From positions 1-64,000 of the forward strand of contig JAIQFB010000014.1 in the NCBI GenBank assembly GCA_020073485.1: DNA of 64,000 nucleotides. The letters are read 5' to 3'. This document shows positions 1 to 64,000 of the stretch, one piece after another; position 1 is the first letter of the stretch; every line of letters starts with the position of its first letter. The notes beneath the pieces are model-generated. The model was not told the DNA's origin. It made no database searches and saw only the letters and a program-made list of their open reading frames with translations. The position numbers and the translations under genes were made by a program. The DNA comes from Terriglobia bacterium. Its GTDB lineage: Bacteria > Acidobacteriota > Terriglobia > Acidiferrales > UBA7541.

Positions 1-82
1 TCACCACCCTGCCAGTTGAATCCAGTCCAACCAAATGAAAGACCGTCTTACCTAAATCAATACCTAGCGCTTGTAGTTTCAT
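1..82 (-). pseudogene. IS110-family transposase, N-terminal fragment cut by the window edge
   Basis: Reading leftward from the ATG at 82-80, 27 codons run off the window edge. They contain GIDLGKTVFHLVGLD, the characteristic start of IS110-family DEDD transposases; the D of GIDLGK is the first catalytic acidic residue. A strong Shine-Dalgarno AAGGAGG lies at 89-95 on the minus strand, six bases before the start. The gene may be complete outside the window; only its start is visible, so the pseudogene type here simply marks a fragment. IS110 elements lack classical terminal inverted repeats, and none was seen. Confidence 0.8.
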
Positions 83-88
83 GGGATG

Positions 89-95
89 CCTCCTT
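89..95 (-). promoter_or_regulatory. Shine-Dalgarno of the IS110-type transposase
   Basis: On the minus strand the sequence AAGGAGG precedes ATG (82-80) by six bases. It supports the reading frame of the edge-truncated transposase. Confidence 0.7.
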
Positions 96-249
96 GCCAC
101 CGCACTCTACAACTTCCAGAGATCTGCGGCGGACCATCCCATTAACTGGGAACCCGGCCAATCCCACGTTCCGAGAAGACGACTTAACAGGACTTAGGAT
201 AATGTGCAGGTGTGCTGCAGTTCTGCTGGAAGGGGTATATACTTTGAAA

Positions 250-414
250 ATGGAGAAGATAAAAATTGAGCAGCACAGTTTTGTGGGGAGCCTGTGGTTC
301 GGGGCATGGCTTTTCACGATCGGATTTCTGCACCTGACTTTTTGGAAGGGTGTCCTCGCCATTGTGTTGTGGCCGTACTACCTTGGTATGAAGTTCAGTT
401 CACTGCTGCACTAA
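250..414 (+). CDS. Small membrane protein, function unknown
   Basis: A 54-residue frame begins MEKIKIEQHSF and continues with a hydrophobic stretch rich in Trp, Phe, Leu and Ile that could form one or two transmembrane helices (about residues 11-48). GGAAGGG at 229-235 could serve the TTG at 244 (spacing about 8) or, less well, the ATG at 250. The frame stays open upstream to position 16, but that part is low-complexity and overlaps the transposase start on the other strand, so it is not taken as coding. No family recognised. It could be a chance frame; the membrane character and the possible ribosome site are the only support. Confidence 0.4.
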   Translation: MEKIKIEQHSFVGSLWFGAWLFTIGFLHLTFWKGVLAIVLWPYYLGMKFSSLLH

Positions 415-491
415 GAATCGGTTATTTCGGGAAAACGCGCCGCTAGTTGGTTAGCGCATTTTTACTCGCGTGGCGCAAGGGAGAAAGGTCA

Positions 492-881
492 GTGAAAATT
501 ACAACGAAGCACAGATTCAGCCTCATTGCCTTACTGCCACTGATTCTCTTCGCAATTCCGCGCTCGGCCTCTGCGCAGTCCGACGGCCAGAAGCTTTACG
601 ATAATAACTGCGCCAAGTGCCACGGGTCAGACGGAAGCGGGAGCACGGCTATTGGCAAGGCCGTCGGAGCGAAGGATCTACGCTCCGACGAAGCCAAGAA
701 GCTCACCAACGCTGAAATCACTACCCAGATTGATCAGGGGAAAGGAAACATGCCTCCCTTCGGAGGGACCCTGGACAAGGCGCAAATCAACAGTTTGATT
801 CCTATTATCCGTGAGTTCAGCAAAAAAGCGGCAGCCCCCAGCAAGAAGGCTGGTTGCTGCTCGCGATCCGACGGCAAATGA
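492..881 (+). CDS. Secreted class I c-type cytochrome
   Basis: A 129-aa periplasmic single-heme electron carrier. The GTG at 492 is chosen because AAGGGAGAAAGG lies just before it; a TTG at 447 would add 15 residues ahead of the signal peptide. Residues 1-28 form a signal peptide ending ASA before Gln. The heme-binding motif CAKCH follows in DNNCAKCHGSDG, and the distal Met is in GKGNMPPFGG, giving the His-Met ligation typical of small cytochrome c domains. The C-terminus is unusual: a Lys/Ala/Pro-rich tail ending in a vicinal Cys pair (KAGCCSRSDGK). No oxidase or reductase lies beside it, so the redox partner is unknown. Confidence 0.88.
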   Translation: MKITTKHRFSLIALLPLILFAIPRSASAQSDGQKLYDNNCAKCHGSDGSGSTAIGKAVGAKDLRSDEAKKLTNAEITTQIDQGKGNMPPFGGTLDKAQINSLIPIIREFSKKAAAPSKKAGCCSRSDGK

Positions 882-1055
882 ATTGGCCACCATCACCAAA
901 CAATGAAGCACGGACAGGGAACGTACAAGCTGGCGTCAAGAAGCCGTACGTGGCCCCGGCAACCATTCTTTAAGATGCGTTGTCTCTCGACCAGTTCCCG
1001 ATAAACGGTGCCGCCCGAATGAGAATCGGATGGGCGTCACTTATAGGAGTGGGAT

Positions 1056-1481
1056 ATGAGAATTCTGCTCGCGGTCGACGATTCGAGGTTTTCCGAGGCA
1101 GCCGTACAGGCGGTGATCGCACATCACCGACTGCAAGGCCTTGAAGTACGAGTGCTTCACGCGACCGAGCCACCGGCGCTATTGATGGCCCCGGAGATGG
1201 CTGAATATATACCCCCAAGGGAGCCGGAGGAGGTGAAGGCACTCGTTGCGAGGAGCGCGGACGTATTGCGTTCTGCCGGAGTCAACGTGACGACAGCCAT
1301 CATACAAGGCGACCCGAGAATCGCAATCATCGACGATGCCAAAGCGTGGGATGCCGATTTGATTGTTCTTGGCTCTCGCGGACGAAAAGGACTGGAGCGA
1401 TTCCTGCTCGGAAGTGTGTCAGAGGCGGTCCTGCGTCATGCCCACTGTTCGGTGGAAATCGTGCGTCTTCCTCGCCAATGA
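1056..1481 (+). CDS. Universal stress protein (UspA family)
   Basis: A 141-aa single-domain cytoplasmic UspA protein. It starts MRILLAVDDSRFSEAAV, the usual first strand plus Asp pocket. Near the C-terminus it carries the nucleotide-binding signature G-2x-G-9x-G-S in GSRGRKGLERFLLGSVSEAV, which marks the ATP-binding subclass. AGGAG at 1045-1049 is well spaced before ATG 1056. It stands alone between the cytochrome and the MetE-like gene on the same strand, with gaps too long to suggest tight co-transcription. The family role is stress survival; the ligand and trigger cannot be told from sequence. Confidence 0.92.
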   Translation: MRILLAVDDSRFSEAAVQAVIAHHRLQGLEVRVLHATEPPALLMAPEMAEYIPPREPEEVKALVARSADVLRSAGVNVTTAIIQGDPRIAIIDDAKAWDADLIVLGSRGRKGLERFLLGSVSEAVLRHAHCSVEIVRLPRQ

Positions 1482-1676
1482 TCCTCCAAACTTTATGATT
1501 CAAAGCGGGTCGAAAGGTTTTGGCGGCCAAGTCCTGAGAAACGGTCTTCTCGGAAACTGGCCTTTCCCCCAAACATTGCGTCCTTGACGCCTCCTTTTGC
1601 CTCCGATAGTGTGTCAGCGTTTCTCGCCGAAATACTTTCCGCCTAGCAGTGGGACAAGAAAGGAAGTTCAACGGAA

Positions 1677-2780
1677 ATGTGCGCACAATTTCGCGCTGAA
1701 CATGTTGGCAGTTTGCTGCGCCCGCCGGAACTGCTACAGGCGCGGGCCGCGCATGCCGAAGGGCGCATCGCGCTGGAACAGCTGCGCGCCATAGAGGACC
1801 GCGCCATTCTTGAGGCTCTCGAAAAGCAGCACGAATTGGGATTAGGCGTGGTGACCGACGGCGAGATGCGGCGAGGGTCGTGGCTCACGGACATGGCGGA
1901 TGCGGTGGAGGGATTTGTTTCCGAGCGGGTGCCGTTGGAATGGAAAGGCCCGGGCGGAGGCGTGGAAGGGAGCACGGCGCACTGCGTCGGCGGGAAACTA
2001 AGGAAAGTGCGGAAGATGACGGGGCACGAAGTGCCGTTTCTGAAACGAAACGCTCGAGGGCCGTTCAAGGTCACGCTTCCGGCGCCCTCGAATTTCATGC
2101 TGGCGAGTTTCAAGGCCGGAATCTCGGACAAGTTTTATCCCACGCACAGCGATCTGTTAAAAGACCTGGTGGAGATCGTGCGCGATGATGTGCGCTGGCT
2201 GGTCTCGGAGGGCGTGTCCTACATTCAGTTGGACGCACCGTATTACTCCCACTATCTTGATCCGCGGCAGCGCGCACATATGCGCGAGGCCGGGCTTGAC
2301 CCCGACCGGGAACTTGACCACGCGATTGCCGGAGACAATGCGGCGCTCGGGGACGTGGCGCGCGGCGGCGTGACGCTGGCCCTGCACGTCTGCCGGGGAA
2401 ACAACAAGAGCCGCTGGTACACCGAGGGCGGGTACGACGCCATCGCCGAAAAACTCTTCGGATCGCTGCAGGTGGATCGATTTTTGCTCGAATATGACAC
2501 AGAACGCTCCGGCGGGTTTGAGCCGCTGCGCATCGTTCCGCGAGGCAAGACCGTGGTGCTGGGCCTGGTGACCACGAAGGAAGCCAAACTGGAATCGCAG
2601 GACGAATTGCTGCGGCGGATCGACGAGGCGGCAAAATTCGTGCCGCTGGAAAACCTGGCGCTCAGCCCGCAGTGCGGCTTTGCGTCGGTGGCTGCCGGAA
2701 ATCTGCTTTCGATGGACGAGCAATGGAAAAAGCTTGGCCTGGTTGTGGACACCGCGCGCAAAATCTGGGGAACTGCGTAG
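1677..2780 (+). CDS. Cobalamin-independent methionine synthase-like protein (MetE C-terminal domain only)
   Basis: A 367-aa TIM-barrel protein of the COG0620 group, equivalent to the catalytic C-terminal half of MetE; the N-terminal half is absent. The family moves a methyl group to a zinc-bound thiol. The zinc ligands are visible: His237 and Cys239 in ALHVCRGNN, Glu272 in LLEYDTE, and Cys333 in SPQCGFAS. The N-terminal HVGSLLRP loop and DGEMRRGSW match the substrate-binding region. A purine-rich AAAGGAAG precedes ATG 1677. Single-domain relatives include methionine synthases taking methyl groups from methylcobalamin proteins and methyltransferases for other thiols, so methionine synthesis is possible but unproven. 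No met gene lies nearby. A paralogue is at 32494-33498. Confidence 0.85.
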   Translation: MCAQFRAEHVGSLLRPPELLQARAAHAEGRIALEQLRAIEDRAILEALEKQHELGLGVVTDGEMRRGSWLTDMADAVEGFVSERVPLEWKGPGGGVEGSTAHCVGGKLRKVRKMTGHEVPFLKRNARGPFKVTLPAPSNFMLASFKAGISDKFYPTHSDLLKDLVEIVRDDVRWLVSEGVSYIQLDAPYYSHYLDPRQRAHMREAGLDPDRELDHAIAGDNAALGDVARGGVTLALHVCRGNNKSRWYTEGGYDAIAEKLFGSLQVDRFLLEYDTERSGGFEPLRIVPRGKTVVLGLVTTKEAKLESQDELLRRIDEAAKFVPLENLALSPQCGFASVAAGNLLSMDEQWKKLGLVVDTARKIWGTA

Positions 2781-2850
2781 CAGCCGGCAATGGCATTGCG
2801 GATTTGGTTCTGTTGCGATTTGCAGATTTTCGTTCTCGGGTTCCGGCTTT

Positions 2851-2976
2851 CGGAGGTCCGAGCTTCAGTTCGGACATTTAAGCTCCAATGAACCCTGGGC
2901 TTTAGCCCCTGAAGCTTCAGGGGTAAAACCCCCGGGTGTGTCGCTTTACGTCGAGGCTAAAGCCCCGACTTCCGAA
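2851..2976 (+). repeat. Composite hairpin repeat, copy 1 of 2
   Basis: About 125 bp built of three successive hairpins: GTCCGAGC/GTTCGGAC at 2856-2875, the perfect 18-bp palindrome CCCCTGAAGCTTCAGGGG at 2906-2923, and GAGGCTAAAGCCCC near 2953-2967. The same order and nearly the same sequence recur, reverse-complemented, at 17126-17250. It occupies most of the 301-bp gap between the MetE-like gene and the convergent di-heme oxidoreductase. No gene is seen in the gap. It may also act as a two-way terminator. Confidence 0.8.
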
Positions 2977-3081
2977 GAAATTGCCCCAGCCTCACGAACT
3001 CCAACCTAAAACAAGATCAAAAATTGGCGAGGCTGGCGCGCCGAAGTCTGCGAAACCCGGCGCGCCAGCCCCCGTTCCCGC

Positions 3082-4518
3082 TTAGAGCGAACGCAGGAAA
3101 TTGAGCAGGTCCTGCTTCTGGCTCTGCGTCAGGCCGTTGAAGATGCGGATGACGCCGTTGGCTTCCGATCCCTGGCTGGCGTGGGCTTCGATGGCCTGGA
3201 GCAGGTCCGAAGTCCTTCCGTCATGCAGGAAGAAGATCCGCTGGCCCAATCCCCACAACGGCGCGGTGCGGAATTCGTCCGGGCCCGCGCCACCTTGCGA
3301 GACGCCGTCGGCCAGGCCCTGCCCCATGTTATGCACCAGCAAGTCGGAGAACAGGTTCGCCTGGACGTTGCTGAGCGCGGCGACGTAGGACGTCCCCGTG
3401 GTCATCGAAGGTGTGTGGCAGACGGCGCATTTTGCAACGTCAGTGAAAATGTGCCGGCCGTTTTGAATGGATGCGGAACAGCCGGAGCCGGTGCAGGACG
3501 GCGCGGGTTGATCAAGAAAACGCATGAAGGCCGAAAAGGCCACGACGTCGCTGGGGACCTGGGTCGTTGTCGTCGCGTCGAAATTCGTGCCGTCTTCAGG
3601 CGATGGATTGAACAGGCAGCTTGCCGGAAGCGGAGTGGGCGGATATCCGCGCTCGTTCGGGAACAGCTCATTGGTGATTCCCATTTCCACGTTATAGGCT
3701 TCCCCGGTAAACACCGTCAGGGACTTGTTCTGAGCCTTCCATCCGAAGCGGGTGATCGACCCGTCATTGCCGCTGCGATTGGGGTGTCCGGAAATGCCCA
3801 GGAAACGCGCCCAGGCGGATTCGGCGGCCTGATTGGCGATGATGGTGTTCTCGGAAATGCTCTCGATCAAACCTTCGCCGAAGGTCGGAGTGGGAATGCG
3901 GAAAGAAATATTGTTCTGCTCGACCATCCGCTGAAAGTCCGGCTGGGCGAGTGTGCATCCCGTGGCGTCGCTGCGGCCTTGAATGGTGAATAGACCGTGG
4001 ACACCGCCGTCGGGCGTGTTCGTGATTCTCCCGTTCGGGCCGGTTGCAAATTTGAATCGCGCTTCGCGGACTGGGCCGTTGAGGGTAATGAATGACGGGA
4101 TGGTGTTCGTCGCGCCCTCGGCGTTAGCAACCTGGACTTGCGGGTTAACCGCGGGGCTGCTGCCGCCGATCGCGGGCTGCGCGTGGCAACTGGAACAGGA
4201 GTTGGAATTGAAGGTCGGACCCAGCCCGTTGTGCGCGCCATTCTGAACGCTTTCGACTTCCTGAAAACGACTTAGCCCGTCGTTGAAGTACGCCGTCTGG
4301 TCCGCGGTCAGGCCGGCAATTGGAGTGCCGGCTTGCGCGTTGCCGGTGCGCGGACCCGGGTCTTGCGCGCCGTTTTGGCCTTGCAGAACGAAGCCGAAGG
4401 CAAGCAGGAAAATCATCAAGGACAGACTGCGCAGGACCAGCGAACGCCCGGACCCGGTGTTTCTTTTCCCGGCAAAATGCGCCGTGTTGATCGATGGAAC
4501 TTCAGGAATTTGTTTCAT
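3082..4518 (-). CDS. Di-heme c-type oxidoreductase (DUF1111/DHOR family, 'thiol oxidoreductase')
   Basis: A 478-aa exported protein. The ATG at 4518 is preferred because AAGGGGAGAG lies just ahead; an upstream in-frame ATG at 4608 would add 30 non-signal-like residues. The N-terminus has a basic region, then a hydrophobic stretch (about residues 31-48, LSLMIFLLAFGFVL), i.e. a signal peptide or anchor. Two CXXCH motifs bind heme: SCSSCHAQPA in the first third and KCAVCHTPS in the last third, the arrangement of the DHOR family distantly related to MauG and bacterial di-heme peroxidases. Relatives often sit beside imelysin-like iron-uptake lipoproteins; none is present here. The substrate is unknown. 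Confidence 0.88.
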   Translation of the reverse strand: MKQIPEVPSINTAHFAGKRNTGSGRSLVLRSLSLMIFLLAFGFVLQGQNGAQDPGPRTGNAQAGTPIAGLTADQTAYFNDGLSRFQEVESVQNGAHNGLGPTFNSNSCSSCHAQPAIGGSSPAVNPQVQVANAEGATNTIPSFITLNGPVREARFKFATGPNGRITNTPDGGVHGLFTIQGRSDATGCTLAQPDFQRMVEQNNISFRIPTPTFGEGLIESISENTIIANQAAESAWARFLGISGHPNRSGNDGSITRFGWKAQNKSLTVFTGEAYNVEMGITNELFPNERGYPPTPLPASCLFNPSPEDGTNFDATTTTQVPSDVVAFSAFMRFLDQPAPSCTGSGCSASIQNGRHIFTDVAKCAVCHTPSMTTGTSYVAALSNVQANLFSDLLVHNMGQGLADGVSQGGAGPDEFRTAPLWGLGQRIFFLHDGRTSDLLQAIEAHASQGSEANGVIRIFNGLTQSQKQDLLNFLRSL

Positions 4519-4881
4519 GGCTCTCCCCTTGGTTGTCTTGCATCCGGCGTTCGATTCCCCGTCCGCGCAAATCGGGACGAAATCTCTCACCGAAAATGGA
4601 AAATTCATTCAAAGCGAATGCTGTCGCCCCCCATTTGCTCACTGATGAACACAGACGTTAATCTGGTTTGAATATGGGGGTCGCCTGTTCTGAGGGACAG
4701 ATAAAGTAGGGGTGGCGGCCCGTTCGCCAACCTGTACCTCTTGCTTCATTGGTTCGTCTAATTTCATTCCGCGCCGCCAAGAAATTGGCTGAGAAAAAGC
4801 GGAAAGCTCGACAGGATTCGCCGGCGGCATTTACACTAATGCCCGCAAGTGTGCAGCGCATACTGTGTGGAGAGGCGATTG
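4519..4881. other. Divergent intergenic region, no gene recognised
   Basis: 363 bp between the divergent di-heme oxidoreductase and ferredoxin genes. Short frames on both strands have no homology-like features and no convincing ribosome sites. It must hold both promoters, but no clear -35/-10 pair stands out by eye. Confidence 0.5.
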
Positions 4882-5205
4882 ATGCCCCAAGTCACGTTTG
4901 TTTCGGCAAGCGGAGTTTCCCGGAAGATCGATGTGCCGGCCGGGATGTCCGTGATGCAAGCAGGTCTGAATAACCGCGTGGAGGGCATTCTGGGGGAGTG
5001 CGGCGGCAATTGCATGTGCGCGACCTGCCATGTCTACGTGGATGCGAATTTTCTGGATCGAATTCCGGCGGCGAAAGAGAATGAGAAATTCATGTTGAGC
5101 ATTGCGGCCGAAGGGCCGCAAGCCAACAGCCGCCTGAGTTGCCAGATCAAAATGACCGAGGCGCTCGACGGGCTCACGATCCGGCTCCCTGCCAAACAAA
5201 AATGA
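4882..5205 (+). CDS. 2Fe-2S ferredoxin (adrenodoxin/plant-like fold)
   Basis: A 107-aa ferredoxin. The ATG at 4882 is chosen because GGAGAGG at 4869-4875 is correctly spaced and MPQVTFVSASG begins the first beta strand; an in-frame ATG at 4849 adds 11 unrelated residues. The cluster ligands are CX5CX2C in GECGGNCMCATCHVYV plus a fourth Cys in SRLSCQIKM, the pattern of adrenodoxin-type ferredoxins that feed electrons to P450s, Rieske oxygenases or Fe-S assembly. The next gene, ppk2, starts 43 bp downstream on the same strand and gives no obvious redox partner. Confidence 0.92.
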   Translation: MPQVTFVSASGVSRKIDVPAGMSVMQAGLNNRVEGILGECGGNCMCATCHVYVDANFLDRIPAAKENEKFMLSIAAEGPQANSRLSCQIKMTEALDGLTIRLPAKQK

Positions 5206-5248
5206 TGCAGCTGTGACGCGTGCGGGGAAAAAAGGGAGTGACGCAGCC

Positions 5249-6127
5249 ATGAAATCCCGCGAATTCGTAAATTCCTTCCGCATCGCGGAGGGATCGCGCT
5301 TCCGGCTCAAGGACTTCGATCCAGCGGAAACGCTTGGCTTGAAATCCAAGGAGCACGCGCAGGAAGCGCTCGACCGGGGAATCGCGCGGCTCTCCGAACG
5401 GCAGGAAATGTTATACGCGCAGGACCGCTGGGCTGTCCTCGTGGTTCTGCAGGCCATGGACGCTGCAGGGAAAGACAGCACCATCAAGCACGTCATGTCC
5501 GGCGTGAACCCGCAGGGCTGCAGCGTGACGTCGTTCAGAGCCCCCGGCCCCGAGGACCTGGATCACAACTTCTTGTGGCGCAGCCAGCGATTTTTGCCCG
5601 AGCGCGGCAAGATTGGAATCTTCAATCGTTCCTACTACGAGGAAGTCCTGGTGGTTCGCGTGCACCCGGAAATGCTGGCGCGCGAGAAAATGCCCGCGTC
5701 CCTGGTTACCGACAAAATCTGGCAGGAACGATTCGAGGACATCAATGCGTACGAACGGCATCTGTCCAGGAACGGCGTGCTGGTCCTGAAACTTTTTCTG
5801 CATCTATCCAAGAAGGAGCAGCAGAAACGATTCATGGAACGGCTGGATACGTTGGAAAAAAATTGGAAGTTCTCGGAAAATGACGTACTGGAGCGGCGCC
5901 ACTGGGACGAGTACATGAACGCGTACGAAGAGATGATCCGGAGCACGAGCACGAAGTTCGCGCCGTGGCACGTCATCCCCGCCGACCACAAATGGTTTGC
6001 GCGTCTTGCCGTCGCTGAAGTCATTATTCATGCGCTGGATGCGCTGGACCTCTCTTTTCCGAAGGTGGATGCGGAGAAGGAGAAGGAATTGAAAAACGCG
6101 CGCCGGACGTTGAAGCGCGAGGCGTGA
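5249..6127 (+). CDS. ppk2: Polyphosphate kinase 2 family phosphotransferase
   Basis: A 292-aa PPK2 protein; it transfers phosphate between polyphosphate and a nucleoside mono- or diphosphate. ATG 5249 follows AAGGGAG at 5232-5238; a GTG at 5213 lacks a site. The P-loop is QAMDAAGKDSTIKHVM (about residues 69-84), the Walker B region is GIFNRSYYEEVLVVRVHP, and a basic lid region follows (ERRHWDEYMNAYEEM). Length and the single PPK2 domain fit class I or III enzymes; class III enzymes phosphorylate both AMP and ADP, but the subclass is not settled by eye. A polyphosphate-associated CHAD protein lies at the far end of the window. Confidence 0.92.
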   Translation: MKSREFVNSFRIAEGSRFRLKDFDPAETLGLKSKEHAQEALDRGIARLSERQEMLYAQDRWAVLVVLQAMDAAGKDSTIKHVMSGVNPQGCSVTSFRAPGPEDLDHNFLWRSQRFLPERGKIGIFNRSYYEEVLVVRVHPEMLAREKMPASLVTDKIWQERFEDINAYERHLSRNGVLVLKLFLHLSKKEQQKRFMERLDTLEKNWKFSENDVLERRHWDEYMNAYEEMIRSTSTKFAPWHVIPADHKWFARLAVAEVIIHALDALDLSFPKVDAEKEKELKNARRTLKREA

Positions 6128-6204
6128 AGGCCGCAACGTGTTTCGGGCCGGGGACAACTTCGCCTGCCGCGCGGGCATCTGATGACCACGAACGCGGCTG
6201 AACC

Positions 6205-7314
6205 ATGAATACGTCGAAAAATGTCGTCGTGATCGGGGCGGGGCCCGCGGGGATTGCGGCGGCCATCGCCGCCAACCAACTTGGATTCCGGAGCGTGGTC
6301 CTGGACGCGCGCGTGCCGCCGGTGGATAAGGCTTGCGGGGAAGGAATTCTGCCGCATGGCGTCGCGGCGCTCCGCGAACTAGGGATTCGCCTCGATTCCA
6401 GCATCGCGCATCCGTTCTCGGGGATCCGGTTTCTGGACGAGGAGTCTTCCGTGCAGGCGGAATTTACCGGGAAACCCGGATTTGCGCTGCGGCGCACGCG
6501 ATTGCATCAGCTGCTCATGGAGCGAGCCGCTGAGGTGGGAGTGGAATTCCAGTGGGGCGCGCGCGTGATCCACGTGGATTCCAAATTCTTTGCCACGGAC
6601 GAAAAACAAATTCCCTACGATTGGCTAGTCGGCGCGGACGGGCAGAACTCGGCGGTCCGCGAGTGGGCTGGGCTTCGCTCCAGCGCGCTTCGCAGGAAGC
6701 GATTCGGATACAGGCGCCACTTTCAGGTACGCCCCTGGTCGGACGGAGTGGAAGTGTATTGGAGGGAAGGCTGCCAGATGTTCGTGACGCCCACGGGAGA
6801 AAAAGAAGTGGGGGTGGCCGTGTTTTCGCGCGACCCGCAGATGCGCGTCGAGGAAGGGTTACCGCGATTCCCTGCCCTCGCCGAAAAACTCCAAGGCGCC
6901 CCGCCGGCCAGCAAGGAATTGGGCGACACAACTACGTTGCGAAGATTGCCGGAAGTAACCGTGGGATGCATCGCGCTGGCCGGAGACGCTTCGGGAACGG
7001 TCGACGCGCTTACCGGCCACGGGTTGAGCCTGGCGTTTCAACAAGCCCTTGCGCTGGCCGAAGCTTTGCGCCAGGAAAACCTCTCGCTGTATGAGGCCGC
7101 GCACCGAAAAATCGCGGCCATGCCAGTGGCCATGACTCGCCTGATGCTCCTGATGGAGGGAAGCAATACGATCCGGCGGAGGGCCCTGAGGCTCTTTGAG
7201 GAAACGCCGGGCTTGTTTTCAAGACTGTTGTCCATCCACTCCGGCGCGCTTCCGCTTTCTTCGGTGGGCGCGGGCGAAATGATTTATTTTGGGTGGAAGA
7301 TGTTGCGGGCCTGA
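6205..7314 (+). CDS. FAD-dependent oxidoreductase, geranylgeranyl-reductase/monooxygenase-like
   Basis: A 369-aa flavoprotein of the p-hydroxybenzoate hydroxylase fold. The N-terminal dinucleotide-binding motif is VIGAGPAGIAAAIAANQLG followed by an acidic strand end (VVLDAR). DKACGEGILPHG resembles the loop of geranylgeranyl-reductase-like members. The middle motif DWLVGADGQNSAVREWAGL and the C-terminal FAD ribityl motif IALAGDASGTVDALTGHGLSLAF are clear. Members reduce isoprenoid chains or hydroxylate aromatics; the substrate cannot be chosen from sequence. It starts 77 bp after ppk2 and is followed 5 bp later by the YceI gene, so those two probably share a transcript. Confidence 0.85.
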   Translation: MNTSKNVVVIGAGPAGIAAAIAANQLGFRSVVLDARVPPVDKACGEGILPHGVAALRELGIRLDSSIAHPFSGIRFLDEESSVQAEFTGKPGFALRRTRLHQLLMERAAEVGVEFQWGARVIHVDSKFFATDEKQIPYDWLVGADGQNSAVREWAGLRSSALRRKRFGYRRHFQVRPWSDGVEVYWREGCQMFVTPTGEKEVGVAVFSRDPQMRVEEGLPRFPALAEKLQGAPPASKELGDTTTLRRLPEVTVGCIALAGDASGTVDALTGHGLSLAFQQALALAEALRQENLSLYEAAHRKIAAMPVAMTRLMLLMEGSNTIRRRALRLFEETPGLFSRLLSIHSGALPLSSVGAGEMIYFGWKMLRA

Positions 7315-7319
7315 CGCGC

Positions 7320-7934
7320 ATGCTTTCCGCTTCCACTACTCTTCGCGTGTTTCGTAACCTGCTCCTGCTTGTCGTGTCGGCAACAGCTGGCCTGGCCCCT
7401 GCCGCAAGCGCGCAGGCATTGTCTGTTCAGCTCGATCCCGCGCAAACGAAAATCGAGTTTGCGCTCGGTGCAACCCTGCATTCGGTGCACGGGAGCTTCC
7501 GTCTGAGGAACGGAGCCATCCGTTTCGATCCGACGACGGGAACGGTGAGCGGCGCCATCGTGATCGATGCGACCAGCGGTGAGAGCGGCAATGACGGCCG
7601 CGATAAGAGAATGCATCGCGAAATTCTCGAGAGCGATAAATTCCCGGAAATCATTTTCACGCCGAAACAGATAAGGGGCGCGCTGGCCGCCGATGGGCCT
7701 TCCAAGCTGGAAGTAACCGGCCAGATTCGTCTGCACGGGCAGGATCATGACATCACGCTGCCGGTCGAAGCGGTTTCCGGCGGAGGGAAACTGCAACTCA
7801 CGGCCCAGACCGTGATTCCTTACGTCCTGTGGGGATTGAAGAATCCGAGTACGTTCATCCTGCGGGTGAGCGATAAAGTCACAATCGATATTCGCGCCAC
7901 AGCGCGCGTCTCCAGCGAGGGAACGCCTCGCTGA
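7320..7934 (+). CDS. Secreted YceI-like protein
   Basis: A 204-aa protein with a signal peptide (residues 1-31, ending AASAQA) and a YceI lipocalin-like barrel: LDPAQTKIEFALGATLHSVH at the start, the HGSF.L..G.I.FDP.TG pattern, and MHREILESDKFPEI, a core YceI motif. YceI proteins bind long isoprenoid lipids in a beta-barrel in the periplasm. The ATG at 7320 lies 5 bp after the flavoprotein stop; a GTG at 7293 would overlap that gene. Pairing with a geranylgeranyl-reductase-like flavoprotein is suggestive of shared isoprenoid-lipid metabolism, but this is an inference. Confidence 0.88.
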   Translation: MLSASTTLRVFRNLLLLVVSATAGLAPAASAQALSVQLDPAQTKIEFALGATLHSVHGSFRLRNGAIRFDPTTGTVSGAIVIDATSGESGNDGRDKRMHREILESDKFPEIIFTPKQIRGALAADGPSKLEVTGQIRLHGQDHDITLPVEAVSGGGKLQLTAQTVIPYVLWGLKNPSTFILRVSDKVTIDIRATARVSSEGTPR

Positions 7935-7946
7935 GCGTGTCCGATT

Positions 7947-8963
7947 TCAAGCTGGAGACTGCAAGGCCTTGCCTAGTTTCGCCGCGCGGCTGGCCTGGGA
8001 CATCGCGCCGAGGAGCGGGGCTTCCTCGTTCAGCACCATATAAATCGGGATTTGCGCCAGCAGCGCCGCGAATTTTTCTTTTTGGCAGAAGGCGCGCAAG
8101 AAACTGCCGTCCTCCATTTTCTTGCGGATCTTGACGGCGATTCCTCCGGCTACCCACACACCTCCGCGAGCCAGGACCTTCAGCGCGAAATTTCCTGCTT
8201 CGGCGCCGTAGATGTCCACCCACAGATCGAGCGTGCGGACGCAGACGGGACATTGCCCCGCAAGCCCGAGGCGTGTGATTTCCGGCGCGGCATCATCTTC
8301 GTGGCCGTCGAAAGACGCGTGACGCACGGAAGGATCGAGAAATTCGTGAATGGTGAGGAATCCCCTGCCCGAAAGAATAAGTTCGACGCTGACGCATTCG
8401 TGACGCTTTTTCATGTGGCGCAGCAGTTCGATTTCCTGCTCGGTTCGTGGAGCAAAGTCGGTGTGACCTCCTTCGGTACTTCCCACGGCGTAGTGGTCGC
8501 CACTCCAAACCAGAAATGCCTCGCCTAAACCGGTGCCAGCGGCAATCACCGCCCGGTTGGCTTTTGGAGCGGGCGTGCCGCGATTCAGCGTGGAGATTTC
8601 CGACGGTTGCAGAATGGCCAGGCTGTAGCCGGTCGCTTCCAGATCGTTCAATAGGACGATGTGATCCGTGGCAAGCTGCTTCGCGAGCGTCGCGCCATCC
8701 ACGGCCCAGGGCAGATTGGTCGCCTTGACGCGATGGTCGACGACCGGACCGGCCACGCCAAAACCAGCGGCTTCGATTGCACCTGCACCCGCGTCCTTTG
8801 TTTCCTTCCTTGTTTCGGATAAGAATTTTTCAATGACCTGATCGAAGGCGTTAAACGCGCGGCTCTCGTAGCGATGCTGGACAATTTTCCGGTATCCGGT
8901 CGAGTGCAGTTCATACAGCGCCAGATTGCATTTGGTGCCGCCGATATCTCCGGCAAGGATCAT
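7947..8963 (-). CDS. glk: Glucokinase
   Basis: A 338-aa glucokinase of the E. coli Glk type, phosphorylating glucose with ATP. MILAGDIGGTKCNLALYE is the phosphate-1 loop; LLNDLEATGYS holds the catalytic Asp region; AAGTGLGEAFLVW is the phosphate-2 motif; and STEGGHTDFAPRTEQE matches the glucose-binding segment. Its ATG overlaps the upstream pgl stop by four bases (ATGA), so it is translationally coupled as the last gene of the pentose-phosphate operon. Its product, glucose 6-phosphate, is the substrate of Zwf two genes upstream. Confidence 0.95.
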   Translation of the reverse strand: MILAGDIGGTKCNLALYELHSTGYRKIVQHRYESRAFNAFDQVIEKFLSETRKETKDAGAGAIEAAGFGVAGPVVDHRVKATNLPWAVDGATLAKQLATDHIVLLNDLEATGYSLAILQPSEISTLNRGTPAPKANRAVIAAGTGLGEAFLVWSGDHYAVGSTEGGHTDFAPRTEQEIELLRHMKKRHECVSVELILSGRGFLTIHEFLDPSVRHASFDGHEDDAAPEITRLGLAGQCPVCVRTLDLWVDIYGAEAGNFALKVLARGGVWVAGGIAVKIRKKMEDGSFLRAFCQKEKFAALLAQIPIYMVLNEEAPLLGAMSQASRAAKLGKALQSPA

Positions 8964-9817
8964 GAGCCTCTCCCGGGTTTTGGTTTTGCCGTCCCCGTGG
9001 TTTTTCCAAGGGGCACGGCATTACGGGGATCGAGAGGAACCAGCATGGCGGCAGCGGCTTCATCGACCAGGAAAAGCTTTATGCCGTTGTCGCGCGGCTG
9101 CACGAGTTGCGTGGGATACGGCGGATCGACCTTGGTTTGCAGGACGGCGTGCAGGATTTCGGCTTTCTCGGGGCCCACGACCAGAAACACCACGCGATGC
9201 GCGGCGTCCAGCACGGGCAGGGTCAACGTCATGCGGCGCGCGTTGAATTTCGCGATCATCGGCGTGCTGACCCAGCGCGATGTCTGGCGCGTGACGCGCG
9301 TACCAGGAAACAGCGACGCCGTGTGCCCATCATTCCCCATGCCCAGGAAAATCAGATGGAACCGGGGAAAACCGCGATCGTCGAGCTCCAGATATTTTCG
9401 CAGCGTCTCTTCGTAGTCGTGCGCGGCACGGCCAATGTTGGGCTTTTCCGCTTCCATGCGGTGCACGTTGGCCTGAGGAATGGGGACGCGGACAAGCAAT
9501 TCGCGCCGGGCCATTCCGTAGTTGCTCTCGGCGTTGTCGGGCGGGACCGCGCGCTCGTCGCTCCAGAAAACCTGCACTTTCGCCCAGTCTACTTGCCCGC
9601 GAAAATCCGCAGAGGCAAGAATCTCAAACAGCATGCGCGGCGTGTTTCCGCCCGAGAGCGCGACCAGGAACTGGCCGTGCTTCGCAATCGATTGCCAGGC
9701 GTAGTCCACGAACAGCCGCGCCGCACCGCGCGCGACTTCCATGGGACTTGCATACACGTGCACGCCGGGGAGAATCTCCCGCGGGGCGCCTTTACGGTTT
9801 CCGCCAGTGTCGGCCAT
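8960..9817 (-). CDS. pgl: 6-phosphogluconolactonase
   Basis: A 285-aa DevB/NagB-like lactonase that hydrolyses 6-phosphoglucono-lactone, the second step of the oxidative pentose phosphate pathway. Motifs: LVALSGGNTPRMLFEIL (phosphate loop), VFWSDERAVPPDNAESNYGM (catalytic segment) and HLIFLGMGNDGHTASLFPGT. The ATG at 9817 is preferred, with GGAGCG before it; the frame is open to 9868 but that part lies inside zwf. The start overlaps the zwf 3' end by 26 bp, and the stop overlaps glk. Confidence 0.94.
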   Translation of the reverse strand: MADTGGNRKGAPREILPGVHVYASPMEVARGAARLFVDYAWQSIAKHGQFLVALSGGNTPRMLFEILASADFRGQVDWAKVQVFWSDERAVPPDNAESNYGMARRELLVRVPIPQANVHRMEAEKPNIGRAAHDYEETLRKYLELDDRGFPRFHLIFLGMGNDGHTASLFPGTRVTRQTSRWVSTPMIAKFNARRMTLTLPVLDAAHRVVFLVVGPEKAEILHAVLQTKVDPPYPTQLVQPRDNGIKLFLVDEAAAAMLVPLDPRNAVPLGKTTGTAKPKPGRGS

Positions 9818-11339
9818 CGCGCTCCAGAAGTTCGTCGGCTTCCTTCGGACCCCAGGTCCCCGCCGCATAGTTTGGAAATTTCGGTTTGTGAGACTCGAAC
9901 CAGTCCAGGATCGGATTCACCAGCGCCCACGCCGCCTCGACGCCGTCGGCGCGGTCAAACAGCGTGGCGTCGCCACGCATGCAGTCGTTGATGAGCGTGG
10001 CATACGCGCTGCGCTCTCCCGCGCCAAATTCTTTCTGGTAACTGAAATCCATGGCCACGGGTTTCAATTTCATTTCCTGGCCGGGAAGTTTCGCGTGGAA
10101 GGAGATGGAAATTCCTTCGTCGGGCTGCACATTCAGTACCAGCGTGTTCCCCGCCAGGCCCTGCCCGCGAAACACCAGGTGCGGGGCGCTGCGGAACTGT
10201 ATGGCAATTTCGCTCACGCGGCTCGGCAGGCGCTTGCCGGTGCGCAGATAAAACGGGACTCCGGCCCAGCGCCAGTTGTCGATCTGCAATCGGGCGGCGG
10301 CGTAGGTTTCGGTCGAGGAATCTTTCGCCACACCCGGTTCTTTCCGGTACCCGTTGAGCAAGGAAGAATCGCCCTGCGAACTTCCCGGCCCGTATTGTCC
10401 GCGCACGATGTCGGTCCTGATGCTCTCTTCGGTAAACGGCCGGATCGATTGCAGGACTTTTATTTTTTCATTGCGCACGGCGGTGGCGTCGAAGGCGGCG
10501 GGCGGCTCCATGGCCACTAGAGACGTGAGCTGCAGGACGTGGCTCTGGATCATGTCGCGCGTGGCGCCGGCGGTTTCGTAAAAGGCCGCGCGCTGCTCGA
10601 CTCCCAGCGTTTCCGCTGCCGTTATCTGGACGTGGTCCACGTAGTTGCGGTTCCACAGCGGCTCAAAAATGCCGTTTCCAAAACGCAGCACCATCAGATT
10701 TTGGACCGTATCTTTTCCCAGGTAGTGATCGATGCGGTAAACCTGCGGTTCGTCGAATACCTTGAGGACCGCCTGGTTCAATTTCTTCGCCGAATCGAGG
10801 TCCCGGCCGTAGGGTTTTTCGATGATGATGCGCACCCAGGATTTCCCATTCGGGCTTTTGGCGAGTCCCGCCTTTTCCAGTTGCTCGATGATCAGCGGGT
10901 ACACATCCGGGGGCGTGGCCAGATAAAAGAGGCGGTTGCCATCGAGCTTGTGCGCGCGATCGAGTTCCTCGAGGCGGCTTTTCAATTTCTCAAACGCTTC
11001 GGGGCGATGATATTCCCCCGCGACGTAGGCCAGAGCCTTGGCGAATTCCTTGCACTCCTCCTCTTGCATCGCGCTCGCATCGGCGAATTTCTTGACCGAA
11101 TCGATGGCCGAGGCCTGGAATGCTTCGTCGGTCATGGGAGTGCGCGCGAAACCGATAATGGCGAACCGTCGCGCCAGGCAATTCTGCGCCGCCAGGCCGT
11201 AGAGCGCGGGCACAAGTTTGCGGCGGGAAAGATCGCCGGAAGCGCCGAAGATGACGATGGTGCAGGGATCAGCCGCGGTGATGAGACTCTTCCTGGCGGG
11301 CTCGGCGCCCTGGGCGGCGGTCTGTTTCCTGGGGGTCAT
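9792..11339 (-). CDS. zwf: Glucose-6-phosphate 1-dehydrogenase
   Basis: A 515-aa enzyme that oxidises glucose 6-phosphate with NAD(P)+. The N-terminal coenzyme motif is IVIFGASGDLSRRKLVPALY; the active-site signature is RIDHYLGKDTVQNLMVLRFG with the substrate-binding His-Tyr-Leu-Gly-Lys; EKPYGRDL is also present. The first ~18 residues are a charged extension before the core. It begins 10 bp after the gnd stop with GAGGACC as likely ribosome site and overlaps pgl at its 3' end. Confidence 0.96.
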   Translation of the reverse strand: MTPRKQTAAQGAEPARKSLITAADPCTIVIFGASGDLSRRKLVPALYGLAAQNCLARRFAIIGFARTPMTDEAFQASAIDSVKKFADASAMQEEECKEFAKALAYVAGEYHRPEAFEKLKSRLEELDRAHKLDGNRLFYLATPPDVYPLIIEQLEKAGLAKSPNGKSWVRIIIEKPYGRDLDSAKKLNQAVLKVFDEPQVYRIDHYLGKDTVQNLMVLRFGNGIFEPLWNRNYVDHVQITAAETLGVEQRAAFYETAGATRDMIQSHVLQLTSLVAMEPPAAFDATAVRNEKIKVLQSIRPFTEESIRTDIVRGQYGPGSSQGDSSLLNGYRKEPGVAKDSSTETYAAARLQIDNWRWAGVPFYLRTGKRLPSRVSEIAIQFRSAPHLVFRGQGLAGNTLVLNVQPDEGISISFHAKLPGQEMKLKPVAMDFSYQKEFGAGERSAYATLINDCMRGDATLFDRADGVEAAWALVNPILDWFESHKPKFPNYAAGTWGPKEADELLERDGRHWRKP

Positions 11340-11349
11340 GGTCGGGTCC

Positions 11350-12264
11350 TCATTTTTTGGGTTCCGTCTTCACCGCGTGGCCACCGAACTGGTTTCTCAT
11401 CGCGGCAAGCAGTTTATCCGAATAGGAGTCGGAATCGCGCGAGGTCAGCCGCTGCAGCAGCGACAAGGTAATCACCGGCGCGGGAACATCCAGATCGATG
11501 GCTTCGGCCACGGTCCAGCGGCCCTCTCCGGAATCCGAAACGTACGGCGCGATGCCGGCCATCTCGGCGTTTTCCTTCAAGGCGATGCTCAGCAAGTCCA
11601 GCAGCCAGGAGCGCACCACGCTGCCCGTGCGCCAGATTTCCGACACCTGGTGCACGTCGAGCGCAAATTCGTTTTTCTTTTTCAGGATAGCGAAGCCCTC
11701 GGCGTAGGCCTGCATCATTCCGTATTCGATGCCGTTGTGCACCATCTTGACGAAGTGTCCCGCGCCGGACGGGCCGACCCGCCCCCAGCCTTTATCTTTC
11801 GCCGGCGCGAGCGTTTCCAGCAGAGGCCGCAGGTGTTCGACCGTTGCCTGATCTCCGCCGACCATCATCGAGTAGCCTTCCTTGAGTCCCCAGATTCCGC
11901 CGCTGGTGCCGACATCGACGAATTGAAATCCCTGGGCCTTCAGATTCGCGGCGCGACGCTGCGTGTCCTTGTAATTGCTGTTTCCGCCATCGATCAGAAT
12001 GTCGCCTTTGGCGCAAAGAGGAAGCAACGTGGCGATGGTGTCGTCCACGGGCGAGCCCGAGGGAACCATGATCCAGATGGCTCGAGGCGCGCTGAGTTTT
12101 TTCACAAGCGCGGCGAGAGAGTCCGCGCCTTCCGCTCCAACTGCGACGACGCGCGCCACGGCGCTCGGATCGCGGTCGTAACCCACCAGTCGATGTCCGC
12201 CGCGCACCAGGCGCTCCACCATGTACGCGCCCATCTTGCCAAGCCCAACCATTCCTAGTTCCAT
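11350..12264 (-). CDS. gnd: 6-phosphogluconate dehydrogenase, decarboxylating (short form)
   Basis: A 304-aa enzyme converting 6-phosphogluconate to ribulose 5-phosphate and CO2. ATG 12264 is chosen because GGGAGG sits seven bases upstream and MELGMVGLGKMGAYMVERL starts with the coenzyme motif GxGxxG. DGGNSNYKDTQRR, VGTSGGIWGLKEGYSMMVGG and the catalytic KMVHNGIEYGMMQAYAEGF are present. It is the ~300-residue form, shorter than the ~470-residue NADP enzyme of E. coli; short forms are frequently NAD-linked, so this enzyme may make NADH. It starts 1 bp after the HAD gene ends. Confidence 0.95.
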   Translation of the reverse strand: MELGMVGLGKMGAYMVERLVRGGHRLVGYDRDPSAVARVVAVGAEGADSLAALVKKLSAPRAIWIMVPSGSPVDDTIATLLPLCAKGDILIDGGNSNYKDTQRRAANLKAQGFQFVDVGTSGGIWGLKEGYSMMVGGDQATVEHLRPLLETLAPAKDKGWGRVGPSGAGHFVKMVHNGIEYGMMQAYAEGFAILKKKNEFALDVHQVSEIWRTGSVVRSWLLDLLSIALKENAEMAGIAPYVSDSGEGRWTVAEAIDLDVPAPVITLSLLQRLTSRDSDSYSDKLLAAMRNQFGGHAVKTEPKK

Positions 12265-12265
12265 C

Positions 12266-12898
12266 TCAGCCTCCCGATTCCGGTTCCGCAACCTTCACGC
12301 CGTTGGCCGCGAGATCCCGCCGCAACTGCGCGGCGTCTTGAAAGTGTATCGTGCCCATGCGCAGCTGCTGGGCGCATTCCAGATTCAGCTCGCGGTCGTC
12401 GATGAACAAACATTCTTCCGGCTGGCGCTGGGTCACTTCGAGCGCAATTTTATAGATCCCCTCATCTGGTTTCCGGATGCCGACAAAACAGGAACTGAAG
12501 AAGGCCTTGAACTCGCGGCGCAACTGAAACTGCCGGATGCGCCACTCGTTCAGTTCGAGGGGTTCGTTATTGATGGTAGCCAGCAGGTATTTGCCGGCTG
12601 CGGCCACGCCGGAGAGGACCGCGCGCGACTCCGGAAATTCCTGCGACTGGGCGAACATGAAATCGGTGAATTCCTGGCGCGTGAATGCGCGCTTGCGATA
12701 GAAGACGATTCGCTCGAGATAGGTGTCGAGCGTGATTTTCCCGGTTTCAAACGCCGGACTGGCCAGTTCGTGGCGGTCCTGCAACTCTTCCCAATCGAGG
12801 CCGAATTTATTGGCCGCCTCGCCGCGGGCCGCGCGATCCCATCCGTTCGATAGGATTACTCCGCCGACATCCCAGAACAGCGCCGTCACGTCCGGCAT
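12266..12898 (-). CDS. HAD-superfamily phosphatase, YihX-like
   Basis: A 210-aa haloacid-dehalogenase-type hydrolase. Motif I is FWDVGGVIL: the nucleophilic Asp is present but the usual second Asp (DxD) is Gly, as in the YihX branch (FDLGNVIV). Motif II is the Thr of LLATINN, motif III the Lys in GIRKPDEGIY, and motif IV the acidic pair in CLFIDDRELN. E. coli YihX is a glucose-1-phosphate phosphatase. As first gene of an operon with gnd, zwf, pgl and glk, release of glucose or another sugar from a phosphate ester is a reasonable guess, not shown by the sequence. Confidence 0.82.
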   Translation of the reverse strand: MPDVTALFWDVGGVILSNGWDRAARGEAANKFGLDWEELQDRHELASPAFETGKITLDTYLERIVFYRKRAFTRQEFTDFMFAQSQEFPESRAVLSGVAAAGKYLLATINNEPLELNEWRIRQFQLRREFKAFFSSCFVGIRKPDEGIYKIALEVTQRQPEECLFIDDRELNLECAQQLRMGTIHFQDAAQLRRDLAANGVKVAEPESGG

Positions 12899-12959
12899 CG
12901 CGCCCCCCGCAGGACCGCTCCTCGATCCCGGCTTTCGCAGGCGAACCGGGAATCGGGAA

Positions 12960-12965
12960 ATTATA
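12960..12965 (-). promoter_or_regulatory. Candidate -10 element for the pentose-phosphate operon
   Basis: On the minus strand a perfect TATAAT lies about 62 bp before the HAD start codon. No recognisable -35 hexamer is found at 16-18 bp (the sequence there is G-rich), so it may depend on an activator or be fortuitous. Confidence 0.4.
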
Positions 12966-13101
12966 CTCTATCTGAAATCATTTCCCCGGTATCTGGTTTC
13001 GGTTGCTATCGATCCGAGGTTTGGATTTCCCCGCGTCTTGCAGTATCGTAGGAGGGACATTATTGCCGATATAGCTTGATGGCTTCGAGGGGGAAACACA
13101 C

Positions 13102-13440
13102 ATGGCCGACGATTCCTGCGGACCGACAAATCCAGTACTGCCCAGCACTCCGGCCAAACCTGGCGCGCGCATGGTGCGTTGCGTTAAGTTTGGCAAGGAT
13201 TTGCCAGGCTTGGAAAGGATTCCCTGGAAGGGCGAACTCGGCAAGCGCGTCTATGAAAATGTGTCGCAGGATGCTTGGAAAATGTGGATCGAACACTCGA
13301 AAATGCTGATGAACGAGTACCGTCTGAACCCGCTGGACCCGCAATCGCAGAAGATCATGGAAGAGCAGATGGAGCAATTTTTCTTCGGCGAAGGTGCGAA
13401 GCTGCCCGCCGATTACGTTCCCCCGAGGGCGAAAGGCTAG
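13102..13440 (+). CDS. yggX: Fe(2+)-trafficking / oxidative-damage-protection protein (YggX family)
   Basis: A 112-aa YggX-like protein linked in enterobacteria to protection of Fe-S clusters. The core starts at MVRCVKFGKDLPGLERIPW with the conserved N-terminal Cys (residue 27 here), then GELGKRVYENVSQDAWKMW and the C-terminal LEQ-MEQFFFGEG pattern. A 23-residue Pro-rich extension with one more Cys precedes the core; GAGGGGG before ATG 13102 supports the longer start. The stop TAG is nested in a CTAG shared with the stop of the convergent ATP-grasp gene. Confidence 0.9.
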   Translation: MADDSCGPTNPVLPSTPAKPGARMVRCVKFGKDLPGLERIPWKGELGKRVYENVSQDAWKMWIEHSKMLMNEYRLNPLDPQSQKIMEEQMEQFFFGEGAKLPADYVPPRAKG

Positions 13441-14732
13441 CCGGACGTTCCCGCGGCCGGCAGCGCTCCTGTCACTGGATGCTCGACCGGCAAACGCTCC
13501 GCAATTTCAAATTTCATTAAGATATGCGCCTGGCGGAGCGACGTTTCCACCTCTGCCGGCGATTTTCCACGCGCAAAAATAAATCCGAGGTAACTGGAAC
13601 CTTCCGGCCAGGCCTGCACGAGATCGTGCACGCGCGCCGTGATTTGGATGTCCTCGACAAGGGGCGTCGCGCGGGCTTCGGCTTCACCCTCAACACGGTC
13701 CAAGACGCCCGTTCTTGGAATGGGGATCATCATCACGCCGCTGGCGTCGTCTTCGCGATCAAGGTCGCTCCCGGGAATTCCGAGGGCGTGGCGCACGAGC
13801 AACTCTTCCAGCAAGATGCGTTGCGGCCCGAAGCGCAGCGCGCGTGAACAAAGTCCCCCGATAGGCCTTGGCGACGCTTCGAGCACCCATGGACCCTGCT
13901 CGTTCACGCGAAATTCCGCATGGACGGGGCCATGCGTGAGGCCCAGCGCCTTCACGGCCGCCGCCGCGTAATCCGCGATGCGTTCCCGCATCTGTTCGGG
14001 AAGGCGCGACGGCGTGACGTAAATCGTTTCCTCGAAGTACGGCCCTTCCAGCGGATCGGGCTTGTCAAAGATCGCCAAAATTCGCAATCTTCCTCGATTC
14101 ATTAATCCCTCGACCGCCACTTCCGCACCCGGCACATAGCGCTCCACGAGCAAACGGTCGAGTTCCGCTTCGTGCGTGACTTGAATCTCCGGAGTTTTCA
14201 ATAAAGCCTGGATGCGTTCCACGGCGGCATGAAACTCCTCGGGAGTATTCGCGCGGATCACGCCCTGGCTGGAAGCCAGCCGCAAGGGTTTGACCACGCA
14301 CGGGAATTGCACGCGCGGCAGAATTTTTTCCAATCGCTTATCGAGGCGAAATGAGAAAAATCCGGGCACGGGCAGTCCCGCATCCCGCAAGATTTCACGC
14401 TGGCGCAATTTGCTGCGGCAATTTTCCACCGATTGTGGGGAGTTGTAAGTAATGCCCAGGGCGCGCGCCGCGAAGGCGGCCGTATTGGTCGGTCGGTCTC
14501 CGAGCGCGATCAGCCCGTCGATGGGGCGCACCAGGGATTGCTGGACGATGCGCCGCGCGGCGTCCTCCGGCTGGTCGAAGCGCACGGGAATGGCGCCGTC
14601 CGACCAGGGGTCTTCGAGCTGGTGGCAGCGGTCACTCGCGAAAACGACTTCAACGCCCAGCGCGCGCGCGGCCTCGGCAAAGCTGCGCGTCTGGTAACCC
14701 AGTTTACTCGCGAGAATCAGCAGTCGGCTCAT
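13437..14732 (-). CDS. ATP-grasp ligase, partner of the radical SAM gene
   Basis: A 431-aa ATP-grasp enzyme of the carbamoyl-phosphate-synthetase/biotin-carboxylase-like branch. The N-terminal Rossmann-like part (1-105) includes LILASKLGYQTRSFAEAA. The ATP-grasp core has FPCVVKPLRLASSQGV (143-158), the LVERYVPGAEVAVEGL loop (195-210) and the Mg-binding end VHAEFRVNEQGPWVLEASPRPIGG (270-293). Such enzymes join a carboxylate to an amine or thiol through an acyl phosphate. It lies 117 bp downstream of the CCAEP-tail radical SAM gene on the same strand, so joint action on one substrate is likely. It is not purD, purK, ddl or carB. Its last 4 bp overlap the convergent yggX stop. Confidence 0.82.
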   Translation of the reverse strand: MSRLLILASKLGYQTRSFAEAARALGVEVVFASDRCHQLEDPWSDGAIPVRFDQPEDAARRIVQQSLVRPIDGLIALGDRPTNTAAFAARALGITYNSPQSVENCRSKLRQREILRDAGLPVPGFFSFRLDKRLEKILPRVQFPCVVKPLRLASSQGVIRANTPEEFHAAVERIQALLKTPEIQVTHEAELDRLLVERYVPGAEVAVEGLMNRGRLRILAIFDKPDPLEGPYFEETIYVTPSRLPEQMRERIADYAAAAVKALGLTHGPVHAEFRVNEQGPWVLEASPRPIGGLCSRALRFGPQRILLEELLVRHALGIPGSDLDREDDASGVMMIPIPRTGVLDRVEGEAEARATPLVEDIQITARVHDLVQAWPEGSSYLGFIFARGKSPAEVETSLRQAHILMKFEIAERLPVEHPVTGALPAAGTSG

Positions 14733-14802
14733 GCTGCGGTGTCACCCTTTTTGCTGTCGCTCGTCCGCCGCGGTGGACGAGGGGGCGCTGTAAGGTGCGA
14801 AG

Positions 14803-14828
14803 AAGCCCCGCCTCTGAAGAGGCGGGCT
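14803..14828. repeat. GC-rich hairpin between radical SAM and ATP-grasp genes
   Basis: AGCCCCGCCTCT-GA-AGAGGCGGGCT forms an 11-bp stem with one bulged C. A second imperfect palindrome (TCGTCCGCCGCGGTGGACGA) lies at 14761-14780. Together they fill much of the 117-bp gap and could attenuate transcription between the two genes or protect mRNA ends. No U-run follows on the minus strand, so it is not a canonical terminator. Confidence 0.6.
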
Positions 14829-14849
14829 ACAGCAGCTAGGCGCACCCCT

Positions 14850-16376
14850 TTAAACATATTGGTCTGCCTTGGCCGGGGCCGCGCTTGCTTTTCCGATGGA
14901 TACAAACTGATTATCCATCGGCTCGGCGCAGCAATACCAGGGTTCGTCGAGAAATGGCACGGGAGCGGGGTGCGCGGCGGAGTGCCCGGGAATTGGCGGC
15001 GCGGTGATCCCCGCCGCAGCGTGCGCGGCGCGCCAGATGTGGGAGAAAATTTGCGTGCGCGAAAGTTTGAGCGAATCCCCGCGCTGCACCAGATCGGAAA
15101 TTGCCTTGGACAAAGCATCGACGCGCGGATCTTGGTGCTTCCAAGGAAACACCAGCGCGGCGGAATCAAACGGCTCGACCATGCGGCGCACCTCCGGCAA
15201 ATCCAGGAGCCGAGATCCCGCGGGAATCAGCAGGCGAATGGCCAGCTGAATGGGCGCGACGTTTTCGCACAACTCTTCCCGCGCGATCACGTCCAGCAAA
15301 TCGATGTAGCCCTCAAGCGATGTCCATGGCGTGAACGGCACGAACGTGGGCAGCAGCGTCATGCCCAGTTCGCGGAATCTCGCGACCACGGCGAGAAAAT
15401 CGGCGCGCGTGTGCCCCTTATCGAATTGTTCGAGCACGCGGTCATCCACCGATTCCACGGCGCTGATGACGAACAGGCAGCCCGTGTCGCGCAGTGTCGC
15501 GAGAAGAGCGTCGTGCTTGCGCAGGTGCTCAATCTTGATGGTCGCGTCGTAGCTGAGGACCGGGAATTCGCGATGCAGGGCTTGCACGATGGAAAGCGAG
15601 TGCGCCGGGCCGTTGAAAAAATCCGGGTCGCCGAAGGTGATGTGCTGAGCGCCCGCGTCAACCTGCTGGCGGATATCGTCGAGCACGACGTCGCGGTCCA
15701 CCACGCGGAAAGCGCCGTTATAAACCGGCACGATCGGACAATGGCGGCAGAGGTGCTTGCAGCCGCGCGTCGCCTCGGTCGAGCCCGCGATGCGGTGCTC
15801 GCCTCCGGGCATTACCACGCGCGCGTAGTTCGCAAGCTCGGGCATGCCCGCGCGGTCCGGGACAAGAAATTTTTGCCGCGCGAGGGAAATGACGGGTTCT
15901 TGTTGTACAGGGCCGTCATTCCGAGCGGAGCGAGGAATCTCTCCGTCCGACGATCCAAGAGGGATTCCTCGCTCCGCTCGGAATAACAACGATTGGGGTT
16001 GGTCGAGTGTCTCATTCAGGCGGCCCGCAAGATCGACCAGGCCCTGCTCGAATTCCCCGCCGAGAATCGTGGCGACGCCGAGCCCGCGAAGATACTCCTC
16101 ATTCACCGGGGCGTACAGACCATAAAAACAAAGATGCGCACGCGGATTCAGTCCGCGAACGCGATCGACCAGCCCGGCCGCCAGGCGTGTCGCCGTGTGC
16201 ATGGGCACGTAGAATGCGATCAATTCCGAATCGCGCACGGCAGCATCCTGGAAAGCTTCGCGCGTCAGATCGAAACAAGCAACCTCGTGCCCACGTGCGC
16301 GCAGCCATGCCGCAGGCGACGCAAGGCCAAACGGCTGCCTGCCCAGTTCGTACGTGGAGATGAGAACGATGTTCAT
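14850..16376 (-). CDS. CCAEP-tail B12-binding-domain radical SAM protein
   Basis: A 508-aa protein. The N-terminal ~120 residues (VLISTYELGRQPFGLAS..., AFYVPMHTATRLA) resemble the cobalamin-binding fold of B12-dependent radical SAM enzymes but lack an evident DxHxxG cobalt-ligand motif. The 4Fe-4S motif CX3CX2C is C206, C210 and C213 in RGCKHLCRHCPIVP. The C-terminal tail WYCCAEPMDNQ matches the CUAEP/CCAEP-tail radical SAM (seleno)protein family; both codons are TGC here, so this is the cysteine form. The reaction of the family is unknown to me. Residues about 131-153 are encoded by a palindromic repeat (15919-15985) read in frame. The ATP-grasp gene follows 117 bp downstream. Confidence 0.88.
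   Translation of the reverse strand: MNIVLISTYELGRQPFGLASPAAWLRARGHEVACFDLTREAFQDAAVRDSELIAFYVPMHTATRLAAGLVDRVRGLNPRAHLCFYGLYAPVNEEYLRGLGVATILGGEFEQGLVDLAGRLNETLDQPQSLLFRAERGIPLGSSDGEIPRSARNDGPVQQEPVISLARQKFLVPDRAGMPELANYARVVMPGGEHRIAGSTEATRGCKHLCRHCPIVPVYNGAFRVVDRDVVLDDIRQQVDAGAQHITFGDPDFFNGPAHSLSIVQALHREFPVLSYDATIKIEHLRKHDALLATLRDTGCLFVISAVESVDDRVLEQFDKGHTRADFLAVVARFRELGMTLLPTFVPFTPWTSLEGYIDLLDVIAREELCENVAPIQLAIRLLIPAGSRLLDLPEVRRMVEPFDSAALVFPWKHQDPRVDALSKAISDLVQRGDSLKLSRTQIFSHIWRAAHAAAGITAPPIPGHSAAHPAPVPFLDEPWYCCAEPMDNQFVSIGKASAAPAKADQYV
15919..15985. repeat. Palindromic (REP-like) repeat inside the radical SAM gene
   Basis: Two perfect 22-nt arms, 15919-15940 and 15964-15985, are reverse complements separated by 23 nt. 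The arms contain the CGAGCGGAGCGAGGAATC type sequence found scattered in many genomes, and here translate to LFRAERGIPLGSSDGE and EIPRSARND. The reading frame of the radical SAM gene stays open through it. It falls between the B12-binding-like domain and the radical SAM core, so it probably encodes a tolerated linker. Confidence 0.85.
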
Positions 16377-16441
16377 ACGGCTGTGGGAACGTCCATGGCC
16401 ATTCTAACCGAAGCGAATCGCGGAGGAATAAGAATAAAAAA

Positions 16442-16472
16442 CGCCTCGCCCCGACCGAGTCGGGGCGAGGCG
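16442..16472 (-). terminator. Rho-independent terminator
   Basis: A perfect 14-bp GC-rich stem with a 3-nt loop. On the minus strand it is followed by a run of six T (16441-16436). It lies 70 bp beyond the stop of the small secreted protein gene (16543-16887) and just before the radical SAM gene, which it should insulate from read-through. Confidence 0.85.
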
Positions 16473-16542
16473 GATAATCGAGCCAATCCCGGCCGCCGCA
16501 TGCGGAGCATGTCAGCAGCCGTGAAGGCGCAAAATCAGATCC

Positions 16543-16887
16543 TCATGGGCAAGTGGGTGCGATGTGCTTCATCGCGGTTACATGCATGTAGTGAGGAGAC
16601 TTCGGCACGTCCTTGTTTTCCTTCATCGCTGCGTCCTCGGGCATCGCCGTGCCGGTGATCTCCACCTTGTGGCCGACGTGTCCCGCGAGTTTTACATCCG
16701 ACGATACGATTCCCACCTGCTTCGGTCCCTTTTCCAGATCGGTAAGCATGAAGGTGTCGGGCGCGGTGCCAGCCTTCAAGCAACCGGTCATGCTATGAGT
16801 TTTTGGAGCCGCATCCTGGGCCGGGGTGCCAACTGCGATTGCAAACGCACACGTGAGAACCAGTACCGCAATGACTAAACTTTTCAT
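16543..16887 (-). CDS. Small secreted protein, OB-fold-like, function unknown
   Basis: A 114-aa protein. ATG 16887 is preferred, with GGAGG eight bases before it; another in-frame ATG lies at 16899. MKSLVIAVLVLTCAFAIAVGTPAQ is a signal peptide. The mature part has a single early Cys (MTGCLKAGT), strands such as TFMLTDLEKG and a GHVGHKVEITGTA turn that resembles small bacterial OB-fold proteins; it ends with APTCP, so one disulfide is possible. The resemblance is by eye only. It is monocistronic and closed by a strong terminator. Confidence 0.65.
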   Translation of the reverse strand: MKSLVIAVLVLTCAFAIAVGTPAQDAAPKTHSMTGCLKAGTAPDTFMLTDLEKGPKQVGIVSSDVKLAGHVGHKVEITGTAMPEDAAMKENKDVPKSPHYMHVTAMKHIAPTCP

Positions 16888-17358
16888 TAAAGCCTCCATT
16901 CAGGAAGATCGGCCGGGGCACGAGCACAAGTGCAGCCGAACCGCGTGATCTCTCGCTCCGGTGCCTGGCGCCTGTGAGCGGCATCATACCACGGGATGGC
17001 GGACCGTGGGCGCGGGATCAGGGCTGCATAATATATGAATTAGCAAGTTATTGGTGTGGAGAAATTTTCGGGGGAGACCTACTCCACTGCCGGCACTTTC
17101 GTAATTTGATGAACGGCAAGATTTTGGAGGTCGGGGCTTCAGCCCCGACGTTTAACGTTGTCGGATCGGGGGTTTTGACCCCTGAAGCTTCAGGGGCGAA
17201 AGCCCACGACAAACCAGGCATAAATGTCCGAGCTGAAGCTCGGACCTCCGACTACCCACGGAAAATTGAATTTTAGGACAGTACCCCGCTACCGGGAAGG
17301 CTGCGCGGAACACAGGGATGCGATATGATTATGGTTCTGCATCCAATCAGAAAGGAAC
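16888..17358. other. 471-bp divergent intergenic region with repeat copy 2
   Basis: It separates the minus-strand secreted-protein gene from plus-strand acnA. Apart from the composite repeat at 17126-17250, no gene is supported. It should contain both promoters; TATGAT at 17324-17329 is a possible -10 for acnA but has no matching -35. Confidence 0.5.
17126..17250 (-). repeat. Composite hairpin repeat, copy 2 of 2 (inverted)
   Basis: The reverse complement matches the element at 2851-2976 segment by segment: GTCCGAGCTGAAGCTCGGAC (17226-17245), the identical 18-bp palindrome CCCCTGAAGCTTCAGGGG (17179-17196), and TCGGGGCTTCAGCCCCGA (17131-17148). Compensating changes keep the outer stems paired, which points to selection for hairpin structure. 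It lies upstream of acnA. Confidence 0.8.
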
Positions 17359-20037
<2,679 letters not shown>

Positions 20038-20059
20038 GTTGTTGCGCGAGGATTTGGTG

Positions 20060-20130
20060 GCACGGGCTTCAGCCTGTGCGGTTTAGTTTTTGCACGTGCG
20101 AAATCTAAACCCAAAGGCTGAAGCCTGTGC
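20060..20130. repeat. Paired-hairpin repeat downstream of acnA
   Basis: GCACGGGCTTCAGCCTGTGC (20060-20079) is a palindrome. After an internal GGTTTAG/CTAAACC inverted pair it is followed by GGCTGAAGCCTGTGC near 20116-20130. The same architecture recurs at 62324-62398. Confidence 0.75.
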
Positions 20131-20169
20131 TACTCAAAGCCCAATAGCAGTCGACGCGTGCAAGTTAAA

Positions 20170-20742
20170 ATGTCGAGCAATAGTATTGCAACTCCCGATT
20201 GGTCGGCAATTCCCGCGCCGAAAGATGACGGCGCGACGCGGCACCTGACCGGCGCGCAAGTTCCCTCCGTTCCACTTCCCGCCACGGATGGCACGATCAT
20301 TGATCTGTCTTCCCTGCGTGGCCTTGTAGTGGTCTACGCGTACCCCCGAACGGGAATTCCCGGCGTCGATAACCCACCAGGTTGGGACCTGATCCCCGGT
20401 GCGCGGGGATGCACGCCGCAGACATGCGCCTTCCGCGACCACTTTGCGGAACTGAAAACTCTGGGCGTCAACTTTCTGTTCGGCCTTTCCACGCAGAAAC
20501 CTACCTACCAGCGCGAATTTGCCGATCGCCTGCACCTCCCGTTTCCGATTCTCTCGGATGAACAACTGAAGGTGACTCGCGCCTTGCGGCTGCCGACATT
20601 TGAGGCCAGCGGATTGACGCTGCTCAAGCGGCTTACGCTGGTGATTCGCGACGCGCGGATCGAGCACGTCTTCTATCCGGTTTTTCCGCCGGACCAGAAT
20701 GCCGGCGACGTCCTAGCCTGGCTGGCGGCCAGGATTCGTTAG
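20170..20742 (+). CDS. Peroxiredoxin (AhpC/TSA, BCP-like)
   Basis: A 190-aa thiol peroxidase that reduces hydroperoxides. After ATRHLTGAQVPSVPLPATDG, the central strand VVVYAYPRTG is followed by an inserted loop and GCTPQTCAFRDH, where two Cys spaced CX4C match the peroxidatic and resolving Cys of atypical 2-Cys BCP enzymes. No signal peptide, so cytoplasmic. The ATG at 20170 or a GTG at 20158 could be the start; neither has a clear ribosome site. The insertion between the strand and the peroxidatic loop (IPGVDNPPGWDLIPGAR) is longer than in E. coli BCP. Confidence 0.85.
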   Translation: MSSNSIATPDWSAIPAPKDDGATRHLTGAQVPSVPLPATDGTIIDLSSLRGLVVVYAYPRTGIPGVDNPPGWDLIPGARGCTPQTCAFRDHFAELKTLGVNFLFGLSTQKPTYQREFADRLHLPFPILSDEQLKVTRALRLPTFEASGLTLLKRLTLVIRDARIEHVFYPVFPPDQNAGDVLAWLAARIR

Positions 20743-20845
20743 CGCACTCCTGCAGCAAAACAGAAGCTTCCCGCTTCTCCTTGCGCCTTTCCATCGCCGC
20801 CACACTTCTGTTACCTTCATCTCCTTATTTCACTAGGAGCCGCTG

Positions 20846-22129
20846 ATGGGCGCGCAAATCAAGCCGGTCTTTTTTCTGAAATTATTCATTCTGTTGTTCG
20901 CCGCCGTGTTGCCGGGACTTACGGCGCAATATCCGCAGGCCGAAGTCGACCGCGTCGTGGCCATCAAAGCAGGAAAACTCGTCGACCCGGAAAAGGGGAC
21001 GACCGAAACCAATCAGATCATCCTGGTGCGCGGGAAAACGATCGAAGCCGTCGGCCCGCATGTGCAAATCCCGCCGGACGCAAAGGTCATCGACCTGTCG
21101 AAATCCACCGTGCTGCCGGGCCTGTTCGACGCGCACACGCATCTGTGCATGACGCTCAAGAGAAACCGCGACGGGAGCAGCTACTACATCACCACGCTGA
21201 TGGACCCGACTCCCTACCGCGCCATCGAAGGCGTGGCCAACGCGCGGGACATGCTGGCCGCGGGCTTCACCACGGTGCGCGACGTCGGCAACGCCGGAAA
21301 CTACGCGGACACGGCCCTGCGCGAAGCCATCGAGCGCGGTCTGGTGCCCGGTCCCACGATGCTGAACGCTGGGCGCATCATCGCCCCATTCGGCGGGCAG
21401 TTTCAGTTGCAGCCGGAAAAACAGGACCTGGCCACGCCGGAATATTTTTTCGCCGATACGCGCGATGAGATGGTCAAGGCCATCCGCGAAAATATTCATT
21501 TTGGCGCGACGGTCATCAAAATCGTCGTCGACGATCAGAAATACATTTACAGCACGGACGACATCCGTTTCATGGTCGCCGAGGCGCACCGCGACGGCCT
21601 GAAACTCGCCGCTCATTGCTGGACCGAGGCCGGCGCGCACAACGCGGCCGAGGCGGGCGTCGACTCCATCGAGCACGGGGAGCGGATGACGAACGAGGAT
21701 CTAGAGCTCGCGAAAAAAAATCACGTCGTGCTGGTGGGAACTGACTTCACGGAAATCGCCGCGAGCCGAAATAGTTTTCCGAGCCTGCATTCGGTCTTTG
21801 TGGACCGGCTGAAGCGCGCTTACCAGATTGGCGTCACCATGGCCTTCGGCACCGACGCGTTTGTGTCCGTGCCCGGGGAAACGCGCGGCACCCAGGCCGC
21901 CGAATACGTTGACTCCTGGGCCGAAGCCGGAGTGCCTGCGAAAGACACGCTGCGCGCAATGACCATCAACTCCGCGCGCCTGCTCGGCGTGGACCGCGAA
22001 CGCGGCGCGATCCAGCCGGGCTTGGCCGCCGACATCATCGCTACGCCGGAAAATCCGCTGGATGATATTCAGGCCGTCCGAAAAGTATCGTTCGTGATGA
22101 AGAATGGCAGCGTGTTTAAGAACGAATAG
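20846..22129 (+). CDS. Secreted metal-dependent amidohydrolase
   Basis: A 427-aa amidohydrolase-superfamily enzyme with a signal peptide (residues 1-27). Metal ligands: H97 and H99 in GLFDAHTHL, a likely carbamylated Lys in ATVIKIVVDD, His in KLAAHCW, His in SIEHGE, and the catalytic Asp in MAFGTDAFV. This is the layout of the imidazolonepropionase/prolidase-like branch; secreted members in soil bacteria are often annotated as Xaa-Pro dipeptidases, but specificity is not predictable here. AGGAG precedes ATG 20846. Confidence 0.88.
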   Translation: MGAQIKPVFFLKLFILLFAAVLPGLTAQYPQAEVDRVVAIKAGKLVDPEKGTTETNQIILVRGKTIEAVGPHVQIPPDAKVIDLSKSTVLPGLFDAHTHLCMTLKRNRDGSSYYITTLMDPTPYRAIEGVANARDMLAAGFTTVRDVGNAGNYADTALREAIERGLVPGPTMLNAGRIIAPFGGQFQLQPEKQDLATPEYFFADTRDEMVKAIRENIHFGATVIKIVVDDQKYIYSTDDIRFMVAEAHRDGLKLAAHCWTEAGAHNAAEAGVDSIEHGERMTNEDLELAKKNHVVLVGTDFTEIAASRNSFPSLHSVFVDRLKRAYQIGVTMAFGTDAFVSVPGETRGTQAAEYVDSWAEAGVPAKDTLRAMTINSARLLGVDRERGAIQPGLAADIIATPENPLDDIQAVRKVSFVMKNGSVFKNE

Positions 22130-22234
22130 AATCCGGCGAGCGGTGCAGTGCGAGGCGCGCGTTCAGCCCACCTAACGATTCCCCACCCGGCGATCCGCAG
22201 CAAACCGGCTGATTCCAATCCGTATTGAGTCGAT

Positions 22235-22263
22235 TTGACATAGCGGTTTTTATTGTATTAAAT
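22235..22263 (+). promoter_or_regulatory. Candidate sigma-70 promoter of the first TonB receptor
   Basis: A perfect TTGACA (22235-22240) is followed after 17 bp by TTAAAT (22258-22263, 4/6 match to TATAAT); TATTAA at 22256-22261 is an alternative with a 15-bp spacer. It leads the 241-bp gap before the receptor gene. Confidence 0.5.
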
Positions 22264-22370
22264 CGCGTTGTTGTGTGGCACCTTTACACGCGGCAGGGCC
22301 GCAAGCCGCAGTTTGCGAGCTTGGCTGGTTCTCAGATGAAGATCCAATTTGCCCAAAGGTGACGGTCCTT

Positions 22371-25300
22371 ATGTTTCGGATTACAGAATCAAGCCGAGGC
22401 CCGCGGCGCACGGACTTAAGTTCCCGAGCCTTGTTCCCTCTCACACCGGGCTTTCTGTTTATGATTTTGATTTTCGCTTCTTCGGCCCGCGCCCAGGTCT
22501 CGGCCGCAATTTCGGGAAGAGTGACGGACCCGGCCGGAGCTACGGTTTCCGGCGCGGCCGTTACCGCCAGGAATGTGGAGACGCGAGCGACCCGCGCCAC
22601 GGTCACCGATGAAGCCGGCCGCTATTCGATCCCAGCGCTGGCCGTGGGCGAGTACGAGGTGCGCGTCTCAAAGCAGAATTTTCAGGAAGGCGTGCGCACG
22701 GGCATTCATCTGGCCATTGGGCAGCAAGCCACCGTGGACATGTCCTTGCGACTCGGACAAGTGACGGAGCAAGTAAAAATCGCCGGCGACGCTCCGATGG
22801 TCAGCGTCACGGCGGCCGATATACCGGGCCTGGTGGGGGAACAGCAGGTAAAAGACCTCCCGCTGAATGGCCGAAGCTACGATGAGTTGATGACGCTCAA
22901 CCCCGGCGTCGTGAATTTCACCTGGGAAAAAACCGGAGGGATCGGGGTCTCGAACTCGACTACTGGAAACATGTTTTCGGTCGCCGGGAACAGGCCGCAG
23001 CAAAATCTGTTTCTGCTCAACGGCGTCGAATTCAGCGGGGCGGCGGAAAATAATATGCAGCCGGGCGGCGCGAGCCAGCAAATGCTTGGCGTGGATGCGG
23101 TTCGCGAATTCAACTTGCTGCAGGACACCTACGGCGCGCAGTACGGAAAGCGCCCGGGGGCCCAGGTAACCATCGTCACGCAATCCGGGACCAACCAATG
23201 GAATGGCTCCGCGTTTGAATATCTGCGCAACAACGCCCTGGACGCTCCCAACTTCTTCGATGTGACTTCCGCGCCTCCCTTCCAGCGAAACCAGTTTGGC
23301 GCATCCATCGGCGGGCCCATCCAAAAAAACAAGACCTTCTTCTTCGCCAACTACGAAGGGTACCGCCAGAATCTGCATCAGACTTCGGTGGACCTGGTTC
23401 CCGACGCGCTCGCGCGGGCCAACGCCAGCGCCACGGTGGTGAACCTCGGCTTGCTGAATCTCTGGCCCGTCGCTCCGGCCGGTGCGCCCGATTTTCCGGT
23501 CACGGCCACAGGAGGGGTCGCGGAAGTTTTCATCAGCCCGCCGCAAACGATACGCGAGGATTTCGGCACCGCGCGCGTCGATCACATATTTTCAGCGAAA
23601 GATTCGATAATGGCGGCCTACACGAACGATGACAGCGGCAGCGCCACGGCGACTCCGCTCAATGCCTACTCCAGCGATCTGCTGACCCTGCGCGAACAAG
23701 TATTCAGCATGGAAGAAACGCACATTTTTTCGCCGCGCCTGGTGAACACCGCCCGGTTCGGGTTTTCCCGCGCCGGATACTTTTTTACCGGAGAGCCCAC
23801 GCCCGGCATACCGGCAGCCACCGTTCCCGGTTTCATACAAGGGCATCCGGTGGGAGCGGTCGTGGTGGGCGGCAGCCAGGCGTCCAATCCGCAAGCGCAA
23901 CTCGGATTGGCGGGAAGCAACAACGGCAGCAACCTGTATATCGCGCGCAATCTTTTCACGTACGCCGATCAGGCCACGATCACCAAGGGCCGCAACCAGA
24001 TTACCGCCGGCGTGTGGTTTCAGCGTCTGCAGTCCAATGAAGCCCTCGGCCTCAGCCAATTCGGACAGATGACCTTTACCGGCCTGCCCGCGTTGCTGTC
24101 CGGCACGGCCAGCTTCCTGTACGATCCTGCGCCCTCTGCGCTTGGCTGGCGATCCTTGTACGGCGCATTTTACGCGGAGGATGTGATCCGGCTATGGCCG
24201 AGCTTGACGCTCTCGCTCGGGTTCCGGGATGAATTCAGCACCGGATGGAACGAAACGCAAGGAAGAGCCGCGAACTATACGTATACGAATGGATTAATTT
24301 CCAATACTCCTGCTGTCGGAAGTTCGCTCTTCACGATGAACCGCGCGAAATTCCTGCCGCAGCCGCGAATCGGGCTGGCATGGAGTCCGTGGAGTTCCAA
24401 GACGGTCGTCCGCGCCGGATTCGGCATGTACAACGATTTGCAGGATTCACTGGGATACCGGGCCGACCAGAACGCGCCCTATAACCCGACCTACACGATT
24501 GCCGCAGGCAGCATCGCCGCGCTGAATCTGCCGATTAATCCCGCAGCTGCCCCGGCGGCGGCGGCTCTGCTGGTTCCCGGGGGCGTTCAGCCGGACATGT
24601 ATACGCCGAGGGTCATCACGTATTCGCTGCGCATCGAGCGGGAATTGTCTCCCAACACATCTCTTTCAGTGGGCTATGTGGGCAGCCACGGATATCACGA
24701 ACTGATCGGCGCCGACGCCAATGCGCCCGTGCCGGTCGTTTGTCCATCATCAACGTGCCCGACAACATTTCCCACCACGACGTATGTCGACCCGAACACT
24801 CATGCCACTCTTCCGGTTTATGGACCACTGGCCGGCACAGCGGTACCTGCCGGGACTTTCTATATTGTCCCTGGGACGAAGAAACCAAACACGGCTCTGG
24901 CAAACACGTGGACCTGGTTTTCCGAGGGCACTAGCTCATATAACGCGCTGCAGGTGGACTTGAAGCGGCGATTGAGCCATGGCCTGGCGGTCCGCGGCGT
25001 TTATACCTGGTCGAAATCCTTGGATGACGGAGATTCGCTGAATGCCACGGCTGCGGGAAACGCTCCCGCGCTGCTCTCGAATCCCTATGTTCCAAAGGCG
25101 GACTGGGGCCTTGCGACGTACGACGTGCGGCACATCGGCGTGGTCACGGCCAGTTATGACCTGCCGATCGGCCGCGGCAGAAAATATTTGAACAGTTCCG
25201 GCGGAGCGGCAAATTCATTGGCTGGAGGCTGGACGGTGAACAGCATTGTGACCGCGCAGTCCGGATTTCCGTTCACGCCGCAACTCGGGTACAACCCCTC

Positions 25301-25718
25301 AAACAACGGGGATACAAGAAACCCGGTCCGCCCGTTCTTGAATCCCTCTTTCACCGGCCCGGTGATCCTCGGGACGCCGGCGCAGTGGTTCAATCCCAAT
25401 GCATTCGTGGCCGTGCCCAACAACAGCGGATATTTTGGCAACGTCGGCAGAGATTCCTATATCGGCCCGGGCCTGGCCACGTGGGATTTCTCCGTCCTCA
25501 AGGAAACTCACATCCACGAGGGAATGAATCTCCAGTTCCGCGCCGAGATTTTCAATCTGCTTAACCGCGCGAATTTCAATACGCCTAATCTGATCACCAG
25601 CGTCCTCCTGCCTTCGCCGAATCAGACCGTGCCGGTGCAATCGCCTTCCGCCGGCGCCATTACGAGCACCTCGACCTGGGCGAGACAAGTACAATTCGGG
25701 CTGAAATTACTGTGGTGA
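22371..25718 (+). CDS. Oar-like TonB-dependent outer-membrane receptor
   Basis: An 1115-aa protein. ATG 22371 is preferred because AAAGGTGA ends eight bases before it; the frame is open from 22275. A signal peptide ends at SSARAQ. Next comes a carboxypeptidase-regulatory-like beta-sandwich (SGRVTDPAGATVSGAAVTA...GRYSIPALAVGEYEVRV), then the plug (VKDLPLNGRSYDELMTLNPGV, FLLNGVEFSG), then a long beta-barrel with typical AEIFNLLNRANFNTPN and a C-terminal aromatic residue (FGLKLLW), the outer-membrane insertion signal. This is the Oar branch abundant in Acidobacteriota. The substrate is unknown; no SusD or hydrolase locus is adjacent. Confidence 0.9.
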   Translation: MFRITESSRGPRRTDLSSRALFPLTPGFLFMILIFASSARAQVSAAISGRVTDPAGATVSGAAVTARNVETRATRATVTDEAGRYSIPALAVGEYEVRVSKQNFQEGVRTGIHLAIGQQATVDMSLRLGQVTEQVKIAGDAPMVSVTAADIPGLVGEQQVKDLPLNGRSYDELMTLNPGVVNFTWEKTGGIGVSNSTTGNMFSVAGNRPQQNLFLLNGVEFSGAAENNMQPGGASQQMLGVDAVREFNLLQDTYGAQYGKRPGAQVTIVTQSGTNQWNGSAFEYLRNNALDAPNFFDVTSAPPFQRNQFGASIGGPIQKNKTFFFANYEGYRQNLHQTSVDLVPDALARANASATVVNLGLLNLWPVAPAGAPDFPVTATGGVAEVFISPPQTIREDFGTARVDHIFSAKDSIMAAYTNDDSGSATATPLNAYSSDLLTLREQVFSMEETHIFSPRLVNTARFGFSRAGYFFTGEPTPGIPAATVPGFIQGHPVGAVVVGGSQASNPQAQLGLAGSNNGSNLYIARNLFTYADQATITKGRNQITAGVWFQRLQSNEALGLSQFGQMTFTGLPALLSGTASFLYDPAPSALGWRSLYGAFYAEDVIRLWPSLTLSLGFRDEFSTGWNETQGRAANYTYTNGLISNTPAVGSSLFTMNRAKFLPQPRIGLAWSPWSSKTVVRAGFGMYNDLQDSLGYRADQNAPYNPTYTIAAGSIAALNLPINPAAAPAAAALLVPGGVQPDMYTPRVITYSLRIERELSPNTSLSVGYVGSHGYHELIGADANAPVPVVCPSSTCPTTFPTTTYVDPNTHATLPVYGPLAGTAVPAGTFYIVPGTKKPNTALANTWTWFSEGTSSYNALQVDLKRRLSHGLAVRGVYTWSKSLDDGDSLNATAAGNAPALLSNPYVPKADWGLATYDVRHIGVVTASYDLPIGRGRKYLNSSGGAANSLAGGWTVNSIVTAQSGFPFTPQLGYNPSNNGDTRNPVRPFLNPSFTGPVILGTPAQWFNPNAFVAVPNNSGYFGNVGRDSYIGPGLATWDFSVLKETHIHEGMNLQFRAEIFNLLNRANFNTPNLITSVLLPSPNQTVPVQSPSAGAITSTSTWARQVQFGLKLLW

Positions 25719-26033
25719 CGCGCCTCCGGGCGGGATTTCAACAGGCCGCTGCGGTCCAGTGTTGGATGCTGCCAGACGCTTTAAAATCTAAAGGCTTTAA
25801 CACAGAGGACACAGAGAGCACAGAGGAACATGAAGAGTGAAAGTCGATCCAGGGGGAACTAACTACATCTTAGGCAGGTTCTCGTAATATTGTGGCGCCC
25901 TTTGCGCTCCGTTTTCACTGCTCTCTGTTTTCTTATTCCTCGGTTTTCTCTGTGTCCTCTGTGCCTTCTGCATTCTCTGTGTTAGAGACTTTGTGGTTTA
26001 GAATCCCCCGGCCGCTCCCCACCCGCCCCGCAC
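25719..26033. repeat. Intergenic region with a long-range inverted repeat (CACAGAGG type)
   Basis: 315 bp between the convergent receptor and ABC permease genes. CACAGAGGACACAGAG at 25801-25816 is perfectly complementary to 25948-25963, and weaker pairing extends on both sides (25798-25828 with 25936-25983). About 130 bp of unremarkable sequence lies between. No gene is supported. Confidence 0.75.
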
Positions 26034-26855
26034 TCAAGTAACAATGCTCGGATAGAGCTTGGTCGCCACGGCCATCACCACCGCGAACGCGGCCAGTAGC
26101 ATCAGAAAATCCTTGCCGATTCCAAAGGCGCTCGATCCGCCCACGATCATCAGCGTACGCAGCGCGTCCACCTGGTAGGACAGCGGATTCACCTGCGAAA
26201 TCGCGCGCAGCCACCCAGGCATGAGGCTGAGCGGGTAGATCGCGTTGCTGGCGAAGAACAGCGGCATGGTCAGAACCTGGCCGATACCCATGAAGCGCTC
26301 GCGCGACTTCACCAGGCACGCCACGATCAAGGAAAACGTCGAGAAAATCGCCGATCCCAGCATCACCGCCGCCACCACTCCGGCCAATTGCAGGATCCCG
26401 AAGCGCAACTGCACGTGCAGCAGCAGCGCGACCAGGTACACAAATACCATCTGGCACAGGCTGCGCGCCGTCGACGAAATCGCGCGTCCCAGCACCAGCG
26501 TACTGCGCGGCGCGGGGCTCACCAAAAATTTCTGCACGATTCCCAGGTCCCTTTCCCAGATCAGGGAAATTCCATAAAAAATCGCGCCAAATAAAACGCT
26601 TTGCGCCAGAATCCCGGGCGCGATGAAATCCAGGTAGCTGATGCCGCCGGTGGGGATGGCCCGCGCGCGATTGAAGACCTGCCCGAAAATCAAAAGCCAG
26701 AGCACCGGCTGCACCATGCGCGTGAACAGTTCCACGGGATCGTGAATGAGCTTGCGAATATCGGATTCGGCGACGGCCAGCGTCTGACGCAGATAATTCG
26801 CGCCCGGAAACGGCTCAGCCCAGCCGCTGAGTGGTGCTTCGTGTGCGAGCGACAT
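26034..26855 (-). CDS. ABC-2 type transporter permease (DrrB-like)
   Basis: A 273-aa inner-membrane protein with about six hydrophobic segments (for example LWLLIFGQVF, FVYLVALLLHVQL, VVAAVMLGSAIFSTFSLIVACL, FLMLLAAFAVVMAV). LVLGRAISSTARSLCQMV and MPLFFASNAIYPLSLMPGWLR match the ABC-2 family signature, as in daunorubicin and polysaccharide exporters. A strong GGAGGGAGGAG lies before ATG 26855. Its start lies inside the 3' end of the ATPase gene (41-bp overlap), so the two are coupled. The exported substrate is unknown. Confidence 0.9.
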   Translation of the reverse strand: MSLAHEAPLSGWAEPFPGANYLRQTLAVAESDIRKLIHDPVELFTRMVQPVLWLLIFGQVFNRARAIPTGGISYLDFIAPGILAQSVLFGAIFYGISLIWERDLGIVQKFLVSPAPRSTLVLGRAISSTARSLCQMVFVYLVALLLHVQLRFGILQLAGVVAAVMLGSAIFSTFSLIVACLVKSRERFMGIGQVLTMPLFFASNAIYPLSLMPGWLRAISQVNPLSYQVDALRTLMIVGGSSAFGIGKDFLMLLAAFAVVMAVATKLYPSIVT

Positions 26856-27633
26856 CTCTCAGGTCTCCTCCCTCCGAAATCGTGGCGCCGGTGAAGTGAA
26901 TAAAGACGTCATCGAGCGTGGCCTCCGCGCCCACTTGCGCCTTGAGTCCCGCGGGCGTATCCATGGCCGCCAGGACTCCGTTATGCATGACGGCCACCCG
27001 ATCGCAAAGATGGTCGGCCTCTTCCATATCGTGCGTGGTCATCAGGATCGTAGTGCCAAATTCGCGGCGCAGTTCGCGGATGCGTTCCCACACCGATCGT
27101 TTTGCAGAGGGATCAAGCCCCACGGAAGGTTCGTCCATGAATAGAACGCTGGGACGATGCAGCATGGATTGGGCGATTTCCAGCCGCCGGATCATGCCGC
27201 CGGAATACTGGCGCACGCGCTTGCCCGACACGTGCGCCAGGTCCATGAACTCGAACGCTTGCGCGATCCGGCGGGCGCGCTCTGCGCGCGGAATTCCATA
27301 GAGCTTCGCCGAAATCAGCAGATTTTCATACCCGGTCAAATCGCCGTCGGCGGACAGCATCTGCGAAACGTAGCCGATTTTCCGCCGCACGGCCTCCGGA
27401 TGCTGCACCAGATCGAAGCCGGCGATTTTTGCCGTACCCTCGCTCGGCGGCAACAACGTCGTCAGCATTTTGATCAGCGTGCTTTTGCCCGCGCCGTTGG
27501 GACCCAACAATCCGAACGTCGCGCCGGAGGCGCAGGAAAAATTCAAATGATCGACGGCCACCAGCGTGCCAAAACGGCGCGTCAGGGAGAGGACCTCTAT
27601 CGCGTTCGAGCCCGAGTCCGGAGCATTTTCCAT
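26815..27633 (-). CDS. ABC transporter ATP-binding protein (DrrA-like)
   Basis: A 272-aa ATPase. Walker A is LLGPNGAGKSTLIKML, the Q-loop lies near VSQMLSADGDLTG, the signature is QYSGGMIRRLEIAQSML, Walker B is VLFMDEPSVGLDP, and the switch His is in TTHDMEEAD. The C-terminal part (LKAQVGAEATLDDVFIHFTG) is the DrrA-type extension. It powers the downstream permease, making a two-gene exporter. The likely promoter lies in the 212-bp divergent gap shared with the M16 protease pair. Confidence 0.93.
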   Translation of the reverse strand: MENAPDSGSNAIEVLSLTRRFGTLVAVDHLNFSCASGATFGLLGPNGAGKSTLIKMLTTLLPPSEGTAKIAGFDLVQHPEAVRRKIGYVSQMLSADGDLTGYENLLISAKLYGIPRAERARRIAQAFEFMDLAHVSGKRVRQYSGGMIRRLEIAQSMLHRPSVLFMDEPSVGLDPSAKRSVWERIRELRREFGTTILMTTHDMEEADHLCDRVAVMHNGVLAAMDTPAGLKAQVGAEATLDDVFIHFTGATISEGGDLRDVARTRSTTQRLG

Positions 27634-27845
27634 GCGCTCTGCAGTTTACCTCCAAAAAGGATCTGGTGCGAAGAGCGGAGTCGCGGCCACGCTCTGCCAC
27701 GAAACAGCCGAACTCCTACAATCGTGAACTTCTCGCCATGCACATCAGGACTCCTAAACAGCGGTGAAACTTTAGCTGTCGGAGGCCGTCAATAGAAAGT
27801 AGGATAAGGTATCAGCGTAAAATACCCGTGGGTGGAGTGCACAAC

Positions 27846-29252
27846 ATGAAGCGTTTCCTTTTCCATTTTACCGCCGGCGTCGTATTGTCGCTGGCCATCG
27901 CGGCCGGCACGGCATCAGCGTCGCCACAAAGCCCGCCCGCGCAAGCCGCTGCAATTCCCAAGGTGCAGATTCCCATCCAGCAAATCACGCTGGCAAACGG
28001 CTTGCGGATTGTGCTTTCGGAGGACCATGCCGCTCCCACCGTTTCCCTGTGCATTACCTACGACGTGGGATCGCGAAATGAACTCGCCGGGCACACCGGA
28101 TTCGCGCATCTGTTCGAGCACATGATGTTTCAGGGCTCGCAAAACGTGGGCAAGGGCGAGCACCTGATCCTGGTGCGGGTGAACGGCGGCGACGTCAACG
28201 GCACGACCACGCAGGACTCCACCAATTATTTCGAGCGTGTCCCGGCTAACCAGCTGGACATGGCGCTGTTTCTGGAATCCGACCGCATGCGCGCGCTTCG
28301 CATCACCCAGGCCAATCTCGACAACCAGCGCAATACCGTGCAGGAAGAGCGCCGCCTGCGCATGGACAATCAGGCGTACGGAAAGACTTACGAAATCATC
28401 GACGGCCTGGCCTATGACAGCTTCGCCTACAAACATTCCACGATGGGTTCCATGGACGACCTGAATGCGGCGAGCCTCGAGGATGTCGGGCATTTTTTCA
28501 AGACCTACTACGCGCCCAACAACGCGGTCCTGACGCTGGTGGGCGATTTCAAAACTCCCGAGACGCTCGCAAAAATTAAGAAATACTTCGAGGACATTCC
28601 TTCGCAGCCCGCGCCGCCCGCCGTGGACATCGGCGAACCCGCGCAGACCGCGCAGCGCCGGATGCAGGTCGAAGATTCGTTCGCGAAGCTGCCTCGCCTC
28701 GATATCGTTTACAAAACTGTCCCCGCAAATACGCCGGACTGGTACGCGCTCGATATGCTCGGCGACATCCTGTTCAGCGGGACGTCCTCGCGCCTCTATC
28801 AACTCCTGGTGAAGGAAAAGGCCGTGGCCCTGCAAGTGGGCGGAGGAGTTGCCGAGAGGCGCGGGCCCTCTTTGTTTCAGGCCATCGCATTGATGAAACC
28901 GGGGCAGGACGCGGGAGAGATCGAGAAGCTGATTAACGATGAGTTTGAACGCGTAAAAAAAGACGGAGTGACGCAGGAGGAAATGGACAAGGTGCGCATC
29001 CAGGACCGGCTGGGCCAGGCCGGGTCTCTGACCAGCACGCTCAACCGGGCGCGCACGATGGGCCGGGACGCCGTTTATTTCCATGACCCCGGCCTGATCA
29101 ATACCGCGCTGGTGAATTACAGCGAAGTCACCGTCGCAGATATCCAGCGCGTCGCCCGGCAGTATCTGGGTACGGAGCAGAGCACAGTGGTGCTGACCGT
29201 TCCAAAAGCGCAGGCGCCCACGGCCCTGGAAGGCCCGAGAGGAAATCAATGA
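27846..29252 (+). CDS. M16 zinc metallopeptidase, catalytic subunit
   Basis: A 468-aa secreted protease. ATG 27846 is chosen over a GTG at 27828, with GGTGGAG before it; residues 1-26 are a signal peptide. The inverted zinc motif HXXEH is H88-LF-E91-H92 in FAHLFEHMMFQGS, and the third ligand Glu is in NTVQEERRLR about 76 residues later, as in pitrilysin/processing peptidases. The C-terminal half is the second M16 lobe. It is coupled by an ATGA overlap to the next gene, which encodes the non-catalytic partner. The probable role is periplasmic peptide degradation. Confidence 0.93.
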   Translation: MKRFLFHFTAGVVLSLAIAAGTASASPQSPPAQAAAIPKVQIPIQQITLANGLRIVLSEDHAAPTVSLCITYDVGSRNELAGHTGFAHLFEHMMFQGSQNVGKGEHLILVRVNGGDVNGTTTQDSTNYFERVPANQLDMALFLESDRMRALRITQANLDNQRNTVQEERRLRMDNQAYGKTYEIIDGLAYDSFAYKHSTMGSMDDLNAASLEDVGHFFKTYYAPNNAVLTLVGDFKTPETLAKIKKYFEDIPSQPAPPAVDIGEPAQTAQRRMQVEDSFAKLPRLDIVYKTVPANTPDWYALDMLGDILFSGTSSRLYQLLVKEKAVALQVGGGVAERRGPSLFQAIALMKPGQDAGEIEKLINDEFERVKKDGVTQEEMDKVRIQDRLGQAGSLTSTLNRARTMGRDAVYFHDPGLINTALVNYSEVTVADIQRVARQYLGTEQSTVVLTVPKAQAPTALEGPRGNQ

Positions 29253-30778
29253 GATTCACAATCCGTAGAAAATTTCTTCTGCAGGCGGCTATCGCATTGG
29301 CCATGACTGCCGCGATGCCAGGGCTGAGCTGGAGTCAAATCGACTCAGGCCAGGACAAAGCGATACCCCCCAGCAAAGTCGAGCGCCTGAATCGCGCGCC
29401 GGTGTCCAAGGAAATTCTGAAAGTGACGCTGCCGCGCCCCATCGAGACGACACTTCCGAACGGGATTCACGTGCTCATCCTCGAGGACCACCGCTTCCCC
29501 CTCGTCGCCGTGGAGTTCGACATCGACGGCGCGGGCCAGATGTATGAGCCGCCGAATCTTCCGGGCCTGGCCGGTACGACGGCGCGCTTGCTGGACGAGG
29601 GCACCAAGACCCGCACGAGCAAGCAAATTGCCGAACAGATCGATTCGCTAGGCGCATCGCTTACCGCTTCCTCCTCTTTCGGTTCCGGTTCGACATCGCT
29701 CTACGCGTCGGGACTTTCCGATACGTTCGACCAATGGTTCGCGCTGGCCACGGACGTCCTGCTGCACCCCATTTTCCCGGCCGATGAATTGGCGCAATAC
29801 ACGTCCCGTGCAAAACCCGCGCTGCTGCAGCAGCGCGCGCAACCCGGTTTTCTGGCGTTCCAGACGATGAGCCACGCGCTGTACGGAAGTTACCCGGCAG
29901 CCGTTGTCTCCTCCACTCCGGAATCGCTGGACTCGCTGACGCCTGAACTGCTGGCGAACTGGCATGATGCCCACTACGTTCCGCAAAATACGGTGCTGGC
30001 AATTTCCGGTGACGTCCACGCGGATGTGCTGATCCCGAAATTGCGCCAATCGTTGGCCGAATGGAAGCGCTCGAAAGAGACCGTGAAATTGCAGCCGGCG
30101 CCGCCGCCCGCGACCCAACCCAAAGTATTTCTGGTGGACCGGCCGGGCTCGGTGCAAACAACGCTGCTGATGGGCAACCTGGCGATCGATCGCACCAGCC
30201 CGGATTATCCCGCACTAGTGGTGATGAATGAAGTCCTGGGGGCGGGAGCGGCCAGCCGGCTGTTTTTGAATCTGCGTGAGGAAAAAGGCTACACCTACGG
30301 CGTCTACAGCAACGTTACCGCGCGGAAATATGCCGGGCCGTGGACCGCGGGCGGGGACCTGCGCACGGAGGTGACCGGTGGGGCGATGACGGAATTCCTG
30401 CGGGAGCTGAACCGCATCCGCGATGAGAAAGTGCCGGACGAGGAACTGGATGCCGCAAAGCGAACCGTGGTCGCGAGCTTCGCGCTGTCGCTGGAATCGC
30501 CGCAGCAACTGATCGGGTACGCCATCACGCGCAAGGCCTACAACTTTCCCGCCGATTACTGGGACAAATATCCGGCGCAGATCACGGCGATCACGGCGGA
30601 CGATGTGCAGCGCGTGGCGAAAAAATATATCAATCCAGCGACGATGCAGCTGGTGGCCGTGGGCGATGCAGGGAAAATAAAATCGGTTTTGGAAAAATAC
30701 GGCCCGGTCGAAGTGGTGGATGCTTCCGGAAAACCGGCGGACGAGCCCGTCAAATCGCCGGGAGGAAATTCGCAATAA
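29249..30778 (+). CDS. M16 family protein, non-catalytic subunit
   Basis: A 509-aa protein with a signal peptide (1-30) and two M16 lobes. The zinc motif is lost: where HXXEH should be it reads PGLAGTTARLLDEG. The C-terminal lobe keeps the substrate-binding Arg/Tyr motif (LREEKGYTYGVYS) that the non-catalytic partner supplies in heterodimeric M16 enzymes. Translational coupling with the catalytic gene fits a heterodimer. It ends in a charged Gly-Pro tail (PADEPVKSPGGNSQ). Confidence 0.92.
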   Translation: MRFTIRRKFLLQAAIALAMTAAMPGLSWSQIDSGQDKAIPPSKVERLNRAPVSKEILKVTLPRPIETTLPNGIHVLILEDHRFPLVAVEFDIDGAGQMYEPPNLPGLAGTTARLLDEGTKTRTSKQIAEQIDSLGASLTASSSFGSGSTSLYASGLSDTFDQWFALATDVLLHPIFPADELAQYTSRAKPALLQQRAQPGFLAFQTMSHALYGSYPAAVVSSTPESLDSLTPELLANWHDAHYVPQNTVLAISGDVHADVLIPKLRQSLAEWKRSKETVKLQPAPPPATQPKVFLVDRPGSVQTTLLMGNLAIDRTSPDYPALVVMNEVLGAGAASRLFLNLREEKGYTYGVYSNVTARKYAGPWTAGGDLRTEVTGGAMTEFLRELNRIRDEKVPDEELDAAKRTVVASFALSLESPQQLIGYAITRKAYNFPADYWDKYPAQITAITADDVQRVAKKYINPATMQLVAVGDAGKIKSVLEKYGPVEVVDASGKPADEPVKSPGGNSQ

Positions 30779-30783
30779 TCGGC

Positions 30784-32436
30784 TCAAGTGGTTCGCAGGT
30801 TCAGCGCGGTGAAGAAATTAATGCTGACGGTGGCAAGTTCCGAGGGCGGGAAGCGGAACTGATACCGCGGATCGGCCTGCAGGCCGGCTTCGCGGCAACA
30901 TTTCAAGAAGACCGGCAGCTCCACCAGGTACTGATCCGAATATCCATGCGTGCCGTCGTAAGCCACGGCGGGTGTCCTCCCCAAATTCGCGGCGGTAATT
31001 TCCGGGGGCAGGGTGTGCAGTTCGAGGACCAGCAAACCAAAACTACCCACGTAGGGGGCCCAGCGGCGCAGGTGCCGGACCAGATTTTCCTCGAGTTCAT
31101 CGCGGGGGATCTCTTCTCCAAGATACGCGAAAGCGCCAGTGGAAGTTCCAGTCCTCGATCCTTTCACATAATTCGCGGGTGGCGAGTAGGGCCGGTTGTG
31201 ATCGAGAAACGAGCGTACGTGAAGCAGATTGTGAACTTCGTGCCCGAGGGCCTCAAGGTCGCTCGCCAACTGGGCTGGCCGGTTGATGTCGCCGTGAATC
31301 ACAAAATGCGCGGGAATTTTCGCGGCCCGCAATCTCTGCTTGGTGATCCGGCGGGCCACTTTGTTGAAATCGGCGCCGACGATCAGTAGCGGGTGCTTGT
31401 CCAGAACTGCTCCGCGAGCCGTTTGACTCTTCACCACGCAGTACAAGTGCTCGAGCAAGGTGCCGTCCCCGCAGCCCATATCGCAAATGCCCTGGGGCTG
31501 CTCGTGAATGGGACGGTTGAAAATCTCCACAATAATTTCATCCACCTTCCGGAAGTAGGTTTTGTGAGCGCCGCCGCTTCCCCAAACGTTCATGCCGCGA
31601 TTGACGAGCAGTTCGGAACCGGTCTCGTCAACGCGCGGGATGCGCGGGTTGCCGAATAAAAGCGTGCTGAGGACGTTCATGAGGGGAAGGTAGGAAACGG
31701 TGACTCCGTACGATGCCGCGATCTGCGAGGCATAATGTCCCGCAGGCGTGAGCCAAACGCGTGATTGCTCGCGCGCCATCCAACCTTGCAGCGCCAGAAT
31801 CTCGAACATCATGGAGAGGCTGCCCCGATGCCCAGGAACCTCGCTTGGCTTCAGCGGCCCCTGGGCCAGGCGCTCCAGAACTCCGCCACGGGCCAGGGCC
31901 ACCATGGCCGGGCCGACGAGCATCCCGTCCAGGTGCTGCTGAACTTCGTGGTGCACCTCGCGTTTCACGGAATCCTCTTCGGCGGGTATATTCCAGCGGT
32001 CTTCGCTTCTGGCCACCATGGTGTGAAGAGACGGCAAAACGGTCTCGCCGGAGGTGCCAAATAAAAAATCTTCCAGGAAGATTGCTTTGGGGAGAAAGGA
32101 GACAGCTTCTGCATAGCGCGGAGCCAAATCCGCGCCGATCCTGCCTTTGCCGGTCAGCGTGTAGCTGATGTTGCCGGGTTCTTTTTCCCTGCGCTCTTCC
32201 AGCCAGCCGCAGGAGGCGAGCAGGCGAAGCGCCACGCGAAGGTAACCCCGGTTGCCGTGGGTTTGATTTACGATTTGATCGAGGCCCACGGGCTGGGGTG
32301 AGTTGCGAAATTCCTCGAACACTTTCCGATCCCAGAGCGCCTTGACGGTGGGAACCAGGACCATTCCCGCGAGGTGGTGGAAAATGCGCGTCCGGACCGC
32401 GGCTTTCTCGTCGTCGGTGGTGGATTGGCTCGCCAT
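30784..32436 (-). CDS. SAM-dependent methyltransferase with duplicated N-terminal winged-helix region
   Basis: A 550-aa protein. The class I methyltransferase domain is C-terminal: motif I is GICDMGCGDGTLLEHL, followed by LLIVGADFNKVA. Before it the protein contains two similar units of about 130 residues. Each has a winged-helix-like part (VKALWDRKVFEEF...LRLLASCGWLEE...YTLTGKG and MVALARGGVLERL...FEILALQGWMA...WLTPAGH) followed by a matching segment (AVSFLPKAIFLEDFLFG and TVSYLPLMNVLSTLLFG). A single such region is the dimerisation domain of O-methyltransferases; two in one chain is unusual. It follows the MetE-like gene by 57 bp with a hairpin between. Substrate unknown. Confidence 0.8.
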   Translation of the reverse strand: MASQSTTDDEKAAVRTRIFHHLAGMVLVPTVKALWDRKVFEEFRNSPQPVGLDQIVNQTHGNRGYLRVALRLLASCGWLEERREKEPGNISYTLTGKGRIGADLAPRYAEAVSFLPKAIFLEDFLFGTSGETVLPSLHTMVARSEDRWNIPAEEDSVKREVHHEVQQHLDGMLVGPAMVALARGGVLERLAQGPLKPSEVPGHRGSLSMMFEILALQGWMAREQSRVWLTPAGHYASQIAASYGVTVSYLPLMNVLSTLLFGNPRIPRVDETGSELLVNRGMNVWGSGGAHKTYFRKVDEIIVEIFNRPIHEQPQGICDMGCGDGTLLEHLYCVVKSQTARGAVLDKHPLLIVGADFNKVARRITKQRLRAAKIPAHFVIHGDINRPAQLASDLEALGHEVHNLLHVRSFLDHNRPYSPPANYVKGSRTGTSTGAFAYLGEEIPRDELEENLVRHLRRWAPYVGSFGLLVLELHTLPPEITAANLGRTPAVAYDGTHGYSDQYLVELPVFLKCCREAGLQADPRYQFRFPPSELATVSINFFTALNLRTT

Positions 32437-32467
32437 CGCTCCTTACGGGCTGCGGGAAGATTTTTGT

Positions 32468-32491
32468 AGCACAGCCACTCTTGGCTGTGCT
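32468..32491. repeat. Intercistronic hairpin
   Basis: AGCACAGCC and GGCTGTGCT form a perfect 9-bp stem around a 6-nt loop in the 57-bp gap between the MetE-like and methyltransferase genes. It may set their relative expression or terminate transcription; on the minus strand no T-run follows immediately. Confidence 0.65.
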
Positions 32492-32493
32492 AA

Positions 32494-33498
32494 TTACACC
32501 CGCCCTTCGAACAAATCCCTTCCCTCGACCAAGGCGCGCATTTTGCGGTCCGCGACGCTGCGCTGCAGCATCCAAAAACCGCAGTCAGGATGAACGTAAC
32601 GCAGCCGTTCTGCCCCCAGCGTCTTTACAATCCGCTCAATGCGCGACGCAATCAGGTCCGGACTTTCAACTTCGTTGTCCTTGATATCCACCAGGCCGAT
32701 TCCCAGGCTGATGCTCGGGTCGAGTTCGGAAAATAAATCGATCTCGTCGTAGCCCCGCCGCGCAAACTCCAGCACCAGGTGGTCGGTGCGCAAGGAGTTC
32801 AGAAACGGAATCATATCCCGCCAAAATCCCCGCAACATCGGCTGGCCGCCGTAATTGCCGAAACAGATATGGACCGCCTTCTCGTTCAAAACGCCTTCCA
32901 GGACATGGTTGATGGCTTCGGCGGCCCACGGCGCATCTTCGGGAAACCCGACGATGCTGGCCTCGTCCAGTTGCAACACGTCCGCCTCGATGAACTCGAC
33001 CTGGCGGCGGAGCACGGCCGCCAAATCCATGGCCAACTCGGCGACATCCTTGTAGGAAACGTTCGTCAAGACCCTGGCAAGCATGTGCGGACCGGTGCAC
33101 GTAAATTTCAGCGGCGCCTTCGTCAGCGCGCGCACGAACTCGTAGTCCCTGGGAAGGTTCAAGGTGCCTTCCTGGATCCGGCCAACAGCCATGCCGGCGG
33201 TGAGGAGGCGGTAACCGGAGGCGCGGTCGGCGCGATAGCGGTCAAAATCGGAGAGAGTAAACTCCTTGCGGATGCCATCCATCCGCGAAACGAAATAATC
33301 CACCATTCCGTTGGTCTCCGGATGGCTGGGATCAAATCGCATGAGCTCACCGTCGGTAAGCAGGTCGAGCCCTGCAAGTTCCTGAGTCTTCAGAACAGCC
33401 ATCACGGCATCGCGCAGCACCAGTCGCGAGGTATTGCCGACCATCCAGGAAGGAACGGGGTAGCTGCCGACGGTCGTGGTCTTGATTCGTGGAGGCAT
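32494..33498 (-). CDS. Cobalamin-independent methionine synthase-like protein (second paralogue)
   Basis: A 334-aa single-domain MetE-like barrel. TAGGAGA precedes ATG 33498. TTTVGSYPVPSWM is the N-terminal substrate loop. The zinc site is intact: His210 and Cys212 in AVHICFGNYGG, Glu244 in VLEFARRG, and Cys306 in VHPDCGFWML. It differs clearly from the paralogue at 1677-2780 in loop lengths and sequence. Its neighbour downstream is a large SAM-dependent methyltransferase, which suggests methyl-group or thiol metabolism for a specific substrate rather than general methionine synthesis; that is inference from context only. Confidence 0.84.
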   Translation of the reverse strand: MPPRIKTTTVGSYPVPSWMVGNTSRLVLRDAVMAVLKTQELAGLDLLTDGELMRFDPSHPETNGMVDYFVSRMDGIRKEFTLSDFDRYRADRASGYRLLTAGMAVGRIQEGTLNLPRDYEFVRALTKAPLKFTCTGPHMLARVLTNVSYKDVAELAMDLAAVLRRQVEFIEADVLQLDEASIVGFPEDAPWAAEAINHVLEGVLNEKAVHICFGNYGGQPMLRGFWRDMIPFLNSLRTDHLVLEFARRGYDEIDLFSELDPSISLGIGLVDIKDNEVESPDLIASRIERIVKTLGAERLRYVHPDCGFWMLQRSVADRKMRALVEGRDLFEGRV

Positions 33499-33548
33499 GG
33501 GACTCTCCTAAATCTGAAACGTCTTGGCCCGAAATGTAACGCCCGCGG

Positions 33549-33974
33549 TCAGGCGCCGAATGCCGCCTTGGTTTCCGGGCGCCACAAATACCAGAGCGCC
33601 AGCGCATCCACGGCCAGCAGCGAGATGTTCCACGCCAGGGCGACGTGACTGTAGCTCAGCAGCGTGGCGATCGCCCCCAGGCACGCTCCGGCTCCGATCA
33701 GCAGGAACAGAAAAATCGTGAACACGCGCGCGACGTTGCGCAGTCTGAAGATTCCGAACGCCAGCACCACGTGCAGCGCTCCAAATAACAAAAAAATCAC
33801 TCCGGCGGCGGCCCCGAGCGCCGCCAGCATGGCGGCCATAACCCCGTGCGTTGGCGCGGTGGCCGACGCTCCCGTTATTCCCATGAAAAAAAAGAGGAAG
33901 CCAGCGGCGGCAAATCCCACCCCCGCCGCAATCATCAATACTCCGAGGACATTGACTCCCACTGGACGATGCAT
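33549..33974 (-). CDS. Four-helix membrane protein, function unknown
   Basis: A 141-aa protein. ATG 33974 (MHRPVGVNVLG) is preferred because AGGTGG lies four bases before it; another in-frame ATG is at 33992. Four hydrophobic segments are visible: VNVLGVLMIAAGVGFAAAGF, MLAALGAAAGVIFLLFGALH, ARVFTIFLFLLIGAGACLGA and ALAWNISLLAVDALALWYLW. The pattern resembles small conserved integral membrane proteins of unknown function in soil bacteria. It lies between lgt and the MetE-like gene on the same strand. Confidence 0.75.
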   Translation of the reverse strand: MHRPVGVNVLGVLMIAAGVGFAAAGFLFFFMGITGASATAPTHGVMAAMLAALGAAAGVIFLLFGALHVVLAFGIFRLRNVARVFTIFLFLLIGAGACLGAIATLLSYSHVALAWNISLLAVDALALWYLWRPETKAAFGA

Positions 33975-34053
33975 GGTCCACCTCTTCAGCAAGGCACGCT
34001 GAATTGTCTATTGCTGCTCTTGAGATTACCACTAAGGGCGTGGATTGCGGATG

Positions 34054-34821
34054 TCAAGCGCGGCGCGGCGCCGTCTGGGCCCGGCGGCAAAGCACGAACA
34101 GGAGAATCCCGGCGATGACGGAAACGACGCTGGCAGCCTGCGCGTTGGAGAGTCCGTAGAACGACCGCGGATTGATGCGGATGATCTCAACGAGGAAACG
34201 CGCGATGCCGGTAAGCACGAGATACGCCGCGAAAATCATTCCGTTCGGCGCGCGCATTTTCAAGCCGCGCTCGCCCAGCTTCCAGAGGATCCAGAAAATA
34301 ATGATTGCCACGAGAAATTCGTAGATGGGCGTGGGGTGAACGCGATCGGTCGTCGGAACAATACCGTTCGGGAAACTCATGCCCCAGGGCAAGGACGTGG
34401 GGATGCCGTAATCACCGTCGCCGGAAAGCAGGCAGCCGATGCGGCCGATTCCGTAGCCCAGGGCGGCCGCGGGCGAGGCCACGTCCAGCATCAGCAGCGC
34501 CGGAATGCGAAAGCGCCGGGCCAGTAGCCACAGCGCGAGGAATCCGCCGATCACCGCGCCGAAAAATGCGAACCCCATGGTACTGAACAGCTGGAGCCAC
34601 GGGTCGGCGAAAAACTCGGCGGGGCTTTCGAGCAAATGGTAGAGCCGGGAACCCGCAAGTCCGGCGAGACCCGTGATGCCGATGATGGCCTCGGCGTCGG
34701 CGGAAACCCGGCGTCGCGCGAAATCGGCGCGAAGGATAAAAAACGCGCAGATCAATCCGACGGCGACCATCAGTCCGTACGTGCCGAGGGTCAAGGGGCC
34801 AAGATGAATAAAAGGAAACAA
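34054..34821 (-). CDS. lgt: Prolipoprotein diacylglyceryl transferase
   Basis: A 255-aa inner-membrane enzyme that attaches diacylglycerol to the lipobox Cys of prelipoproteins. The start is probably the TTG at 34821 (LFPFIHLGPLTLGTYG), with GGAG five bases before it; a GTG at 34896 lacks a site and adds 25 charged residues. About seven transmembrane helices. The Lgt signature appears as GIGRIGCLLSGDGDYG: the essential Arg is kept, but the usual Asn of GRxxN is Cys, a variant form. VHPTPIYEF is the other conserved block. Lipoproteins in this window include the OMF at 44765 and the RND adaptor at 53461. Confidence 0.9.
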   Translation of the reverse strand: MFPFIHLGPLTLGTYGLMVAVGLICAFFILRADFARRRVSADAEAIIGITGLAGLAGSRLYHLLESPAEFFADPWLQLFSTMGFAFFGAVIGGFLALWLLARRFRIPALLMLDVASPAAALGYGIGRIGCLLSGDGDYGIPTSLPWGMSFPNGIVPTTDRVHPTPIYEFLVAIIIFWILWKLGERGLKMRAPNGMIFAAYLVLTGIARFLVEIIRINPRSFYGLSNAQAASVVSVIAGILLFVLCRRAQTAPRRA

Positions 34822-34945
34822 GAATGCTCCATGTGTAGCGCGGATTTCACGTTCCCTGTCGTGCTGCTCACAGCGGATAAATTTCGCGAGCCGCACCAGT
34901 ATAGCTGAGATACGCCAATCGCGTGGGCGCGTAGGCCTCCGAGGC

Positions 34946-36535
34946 CTAATGAACGATGGCTTGCTCGCCCGCGGCCGGTTTATTTCTTTTCATGATGAGG
35001 AGAAACGGGACCAGGCAGAGAACAATGACGGCAAGCGTGGAGATCACCTGGACGTATGCCAGCGTCGCCGCCTGCCTGTCGATCAACATGGAGATCATCC
35101 CGTGGGCCTGCTGCGTGGCTTCCACGCTTCCGGCTCCCTGCTTCTGCAGGGTCTGCGCCAGGCCGCGGGTCATGGTTTCATACGTATTCATTCCCGGCGC
35201 TGCATGCGCTGTCATCGTGCCGCGGCGTTGTTGGCCGATGCGCGAAATCTGATTCGAGATAAGCGCGATCCCGATGCTCCCGCCCACGTTGCGCATGAAA
35301 CTGTTCATCGACGATATCTGGTTGTTCTTTTCGCGCGGCACGCCCACGTAGGCCAGGACGTTTTGCGGCACAAAAATAAACGCCAGGCCGAGCATCTGAA
35401 ACGTGCGAATGAGCACGGCGGTGCGGAAATCCATGGTGAGGCTGAACACGGAGGACATGTAATACATGGCCACGGAAATGGAAATGAACCCGAAGGCCAT
35501 CAGCCTGCGCGGATCGACCCGCGAAACCAGCGTGCCCACGATGGGCAGCATACAGATCATCGCAAATCCGCCCCCGGCGAGGGCTTCCCCGGATTTGACC
35601 GCCGAATATCCGAGCAGCACCTGCAGGAATTGCGGGATCATGAACGTGGTGCCGTAGAGCACGGTGCCCAGCGTAAAACTAAAAAACATGGCCGTGGCGA
35701 AATTGCGCTTCTGGAACAGGCGGATGTCCACGACGGGATTGGCGTGATGCCACTCCCAGACGATCCAGATCAGGAAAGCGTACGCGGACAAAATCGTCAG
35801 CGCCGTTATCCAGTGCGAGGCAAACCAGTCGGCTTCCTGCCCCTTGTCGAGCACGATTTGCAGGCTGGCGATGGCGATGGTGATGAGCCCCAGTCCGAGG
35901 TAATCGGCGCGAATACCTCTTCTTCTTTCCTGTTCGCGTTTCAGGAACGGCGGGTCCTCAACCATGCGATTGGTCAGGAACAGCGAAAGAATTCCGATCG
36001 GAACGTTGATATAGAAAATCCACCGCCAATTGAAATTGTCGGTAATGTATCCGCCCAGAGTGGGGCCGATGGCGGGCGCCAGGACCACGGCCATGCCGTA
36101 AACGGCAAAGGCCATGCCGCGCTTGGCCGCCGGAAACGTATCGGCGAGGATGGCCTGTTCGCTGGGCTGCAAACCTCCGCCGCCCACGCCTTGCAGGACG
36201 CGGAAGAAAATCAGCATCCCGAGACTCGGTGCCAGCCCGCACAAGAAACTGCTGCAGGTGAACAGCGCGACGCACATCATGTAGAAGCGCTTGCGGCCGA
36301 TGATCGTCGAGAGCCACGCGCTGATGGGAAGAATGATGGCGTTGGAAACCAGGTAGCTGGTCAGAACCCAGGCGGACTCTTCATGGCTGGCCGAAAGGCT
36401 GCCGGCAATGTGCGGCAGCGACACGTTGGCGATGGAAGTGTCGAGCACCTCCATGAACGTGGCCAGCGTGACCGTCAGCGCGATGAGCCACGGATTAAAT
36501 CTCGGCTTCCAGGGTGCTTCCAGAGCGTCCGTCAT
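34946..36535 (-). CDS. DHA2-family (EmrB/QacA-type) MFS efflux transporter
   Basis: A 529-aa drug:proton antiporter with 14 predicted helices. The DHA2 motif LDTSIANVSLPHIAGSL in helix 1, the ESAWVLTSYLVSNAI segment, motif A GRKRFYMMC in the first loop and motif C-like APAIGPTLGGYI are clear. It is the inner-membrane partner of the HlyD/EmrA adaptor 24 bp upstream, and with the TolC gene forms a complete tripartite pump. AGGGATAAG precedes ATG 36535. Control is probably by the divergent TetR protein. Confidence 0.94.
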   Translation of the reverse strand: MTDALEAPWKPRFNPWLIALTVTLATFMEVLDTSIANVSLPHIAGSLSASHEESAWVLTSYLVSNAIILPISAWLSTIIGRKRFYMMCVALFTCSSFLCGLAPSLGMLIFFRVLQGVGGGGLQPSEQAILADTFPAAKRGMAFAVYGMAVVLAPAIGPTLGGYITDNFNWRWIFYINVPIGILSLFLTNRMVEDPPFLKREQERRRGIRADYLGLGLITIAIASLQIVLDKGQEADWFASHWITALTILSAYAFLIWIVWEWHHANPVVDIRLFQKRNFATAMFFSFTLGTVLYGTTFMIPQFLQVLLGYSAVKSGEALAGGGFAMICMLPIVGTLVSRVDPRRLMAFGFISISVAMYYMSSVFSLTMDFRTAVLIRTFQMLGLAFIFVPQNVLAYVGVPREKNNQISSMNSFMRNVGGSIGIALISNQISRIGQQRRGTMTAHAAPGMNTYETMTRGLAQTLQKQGAGSVEATQQAHGMISMLIDRQAATLAYVQVISTLAVIVLCLVPFLLIMKRNKPAAGEQAIVH

Positions 36536-36559
36536 AAGGCTTATCCCTAAGTCAGTCCC

Positions 36560-37780
36560 CTACTTCAGCCAAACCTTGGGGACCACGGACATCCCTGGCC
36601 GCAACCGGTCGAGGCCCTGCTGTCCCGGCTTGAGGCGAATGCGCACGGGCAGGCGTTGCACGACCTTGACGTAATTTCCCGTGGCGTTTTCCGGCGGAAG
36701 CAAACTGCTGATTGAACCCGTGGCGCCGGGCATGGCTTCCACAGTGCCATCGAAGTCCTGGCCGAAGGCGTCGACCGAAACGGTGACCGATTGTCCCGGG
36801 TGCATCTCCCTCAACTGGCTCTCCTTGAAATTCGCCGTCACCCACAAAACGCTCAAGTCGGCGACGGTGAGAATCCTCTGCCCTTTGCTGACGTGCTCGC
36901 CCACCTCGGCGGTGCGCTTGCTAACCACTCCGGTGACGGGTGAAACGATTTTGCAATAGCTGAGATCCAGCGTGGCGCGGTCGACCGCCGCCTGCATGGC
37001 CTTCACATTGGCCTGGCCCGATTGTAGGTTGGCATGGGAGATGGCGATCTGGTTCGGCGCGCTCACGTTGGCCAGCTGCAGCTGGCTGCGCGCCTGATCG
37101 AGTTGCGCGCGGCGCTGCTCCACGACCTTTTGCGCGGACTCGGCCGAGGACCTCGCCGAATCCACCGCAGCCGCCAGAGCTTTGGCGGTGGCCACGACCT
37201 GGTCATATTGCGAGTGCGAAACTTCGTCCTTATCCACCAGCGATTTGTAGCGCGCGACATCGGCCTGCGCCCTGGCGTTATTGGCTTGGACCTCCTGAAG
37301 GCGGGATGCGGCCGCAGCCTGGTCCCTCTCGGCGGCCGCAACGCCCGCTTCGGCATCGGAAATTTCCGACTGGCTGGTCGAAAGGCTGGTCTGCGATGCG
37401 CTCTTGGTAATCGGCAGGTTGGAACCCGCCACGCGGACTTCCGCCTGCGCTTTCAGCAGTTGCGCTTGGGCCTGCTCGAGCGCGACTTGATAATCGCGCG
37501 GGTCGAGTTCCACCAGCAGGTCCCCGGCCTTTACCGATTGATTTTCCTCCGCGTGCACGGCGATCACTTGCCCATCGATGCGCGCGGTGATTCCGTTGAG
37601 ATGGCCGTCCACCTGGGCGTCGTCGGTGGATTCGTAGGTGCTGGAATAGATCCAGAAGGCAATGGCCCCGATCAGGATCACGGCGCCCACAACGAGCGCG
37701 ACGATCAGGCTTCTGCGCCGGCCTTGGGAGTTGCTGCCGGCGGAATCGGCGCTGGGTGAATTGGTCTGATCGACAGCCAT
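36560..37780 (-). CDS. HlyD/EmrA-family membrane fusion protein
   Basis: A 406-aa periplasmic adaptor anchored by one N-terminal helix ([21 protein letters not shown], about residues 24-44). The lipoyl half-motifs flank a long helical hairpin: [26 protein letters not shown], then Ala/Gln-rich coiled coil, then [27 protein letters not shown]. The hairpin reaches to TolC. GAGGAG precedes ATG 37780, and the gene starts 2 bp after the TolC stop. Confidence 0.94.
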
Positions 37781-37782
37781 GT

Positions 37783-39189
37783 TTATTGACTCCTCAGAAG
37801 AGTGCGAATGATTTTTTCCGCCTGGCCCACCGCGCGAGCCACGCTGGCCTTGGCCAGGTTGTGCGCGTTCAGGCTGGCGATGTAATCCTGCTCCGCGCTG
37901 GAAACCGCTTCCTGCGCCTGCACGACTTCGACGGTATCTGCAACGCCGGAAGAGAAACGGTCCCTGGCCTGCGCCAGTTCGTCCTGTGCCAGTTCGCGGC
38001 GGCTTTGCGCGACTTGCACCTGGTCGGCGGCGGCATTCAGATCGAGGTATGCGGTGCGCACCTGGGCTTCGACTTGGGCGCGAAGGTCGTCATAATCCGC
38101 GCGCGTCCGCTGCAGGGAGGCGTCAGCTTCCTCGATATCGCCCCTGGAATGTCCGCCGGCCCAGATGGGAAAGCGGATCTGGGCGGTAGCCGAGAACGAC
38201 CCGTGCGAATTTCCGGGATTCACGCCGGCCAGGCCGTAATCGCCGCCGAGGTCGAGCGTGGGATACCGCTCCGCGTGAGCCGCCCGGAGAGAAAGTTCCG
38301 CGGCGCGCACTTGCGCTTGCGCGGACTTCAAGTCCGAACGGTTTTCCGACGCCAGCGCAATGGCCTGGATTAGCGTTAGATTTTCCAGCGGCGCGTAGGG
38401 CAAAGCGTCGGTCAAAATCAAGTCCTGGCCCGCGGGAAAACCGATCAGGCGCGCCAGGGCGATTTTGTCCTTGGCATAGGCGGCTTGCTCCGCGGTCAGG
38501 CGCTGCTGCTGCGTTTGCAGTTCGACTTCGCTGCGGGTCCTGTCAATTTTGGCGGAGAGCCCCGCGGAAAAACGGTCCTGGGCCTGCTGATAAATGGCTT
38601 GCGCGGTGGCCACCTGGGCCCTTGCGGAATCGACGCGCGCCGCTTCGGCCAGCACTTGCAGGTATCCGGCGGTTACCACGTAGACCACCGTTTCGCGGGC
38701 GTTGACGGCGGAAAGTTCCGCGGCGCGCTGCGCTTCGCGGGAAGATTGATAGGTGCGCAGCGCCTGCAGGTCGGCCACGCGCTGCGTCAACATGGCGCGC
38801 AGATCGAAATAGTTGGACGGCCCGAGAACTTGCGGAAATGCAAACGGGCTGCCGGGCGGAAGCTTGAAGCCAAACTCGGCCAGATCGATTTGTTGAACCG
38901 TTTCGCGCAAGCCGGTGGAAAGATTCGGCATTAAATCAGCGCGCGAGGCGATGGTTGCACCCTGCGCCTGGCGCGAGTCTTGCAGCGAACGCACGGCGCC
39001 GAGGTTGTAGCGCAAGCCGCGTTGCAGCGCGTCATCGAGAGAAAGTTTGACTGGCTGGTCCGAAGGAGTTGCGACGGACGCCGCCGGGCTCACGCTGCCC
39101 TGAAACGGGCCGGCCTGTGCAAACCCGGCTGCCGCCAGCGAGAGTGCGCCGAAAATCACGAAGAGGAGACGAAACCACAGGGTTCGCAT
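37783..39189 (-). CDS. TolC-family outer-membrane efflux channel
   Basis: A 468-aa protein. ATG 39189 ([25 protein letters not shown], a good signal peptide) is preferred; the frame is open to 39327, but that part crosses the promoter. Two OEP repeats are visible, each with the [16 protein letters not shown] or [18 protein letters not shown] type helical pattern. It is the first gene of the TolC-EmrA-EmrB operon, whose promoter and operator lie at 39315-39343. Confidence 0.92.
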
Positions 39190-39314
39190 GGGGACCACTC
39201 GATTCTTGGGACTTGCCGGTTGCGCCGCCGTCCTCGCCTCCCGTTTTCCGGGTGCGCGCAACGCGGTCTGCCCGGCCTTGCAATTAGCGCTTGCCAGCGC
39301 TGCGGCACCCAAGT

Positions 39315-39343
39315 AAGATACATACACGTATGTATGATGTCAA
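39315..39343 (-). promoter_or_regulatory. Promoter of the tripartite efflux operon with embedded TetR operator
   Basis: On the minus strand TTGACA (39343-39338), a 17-bp spacer and TATCTT (39320-39315) form a good sigma-70 promoter 126 bp before the TolC start. ATACATAC-AC-GTATGTAT, a perfect 8-bp inverted repeat at 39318-39335, overlaps the spacer and the -10, so a bound repressor would block RNA polymerase. The half-site resembles the AcrR operator (TACATACA...TGTATGTA). It ends 26 bp before the divergent tetR start, so it can also give autoregulation. Confidence 0.8.
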
Positions 39344-39361
39344 GCAGAGCGCCACGGTTAG

Positions 39362-40039
39362 ATGAGACAGCTTTCCATGCGCGTAGCCCTGGCCAAAAAG
39401 AACAGGGCGCGGGTGTCGGCGGGCCGCCGGACTCCCTCCCGGCAAGCCGAGCGTACCGAAGTAACACGCCGCAAGCTGCTGACCGCCGCCAAGCAAGTCT
39501 TCGCCAAAAACGGCTTTGAAGCCGCGCGCCTGGAAGACATTTCCGCCGGCGCTGGCTATACCCGCGGCGCCTTTTATGCCAATTTTGAGAGCAAGGAAGA
39601 CATCTTCTTTGCCCTGTTCGAGGAATGGGTACGGGAACGTATCGACTCGGTTACCGCGGCGCTGAGCCGCCACAAGGATCCGCTCGCAAAACTCGCTGCG
39701 CTCCGCAAACATTACGCGCAACTGGCCAAGGACCGCCGTCTGGTTTTGATCTCTCTCGAATTCAAGCTCTTCGCGTTGCGCCACCCGGAAGCCCACGTGC
39801 GCTTACGCAACCGCCACCGCCGCATCCGCGCGTGTTTCGGCGAACTGTTTTCCGAGTTGTTGCGCCCGCTCGGAAAAGAGCTGCCGATTGCCAATCCCGC
39901 GGCGTCCACTTGCCTGGGAGCAGTGGCCCAGGCATTGCTGCTGGAGCATCTGATGGACCCCAAGACGCTTTCCGATGGCGACGTTCGGCATGTGCTGGGT
40001 TTGTTTTTTGACTCTATTTTCCAGGTCGGCGCGGCCTAA
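39362..40039 (+). CDS. TetR/AcrR-family transcriptional repressor
   Basis: A 225-aa regulator. The helix-turn-helix lies at about residues 35-80: RRKLLTAAKQVFAKNGFEAARLEDISAGAGYTRGAFYANFESKEDIFFALF, a classic TetR domain. The C-terminal ligand-binding part is unassigned. The basic N-terminal 30 residues (AKKNRARVSAGRR) precede the domain; ATG 39377 is an alternative start. It is divergent from the TolC-EmrA-EmrB operon and faces the palindromic operator, so it is almost certainly its repressor. Whether it also controls the RND genes that follow on the same strand is open. Confidence 0.93.
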   Translation: MRQLSMRVALAKKNRARVSAGRRTPSRQAERTEVTRRKLLTAAKQVFAKNGFEAARLEDISAGAGYTRGAFYANFESKEDIFFALFEEWVRERIDSVTAALSRHKDPLAKLAALRKHYAQLAKDRRLVLISLEFKLFALRHPEAHVRLRNRHRRIRACFGELFSELLRPLGKELPIANPAASTCLGAVAQALLLEHLMDPKTLSDGDVRHVLGLFFDSIFQVGAA

Positions 40040-40329
40040 ATTTGCAACGCTTTTTGCGATCTTTCGCCGGAAGCAAATTGTAACGGAAGTTCGGGGCTCC
40101 GCATCACACACTATGGAAGAGCGCGCGACCCGGCCGGCAGCCGGACCCCGTGATTGATCGCAGCAAAACCACGAACCGGGATTTGTCTTCAGAGTGACCG
40201 GCAAGAACCGAGTCCAGTGCATCGGGAATTCGCTCGCACCTCGCTGGAATGGGCCGATCGAATTGCGGCCCGCGCGTTCCGGTCCGCGAAACGGCCGGCG
40301 CTGGATACCCCAAGGAGTCGGAATTCGGT
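40040..40329. other. Gap between tetR and the first RND operon
   Basis: 290 bp with no supported gene. A weak inverted pair (AATTTGC near 40038 and GCAAATT near 40074) could end the tetR transcript. AAGGAG at 40312-40317 precedes the RND start. No second copy of the ATACATAC operator was seen. Confidence 0.5.
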
Positions 40330-43300
40330 ATGTGGATCGTTCGGCTAGCCCTGCGGAGGCCCTACACCTTTGTGGTGATGGCGCTGCTTATCCTCATCGT
40401 AGGTTCCCTGGCCGTTTATAGCACTCCCACCGACATTTTCCCGAACATCGATATTCCTGTGATTAGCGTGGTTTGGTCATACGGAGGACTTTCGGCCGAG
40501 GAAATGGCCGATCGAATCGTGGTGTCCTACGAGCGCGGCCTTTCGACAACCGTAAACGATATCGAGCATATCGAATCGCAATCCCTGAACGGCCTCGCCG
40601 TCATCAAGGTCTATTTTTATCCCGACGCGCATATCGAACTGGCGCTGGCCCAGGTCACGGCGCTGGCGCAAAGCGCCGTCCGGAACGATCCGCCGGGAAC
40701 CACGCCGCCGTTCATCATCAATTACAACGCTTCCTCGGTGCCGATTATTCAGCTGGCGCTGTCCGGGAAAAACCTGTCCGAGCAGCAACTGAACGACATC
40801 GGAGCCAACTTCCTTCGTACGCAATTGGCGACCGTGCAAGGCGCCGTATTCCCGAATCCCTACGGAGGAAAACAACGCGAAATTGTGGTGGACCTGAATA
40901 TCCCGGCGCTGCAGGCGAAAGGGCTTTCGCCCAATGACGTGGTGGCCGCGGTCGGCGCGCAAAACCTGATTCTCCCGGCCGGCACGGTCAAGATCGGCTC
41001 GCTGGAAAACGACGTGGATATGAACGGCAGCCCGCAAACCGTCGAGGAACTCAACGATCTGCCGATTAAAACGGTGGGAACGAATACGATCTACGTCCGC
41101 GACGTCGCCCATGTGCGCGACGGCAATCCCCCGCAAACCAACATCGTGCACGTGAATGGGCAGCGCGCCGCTCTCATGACCATCATGAAGTCGGGCAATG
41201 CCTCCACCCTGGACATCATCGAAAGGATCAAGCAGCGACTGCCCATCGTCATGGCCGGCCTGCCCCCGGCATTCCAGGCGCGCCCCATCGCCGACCAATC
41301 GGTATTTGTTCGCGCATCGATTAACGGCGTGGTGCGGGAAGCCGCGCTTGCCGCGTGCTTCACGGGGATAATGATCCTCGTCTTTTTGGGAAGCTGGCGC
41401 AGCACTCTCATCATCGCGGTGTCGATTCCCCTTTCGATTCTGACCTCCATCATCGTTTTGAGCGCCATCGGACAGACCATCAATATCATGACGCTCGGCG
41501 GGCTAGCCCTGGCCGTGGGAATCTTAGTCGACGATGCGACCGTCACCATCGAAAACATCAACCGGAATCTGGCCATGGGCAAGGAAGCGATTCAAGCCAT
41601 CCTGGACGGTTCGGAGGAAATCGCCGTTCCCGCGTTTGTTTCCACGATTTCCATCTGCATCGTGTTCGTGCCGATGTTCTTTCTCACCGGCGTCGCGCGT
41701 TACCTGTTCGTGCCGCTGGCCGAGGCGGTTGTGTTCGCGATGCTGGCGTCCTACCTGCTTTCCCGGACGCTGGTGCCAACGATGGCGCGTTTCCTTTTAA
41801 AATCCCACGAGGAAGAATCGGCGCAAAAATCGCTGGCCAGCCGCAATCCGCTGGTGCGGCTGCAGGGACTTTTCGAACTCTGGTTTGAGAAATTCCGGAA
41901 CGGTTACCGGGAAATCCTGCGGTCGTGCCTGGCGCACAGGATTGTTTTCCCGGTGGTTTTTCTGGCCCTGTGCCTGGGCTCGTTTGCGCTGCTTCCTTGG
42001 CTTGGCAGGGATTTTTTCCCGAATGTGGACTCCGGACAAATCAAGCTGCACCTGAGGGCGCCGACGGCAACGCGCATCGAGGAAACCGCGTCATTGTGCG
42101 AGGAGGTCGAGCGCTCCATCAAGCAGGTGATTCCCGACCGGGAAGTGGCCAGCGTCATCGATAACATCGGGTTACCTTACAGCGCGCTGAATTACACCTA
42201 CAGCACGTCGGCTCCGGTGGGCCCGGAAGATGCCGACATCATGATCTCCCTGGCGGAAAATCATCGGCCCACCGATGAGTACATTCACGATTTGCGCCTG
42301 CGCCTGACACGGGAGTATCCCGGCGTGATGTTCTATTTTCCGCCGGCCGATATCGTCACCCAGATTCTCAATTTCGGTCTTCCCGCCCCCATCGATATCC
42401 AAGTGATCGGGCGGGACGTTGAGGCGGACCACGAATTCGCCAATAATCTGCTGAGGCAGTTGAACAAGGTCACCGGCATTGCCGACCTGCGCATTCAGCA
42501 ACCCTTCAACCAGCCGAAGCTGCACATCAATGTGGATCGCACCAAGACAATCCAGGCGGGCTTCACCCAGCGCGAAGTGGCGGGAAATCTGCTGGTCTCC
42601 CTGAGCGGCAGTTTTCAGACTTCTCCTTCCTTCTGGCTGGACCCAAAATCGGGTGTCACCTACACCGTCGCCACGGAATCTCCGCAATACGGCTTTGAAT
42701 CGCTGCAAGACCTGCAAAGCATCCCCGTGACCGGAAGCAGCCATGCACCCTGGCAAATACTTGGGAATTTGGGGACCATCACGCGAGGCGCGGGAATGGC
42801 CACGGTTTCTCATTACGACGCGCAACCCGTGATCGACATTTTTGGATCGACGCAAGGACGCGATTTGGGCGGAGTCGCAAGCGAGGTCGAATCCATCGTC
42901 GATCGTAACCGCAGCCATCTTCCCCGCGGAGCGCAAATCGTCGTCCGGGGGCAGATCGCGACAATGGAATCTTCCTTCCTGGGTTTGCTGGCCGGCCTGG
43001 CGTTCGCCATTCTTTTGATCTATCTGCTGATCGTGGTGAATTTCCAATCCTGGCTCGATCCCCTGATCATTATTTCCGCGCTGCCCGCCGCGCTCGCCGG
43101 GATTGTCTGGATGCTGTTTCTGACGCATACGACTGTGAGCGTGCCGGCGCTGACCGGGTCGATCATGTGCATGGGCGTGGCGACCGCAAACAGTATTCTT
43201 GTAGTCAGTTTTTCCAAGGACCGGGTCCGCGAGGGGCAGAGTCCTCTGGAGGCCGCCGAAGGAGCCGGGTTTACGCGCTTTCGTCCGGTGCTCATGACCG

Positions 43301-43509
43301 CTCTGGCCATGATCATCGGTATGGTGCCGATGGCTCTGGGCCTGGGCGAAGGCGGCGAACAGAACGCCCCGCTGGGCCGCGCCGTGATCGGAGGGCTGGT
43401 GTTTGCGACCGTGGCGACGCTGTTGTTTGTCCCCGCGGTTTACAGCCTGATTCACGGGCTTCGCAAGGACGCCACCAAATCGGCGGTGCTGGAGCTGCCG
43501 GGCGATTAG
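40330..43509 (+). CDS. RND-family multidrug efflux permease (HAE1 type), system 1
   Basis: A 1059-aa inner-membrane proton-driven pump. ATG 40330 is chosen (AAGGAG 12 bases before; MWIVRLALRRPYTFVVMALLILIV is the first helix). The internal repeat of two six-helix halves with two large periplasmic loops is clear (second half begins AHRIVFPVVFLALCLGSFALLPWLG). The proton-relay Asp pair is kept at about residues 401-402 (VGILVDDATVTIENINR), but the position of AcrB Lys940 is Ala (ATANSILVVSF). The adaptor gene follows after 23 bp and the outer-membrane factor after that. Confidence 0.95.
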   Translation: MWIVRLALRRPYTFVVMALLILIVGSLAVYSTPTDIFPNIDIPVISVVWSYGGLSAEEMADRIVVSYERGLSTTVNDIEHIESQSLNGLAVIKVYFYPDAHIELALAQVTALAQSAVRNDPPGTTPPFIINYNASSVPIIQLALSGKNLSEQQLNDIGANFLRTQLATVQGAVFPNPYGGKQREIVVDLNIPALQAKGLSPNDVVAAVGAQNLILPAGTVKIGSLENDVDMNGSPQTVEELNDLPIKTVGTNTIYVRDVAHVRDGNPPQTNIVHVNGQRAALMTIMKSGNASTLDIIERIKQRLPIVMAGLPPAFQARPIADQSVFVRASINGVVREAALAACFTGIMILVFLGSWRSTLIIAVSIPLSILTSIIVLSAIGQTINIMTLGGLALAVGILVDDATVTIENINRNLAMGKEAIQAILDGSEEIAVPAFVSTISICIVFVPMFFLTGVARYLFVPLAEAVVFAMLASYLLSRTLVPTMARFLLKSHEEESAQKSLASRNPLVRLQGLFELWFEKFRNGYREILRSCLAHRIVFPVVFLALCLGSFALLPWLGRDFFPNVDSGQIKLHLRAPTATRIEETASLCEEVERSIKQVIPDREVASVIDNIGLPYSALNYTYSTSAPVGPEDADIMISLAENHRPTDEYIHDLRLRLTREYPGVMFYFPPADIVTQILNFGLPAPIDIQVIGRDVEADHEFANNLLRQLNKVTGIADLRIQQPFNQPKLHINVDRTKTIQAGFTQREVAGNLLVSLSGSFQTSPSFWLDPKSGVTYTVATESPQYGFESLQDLQSIPVTGSSHAPWQILGNLGTITRGAGMATVSHYDAQPVIDIFGSTQGRDLGGVASEVESIVDRNRSHLPRGAQIVVRGQIATMESSFLGLLAGLAFAILLIYLLIVVNFQSWLDPLIIISALPAALAGIVWMLFLTHTTVSVPALTGSIMCMGVATANSILVVSFSKDRVREGQSPLEAAEGAGFTRFRPVLMTALAMIIGMVPMALGLGEGGEQNAPLGRAVIGGLVFATVATLLFVPAVYSLIHGLRKDATKSAVLELPGD

Positions 43510-43532
43510 TTTTTTGTTTTTCGGAGGAACAG

Positions 43533-44768
43533 ATGCGGGTTGTTGCAAATCGATGGAACGCCACGCGAACACCGAGCGCAGGACGGCTCGGATGCGGCGG
43601 GTCGCAAACTTCGGGATCTGCTGCCACGCGGGCCGTCCTCTTTCTGTGCATGGTGATCGTGCTTGCGCTGGCCGTGATTTGGGGGATATCGAGCCGCCGC
43701 AAGACGAACGCGCAACTGGCCCAGGAAACGCAGGAACTCGCTGTTCCGGTCGTGGCCGTCATCCATCCCAAGCTGGGCGCGCCCCAGCAGGAAATCGTCC
43801 TACCCGGGGACATGCAGCCGTTTACCGACGCCCCCATTTACGCCCGCACCAACGGTTACCTGAAAAAGTGGTATGTGGACATCGGCGCGCGTGTCAAGGC
43901 CGGGCAATTACTGGCTGAAATTGACGCGCCCGAAGTCGACCAGCAACTCCAGCAGGCGCGCGCCGACCTGGCCACGGCGCAGGTCAATCTCCACCTTGCT
44001 GAAATTACCGCCACGCGCTACAAGGAATTGCTGAAGACCGAATCGGTGGCGCAGCAGGACGTCGACAACGCCATCGGAAATTACGATGCGCGCAACACAG
44101 CCGTGGCGTCGGCGCAATCCAACGTCAAGCGCCTGCAGGAAATGCAATCCTTCGAGAAAATCTACGCCCCGTTCGATGGAGTGATCACCGCGCGCAACAC
44201 CGATATCGGTGCGCTGATCGATTCGGGAAGCAGCGGAGGCACGGCCCGCGAATTATTCCACATTGCGGCCGTCTATCAGCTGCGGGTCTACGTCAATGTT
44301 CCGCAAATTTATTCCGCGAACGTGAGATCCGGCTTGCGCGCCGACCTGATTTTGAATGAATTCCCCGGCCGAAAGTTTGAAGGCACCGTGGTCCGAAATT
44401 CCGGAGCGATCGACAGCACCACGCGAACGCTGCTCGCCGAAATCGACGTCAACAATCCCACCGGCGAGCTAAAGCCCGGCTCTTACGTGGAAGTCCATTT
44501 GAAGCTACCTACGTCCGTGACCACATTCACGCTGCCCGTCAATGCGACCATCTTCAAATCCGCGGGCATGCAAGCGGCCACCGTAAAGGATGGCAAGACC
44601 ATCGCGCTGGTTCCGATCACTCCTGGCCGCGATTTCGGCGCGGAAATCGAAGTCCTGGCGGGGTTGAAGGCCGGCGATTTCGTGGTCGTCAATCCGCCGG
44701 ATTCGCTGATTGACGGCGAGGAAGTTAAAATATTGCAGCCGCAGCCAGGCACGCAGAGGCAACCATGA
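43533..44768 (+). CDS. RND efflux periplasmic adaptor, system 1
   Basis: A 411-aa membrane fusion protein. GGAGG at 43523-43527 fixes ATG 43533. An N-terminal anchor (AVLFLCMVIVLALAVIWGI) follows about 30 basic or polar residues. Lipoyl halves: IYARTNGYLKKWYVDIGARVKAGQLLAEIDAPE and KIYAPFDGVITARNTDIGALIDSG, with a short helical hairpin between. The beta-barrel segment follows (LRADLILNEFPGRKFEGTVVRNSGAID). Its stop overlaps the outer-membrane factor start (ATGA). Confidence 0.93.
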   Translation: MRVVANRWNATRTPSAGRLGCGGSQTSGSAATRAVLFLCMVIVLALAVIWGISSRRKTNAQLAQETQELAVPVVAVIHPKLGAPQQEIVLPGDMQPFTDAPIYARTNGYLKKWYVDIGARVKAGQLLAEIDAPEVDQQLQQARADLATAQVNLHLAEITATRYKELLKTESVAQQDVDNAIGNYDARNTAVASAQSNVKRLQEMQSFEKIYAPFDGVITARNTDIGALIDSGSSGGTARELFHIAAVYQLRVYVNVPQIYSANVRSGLRADLILNEFPGRKFEGTVVRNSGAIDSTTRTLLAEIDVNNPTGELKPGSYVEVHLKLPTSVTTFTLPVNATIFKSAGMQAATVKDGKTIALVPITPGRDFGAEIEVLAGLKAGDFVVVNPPDSLIDGEEVKILQPQPGTQRQP

Positions 44769-46246
44769 AGCCCAACTGGACCACGGTCCGGCTCTCTCGC
44801 CAAACTGAAACAAGAATTTCCTCGGCCGCCTTTGCGGGACTCTGCCTCGGCCTTTTTTTGCTTGATGGCTGCTCGGTGGGCCCTAAATACTCGAAGCCCG
44901 CAACGCAGACCCCCACCGCCTATAAAGAAACTGGAACCTGGAAACCCGCCGAGCCGAGCGACGATGTGCGCAAGGGCAAGTGGTGGACCATTTTTCAGGA
45001 CCCCGAGTTGAATACGCTGGAAGATCAATTAACGGTCTCGAACCAGACGCTGCGGGCCGCCGCGGACCGCTTTCAGGAAGCGCGCGACGCGGTGCGAATC
45101 TCGCGCTCGGAGCAGTTCCCGCTGGTGACCGTAAACGCCTCGGCCACGCGACAGCGCCAGTCCAATGACCGTGCGCTAAAAGGCGCGACTTCGCCGACCT
45201 ATTACTCGGATTATATTCTCGCGGGGGATGTTTCCTACGAACCGGACGTGTGGGGCAGAGTCCGCATGGTCGTGCAATCCAGCCGCGTGCAAGCGCAGGC
45301 CACGGCCGCCGATCTGGAAACCGTGAGCCTGAGCCTGCACGCGGAACTCGCTCTGGACTACTTGACCCTCCGCGGGCTCGATGCTCAGAAACAACTGTTC
45401 GATTCCAATGTGACCGCGTTTGAAAGAGCGCTCGAACTGACGCAAAGCCGTTTTCAGGGCGGCCTGGCTTCACGCGAAGACGTGGATCTGGCAACGACCG
45501 AGTTGGAGCAGACGCGCGCGCAGGACATTGACATTACTTCGGCGCGCGACCAGTTCGAGCATGCCGTCGCGGTCCTGGTTGGGCAGCCCGCCTCCATTTT
45601 TCATTTGCCGCCGGTGGACCAGATGCCCGCCGCTCCGCCGATTCCCGCCACCGGATTGCCCTCGGAATTGCTGGAACGGCGCCCGGATATTGCCAGCGCG
45701 GAAAGGCGCGTCGCCCTGGCCAACGTGCAAATCGGCCTGGCGCGGGAGGCCTACTTCCCCACCTTCTTGCTCGGGCTGGCTGCGGGCTTTGAATCTGGCA
45801 AGTTCACTTCCTGGCTTACCGGGCCCAGCACGCTGTGGACGGTGGGAGCTACGGCACTCGAAACCGCGTACGACGCCGGGAGGCGGCGCGCGATTTCCGA
45901 TCAGACCAAGGCCTCCTACGACGAAATGGCCGCGGATTATCAGCAAACGGTGCTGAGCGCGTTTCAAGAGGTGGAGGATTCACTTTCGGACTTGCGCGTC
46001 CTCGAGGAAGAATCCAAAACACAGGATGCCGCCGTCGCGGCCGCAAACCGTTCGCTGGAACAAGCCACCAACCGCTACAAGGGCGGCCTGGAAAATTATC
46101 TGACCGTGATTACCGCGCAATCCGCGGCGCTTTCCAATCAGCGCACGGCGGTCAGTCTGCTCACGCGCCGCATGACGTCGACGGTCCTTCTAGTGAAGGC
46201 CCTGGGCGGCGGCTGGGATGTTTCCAAATTAGCCCCCGTCGACTAG
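44765..46246 (+). CDS. NodT-type outer-membrane efflux lipoprotein, system 1
   Basis: A 493-aa channel of the OprM/NodT branch. The lipobox is LFLLDGCSVGPKYSKP, giving an N-acylated Cys processed through Lgt. Two OEP repeats are evident (LRAAADRFQEARDAV..., ERRPDIASAERRVALANVQIGLAREAYFPT). It completes RND system 1. Its start is translationally coupled to the adaptor. Confidence 0.94.
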   Translation: MKPNWTTVRLSRQTETRISSAAFAGLCLGLFLLDGCSVGPKYSKPATQTPTAYKETGTWKPAEPSDDVRKGKWWTIFQDPELNTLEDQLTVSNQTLRAAADRFQEARDAVRISRSEQFPLVTVNASATRQRQSNDRALKGATSPTYYSDYILAGDVSYEPDVWGRVRMVVQSSRVQAQATAADLETVSLSLHAELALDYLTLRGLDAQKQLFDSNVTAFERALELTQSRFQGGLASREDVDLATTELEQTRAQDIDITSARDQFEHAVAVLVGQPASIFHLPPVDQMPAAPPIPATGLPSELLERRPDIASAERRVALANVQIGLAREAYFPTFLLGLAAGFESGKFTSWLTGPSTLWTVGATALETAYDAGRRRAISDQTKASYDEMAADYQQTVLSAFQEVEDSLSDLRVLEEESKTQDAAVAAANRSLEQATNRYKGGLENYLTVITAQSAALSNQRTAVSLLTRRMTSTVLLVKALGGGWDVSKLAPVD

Positions 46247-46313
46247 AATCCAGCCACCGAACTGGGCGGCGAGGATCGCCGCTCCGAATTCCGATAGATG
46301 AAGGGATTACTTG

Positions 46314-47357
46314 ATGAAGCGCAATCCACGCAAATTTTGCGGCTTGGCATGCTGGATCATATCCTTCGCGATGGCGGCCTCTGCCCTCGCAGCAGCGGGC
46401 GGCTACCACCTGATCAAAAAAATTCCGATTGCGGGCGATGCCGGGTGGGATTATGTGGCCGCCGACACGGAAGGCCGCCGGCTCTTTGTTTCGCACGGCA
46501 CGGAAATCATCGTGCTCGATCTCGATTCCGGGGCGGTGGTCGGGAAAATCACGGGTGGAGACGACACGCACGGCGCCGCCGTCGCCCGCGATCTCGGACG
46601 CGGTTTCATCAGCGCCTCCGATCCCGGTTCAGTGACGATCTTCGATTTGAAAACGCTTGCGGTGATTGACAAGGTGCGCGTGGGCGACGATCCCAACGGA
46701 ATCATCTACGATCAAAAAACGGGGCGGGTGTTCACCGCGGATCGCGGCAGCAAACGCCTCACGGCCATCGACGCCAAGACCGGAAAAATCGTGGCCACCT
46801 CCGAAAATCTGGTGGGCAGAACCGAGCACCTCGCCTCCGATGGAGCGGGCCATATTTTCCTGAATATGCAGAGCCTCAACACGACGCTGAAATTCGACGC
46901 GCAAACGCTGAAGTTGCTCGCCACCTGGCCCACCGCTCCCTGCGGTTTGCCCAGCAGCATGGATATGGACCGTGCGCACGGACGCATTTTCGTCGGATGC
47001 CGCAGCGGCGACATGGCCGTGTTGGATGCGGAAACAGGGAAAATAATCGCTACGCAACCGATGGGGAAAGGCGTGGACGCCTGTGAATTCGATCCCGCCA
47101 CCGCGCTCATTTATTGTTCAACGGGTGCCGATGGCGCTCTCTGGATCTTCCATGAAGACACGCCCGACAAATACTCGCTCGTGGAATCGGTGAAAACGCA
47201 GGATGGCGCCAGGACCATGGCCCTCGACCGAAAAACCGGAAACGTGTACATGGCGGTCGCGGGATTTGGCCCGCGCCCGGCTGCCACGCCGGATAAGCCC
47301 GCGCCGAGGCCGCCGATTCTTCCAGGCACGTTTAACGTGCTGGTCATGGGGCGGTAG
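46314..47357 (+). CDS. Secreted YVTN/NHL-type beta-propeller protein
   Basis: A 347-aa exported protein (signal peptide 1-26, ending ALAAAGG). AAGGG is eight bases before ATG 46314. About seven repeats of ~40 residues follow a propeller rhythm: RRLFVSHGTEIIVLDLDSGAVVGKI, GRGFISASDPGSVTIFDLKTLAVIDKV, GRVFTADRGSKRLTAIDAKTGKIV and so on. Such proteins act as scaffolds or ligand sensors in the periplasm; no catalytic residues are evident. The C-terminal loop is Pro-rich. It starts 67 bp after the RND system 1 operon, so weak co-transcription is possible. Confidence 0.85.
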   Translation: MKRNPRKFCGLACWIISFAMAASALAAAGGYHLIKKIPIAGDAGWDYVAADTEGRRLFVSHGTEIIVLDLDSGAVVGKITGGDDTHGAAVARDLGRGFISASDPGSVTIFDLKTLAVIDKVRVGDDPNGIIYDQKTGRVFTADRGSKRLTAIDAKTGKIVATSENLVGRTEHLASDGAGHIFLNMQSLNTTLKFDAQTLKLLATWPTAPCGLPSSMDMDRAHGRIFVGCRSGDMAVLDAETGKIIATQPMGKGVDACEFDPATALIYCSTGADGALWIFHEDTPDKYSLVESVKTQDGARTMALDRKTGNVYMAVAGFGPRPAATPDKPAPRPPILPGTFNVLVMGR

Positions 47358-47380
47358 ATTTTCAAGTAGCTGTTAATTTG

Positions 47381-47422
47381 GTAGGGGCGTCCGATGTGGC
47401 GGACCTCGGTGGATGCCCCTAC
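47381..47422. terminator. Hairpin repeat between convergent genes
   Basis: GTAGGGGC (47381-47388) pairs with GCCCCTAC (47415-47422), and the inner GTCCG (47389-47393) pairs with CGGAC (47400-47404), giving a nested stem-loop between the beta-propeller stop and the convergent cytochrome stop. No T-run; probably a repeat that doubles as an mRNA end. Confidence 0.6.
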
Positions 47423-47440
47423 AACTTCAACCTCGCCAGC

Positions 47441-48466
47441 CTAGTTCTTGTGATTCTTGTCCCCGCCGCCGTGCGCCGTCTTGCAAATCTCGCACATGGT
47501 CGGCGGCTCGGTGTTGTCCACCAGATGCTTTACCGGCTTGACCGTCTTCAGATAAGCGAAAATAGCTTTCAGATCTTCGTCGGTCATATTCCGAAAGATG
47601 AACCAGGGCATGATTTGATTGAGCGTCCGCGCCCTTACCGTGCCGGTCCGGATTGTCTGCAGGAACAACGCTTCATCGTAGTAAGGGATTCCTGATGGGT
47701 CGCGAGTCAGGTTTGCGGTCGCAACCCTGCCCCAGGGGCCTTCGAAAATTTGCCCGCCCGCAAAATCCATGCCGGCGATCGGCTGGCCATGTTGATCGAT
47801 CGGCGTGTGGCAATCGGCGCAGTTCCCCACCCCCACCAGGAATTCGCCGCGCTTGACCTGCTGGGAAAGGTCGGGCTCCGGAACGAGAGAAGTGATCGGC
47901 TCGGGAGCGCTCCGGATCAAATATTTTACGGGAAAAATAATTTCCGTTTGCGGCAAGAGATTTCGTGCCGGCGGCAGCGAACGCAGGAATACAACAATGG
48001 ATGCGAGATCTTCATCGGAATACTTGCGGAAATTGCCGTAGGGCATCATGGGGAACAGCGTGCGGCCATCATGGCCGATCCCTTCGCGAATCGCTCTTGC
48101 CAGCGCGTCGTCGCTCCAAGTGCCCGCTCCCGTCTCCGCGTCAGGAGTAATGTTTGGCGCGACAACATGCCCCGGCAGGCCCTTCATCACCGAAAAATCC
48201 ATGCCCGCGCCCTCCATTCCAGGAACGATCGGCGCATCATGCTGGGTCCAGTCATGCGGGGAATGACAATCCATGCAGGCGGATACGTTTTCCACCAGAT
48301 ATTTCCCGCGCGCCCAACGCTGCGGCGTCTTTTCAAATACGCGGCTGGTCAGCGGCCGGACGCGCGGTCCGATGAACGGGCGCCATCCGATGGTGAACGT
48401 GATGGCTACCGCGAGAAGCACCGCCAGACACACCACCACGGCCAAAATAATTTTGATGAAGCGCAT
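47441..48466 (-). CDS. Membrane-anchored di-heme cytochrome c
   Basis: A 341-aa protein with an N-terminal membrane anchor (IKIILAVVVCLAVLLAVAITFTIG). Two cytochrome c domains follow: CMDCH in SACMDCHSPHD and CADCH in GNCADCHTPID, each with a downstream Met candidate (FPMMPYGNFR, QIMPWFIFR). This is the two-domain layout of alcohol-dehydrogenase-type cytochrome subunits. The last 20 residues add CEICKTAHGGG, a CXXC without the heme His. The likely role is electron transfer from a periplasmic dehydrogenase; no such enzyme is adjacent. Confidence 0.9.
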   Translation of the reverse strand: MRFIKIILAVVVCLAVLLAVAITFTIGWRPFIGPRVRPLTSRVFEKTPQRWARGKYLVENVSACMDCHSPHDWTQHDAPIVPGMEGAGMDFSVMKGLPGHVVAPNITPDAETGAGTWSDDALARAIREGIGHDGRTLFPMMPYGNFRKYSDEDLASIVVFLRSLPPARNLLPQTEIIFPVKYLIRSAPEPITSLVPEPDLSQQVKRGEFLVGVGNCADCHTPIDQHGQPIAGMDFAGGQIFEGPWGRVATANLTRDPSGIPYYDEALFLQTIRTGTVRARTLNQIMPWFIFRNMTDEDLKAIFAYLKTVKPVKHLVDNTEPPTMCEICKTAHGGGDKNHKN

Positions 48467-48505
48467 CAAAGTGCGGCCCTCCCTTTTCAGGTTGAACTGA
48501 AAGCT

Positions 48506-48943
48506 CTATTCGATCATGGCGACGCGCCGCGCGTGCCGCCCGTCCGCAAACGCCGTAGCCAGCCACACCTTCACGATCTCCAGCGCCAATTCCTCGGGAA
48601 TCATGCGCTGGCCGAGCGAAAGAACGTTGCTGTCATTGTGTTCTCGCGCCAGCCGGGCCGTCTCCAGACTCCAGCAGAGCGCGCAGCGCACGCCGCGCAC
48701 TTTGTTGGCTACGATGGCCTCGCCGTTTCCGGACCCGCCCAGCACGATCCCGCGTTCGCACTCGCCGCTGGCCACGGCTTGCGCCGCGGGCCGGATGAAC
48801 AAAGGATAATCCACCGGCTCGGCGCTGAACGTGCCGAAATCCTTCACCTCATGGCCTAACCCGGCCAGAAGCGCTTTTATCTTTTCTTTGTATTCAAACC
48901 CTGCGTGGTCGGACCCGATCGCAATCTTCACGGGCCACAGCAT
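48506..48943 (-). CDS. rpiB: Ribose-5-phosphate isomerase B
   Basis: A 145-aa sugar-phosphate isomerase interconverting ribose 5-phosphate and ribulose 5-phosphate. KIAIGSDHAGFEYKEKIK is the substrate loop. IVLGGSGNGEAIVANKVRGVRCALCWS resembles the mycobacterial form, in which a Glu replaces the catalytic Cys of E. coli RpiB. DSNVLSLGQRMI is also conserved. A GTG at 48931 would give the commoner start VKIAIGSDHAG; neither start has a clear ribosome site. It continues the pathway of the zwf-gnd operon at 7.9-12.9 kb but is far from it. Confidence 0.94.
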   Translation of the reverse strand: MLWPVKIAIGSDHAGFEYKEKIKALLAGLGHEVKDFGTFSAEPVDYPLFIRPAAQAVASGECERGIVLGGSGNGEAIVANKVRGVRCALCWSLETARLAREHNDSNVLSLGQRMIPEELALEIVKVWLATAFADGRHARRVAMIE

Positions 48944-49009
48944 AGGGTGCGCGAATTCCGGCTGTCAAGCGCTTGCGTGACTCTGGCAAGAAATATGGTT
49001 AAAGAAGTT

Positions 49010-50293
49010 TTACTGCATTCGCCCCAACTGATAATTCAAATAGGCAATCTGGCCCTCGTAGTCGTACTGTGCGCTGACTTTGGTAATTTCCGCCTGTGTC
49101 TTGTTCAGCTGCGCCTGGCTCAGCTCGACAATCGAGCTCAAGCCAAGCCCGTAACGCGATTGCGCCAGATCGAACGCCTGCGTGGCTTCATTCAGGAGCT
49201 GCTCGGTCACCGACAGGCGCTGGAATGCGGAGTTGGCGTTGAGCCACGCGGTGCGCACGTCGCGCACAATCCGGTCTTGCAGATCGCGCAGAAACTGCTC
49301 CTGCGCACTGGCTCGCGCAACGGCTTCATTTTTGCGCGCCGTGAACAGCCGCCCGTTGAAGATCGGAACGTTCACGTTGAATCCTGCGGCGGCGTAACGG
49401 CTGGCCAGCGTGTCCTGACGGTAGGGGATGAGCCCGGCGACGCCCACCGCCGAAATCGTCGGAAACCAAAGATCGCGCTCCGCCGTGGCGTAACTCTGCG
49501 CCGATTTCACATTGAAGCCCTGGCCGATCAGCTCCGGCCGGTTCTGCAACGCTTCCTGGACCAGCGGCGCGAAGTCCGACGGCGGAGAAGGCTGCGGCGG
49601 CTGGTCCGCAAGCACAAACGTGCGCTGATCCGAATATCCGAGGGCGGCGGAAAGGTCGGCGAACGAAGATTGCACGTCATTCTGCGCCTGGATCAGCAGG
49701 AGATGCGCCTGCGCCAGGTCCACATTCGCAAAGCTCACGTCGAGCCCGGATTTTAAATTGCTCTTTTGCAAAGCGCTGGTTTGATCGGCCACAAGTTGCC
49801 GCGATTTCACGGTCTGCTCGGCCACTTGCAGAACCGCCTGGGATTTCAAAACCGCAAAATAGGCCTGATTGACGCGAAGCAGAACATCAGCGCGCGTGGC
49901 CGTCACATATTCCTGTTGCGCTTTCGCGTGCAGGTTCGAGCTTTTGACCAGTTCATAAGTCCGCCCGAAATCGGTGACCAACTGATTCACCGCGACGCCG
50001 TCGGCGAACCGGTCGTAAATGATCGGGTTGTTCAGGACGCCGGCGGCAACGCGGCTGTTGTGTTCCGCCTCGACGCCGGTAACGCTGCCGTACGCCTGCG
50101 GATAATAGGACGACTTGGCTTCCGTGACTTGGGCCGCGGCAGCCGAGGCCAATTGCGTGGACGCCTGAATCTGCGGATGATTTTGGATCGCAATCTGTTC
50201 GGCTTGCTGGAGCGTGAGCGTCTGCGGCGCCTGCCCGCAACATGGAATTGCCGCAAGAAACAAAATAATGAGAAAGGCCGACGCGCCGCGCAT
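49010..50293 (-). CDS. TolC-family outer-membrane channel, RND system 2
   Basis: A 427-aa protein with a signal peptide ending near CCGQAPQ. OEP repeats: LQQAEQIAIQNHPQIQASTQLASAAAAQVTEAKSSYYPQ (helical) and QNRPELIGQGFNVKSAQSYATAERDLWFPT. ATG 50293 overlaps the permease stop by one base (TAATG) with AGGAGG before it, so it is coupled. It is a TolC type without a lipobox, unlike the outer-membrane factor of system 1. Confidence 0.93.
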   Translation of the reverse strand: MRGASAFLIILFLAAIPCCGQAPQTLTLQQAEQIAIQNHPQIQASTQLASAAAAQVTEAKSSYYPQAYGSVTGVEAEHNSRVAAGVLNNPIIYDRFADGVAVNQLVTDFGRTYELVKSSNLHAKAQQEYVTATRADVLLRVNQAYFAVLKSQAVLQVAEQTVKSRQLVADQTSALQKSNLKSGLDVSFANVDLAQAHLLLIQAQNDVQSSFADLSAALGYSDQRTFVLADQPPQPSPPSDFAPLVQEALQNRPELIGQGFNVKSAQSYATAERDLWFPTISAVGVAGLIPYRQDTLASRYAAAGFNVNVPIFNGRLFTARKNEAVARASAQEQFLRDLQDRIVRDVRTAWLNANSAFQRLSVTEQLLNEATQAFDLAQSRYGLGLSSIVELSQAQLNKTQAEITKVSAQYDYEGQIAYLNYQLGRMQ

Positions 50294-53200
50294 TATTGCG
50301 CCTCCTGAGAAACCATGGACGTGCTCGCTGCTTCGCGGCGCTCGTAAATGAGAAGGTACGCCGCGGGAACTACGAAAACCGTCAGGACGATAGAGGAAGC
50401 AAGTCCGCCGATGATGGCCAGCGCCAGCGGAGCGTAGGCCTCACTGCCGGTTTCCAGTTTCAACGCCATGGGCAGAAGCCCGACAATCGTGGCGAGAGAA
50501 GTCATCAAAATCGGGCGCAGGCGGATGCGACACGCGTCCGCGATCGCCTCGCGCACGCTGTGGCCTTCGCCGCGCAGCACATTCGCAAAATCCACGATCA
50601 GAATGCTGTTGGAGACGACCATTCCCTGCAGCATCACCACGCCCATCAGCGATTGAATGTTCAGCGTCGTGCCCGACAATGCCAGCGTGACCAGAACTCC
50701 GATCAGCCCCGTGGGCACCGCAAGAATAATCAGCACCGGATCGAGAAACGAAGTAAATTGCGCGACCAGAACCAGGTAAGCCAGAAGCACCGCGAGCACG
50801 AGGCCAAAGCCGAAGCTCCGGAACGACGATTGCATCGTGACCACCAACCCTCGAATGTTCAGGCGGATATTCGGCGGGAGTTTCGTGCCCGCAACCGCTT
50901 TGGAAATCGCCGTCGAGATTCTTCCAAGATCTTCGCCGGTCGGCGCCACATACACGTCAATGCTTCTTTGCAACTGGTAGTGGTCCACTTCAGTCGGGGA
51001 AAGCCTCAGGCTCACGTCGGCGACCTGGTTCAAATACGTCGGCATCTTCAAACCGGGTGCGCGCAGCGGCATGGCCTTCAGGTCTTCCAGCGACTTCACC
51101 TGATTTTCCGGGTATTGGACGGTCACGAAATAATTATTTCCATTTTTCGGATCGACCCAGTAACTGGGCGCGATCATGGCGTCTGACGTCAGCGAGGTGA
51201 TGAGGTTGTCGATGACTTCCCGCGGGTCCAGGCCCAGTTGGCTGGCCCGGTTCCGGTCCACATTTACCTGCAACGCTGGGTAGTCCATGTCCTGAGGAAC
51301 GTATACGTCAGAGACACCGGGAATTGCCCGGAACTGCCGCGCCAGATCCTCGGCAATGCGATCGTCGGTCTGCAAATCAGCTCCGCTGACTTGCACGTCA
51401 ATCGGCGCCGGAGCTCCCTGGTTCAAGACCGAATCCACAAGCCCGCCAGCTTGAAAATAAGTGCGCAACTCCGGCAACTCGCGCGCTACGCGGTCGCGCG
51501 TTTTGTTCATATAGATAAAGCTGCTGACCTTATGCTCCTCCTTGAGACCCACTTGAACGAACGCGGTGTGCATTCCCGAATTCGGTGTGAACAGCGCGGA
51601 CAAGTCGGACATCAGGCCGATATTGGAAACCACGGTGTTCAATTCATCGGGCGGGACGACCTGGCGAACGATGTCCTCGACTTTTTTTACGTACTCCTCG
51701 GTGGACTCGATGCGCGTTCCCGTCGGCGCCTTCACGTTGATGATGAATTGCCCGGCATCCGTCCGGGGGAAAAACGAGACTCCGATGAACGGATACACCA
51801 GGAAGCTCAACAGAAAAAGTCCGCTAAAGGCATACAGAACCTGCCGGGGATGGTCGAGCGCTTTACGCACCCATCGATCGTAGAATTTCAGCAGTTGGTC
51901 GAATTTCGCGTTGAACGACGTGTGGAATCTGGCTCCCCAGGATTGATTCGCCGCCTCCGCGCCTTCTCCATGCGCATGCATGGCCTTGAGATAGCGCGAG
52001 CAGAACAGCGGCACGACGCTGACCGCAACAAAGTAGGAAGCAAACAAAGCAATCACCACAGCCAGGGCCAGCGCCGTGAACAAATACTTACTCACCCCGA
52101 ACAGGAACGTCACCGGGAAGAACACCACCACCGCAATTAATGTGATGGCGAGAACCGCGAGAGCCACTTCGTTCGCACCGCTCACCGCCGCCGTAGCCGG
52201 ATCCTCGCCGTGTTCGATGTGGCGGTAAATGTTTTCGAGGACCACCACGGAATTGTCGATGAGCCGGGAAAACGCCAGCGCCAGCCCGCTGAGCACCATG
52301 CTGTCGATCGACCGGTTCCCTGTATACAGCACGAAAAACACGATCATGACCGAGAGCGGAATGGAGAGCAGAACGGCGATGGTCGCACGAAAACTTCCCA
52401 GGAAAATAAGAACCATGATGGCCGTCAGGATCAGTCCGATGCTGCCTTCGCGAACCACGGTGGAAATGGCCTGCTTGACGAACACGGATTGATCGAAGAC
52501 TACGTGCGCCTTCAACTCCGCGGGAATGTCGCGCAGCGTGAGGATGGCGTCCTTGATTCCGTTCACGACGGCAATCGTGTTGGTATCTCCGCCTTGCTTC
52601 TGGACGGCCACGTACACCGATTTCTGGCCGTCCACGCGGACGATGTTGTACTGCATTGCGGCGCCATCGGTGGCTTTGCCGACGTCGGAAAGAAATACGG
52701 ACTTCTGCCCTTCCGTTTTCAGGGGAATGTCGTTGAGAGATGTCGCGTCGGAGACCTGCGCGTTGGTGTAGATGTTGTAATCCATCGGCCCGATGCGAAC
52801 GTCGCCGGCCGGCAAAATAAGATTTGAAGAATTCGTCGCGCGAACCACGTCCATGGGGCTCAACTGGTGAGCCTGCAGTTTCAGCGGGTCGACGTACACC
52901 ATGATCTGGCGATATTTGCCGCCGAAAGGAGGGGGAACGGTTGCGCCGGGAACGCCGGCGATCTGATTCCGGATTTGATATTGCAGGTAATCGTGGAGCT
53001 GCGTTTCGTCAAGCCCTTCGCCGGAAACGGTCAGCAGGCACACCGGAAGGCTTGACGCATCCACCTTCATGACCACCGGCGGAAGCGTGCCCTGCGGCAG
53101 CCTGCGCAGATCGGCCATGGCAAGGTTGGAAATTTGCGTGACGTCCGCGTTGGCGTCCGTGCCGGGCTGAAAATAAATCTTTATCAGGCTGACTCCGGTC

Positions 53201-53448
53201 ATCGACCGCGATTCCATATGGTCGATACCTGCGGCCAGTGTGAAAAAACGCTCGAACGTGTCCGTGATGTCCGCTTCGATCTGCTGGGGCGGCATGCCGC
53301 TGTAAAAAGTGGCCACCAGAACCACGGGAATATTGATGGGCGGAAACATGTCCACGGGCATGCGCGCCACGCTGGTCATTCCGAGCACGCAAACAAACAA
53401 GCAAACGACGATCAGCAAATACGGATGTCGAACTGCAAATGAGGGCAT
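50293..53448 (-). CDS. RND-family efflux permease, system 2, variant proton relay
   Basis: A 1051-aa permease with two homologous halves; MPSFAVRHPYLLIVVCLFVCVLGM is helix 1. At the site of the AcrB Asp407-Asp408 pair it reads SRLIDNSVVVLENIYR, so D398 is kept and the second Asp is Asn399. The AcrB Lys940 position is Ser (VVSNSILIVDF). The porter loops are normal. It lies 12 bp after the adaptor gene and overlaps the TolC gene start, so the three form one operon led by the rraA-like gene. It differs clearly from system 1 in sequence. Confidence 0.93.
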   Translation of the reverse strand: MPSFAVRHPYLLIVVCLFVCVLGMTSVARMPVDMFPPINIPVVLVATFYSGMPPQQIEADITDTFERFFTLAAGIDHMESRSMTGVSLIKIYFQPGTDANADVTQISNLAMADLRRLPQGTLPPVVMKVDASSLPVCLLTVSGEGLDETQLHDYLQYQIRNQIAGVPGATVPPPFGGKYRQIMVYVDPLKLQAHQLSPMDVVRATNSSNLILPAGDVRIGPMDYNIYTNAQVSDATSLNDIPLKTEGQKSVFLSDVGKATDGAAMQYNIVRVDGQKSVYVAVQKQGGDTNTIAVVNGIKDAILTLRDIPAELKAHVVFDQSVFVKQAISTVVREGSIGLILTAIMVLIFLGSFRATIAVLLSIPLSVMIVFFVLYTGNRSIDSMVLSGLALAFSRLIDNSVVVLENIYRHIEHGEDPATAAVSGANEVALAVLAITLIAVVVFFPVTFLFGVSKYLFTALALAVVIALFASYFVAVSVVPLFCSRYLKAMHAHGEGAEAANQSWGARFHTSFNAKFDQLLKFYDRWVRKALDHPRQVLYAFSGLFLLSFLVYPFIGVSFFPRTDAGQFIINVKAPTGTRIESTEEYVKKVEDIVRQVVPPDELNTVVSNIGLMSDLSALFTPNSGMHTAFVQVGLKEEHKVSSFIYMNKTRDRVARELPELRTYFQAGGLVDSVLNQGAPAPIDVQVSGADLQTDDRIAEDLARQFRAIPGVSDVYVPQDMDYPALQVNVDRNRASQLGLDPREVIDNLITSLTSDAMIAPSYWVDPKNGNNYFVTVQYPENQVKSLEDLKAMPLRAPGLKMPTYLNQVADVSLRLSPTEVDHYQLQRSIDVYVAPTGEDLGRISTAISKAVAGTKLPPNIRLNIRGLVVTMQSSFRSFGFGLVLAVLLAYLVLVAQFTSFLDPVLIILAVPTGLIGVLVTLALSGTTLNIQSLMGVVMLQGMVVSNSILIVDFANVLRGEGHSVREAIADACRIRLRPILMTSLATIVGLLPMALKLETGSEAYAPLALAIIGGLASSIVLTVFVVPAAYLLIYERREAASTSMVSQEAQ

Positions 53449-53460
53449 AAATAAAGGCTC

Positions 53461-54678
53461 CTATTCCGTTACGGAAGGCACAACGACCTTGGGGGAGACC
53501 AGTTCTCCCGCTTTGAACTGCCCTTGCGAACCGAAAATTATGGTCTCGTTTTCGCGCAGGCCCGAAGTGATTTCCACCTGATTTGCGGATTGCATGCCCA
53601 GCACCACGTCGCGACTCTCGATCTTGTTGTTCGAGTCCACCACCAGGACCGCGCCTTTTCCTGCTCCGGCTGAACGGATCGCCTGAATGGGCACGGTGAG
53701 GACATTGGCCGCCGAGTGCAGAGGGATCTTCACGGAGGCGTACATTCCAGGCACCAGCTCGTACTTGGGATTGGGGACATCCACTTCGGTGTGCATGGTC
53801 CGCGTAGTCGTATCGATCTGATCGGAGAAGCGTACGATTTTCCCGTTGAAAGTTTTATGGATTCCGGAAACTTCCACGGCAACCGTTTGGCCGGCATGTA
53901 CTTCGGGAACGGCCCTTTCCGGAACGGGAATCACCAGGCGCAAAAGATTGTTTTGCGCCAGCCGGCAAAGGCCCGAATCGCTTTTATTGGACGCCGTTCC
54001 GGCCGGAAGCAGCGCTCCTTTGTACGCATAGATCTGCGTTACGACGCCGTCGAAGGGCGCCGTCATTTTCGCGTAGTCGAACATGGCCTGGTCTTTCCCG
54101 AGTGTGGCCTTGGCCACTTGCAAGCCCTGTTCGGCAGCAGCGAGCGCGGCCTTCTCCGAAGACACGCCGGCGCCGGCTTCCAGGTCCTTTCCCTGGGCCA
54201 CGTCGATTTCCTGCTGCGCGACAAGTTCCGGGCGGGATTTCTGCACATCGGCCAGGCGCGTGTAGGTCAGGTGCGCGACGTTGTACGCCGATTGCGCCCG
54301 GTTGAGTTCCTCGCGCGCCCGCGCCAGATCCTGTTCGCTGCGCCGCACCGAGGCTTCGTCCTGCTGCAGTTGCTGCTGCAACTCCGGAATTTCCAGCACC
54401 GCCAGGACTTGTCCCTGCTTGACGTGCGTTCCGTAGTCCACGTTCAGTTTTTGAATGTAGCCGGAGACTTTGGCGAAGACGTCGACTTCCTGGAAAGGCT
54501 GGAATTCCGACGCGATCTCTAGATCGTCCGCGAGGTCCCCGCGCGTCACTTTAATTACTGCGGCGGAAGGCGCGTTGGCCGCGTCATCCGCATTAGCCTG
54601 GTGCCCTCCGCCGCAGCCGCATGCGAACCCGAATAGAGCGAGCAGTACAAGAAACGATGGCGTTTTCATTCGACTCAT
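53461..54678 (-). CDS. RND efflux periplasmic adaptor lipoprotein, system 2
   Basis: A 405-aa adaptor. GAGGTGA four bases before ATG 54678 fixes the start; an in-frame ATG at 54705 is less likely. The lipobox is LFGFACGCGGG. Lipoyl halves: VDVFAKVSGYIQKLNVDYGTHVKQGQVLAVLEIPE and KMTAPFDGVVTQIYAYKGALLP, enclosing a Gln/Ala/Glu-rich coiled coil (QQLQQDEASVRRSEQDLARA). The beta-barrel and membrane-proximal domains follow. It starts 31 bp after the rraA-like gene ends. Confidence 0.93.
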   Translation of the reverse strand: MSRMKTPSFLVLLALFGFACGCGGGHQANADDAANAPSAAVIKVTRGDLADDLEIASEFQPFQEVDVFAKVSGYIQKLNVDYGTHVKQGQVLAVLEIPELQQQLQQDEASVRRSEQDLARAREELNRAQSAYNVAHLTYTRLADVQKSRPELVAQQEIDVAQGKDLEAGAGVSSEKAALAAAEQGLQVAKATLGKDQAMFDYAKMTAPFDGVVTQIYAYKGALLPAGTASNKSDSGLCRLAQNNLLRLVIPVPERAVPEVHAGQTVAVEVSGIHKTFNGKIVRFSDQIDTTTRTMHTEVDVPNPKYELVPGMYASVKIPLHSAANVLTVPIQAIRSAGAGKGAVLVVDSNNKIESRDVVLGMQSANQVEITSGLRENETIIFGSQGQFKAGELVSPKVVVPSVTE

Positions 54679-54709
54679 AAAATCACCTCTGTGCGTTGCG
54701 TGCATCCAG

Positions 54710-55429
54710 TCATCGCTGATTTTCCTTCCTCTTTTGTCCGAGAGCGCTGACCTCGGCGCGAAGTTTCGCGACTGTGAAATCCGTGGAACGGCACACCTGA
54801 ATAATGCGATTCTCCTGTTCGCTCATTTCCCGCACGACGCCGGGAAGCTTGTCCGCGATCTCAGCCGGAATCGTCTGCACCCCGTGGAGATCGCCGTGAA
54901 TCAGGTCCCCGGGCTGGACTTCCATGTGCCCGACAACGACCGGCTTTCCAAAATCGAAAATGTGCGCGAAGGCATGCGAAACGGAAGCATTCGCCGCGAA
55001 CATTTGAAACGCAAGAGCCCGCGCCTCGGGAAGATTGCGGACCGCTCCATTGGTCACCAGTCCGATACATCCCAGGGCGCGCAGAATATTCGCGTGCACG
55101 TCGCCGACAAAAGCACCTAATCCTGGATTTTCGTCCATGTCCTCCAGGATCAGGATTCTCGGCGCGGGGATGCTCAAAACATGGTCCAGCCAGTCCAGCC
55201 GGTAGTAATAGCTGTGCCCTTCCATGGGCGGCGCGCACGTGCGCACTCGCGCCGTGGCCGCGTAGCCGACCATCCGGGGAAGTTCGGGAAACAGGCAGTG
55301 TACGCTGGAATCGGTGAACCCCTGATTCCGCAGGCGAACATCGAACGCCTCTATTGCGTTCGCAACGCTGCACGAATCAAGCCCGCGTAATTGCTCCAGT
55401 TGGGCTAGTTCCAATTGACGAGTTTTCAC
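54710..55429 (-). CDS. RraA-like protein (aldolase-fold), metal site degenerate
   Basis: A 239-aa RraA/HMG-aldolase-fold protein. GTG 55429 has AAAGGAA six bases before it. The active-site block is GAFVGDVHANILRALGCIGLVTNGAVRNLPE: the Arg is kept, but both Asp of the aldolase pattern DGxxRD are Asn. PGDLIHGDLHGVQTIP is the second conserved block. Catalytic members cleave 4-hydroxy-4-methyl-2-oxoglutarate; E. coli RraA, which inhibits RNase E, also lacks the metal Asp. So this may be a non-catalytic regulator or a relative with a changed reaction. It leads the RND system 2 operon (31-bp gap). Confidence 0.82.
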   Translation of the reverse strand: MKTRQLELAQLEQLRGLDSCSVANAIEAFDVRLRNQGFTDSSVHCLFPELPRMVGYAATARVRTCAPPMEGHSYYYRLDWLDHVLSIPAPRILILEDMDENPGLGAFVGDVHANILRALGCIGLVTNGAVRNLPEARALAFQMFAANASVSHAFAHIFDFGKPVVVGHMEVQPGDLIHGDLHGVQTIPAEIADKLPGVVREMSEQENRIIQVCRSTDFTVAKLRAEVSALGQKRKENQR

Positions 55430-56037
55430 AATCGTTCCTTTCCGGCGGCATGCCCCATCAATTCGGGGACGATATCATGCGATTGTGGCTCCAGCTATCT
55501 CTGTAAAATGGGAAACGGGGGGCGCTCCCCCGACGCGGTTAGACGCAGGGCGGCGCGCGCAACTGACGATGGGAGAAAAAGCGGTCATTCCGGCCGGAAG
55601 CGGGCTCTTCGGGCCGATGAAACAAAATCGCCGCAACCACCGGCAGCGAGACGCCGGAGGGCAACACACAAGTGTTTAAGGGGTCCCCAAACAGACATTT
55701 GAACGGCGCCGCGAACTTCGAGGTGTGCCCCCCGGAAATCGAGAGGAATGCGATCGAAGAGGGCAGCCCGTTTCCAATCAACAGAGGGAGAAAGCTCCAT
55801 TGCACCAGGCCCAAAAACAGCACGACTATCAGGACCAGGCAGAGCGAACAACGGCGGCTTGTGGCGCGGTCGGAAATCATTTCTCGCCCCCTCATCGCGG
55901 ATGCGGGGCTATGCTACGCTATCGAAGCTAGCACTAGGCGAGAAGGCATGTCAAGAATCGAACCTGCATCGGGTAACTCGATACGGTTAGGAAAACGTCC
56001 GGCCGCGTCGGCGCAAAACAAAAAAGGGTGACTCGGG
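55430..56037. other. 608-bp region without an assured gene
   Basis: It lies between the divergent rraA-like gene and the response regulator gene. It contains a short hairpin (GGGGGGCGCTCCCCC near 55517-55531) and overlapping open frames on both strands. Only the minus-strand frame at 55539-55895 has protein-like features. The promoters of both flanking operons must lie here. Confidence 0.5.
55539..55895 (-). CDS. Hypothetical small protein with one hydrophobic segment
   Basis: A 118-codon frame starting MRGREMISDRATSRRCSLC and continuing with a strongly hydrophobic helix (LVLIVVLFLGLVQWSFLPLLI), then a Ser/Gly/Pro-rich tail. The basic N-terminus and single helix resemble a secreted or anchored small protein. 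There is no visible ribosome site, and frames on the other strand overlap. No family recognised. It may be a chance frame. Confidence 0.3.
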   Translation of the reverse strand: MRGREMISDRATSRRCSLCLVLIVVLFLGLVQWSFLPLLIGNGLPSSIAFLSISGGHTSKFAAPFKCLFGDPLNTCVLPSGVSLPVVAAILFHRPEEPASGRNDRFFSHRQLRAPPCV

Positions 56038-56724
56038 ATGCGCGGAAACATTCTGTTTGTGGAGGATGAAGAAGCACTGCGGATGACGGTGGGCGACCGC
56101 CTGCGCAACGAAGGCTACGCCGTCGAGTGCGCCGCCAACGGCGATGAAGGCTTCGAGAAGGCCACCCAACTTCCCTTCGACCTGATTATCCTCGACGTCA
56201 TGCTGCCCAAAAAAAGCGGGTTCGATGTCTGCAAGCAAATCCGCGAGGCCGGTCTCATCACCCCGGTCCTCATGCTCACCGCCCGCGGACAGACCAGCGA
56301 CAAAGTGGACGGCCTGAAGATCGGCGCCGACGATTACGTCACAAAACCGTTCAACATGCTCGAATTGATGGCCCGCGTGGAGGCACTGCTGCGGCGCGCT
56401 CCCTTCCGCCCGGCCGGCCAAACCGGCGTCTTCGATTTCGGATCCATCCACGTGGACCTGGTGGGCACGGAAGCGACACGCGACGGAATCCCGGTCAATT
56501 TGTCCGCCCGCGAATTTCAACTCCTGCGCTATTTCATCGAGCACCGCGGCGCGACGCTCTCGCGGGAAGAACTGCTGAAAACGGTGTGGGGTTATAGCGC
56601 GGATATGTACACGCGGACCGTGGACGTGCATATTGCCGGCCTTCGCCAAAAGCTGGAAGACGACCCCAAGCAGCCAAAATTTATTTTGACGGTACAGGGG
56701 CTCGGATATAAGTTCAAAGCATAG
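56038..56724 (+). CDS. OmpR/PhoB-family response regulator
   Basis: A 228-aa two-domain regulator. Receiver: acidic pocket ED at residues 9-11, phosphoacceptor D53 in LIILDVMLPKKSG, T81 and K103 in YVTKPFN. The C-terminal winged-helix domain (about 130-228) includes VNLSAREFQLLRYFIEHRG, TVWGYSADMYTRTVDVHIAGLRQKLEDDP and VQGLGYKF. It is followed 25 bp later by its histidine kinase. Members of this family bind direct repeats with an 11-bp period; one such repeat lies just after the kinase gene (58794-58809). Confidence 0.95.
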   Translation: MRGNILFVEDEEALRMTVGDRLRNEGYAVECAANGDEGFEKATQLPFDLIILDVMLPKKSGFDVCKQIREAGLITPVLMLTARGQTSDKVDGLKIGADDYVTKPFNMLELMARVEALLRRAPFRPAGQTGVFDFGSIHVDLVGTEATRDGIPVNLSAREFQLLRYFIEHRGATLSREELLKTVWGYSADMYTRTVDVHIAGLRQKLEDDPKQPKFILTVQGLGYKFKA

Positions 56725-56749
56725 CGGTTTGCTTTCCCGTCGTTCCCGG

Positions 56750-58684
56750 ATGGATCGCAGCATGAAATTGCCTATCAAAGAGCGCGCATTCACCACGGGC
56801 ATGGTCATCCTGGCCACGATCGTGGTGCTGGTCCTGGCGGCGCTGCAGTACCGTTGGAGCAACCAGGTCAGCGAAGCCACCAGCATCCGCCTGGCGGACA
56901 GCTTGCAGATGTCCATGGTCAACTGGCATCTAGATTTCTTCCGCGATTTTTCCGAAATCTGCATCGCCATGAACGCGGACTCCGATGTCACCAAACCCGA
57001 TGATCGGAACGAATACGCCCACCGATTCGCATTGTGGGAAAAATCCACGGCGCATCCCGATCTCGTTTCCAACGTCTACCTGATGGAATTTAAGGAAGAC
57101 CGGGATCCCGAAGTGTACCGGCTCGATTCCCACACTACGCATTTTGAGCCGGCGAAATTGACGCTGGACATTTCCCCTCTGCTCCAGGAATTGCGGCAGG
57201 GGGGTTCGCGAGCGGCCTCTCAGGGCCCCTCCGGCCCGGTGAATGAAATGCAAAATTCGCTTTCCCAAGCGAATGACCGGGAATTCGCGGACCGTTTTTA
57301 CCCGGGTGGCCCGCTGGCCGGCTGGCAATTTGAAACCAGCATTCCGGCGCTGGTACGCTCCATCCCCAACATCGATACCGCGGCAATGGAGGGTGGAAAC
57401 ACGAGCCACCACGGCACGCAGTGGATCGTCATGGTCCTGGACGAAAAAACCGTTCAGGACCAGCTTCTACCCGATCTCTCGCAACGATATTTCCGGGGAA
57501 CGGAAGGACTGGATTATCAGGTTGCGGTGGTTGCCAGAAGCAAACCGGAACACCTGCTTTACACCTCCGATTCAGGCTTCGGCGAGCAGGAAGTGACCGA
57601 CGCCGACGGCACGATGGACATTTTCGGCCGTCTGCAAAACGGCGGAACCGGCTCACCCATCCATATTTTTCAAACGCCCTCGGAGAACAAAGGCCCCGCC
57701 GCGTCCGTGGGAATTACCTGGTTTCCGCTGCTGCGGCTGAACGGGGATGAACAGGACTGGCGCCTGGTGGTGCGTCACCGCCGCGGAGGAGCGCTGGGAG
57801 CGTTCGTCGCCGATTCGCGGCGCCGCGATCTGGCCATCGGCTTCGGCATGCTCTTCCTGCTGGTGATCAGCATTGCGATCCTGATCATCACGAGCATGCG
57901 CGCGCAGCGCCTGGCCAAACTGCAGATGGATTTCGTCACCGCGGTCTCTCACGAGTTGCGCACGCCGCTGACGGTCATCAGCTCGGCGGCCGAGAACATC
58001 GCGCACGGCGTGGTCGAGGGAAAATCGCAACTGGAGCAGTACGGAACGGTGATCGGCAACCAGGCCAGAAAATTATTCGACATGGTGGAGCAGATTCTTC
58101 TGTTCGCGGCCATTCGCGAGGGTCACCAGCGTTATAATCTGCGGCCAATCGAGGTTGCGGAAATCCTGGACGCGGCGCTTTCCAGCACGGCGGGGCTTGT
58201 CCGCACGGCACGCTTCCAGGTGGAACAGGAGATCGAACCGAACTTGCCTCAAATCCTCGGCGACCTATCCGCGCTTTCCCAGTGCCTGCAGAATCTGATT
58301 ACCAACGCGTTGAAGTACGGCAGCGAACAGCGCTGGATCGGCATTCAAGCGCGGCTCGCCGAGCACGGATTGCACGGCAGGGAAATCCAGATCAGCGTTT
58401 CGGACCGCGGCATCGGCATCGACTCGGGGGAGTTGCCGCACATTTTCGAGCCGTTCTACCGCAGCCCCTCGGTGATGGCTGCGCAAATCCACGGTACCGG
58501 CTTGGGTTTGCCGCTGGCGAAGAGCATTGTCGAGGCCATGAAAGGCCGTCTTACCGTCCGTAGCGCGCCGGGGCATGGGAGCACGTTTACGCTGCATCTG
58601 CCTCTCACGGAAAATGCGGTTCGGCACTCGGAAACGAATGCGGGTGAGACGGTCTCTTCCTCCTCCTCGGCCTCCACGCTGTAG
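56750..58684 (+). CDS. Membrane sensor histidine kinase
   Basis: A 644-aa kinase. Starts at 56750 or 56762 (MKLPIKERAF) are both possible. Helix 1 is MVILATIVVLVLAALQYRW, then a large periplasmic sensor of about 330 residues with no recognised family, then helix 2 (GFGMLFLLVISIAILIITS). HisKA has the phosphoacceptor H401 in VTAVSHELRTPLTVISSAAENIAHG. HATPase motifs: N-box NLITNALKYGSEQ, G1 VSDRGIGIDSGE, F-box HIFEPFYRSP, G2 HGTGLGLPLAKSI. It has no HAMP domain that I can see. It pairs with the response regulator just upstream. Confidence 0.94.
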   Translation: MDRSMKLPIKERAFTTGMVILATIVVLVLAALQYRWSNQVSEATSIRLADSLQMSMVNWHLDFFRDFSEICIAMNADSDVTKPDDRNEYAHRFALWEKSTAHPDLVSNVYLMEFKEDRDPEVYRLDSHTTHFEPAKLTLDISPLLQELRQGGSRAASQGPSGPVNEMQNSLSQANDREFADRFYPGGPLAGWQFETSIPALVRSIPNIDTAAMEGGNTSHHGTQWIVMVLDEKTVQDQLLPDLSQRYFRGTEGLDYQVAVVARSKPEHLLYTSDSGFGEQEVTDADGTMDIFGRLQNGGTGSPIHIFQTPSENKGPAASVGITWFPLLRLNGDEQDWRLVVRHRRGGALGAFVADSRRRDLAIGFGMLFLLVISIAILIITSMRAQRLAKLQMDFVTAVSHELRTPLTVISSAAENIAHGVVEGKSQLEQYGTVIGNQARKLFDMVEQILLFAAIREGHQRYNLRPIEVAEILDAALSSTAGLVRTARFQVEQEIEPNLPQILGDLSALSQCLQNLITNALKYGSEQRWIGIQARLAEHGLHGREIQISVSDRGIGIDSGELPHIFEPFYRSPSVMAAQIHGTGLGLPLAKSIVEAMKGRLTVRSAPGHGSTFTLHLPLTENAVRHSETNAGETVSSSSSASTL

Positions 58685-59004
58685 CTTCATTCACCAGCTA
58701 ACCTCTGTCTGGACTTTGACTTAGATGGCGGGCCAGCTCCTCGGAAAGGCCGCTGGAAAATCTTCTGGCTGCCGCCGACGGAGCGCATGATTTTTACAAC
58801 ATCCTTACAGCGACGAAGATCAATTCCGTTGTAGTTTCGGGTGTATGCATCCCGTGGTTGGTGTCCTGGGCGGGACGCCGCACTGAGTGATCCTTTGCGC
58901 AAGTATTTGTGGAACTGCGAATGTCGATGAGGGCAGCCGGCACTCGGCCCGTGCTCAAACATCCGCCGCAAGGGCGGCTTGGGCAATCTTGTCCCGGCAC
59001 ATGG
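58685..59004. other. Gap between the histidine kinase and the second TonB receptor
   Basis: 320 bp holding a TTACA-N6-TTACA direct repeat (58794-58809). A frame in phase with the receptor runs from a GTG at 58909, but it reads as a low-quality leader rather than a signal peptide. No gene or terminator is evident. Confidence 0.5.
58794..58809 (+). promoter_or_regulatory. Candidate binding site for the adjacent OmpR-type regulator
   Basis: TTACA at 58794-58798 and again at 58805-58809 give an 11-bp repeat period, one helical turn, the geometry used by OmpR/PhoB/CpxR-type regulators. It lies about 110 bp past the end of the kinase gene and about 200 bp before the receptor start. Only one such pair was noticed, so chance cannot be excluded. 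Confidence 0.4.
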
Positions 59005-62000
59005 ATGAAATCCATGTGCCGCATCCGGGCGGCATTCATAGTGGCCGGCGCGTTGCTTTTCTCGCTGATGCCCGCATTTGGCCAAATGAATACGGGCGAA
59101 ATCGACGGAATTGTCCGGGATCCTTCCGGCGCCGTGATTGTCAATGCCGTTGTGGCCGCCGTCGAATCCGGAACCCAGCTGAAATATTCCACCAAAACTA
59201 ATGAATCCGGGGAATTCCTGCTGGCCCAGCTTCCCGTCGGGGAGTACACCTTGACGGTGAGCATGGATGGCTTCAAGCAGGCCATGCAATCCAAGGTATC
59301 CTTGCATGCCGGCGAGCGCCTGCGTCAAACCTTCGCCCTGGAACTCGGAATGCAAAGCGAAACGGTGACCATCAGCGCAAATCAAAGCTTGTTGCAGGTC
59401 GAATCGGCCGCCATCCAGGATACTGTCGAGCAACAGCAGGTCATGAACCTGCCCCTCAAGGGCCGCCAATTCATCGACCTGGTGGGGACCACGCCGGGCA
59501 TGACGCACGCGCCCTCGGGCACGCGCGGCGGAGCGCTGCAGCAAACCGGGCAGACCTGGGGAATTCTCGGCCAGCGCGGCGGCCATAACCTCTATCTGGT
59601 GGACGGCGTAACCATCACGGATGAGTACTACAACAATATGGTTTTGAATCCATCGATCGACTCCATTCAGGAATTCAGCGTCAACCAGACATCCTACAAC
59701 GCGGAATTCGGCGGCAAGTCCGGCGGGGTCATCAACGTCATCACCAAATCCGGGAGCAATCAGTTTCACGGCAGCCTGTTTGAGTTCGTGCGCAACGACG
59801 TCTTTAACGCCAGGAATTTCTTCAGCTCTCCCACGCAGGCCAGTCCCCCCTTCAAGCAGAACCAGTTTGGCGGCAGCCTCGGCGGGCCGATTCAGCAGGA
59901 TAAGACATTTTTCTTCGTGAATTACGAGGGCCAGCGCACGCACCAGACCCTGACTCAGTTGTTCACGGTGCCTACCGACGCGGAACGCGCCGGAAATTTT
60001 GCGGGAACGGGGATTACGGTCACCAATCCCGCCGCGGGCGGGGTCCCGTTTGCAAGCGACACGATTCCGGCGATCGATCCGGTGGCCACCGCGATCCTGG
60101 CGAAAGTCCCGCACGCGAATTTGCCGGGATTGACGCGCAACCTGCGCGCCACGGATTTGTCCACGATCAACATTGACCAGTACAACGCGCGGTTCGATCA
60201 CACCTTCTCCACCAAGGACAGCGTCTTCGTTCGCGGATCGATTTTCGACGCCAATCAATTCAATCCTTTCGGCCTGAGCGCGCTGAACGAAACTCTATTG
60301 CCCGGCTTTGGCTACAATTTGCGCACGCACACCGACAGCCTCTCCGCCACCTGGACCCATATTTTCAACACGTCCTGGATCAATGAATTGCGCTTCGGCT
60401 GGCTGTGGGTCGGCGGCGGGCAAAGCAGCATCAATTCCGGAACCAATCTTGCCGCTTCGACGGGATTGCAAGGGGTAACTTCCAATCCCGTCGACACCGG
60501 ATACCCGCAAGCCTCGATCTCCGGTGGCTTCGCCACGATGGGAGAGCCCACACAATATGTCTCGCGCGAGGACAATAATTATGAGTTGTACGACAACCTG
60601 ATCTGGCATCGCGCAACGCATACCGCGAAATTCGGCGTTTATTTCTTCCACCTCGATTTTGACCCGGTGAACGCGAATAACGCGAGGGGCCTGTTCAATT
60701 TTACGGGGGCTTACACGGGAAATGGCCTGGGAGATTTCCTGCTGGGAGCCCCCGCGCAAGGGCAGGTCGGCGTCGGAGGCCGAGGTCAATTGCTGGGCAG
60801 GACGAACTGGTTGCACACGTATATCGAAGACAGCTGGCAAATCCTGCCCAGCCTGAAGCTGGACATCGGCCTGCGCTACGAATACAACCAGAATGTCACC
60901 GATGCGAACAACAACATGGCTGTGGTGAACACGCTCGTGCCGGGGGGACAGTTCGTGATCGCCAGCAACAGCGCGGGCCAGATTTCGCCGGCCGCTTCCG
61001 CCCTGCTGGCGAATATCCCGATTCCCTATGTCACTTCCGCACAGGCCGGATGGGATACCAGCTTGTTGCAGGCTCGGCCGCTGCGCTTGGCTCCGCGAAT
61101 CGGTATCGCCTGGACTTTCCCGGACCAAAAAACAGTGATCCGTTCGGGTTTCGGTATCTATACCAATCAGGCAGCCTACAGCATCATTCAAAACGCGGCC
61201 TTGAATCTGCCCTTCTATTATGCAAAGACGGTCGCCAATAGCGGGTCGTGCGCCGGAGCGATCACCTGCAATACGGAAAATATCCTGGCCGCATCGGCGA
61301 CCGGCGCCGTCAGCGCGAACAGCCTCAATCATAATTTCAAAATCGAATACAACAACGTCTGGAATCTGTCGGTGCAGCGATCCCTTTCCTCCTCCACATC
61401 ATTCCAGGCGCAATACATCGGATCGTACACCGTGCACGCCGACAATCTGACGCTGCAGAACCTGTTCCCGGACAATGGATTGGACCCCCGCTCAGGCTTG
61501 CACGTTCGACCCATCCCGCAAATGAGCGGCTTTACTTCGGTCACCTGGGACGGCTGGGAAAAATATCACGCCCTGGCGCTGACCTTCACGCAGCATCTCT
61601 GGCACGGCCTCACCGTCGATTCCAATTACACCTGGTCCAAGGCTCTGGATAATGCTTCCAACCCCGGTACCAATAATGCCGGAACGAACCTGCCGCAAGA
61701 CATTGAGAATATTGCGGCGGAAAAAGGCCTCTCCGATTTCGATCACCGCCACCGCTTCGTGACCAGTTTCCTCTACCGCCTACCTTTCCTGCAGGATTCG
61801 GAGGGCTGGATCCACGCGGTATTTGCCGATTGGCAAGCCGGAGGCATCTGGACGATCGAAAGCGGGTCGCCGTTTACCGTCAACCTCTCGACGGACGTCG
61901 CCAACAACGGAGTGCCTCTCTCCGCGCCGTCGCAGAGGCCGAATTTGATCTGCGACCCAAACAGCGGCCCGAAAACAACCGCGGAATGGTTCAACACCTC

Positions 62001-62277
62001 CTGCTTTGCTACGCCCGCGCAGTATACCTATGGCAGCGCTGGCCGGGACATCGTCACCGGGCCGGGCACCGACAACTTTGACGCCACGTTTCAGAAGAAT
62101 TTTTCCATCCGGGAAAGCACGCAACTCCAGTTCCGCGCGGATATATTCGATTTCCTGAATCACCCCAACTTTAATCAGCCGAACCGTATCTTTACGGCGA
62201 CGCCGTCGGCCTTCGGCTCGATCTCCAGCGCCCAGGATCCGCGCATCATGCAGTTTTCCCTGCGCCTCGCGTTTTAA
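59005..62277 (+). CDS. Oar-like TonB-dependent outer-membrane receptor, second copy
   Basis: A 1090-aa protein. ATG 59005 gives a good signal peptide (CRIRAAFIVAGALLFSLMPAFGQ); the frame is open from 58909 and no start has a clear ribosome site. Next come a carboxypeptidase-regulatory-like domain (GEIDGIVRDPSGAVIVNAVVAAVE...GEFLLAQLPVGEYTLTV), a plug (MNLPLKGRQFIDLVGTTPGM, LYLVDGVTITDEYYNN) and a barrel with the box ADIFDFLNHPNFNQPN, ending in an aromatic residue (FSLRLAF). It differs substantially from the copy at 22371. A two-component system lies immediately upstream on the same strand and may control it. Ligand unknown. Confidence 0.9.
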   Translation: MKSMCRIRAAFIVAGALLFSLMPAFGQMNTGEIDGIVRDPSGAVIVNAVVAAVESGTQLKYSTKTNESGEFLLAQLPVGEYTLTVSMDGFKQAMQSKVSLHAGERLRQTFALELGMQSETVTISANQSLLQVESAAIQDTVEQQQVMNLPLKGRQFIDLVGTTPGMTHAPSGTRGGALQQTGQTWGILGQRGGHNLYLVDGVTITDEYYNNMVLNPSIDSIQEFSVNQTSYNAEFGGKSGGVINVITKSGSNQFHGSLFEFVRNDVFNARNFFSSPTQASPPFKQNQFGGSLGGPIQQDKTFFFVNYEGQRTHQTLTQLFTVPTDAERAGNFAGTGITVTNPAAGGVPFASDTIPAIDPVATAILAKVPHANLPGLTRNLRATDLSTINIDQYNARFDHTFSTKDSVFVRGSIFDANQFNPFGLSALNETLLPGFGYNLRTHTDSLSATWTHIFNTSWINELRFGWLWVGGGQSSINSGTNLAASTGLQGVTSNPVDTGYPQASISGGFATMGEPTQYVSREDNNYELYDNLIWHRATHTAKFGVYFFHLDFDPVNANNARGLFNFTGAYTGNGLGDFLLGAPAQGQVGVGGRGQLLGRTNWLHTYIEDSWQILPSLKLDIGLRYEYNQNVTDANNNMAVVNTLVPGGQFVIASNSAGQISPAASALLANIPIPYVTSAQAGWDTSLLQARPLRLAPRIGIAWTFPDQKTVIRSGFGIYTNQAAYSIIQNAALNLPFYYAKTVANSGSCAGAITCNTENILAASATGAVSANSLNHNFKIEYNNVWNLSVQRSLSSSTSFQAQYIGSYTVHADNLTLQNLFPDNGLDPRSGLHVRPIPQMSGFTSVTWDGWEKYHALALTFTQHLWHGLTVDSNYTWSKALDNASNPGTNNAGTNLPQDIENIAAEKGLSDFDHRHRFVTSFLYRLPFLQDSEGWIHAVFADWQAGGIWTIESGSPFTVNLSTDVANNGVPLSAPSQRPNLICDPNSGPKTTAEWFNTSCFATPAQYTYGSAGRDIVTGPGTDNFDATFQKNFSIRESTQLQFRADIFDFLNHPNFNQPNRIFTATPSAFGSISSAQDPRIMQFSLRLAF

Positions 62278-62323
62278 CCTTAGTTTGGGATTTGGAAGAA
62301 CAACATGGGGGACCGCGGTCTCT

Positions 62324-62398
62324 GGTGGCACAGGCTTCAGCCTGTGCAGTTTAGATTCCCTGCCCTGCAAAAACCGCACGGGCTGAAGCCCGTGTCAC
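62324..62398. repeat. Paired-hairpin repeat between convergent genes
   Basis: GCACAGGCTTCAGCCTGTGC (62328-62347) is a perfect 20-nt palindrome; GCACGGGCTGAAGCCCGTGT (62376-62395) is near-perfect. They are joined by an AT-richer linker and match the element at 20060-20130. They lie between the convergent receptor and CHAD genes, where they could end transcripts from both sides. Confidence 0.8.
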
Positions 62399-62403
62399 TT
62401 GGA

Positions 62404-63900
62404 TCACGCGGCGTCAATTCGCGTGGCGGGCCGCAAAATTCGAGGCGACATCATCCGTGAACCCGGCGCAAGAATGTGCACGGCCCGCTGGAGGGCAAAT
62501 TCCAACAACCGCCGCGCTTCCGACAATTTCGATTCCAACGGATCCTTATCCGAGAAGCCTTCCGCGCGTACCACGATGACGCCGGAGACGTCTTCTACTT
62601 CCAGTCGCCGGATGGCGCGGTATGGCTTTGCGCGGAATGCATTGGCGAAGCGCAAAATTGACGCCAGCAAAATCAGCGAGTGGCGCATGGGGAAATCATA
62701 GGGCCGCAAAATCTTGTGATCCGGACGCGGCAATGCGCGGCGGTGAAATCGCGCGATCAACGCGACCAGTTCGAGGTCTTTCCGGGTCCACCCGGCCGGC
62801 GGAGAAATCTTGCGGATCATCCGGTAGGCCTCTTTATGATGCGGCTTTCCTTCGTGGGAATGCCCGACCTCCTGCAGCAGCGCCGCCGCCTGCAGAAGGT
62901 AGCGCTCCTCGAAACGGGAATCGCGCCCAGCGAGGCCGCAGTTCGCAACACCGTCATAGAGTTGCAAGGAGAGTCGGGCGACCCTCCGGACTCGCGACGC
63001 ATCGGGCGTCAAAAAATAAGACCACTGCGCCAAGCGCGACAATCCCGCCGATCGCAACTCCCTTTCCACCGGCAATCCCTCGCGCCACGTCCAAAGCGGC
63101 GACGATTTCCCCGCCATCTTCCGCCGGTATTGCTCGATGCGGCCGGCTGCCTCCTCACGGAGTTTCTTGATCCACGCGCCCCGCGCGGCTTCATCCACCA
63201 GGCTCTTGCCGTGAACGAACACCTGCTCCAAAACATTCAGGTCGTGCGCTTGCCCGAGCACATCTTGCAGAAATTTTAAGTCCGAAGCCCATGCGGAATA
63301 CATGGACGGCAGAAAATTTTCCACGCCGTAACGGAATTTCTTTAGCCCCACTCGCAACCGGTGATAGGCGATCTGGCTTCGGCTCTTCTGCGCGCGGCGA
63401 TGCAGGTCCCAAACTACTTCCCAGATTTCGTAGACAATCGATTCGCACGCCGGACGATCGGAAGCGACGTGGCGAAAGTGGCTCGCCAGTTTTCCGGTCC
63501 AGGCGCGCCATTGTTTGCGATCAAACTCCCGGATGGCGCCCCGCGCGGCAGTCCGGTCCCGTTCGCTGCGATCTTTCAGGAACTGAACCAGCGGATCCGC
63601 CGAAACGTCGCCCGGCGCGCGAAGTTTCTCGATCCATTCCGCAAGCACCTGAGAATCGCGCAGCGCGCCCAGACGATTGAAAATGTGCTTCGCTGCTTTG
63701 CGCATCCCCTTCCAGTCGGCGCTCGGATCGAGGTCCCGCATCACATCGGCAATCAGGACGCAGCGCCGCAAGGAAATGCGCAGGTCATGCACCGCATCAG
63801 GGGATAATTCCGCGCCGACCTTCGCGTGCTCTTCCAGGACACGGTCCATCCAATAGGGAAGCCCGACCTTCTCCGGGATTGTGGAGTGTGTTGCAGTCAC
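62404..63900 (-). CDS. CHAD domain protein fused to a Ppx/GppA-type HD domain
   Basis: A 498-aa protein. The CHAD domain (about residues 10-290) has the conserved His/Arg helices: AVHDLRISLRRC, FNRLGALRDSQVLAEW and YHRLRVGLKKFRYGVENF. CHAD domains bind polyphosphate. The C-terminal part (about 310-480) looks like the HD domain found at the end of exopolyphosphatase/GppA: LLQAAALLQEVGHSHEGKPHHKEAYRMI and LVALIARFHRRALP. The two together in one chain point to polyphosphate metabolism or sensing. GTG 63900 has AAGGA about 11 bases before it. The gene upstream appears to end 26 bp before this start. Confidence 0.85.
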   Translation of the reverse strand: MTATHSTIPEKVGLPYWMDRVLEEHAKVGAELSPDAVHDLRISLRRCVLIADVMRDLDPSADWKGMRKAAKHIFNRLGALRDSQVLAEWIEKLRAPGDVSADPLVQFLKDRSERDRTAARGAIREFDRKQWRAWTGKLASHFRHVASDRPACESIVYEIWEVVWDLHRRAQKSRSQIAYHRLRVGLKKFRYGVENFLPSMYSAWASDLKFLQDVLGQAHDLNVLEQVFVHGKSLVDEAARGAWIKKLREEAAGRIEQYRRKMAGKSSPLWTWREGLPVERELRSAGLSRLAQWSYFLTPDASRVRRVARLSLQLYDGVANCGLAGRDSRFEERYLLQAAALLQEVGHSHEGKPHHKEAYRMIRKISPPAGWTRKDLELVALIARFHRRALPRPDHKILRPYDFPMRHSLILLASILRFANAFRAKPYRAIRRLEVEDVSGVIVVRAEGFSDKDPLESKLSEARRLLEFALQRAVHILAPGSRMMSPRILRPATRIDAA

Positions 63901-63926
63901 GACGGGAAAAATGTCCTTCTTGAGAA

Positions 63927-64000
63927 TTACTCGTAAGCTGGAAGATTTGCAGGTTCGGGCTGCGTTGGCAGACCGCCGGAATCTTGAAGCCTGGAGTTCG
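63927..64000 (-). CDS. C-terminal end of a protein cut by the window edge (uncertain)
   Basis: The last 23 codons of a frame entering from the right edge read SGGLPTQPEPANLPAYE before a TAA at 63929-63927, just 26 bp ahead of the CHAD gene. The Pro-rich tail is plausible for a protein end, and the spacing suits an operon. No family can be told. The other frames here are also open, so this is only a possibility. Confidence 0.3.
   Translation of the reverse strand, partial: NSRLQDSGGLPTQPEPANLPAYE

Follow-up and report, generated by a model that had tools for sequence, protein, structure and literature searches.

Why should the gene of a bacterial enzyme carry a palindromic repeat in the middle of its coding sequence? 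The question arose in a window of 64,000 nucleotides (the whole stretch of DNA that was analysed) from a Terriglobia bacterium, a window with about 85% of its length in long open reading frames (18,038 codons in 39 ORFs, chosen greedily). An earlier note, made from the letters alone, had described two perfect 22-nt arms around a 23-nt loop inside a radical SAM gene, translated in frame without a stop between two domains. All of this is borne out (Table 1), save that the palindrome had been placed at 15919–15985, one base off its exact position. The reading frame is open right through the palindrome, the arms encode residues 131–153 of the 508, and the whole element touches codons 130–155. At its low end stands the foot CGTC, and at its high end a changed foot that reads TGTT on the gene strand. 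At 93% complementarity the arms extend to 29 nt each (15915–15943 and 15959–15987). The gene-strand RNA from 15908 to 15996 folds at −60.1 kcal/mol, against −29.4 (sd 3.3) in 200 shuffles, none of which did as well (z −9.4). The shuffles, together with the dispersed family described below, rule out a chance palindrome.

The host protein scores 623 bits (E 2.5e-187) against the NCBIfam model NF040546 (rSAM_CUAEP), passing its curated cut-off of 500. Pfam Radical_SAM covers residues 202–343 (44.9 bits, cut-off 29.5), and a weak B12-binding match, which at 23.1 bits does not reach the Pfam cut-off of 32.1, covers residues 7–116; the palindrome falls between the two. Fold comparison of the predicted protein suggests the radical SAM dehydratase AprD4 and B12/radical SAM enzymes as its best solved relatives. 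The gene's nearest named relatives, at 73–84% identity, come from metagenome-assembled genomes (MAGs) of Terriglobia, Acidobacteria and Candidatus Acidiferrum, and its remoter ones include other phyla. The C-terminus has the Cys-Cys-Ala-Glu-Pro form. Many homologues from other genera contain one in-frame TGA, and these are presumably the selenocysteine form implied by the family name. A literature search on CUAEP found no paper.

Table 1. Features of the radical SAM gene and of the palindromic element within it (window coordinates)
Feature	Position	Strand	Basis
Host gene, 508 aa, B12-binding-like + radical SAM, CCAEP-tail form of the CUAEP/CCAEP family	14850..16376	-	ORF, NF040546, Pfam
Interdomain linker, 117 nt = 42 nt host linker (28 + 14) + 75-nt element	15900..16016	-	six-genome comparison
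Palindromic insert of 75 nt, its two 4-nt feet counted	15914..15988	-	occupied/empty comparison in six genomes, letters, dispersed family
Arm 1, 22 nt, perfect; a single CGTC-footed unit with stem ATTCC/GGAAT, two tandem G.A mismatches and the tip GC-GGA-GC	15918..15939	+	sequence letters, family comparison
Spacer (loop) between units, 23 nt, variable among copies	15940..15962	.	sequence letters
Arm 2, perfect 22 nt, inverted unit	15963..15984	-	sequence letters, family comparison

Paired hairpin units across the genome

The earlier note had proposed counting the arm elsewhere in the genome, and the count reveals a dispersed family. In the window's own genome (5.05 Mb in 46 contigs; we label it G000, other genomes of the genus G001–G005, and fetched loci by L-numbers) there are 144 arms at up to three mismatches, while a control pattern found none. 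One hundred listed arms of the 144 make up 70 places, which were fetched with their flanks: 54 hold head-out pairs (variant partners counted), 16 hold single arms and none has the opposite order. The family reaches across the genus, with 47, 39 and 49 arms at up to two mismatches in G003, G004 and G005, and at least 150 model matches, both strands counted, in G001.

The common arm can be written CGTC-ATTCC-GA-GC-GNA-GC-GA-GGAAT. Among 106 arms the foot is CGTC in 82, TGTC in 16 and something else in 8, and the tail is CCC in 81, CTC in 15 and CCA in one. The stem has seven Watson–Crick pairs and two G.A mismatches, with a loop of 3 nt. Over 240 arms from four genomes the first two pairs are A-T in 231 and T-A in 237, a conservation inflated by the picking of arms for pattern similarity, and the facing G.A and A.G positions keep their letters in 229 and 224. 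The inner G-C pair has become A-T in 34 of the 240, as against 11 with A.C, 2 with G.T and 4 others. Judged from the letters, this replacement is compensatory, with fewer events than the counts, since the arms were chosen by similarity and fall into subfamilies. Longer variant arms retain ATTCC-G(A)...GA-GGAAT around another hairpin (the search pattern that picked them up had this shape), as does one arm in G003, and this suggests that the single unit folds too. Taken alone, one unit has a weak computed DNA fold, −2.7 kcal/mol in the case of the window's arm, which does not surpass that of shuffled sequences; standard parameters may not credit the G.A pairs. DNA mini-hairpins of the GCGNAGC kind are unusually stable. 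The GGA tip is uncommon in the window's genome, where six of the 100 listed arms have it, both arms of the radical SAM gene included; in G003 it occurs in 8 of 47. A literature search found no paper printing the arm sequence for such a repeat.

The radical SAM gene is not the only gene to be entered. In-gene copies are rare all the same, given how much of the window is taken up by long ORFs: two of the 70 places in G000, a lower bound, are supported as such, the other lying in a second protein (L122:434–1819, minus strand), so that the repeat does occur in another coding gene, where the earlier note had suggested counting the arm. The orthologues of this protein in G003 (L258:1774–3138, plus strand) and G002 also hold in-frame copies at the matching position, and G003 has them at one further place; related loci are L318, L315, L324 and L321, and the G000 and G003 copies of the protein both end in DEEILGM. 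This second protein reads the repeat in a different frame from the radical SAM gene. Our test for in-gene copies by codon use is rough. Run on G005 (39 of 39 places), G003 (40 of 45) and G004 (20 of 29), it flagged L258 alone and missed the radical SAM copies of G003 (scores 0.047 and 0.159) and G004 (0.064 and 0.138) at a threshold of 0.08; as it misses true copies, the in-gene counts are lower bounds. At the place of the repeat the G005 protein has a different linker sequence, and in the genome G008 a related-looking stretch, judged by eye, sits elsewhere in the protein. Neither L122 nor L258 has a PHROG match, and ten repeat-bearing ORFs of G000 besides the radical SAM gene (L122 included) have no Pfam match.

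Occupied and empty linkers in one genus

Absence of the segment from relatives, the earlier note had argued, would prove an insertion, and the genus supplies it. The linker holds the element in G000, G003 and G004, where it measures 117, 129 and 126 nt, and lacks it in G005, G001 and G002, where it measures 42 nt each time. With their 4-nt feet the elements are 75, 87 and 84 nt long, each a multiple of three, and without them the host linker comes to exactly 42 nt in every one of the six genomes, split into 28 and 14 in the occupied genes. Since removal with the feet leaves exactly 42 nt, the simplest view is that the feet are the ends of the moving unit, a boundary drawn from these lengths and the symmetry of the family. 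No direct repeat is seen flanking the element; as far as the linker sequences tell, the insertion is clean, with no sign of a duplicated target. The closest relative, G005, is 90% identical to G000 over residues 157–508 of the protein, and identity to G000 is 80% for the occupied G004 protein and 77% for that of G003. G003 has an expanded arm, and a different peptide is read in one of its arms; G004 has a 3-nt insert in the stem.

Nor is landing in frame improbable once a site is tolerant: of 36 dimers measured in the window's own genome, 13 have a length divisible by three, and each of these 13 is open in one or more frames. The linker diverges fast, with 9–31 of its 42 nt identical between species (17 of 42 between the sisters G000 and G005). 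AlphaFold, with an alignment of 64 proteins, gives a mean pLDDT of 89.1 for the whole protein, dropping to 53 for residues 131–140 and 50 for 141–150. On this divergence and this low model confidence, the linker looks like a permissive landing pad. A normally intergenic repeat inserted in a tolerant linker was one of two choices put forward in the earlier note, and it is the one upheld by the empty and occupied sites, the dispersed family, the fast-changing linker and the model.

Passenger, RNA signal or part of the enzyme

Our preferred explanation, to which we give a probability of about 0.85, is that we are looking at a mobile, non-autonomous repeat, in which two CGTC-footed hairpin units are joined head-out as in the CGTC-tagged REP dimers. 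The dimer would have inserted cleanly, within the genus, into a permissive linker, 14 codons long, in the radical SAM gene, probably moving as single-stranded DNA with the help of a transposase (perhaps Y1/HUH). Since its length is divisible by three and the frame in use is open, it would be read as some 25 extra residues in a flexible interdomain loop; the protein would still be made, and the peptide would be a nearly neutral passenger.

Two findings go against this explanation. One is that no transposase is tied to the repeat in the loci read (see below); the other is that the arms are far better conserved than expected of a passive passenger. In the three pairwise comparisons of the radical SAM copies they are identical at 42/42, 41/42 and 21/21 positions, or 104 of 105 ungapped positions (gaps such as the G003 expansion are uncounted, and the third pair was compared over one arm). 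Four-fold sites of the gene differ by 0.44–0.53 among the three occupied genes, and the linker itself has diverged further than that; the four-fold sites in the arms differ at 0 of 9 between G000 and G004 (at the rate seen in the gene, the chance of this is 0.001) and at 0 of 5 in the one comparable G003 arm (chance 0.04–0.06). Eleven other orthologous pairs of copies (L122–L258 excluded) keep 326 of 357 arm positions, against 1719 of 2154 ungapped columns in their 150-nt flanks; 8 of 23 pairs gave unusable alignments and were left out, and L067–L221 was kept with one misaligned arm counted. The arms seem, then, to be maintained, or else homogenised, at the level of DNA or RNA across the family, and because orthologous copies elsewhere are also conserved, arm conservation says little for the peptide.

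How likely is it that the inserted peptide has been domesticated, and is now a functional part of the enzyme held by protein-level selection? Very unlikely indeed, in our view. The frame has stayed open in all three occupied genes, across the protein divergence given above, and the residues FRAERGI and PRSARNDG are identical in G000 and G004. Yet the closest relative does without the element, as do G001 and G002; the arms are just as unchanged at silent sites, and the eleven pairs elsewhere are conserved too, so that this alternative of the earlier note is not supported. The peptide differs in one G003 arm, and the pLDDT of the insert is low. Looking by eye through 89 distinct linkers of homologues, we saw no such segment conserved in other codons, which the earlier note had named as the outcome, in other genera, that would overturn an insertion. 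A role of the RNA is a better candidate, though still an improbable one. The mRNA hairpin, some 29 bp long, might pause ribosomes between the domains, or be cut by RNase III, and so tune expression; the fold is very stable, the arms are kept at silent sites, RNA roles for REPs are proposed in the available text of Di Nocera et al. 2013 (PMC3733652), and RNase III cleavage of NEMIS transcripts is described in excerpts of a review (PMC2229807). Against it, the stem varies among the occupied genes through the G003 expansion and the G004 insert, and most linkers of homologues have no such palindrome, a perfect inverted repeat of at least 12 nt occurring in 4 of the 89.

As to what might move the mobile repeat, all 11 genomes searched have Y1_Tnp matches, which number 39 altogether and 3 in G000. 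We read 12 of the 39 loci and found an arm within 1.5 kb in one (L053, in G005). With about 39 places in 5.3 Mb, chance gives 2–3% per 3.3-kb stretch and about 0.3 in 12 loci, which makes the single case weak evidence; a dedicated Y1 transposase, tried as a candidate, is unsupported by 1 of 12. In that locus one repeat unit (L053:1086–1106, G005:C60) lies about 0.4 kb upstream of the Y1_Tnp match. CGTC repeats are described without a dedicated transposase in the sections available of PMC3733652.

Relatives of the element, and the same linker elsewhere

Compared by description rather than by consensus sequence, the window's family shares much with the CGTC-tagged REP dimers in the portions available of PMC3733652: an unpaired CGTC or TGTC foot (theirs may also be CCTC), a stem opening with A-T and then T-A, a majority of head-to-head dimers (which we read as head-out) with variable spacers, and some copies inside genes, where they add 20–30 residues. 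It differs in its stem of seven pairs with tandem G.A and a 3-nt loop, where theirs has 8–9 bp and a loop of 4–5 nt, and in its tail, mostly CCC where theirs is mostly CCA (1 of 106 here). The same portions list CGTC repeats in Proteobacteria, Chlorobi, Bacteroidetes, Spirochaetes and Thermotogae, not Acidobacteria, and report intragenic CGTC and GTAG REPs as already known in several phyla. The other likeness is to RPE-4, -6 and -7 of Rickettsia and WPE of Wolbachia (excerpts of PMC3767692 and PMC2229807), palindromes lying in frame in pre-existing genes, where orthologues share the site of the insert; ATGAC, a motif frequent in them, also stands at one end of the window's element (GGAATGAC). 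Our element likewise sits in frame in a pre-existing gene and is absent from homologues. Those repeats belong to another phylum; here the length of the moving unit can be read from empty sites inside a genus. REP/REPIN sequences with their TnpA-REP (RAYT), in the available text of PMC6006769, are also short imperfect hairpins, often in inverted pairs and dispersed, but the window's family has no GTAG-type foot and no adjacent transposase has been established for it. The family thus appears to fit a known kind (RPE; intragenic CGTC REPs), differing in tail and stem. It adds to the protein-coding palindromes a case from relatives of Acidobacteriota, and by fixing the length of the moving unit for CGTC-like repeats, through empty and occupied sites in one genus, it makes the question of the mover more testable.

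The history of the site is more intricate. In a gene tree of 13 rows built without the linker (G002, whose copy is cut by N, was left out), G000 groups with the empty G005 (100/99) and G003 with G004 (94/96), with G001 unresolved beside them. A single clade of occupied rows is rejected (p-AU 6e-5), and the site must therefore have changed at least twice, either by one gain and a loss in G005 that brought back exactly 42 nt, or by a gain on two occasions at one position. The second course, with independent insertions in the line of G000 and in that of G003 and G004 in place of an old insertion lost from G005, is a possibility we hold tentatively, at rather less than even odds. The tree speaks for it, and so do the spacers in part: that of G000 has its best match in another G000 copy, its six best include neither G003 nor G004, and it is itself outside the six best of the G004 spacer. 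On the other side, the linker position is identical in all three occupied genes; the G003 and G004 spacers are mutual best matches of 60, with the G000 spacer third for G003; the last 14 linker nucleotides of G000 match G003 at 11 of 14, but its sister G005, and G004, at only 6 each; and a GGA tip, rare in G000 and less so in G003, occurs in at least one arm of all three elements. Common descent of all three elements was also sought in the spacers, and the comparison gave no proof of it. Recombination swapping an occupied for an empty allele, or the reverse, is a third way. Two insertions would be compatible with the mobile-repeat explanation, for they concern history only.

That the linker is a true exchange site, which elements enter and then leave precisely (down to the exact 42 nt of G005), seems doubtful to us. 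If it were so, the host protein would gain and lose tags of 25–29 residues reversibly, and unrelated repeat families would use the same linker in other species.

The linkers of other species also speak for the preferred explanation, with its permissive site. The 110 homologous loci (3 without a linker by the pattern used, 18 fetched twice) gave the 89 distinct linkers, with a median of 36 aa in the counting frame used and 21 of at least 46 aa. Three of these 21 are the occupied ones of the genus, and 11 of the other 18 were compared with their own genomes. Six of the 11 (L146, L162, L175, L179, L192 and L204) have further copies elsewhere in the genome, which means that the same linker took up unrelated repeats in different species; the remaining five (L034, L037, L043, L165 and L189) found only themselves among the matches listed. 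Interdomain linkers, it follows, can collect unrelated mobile repeats with the reading frame staying open. The L037 linker contains a unit resembling a single variant of the window's own family. That of L189 (79 aa, from another acidobacterial MAG) has a perfect 18-nt inverted repeat of different sequence. Within the window itself, other small palindromes, GTCGGGGCTTCAGCCCCGAC and CCGAGCTGAAGCTCGG among them, are clustered between genes at 17128–17270 and look similar to the repeats in the L146 and L162 linkers.
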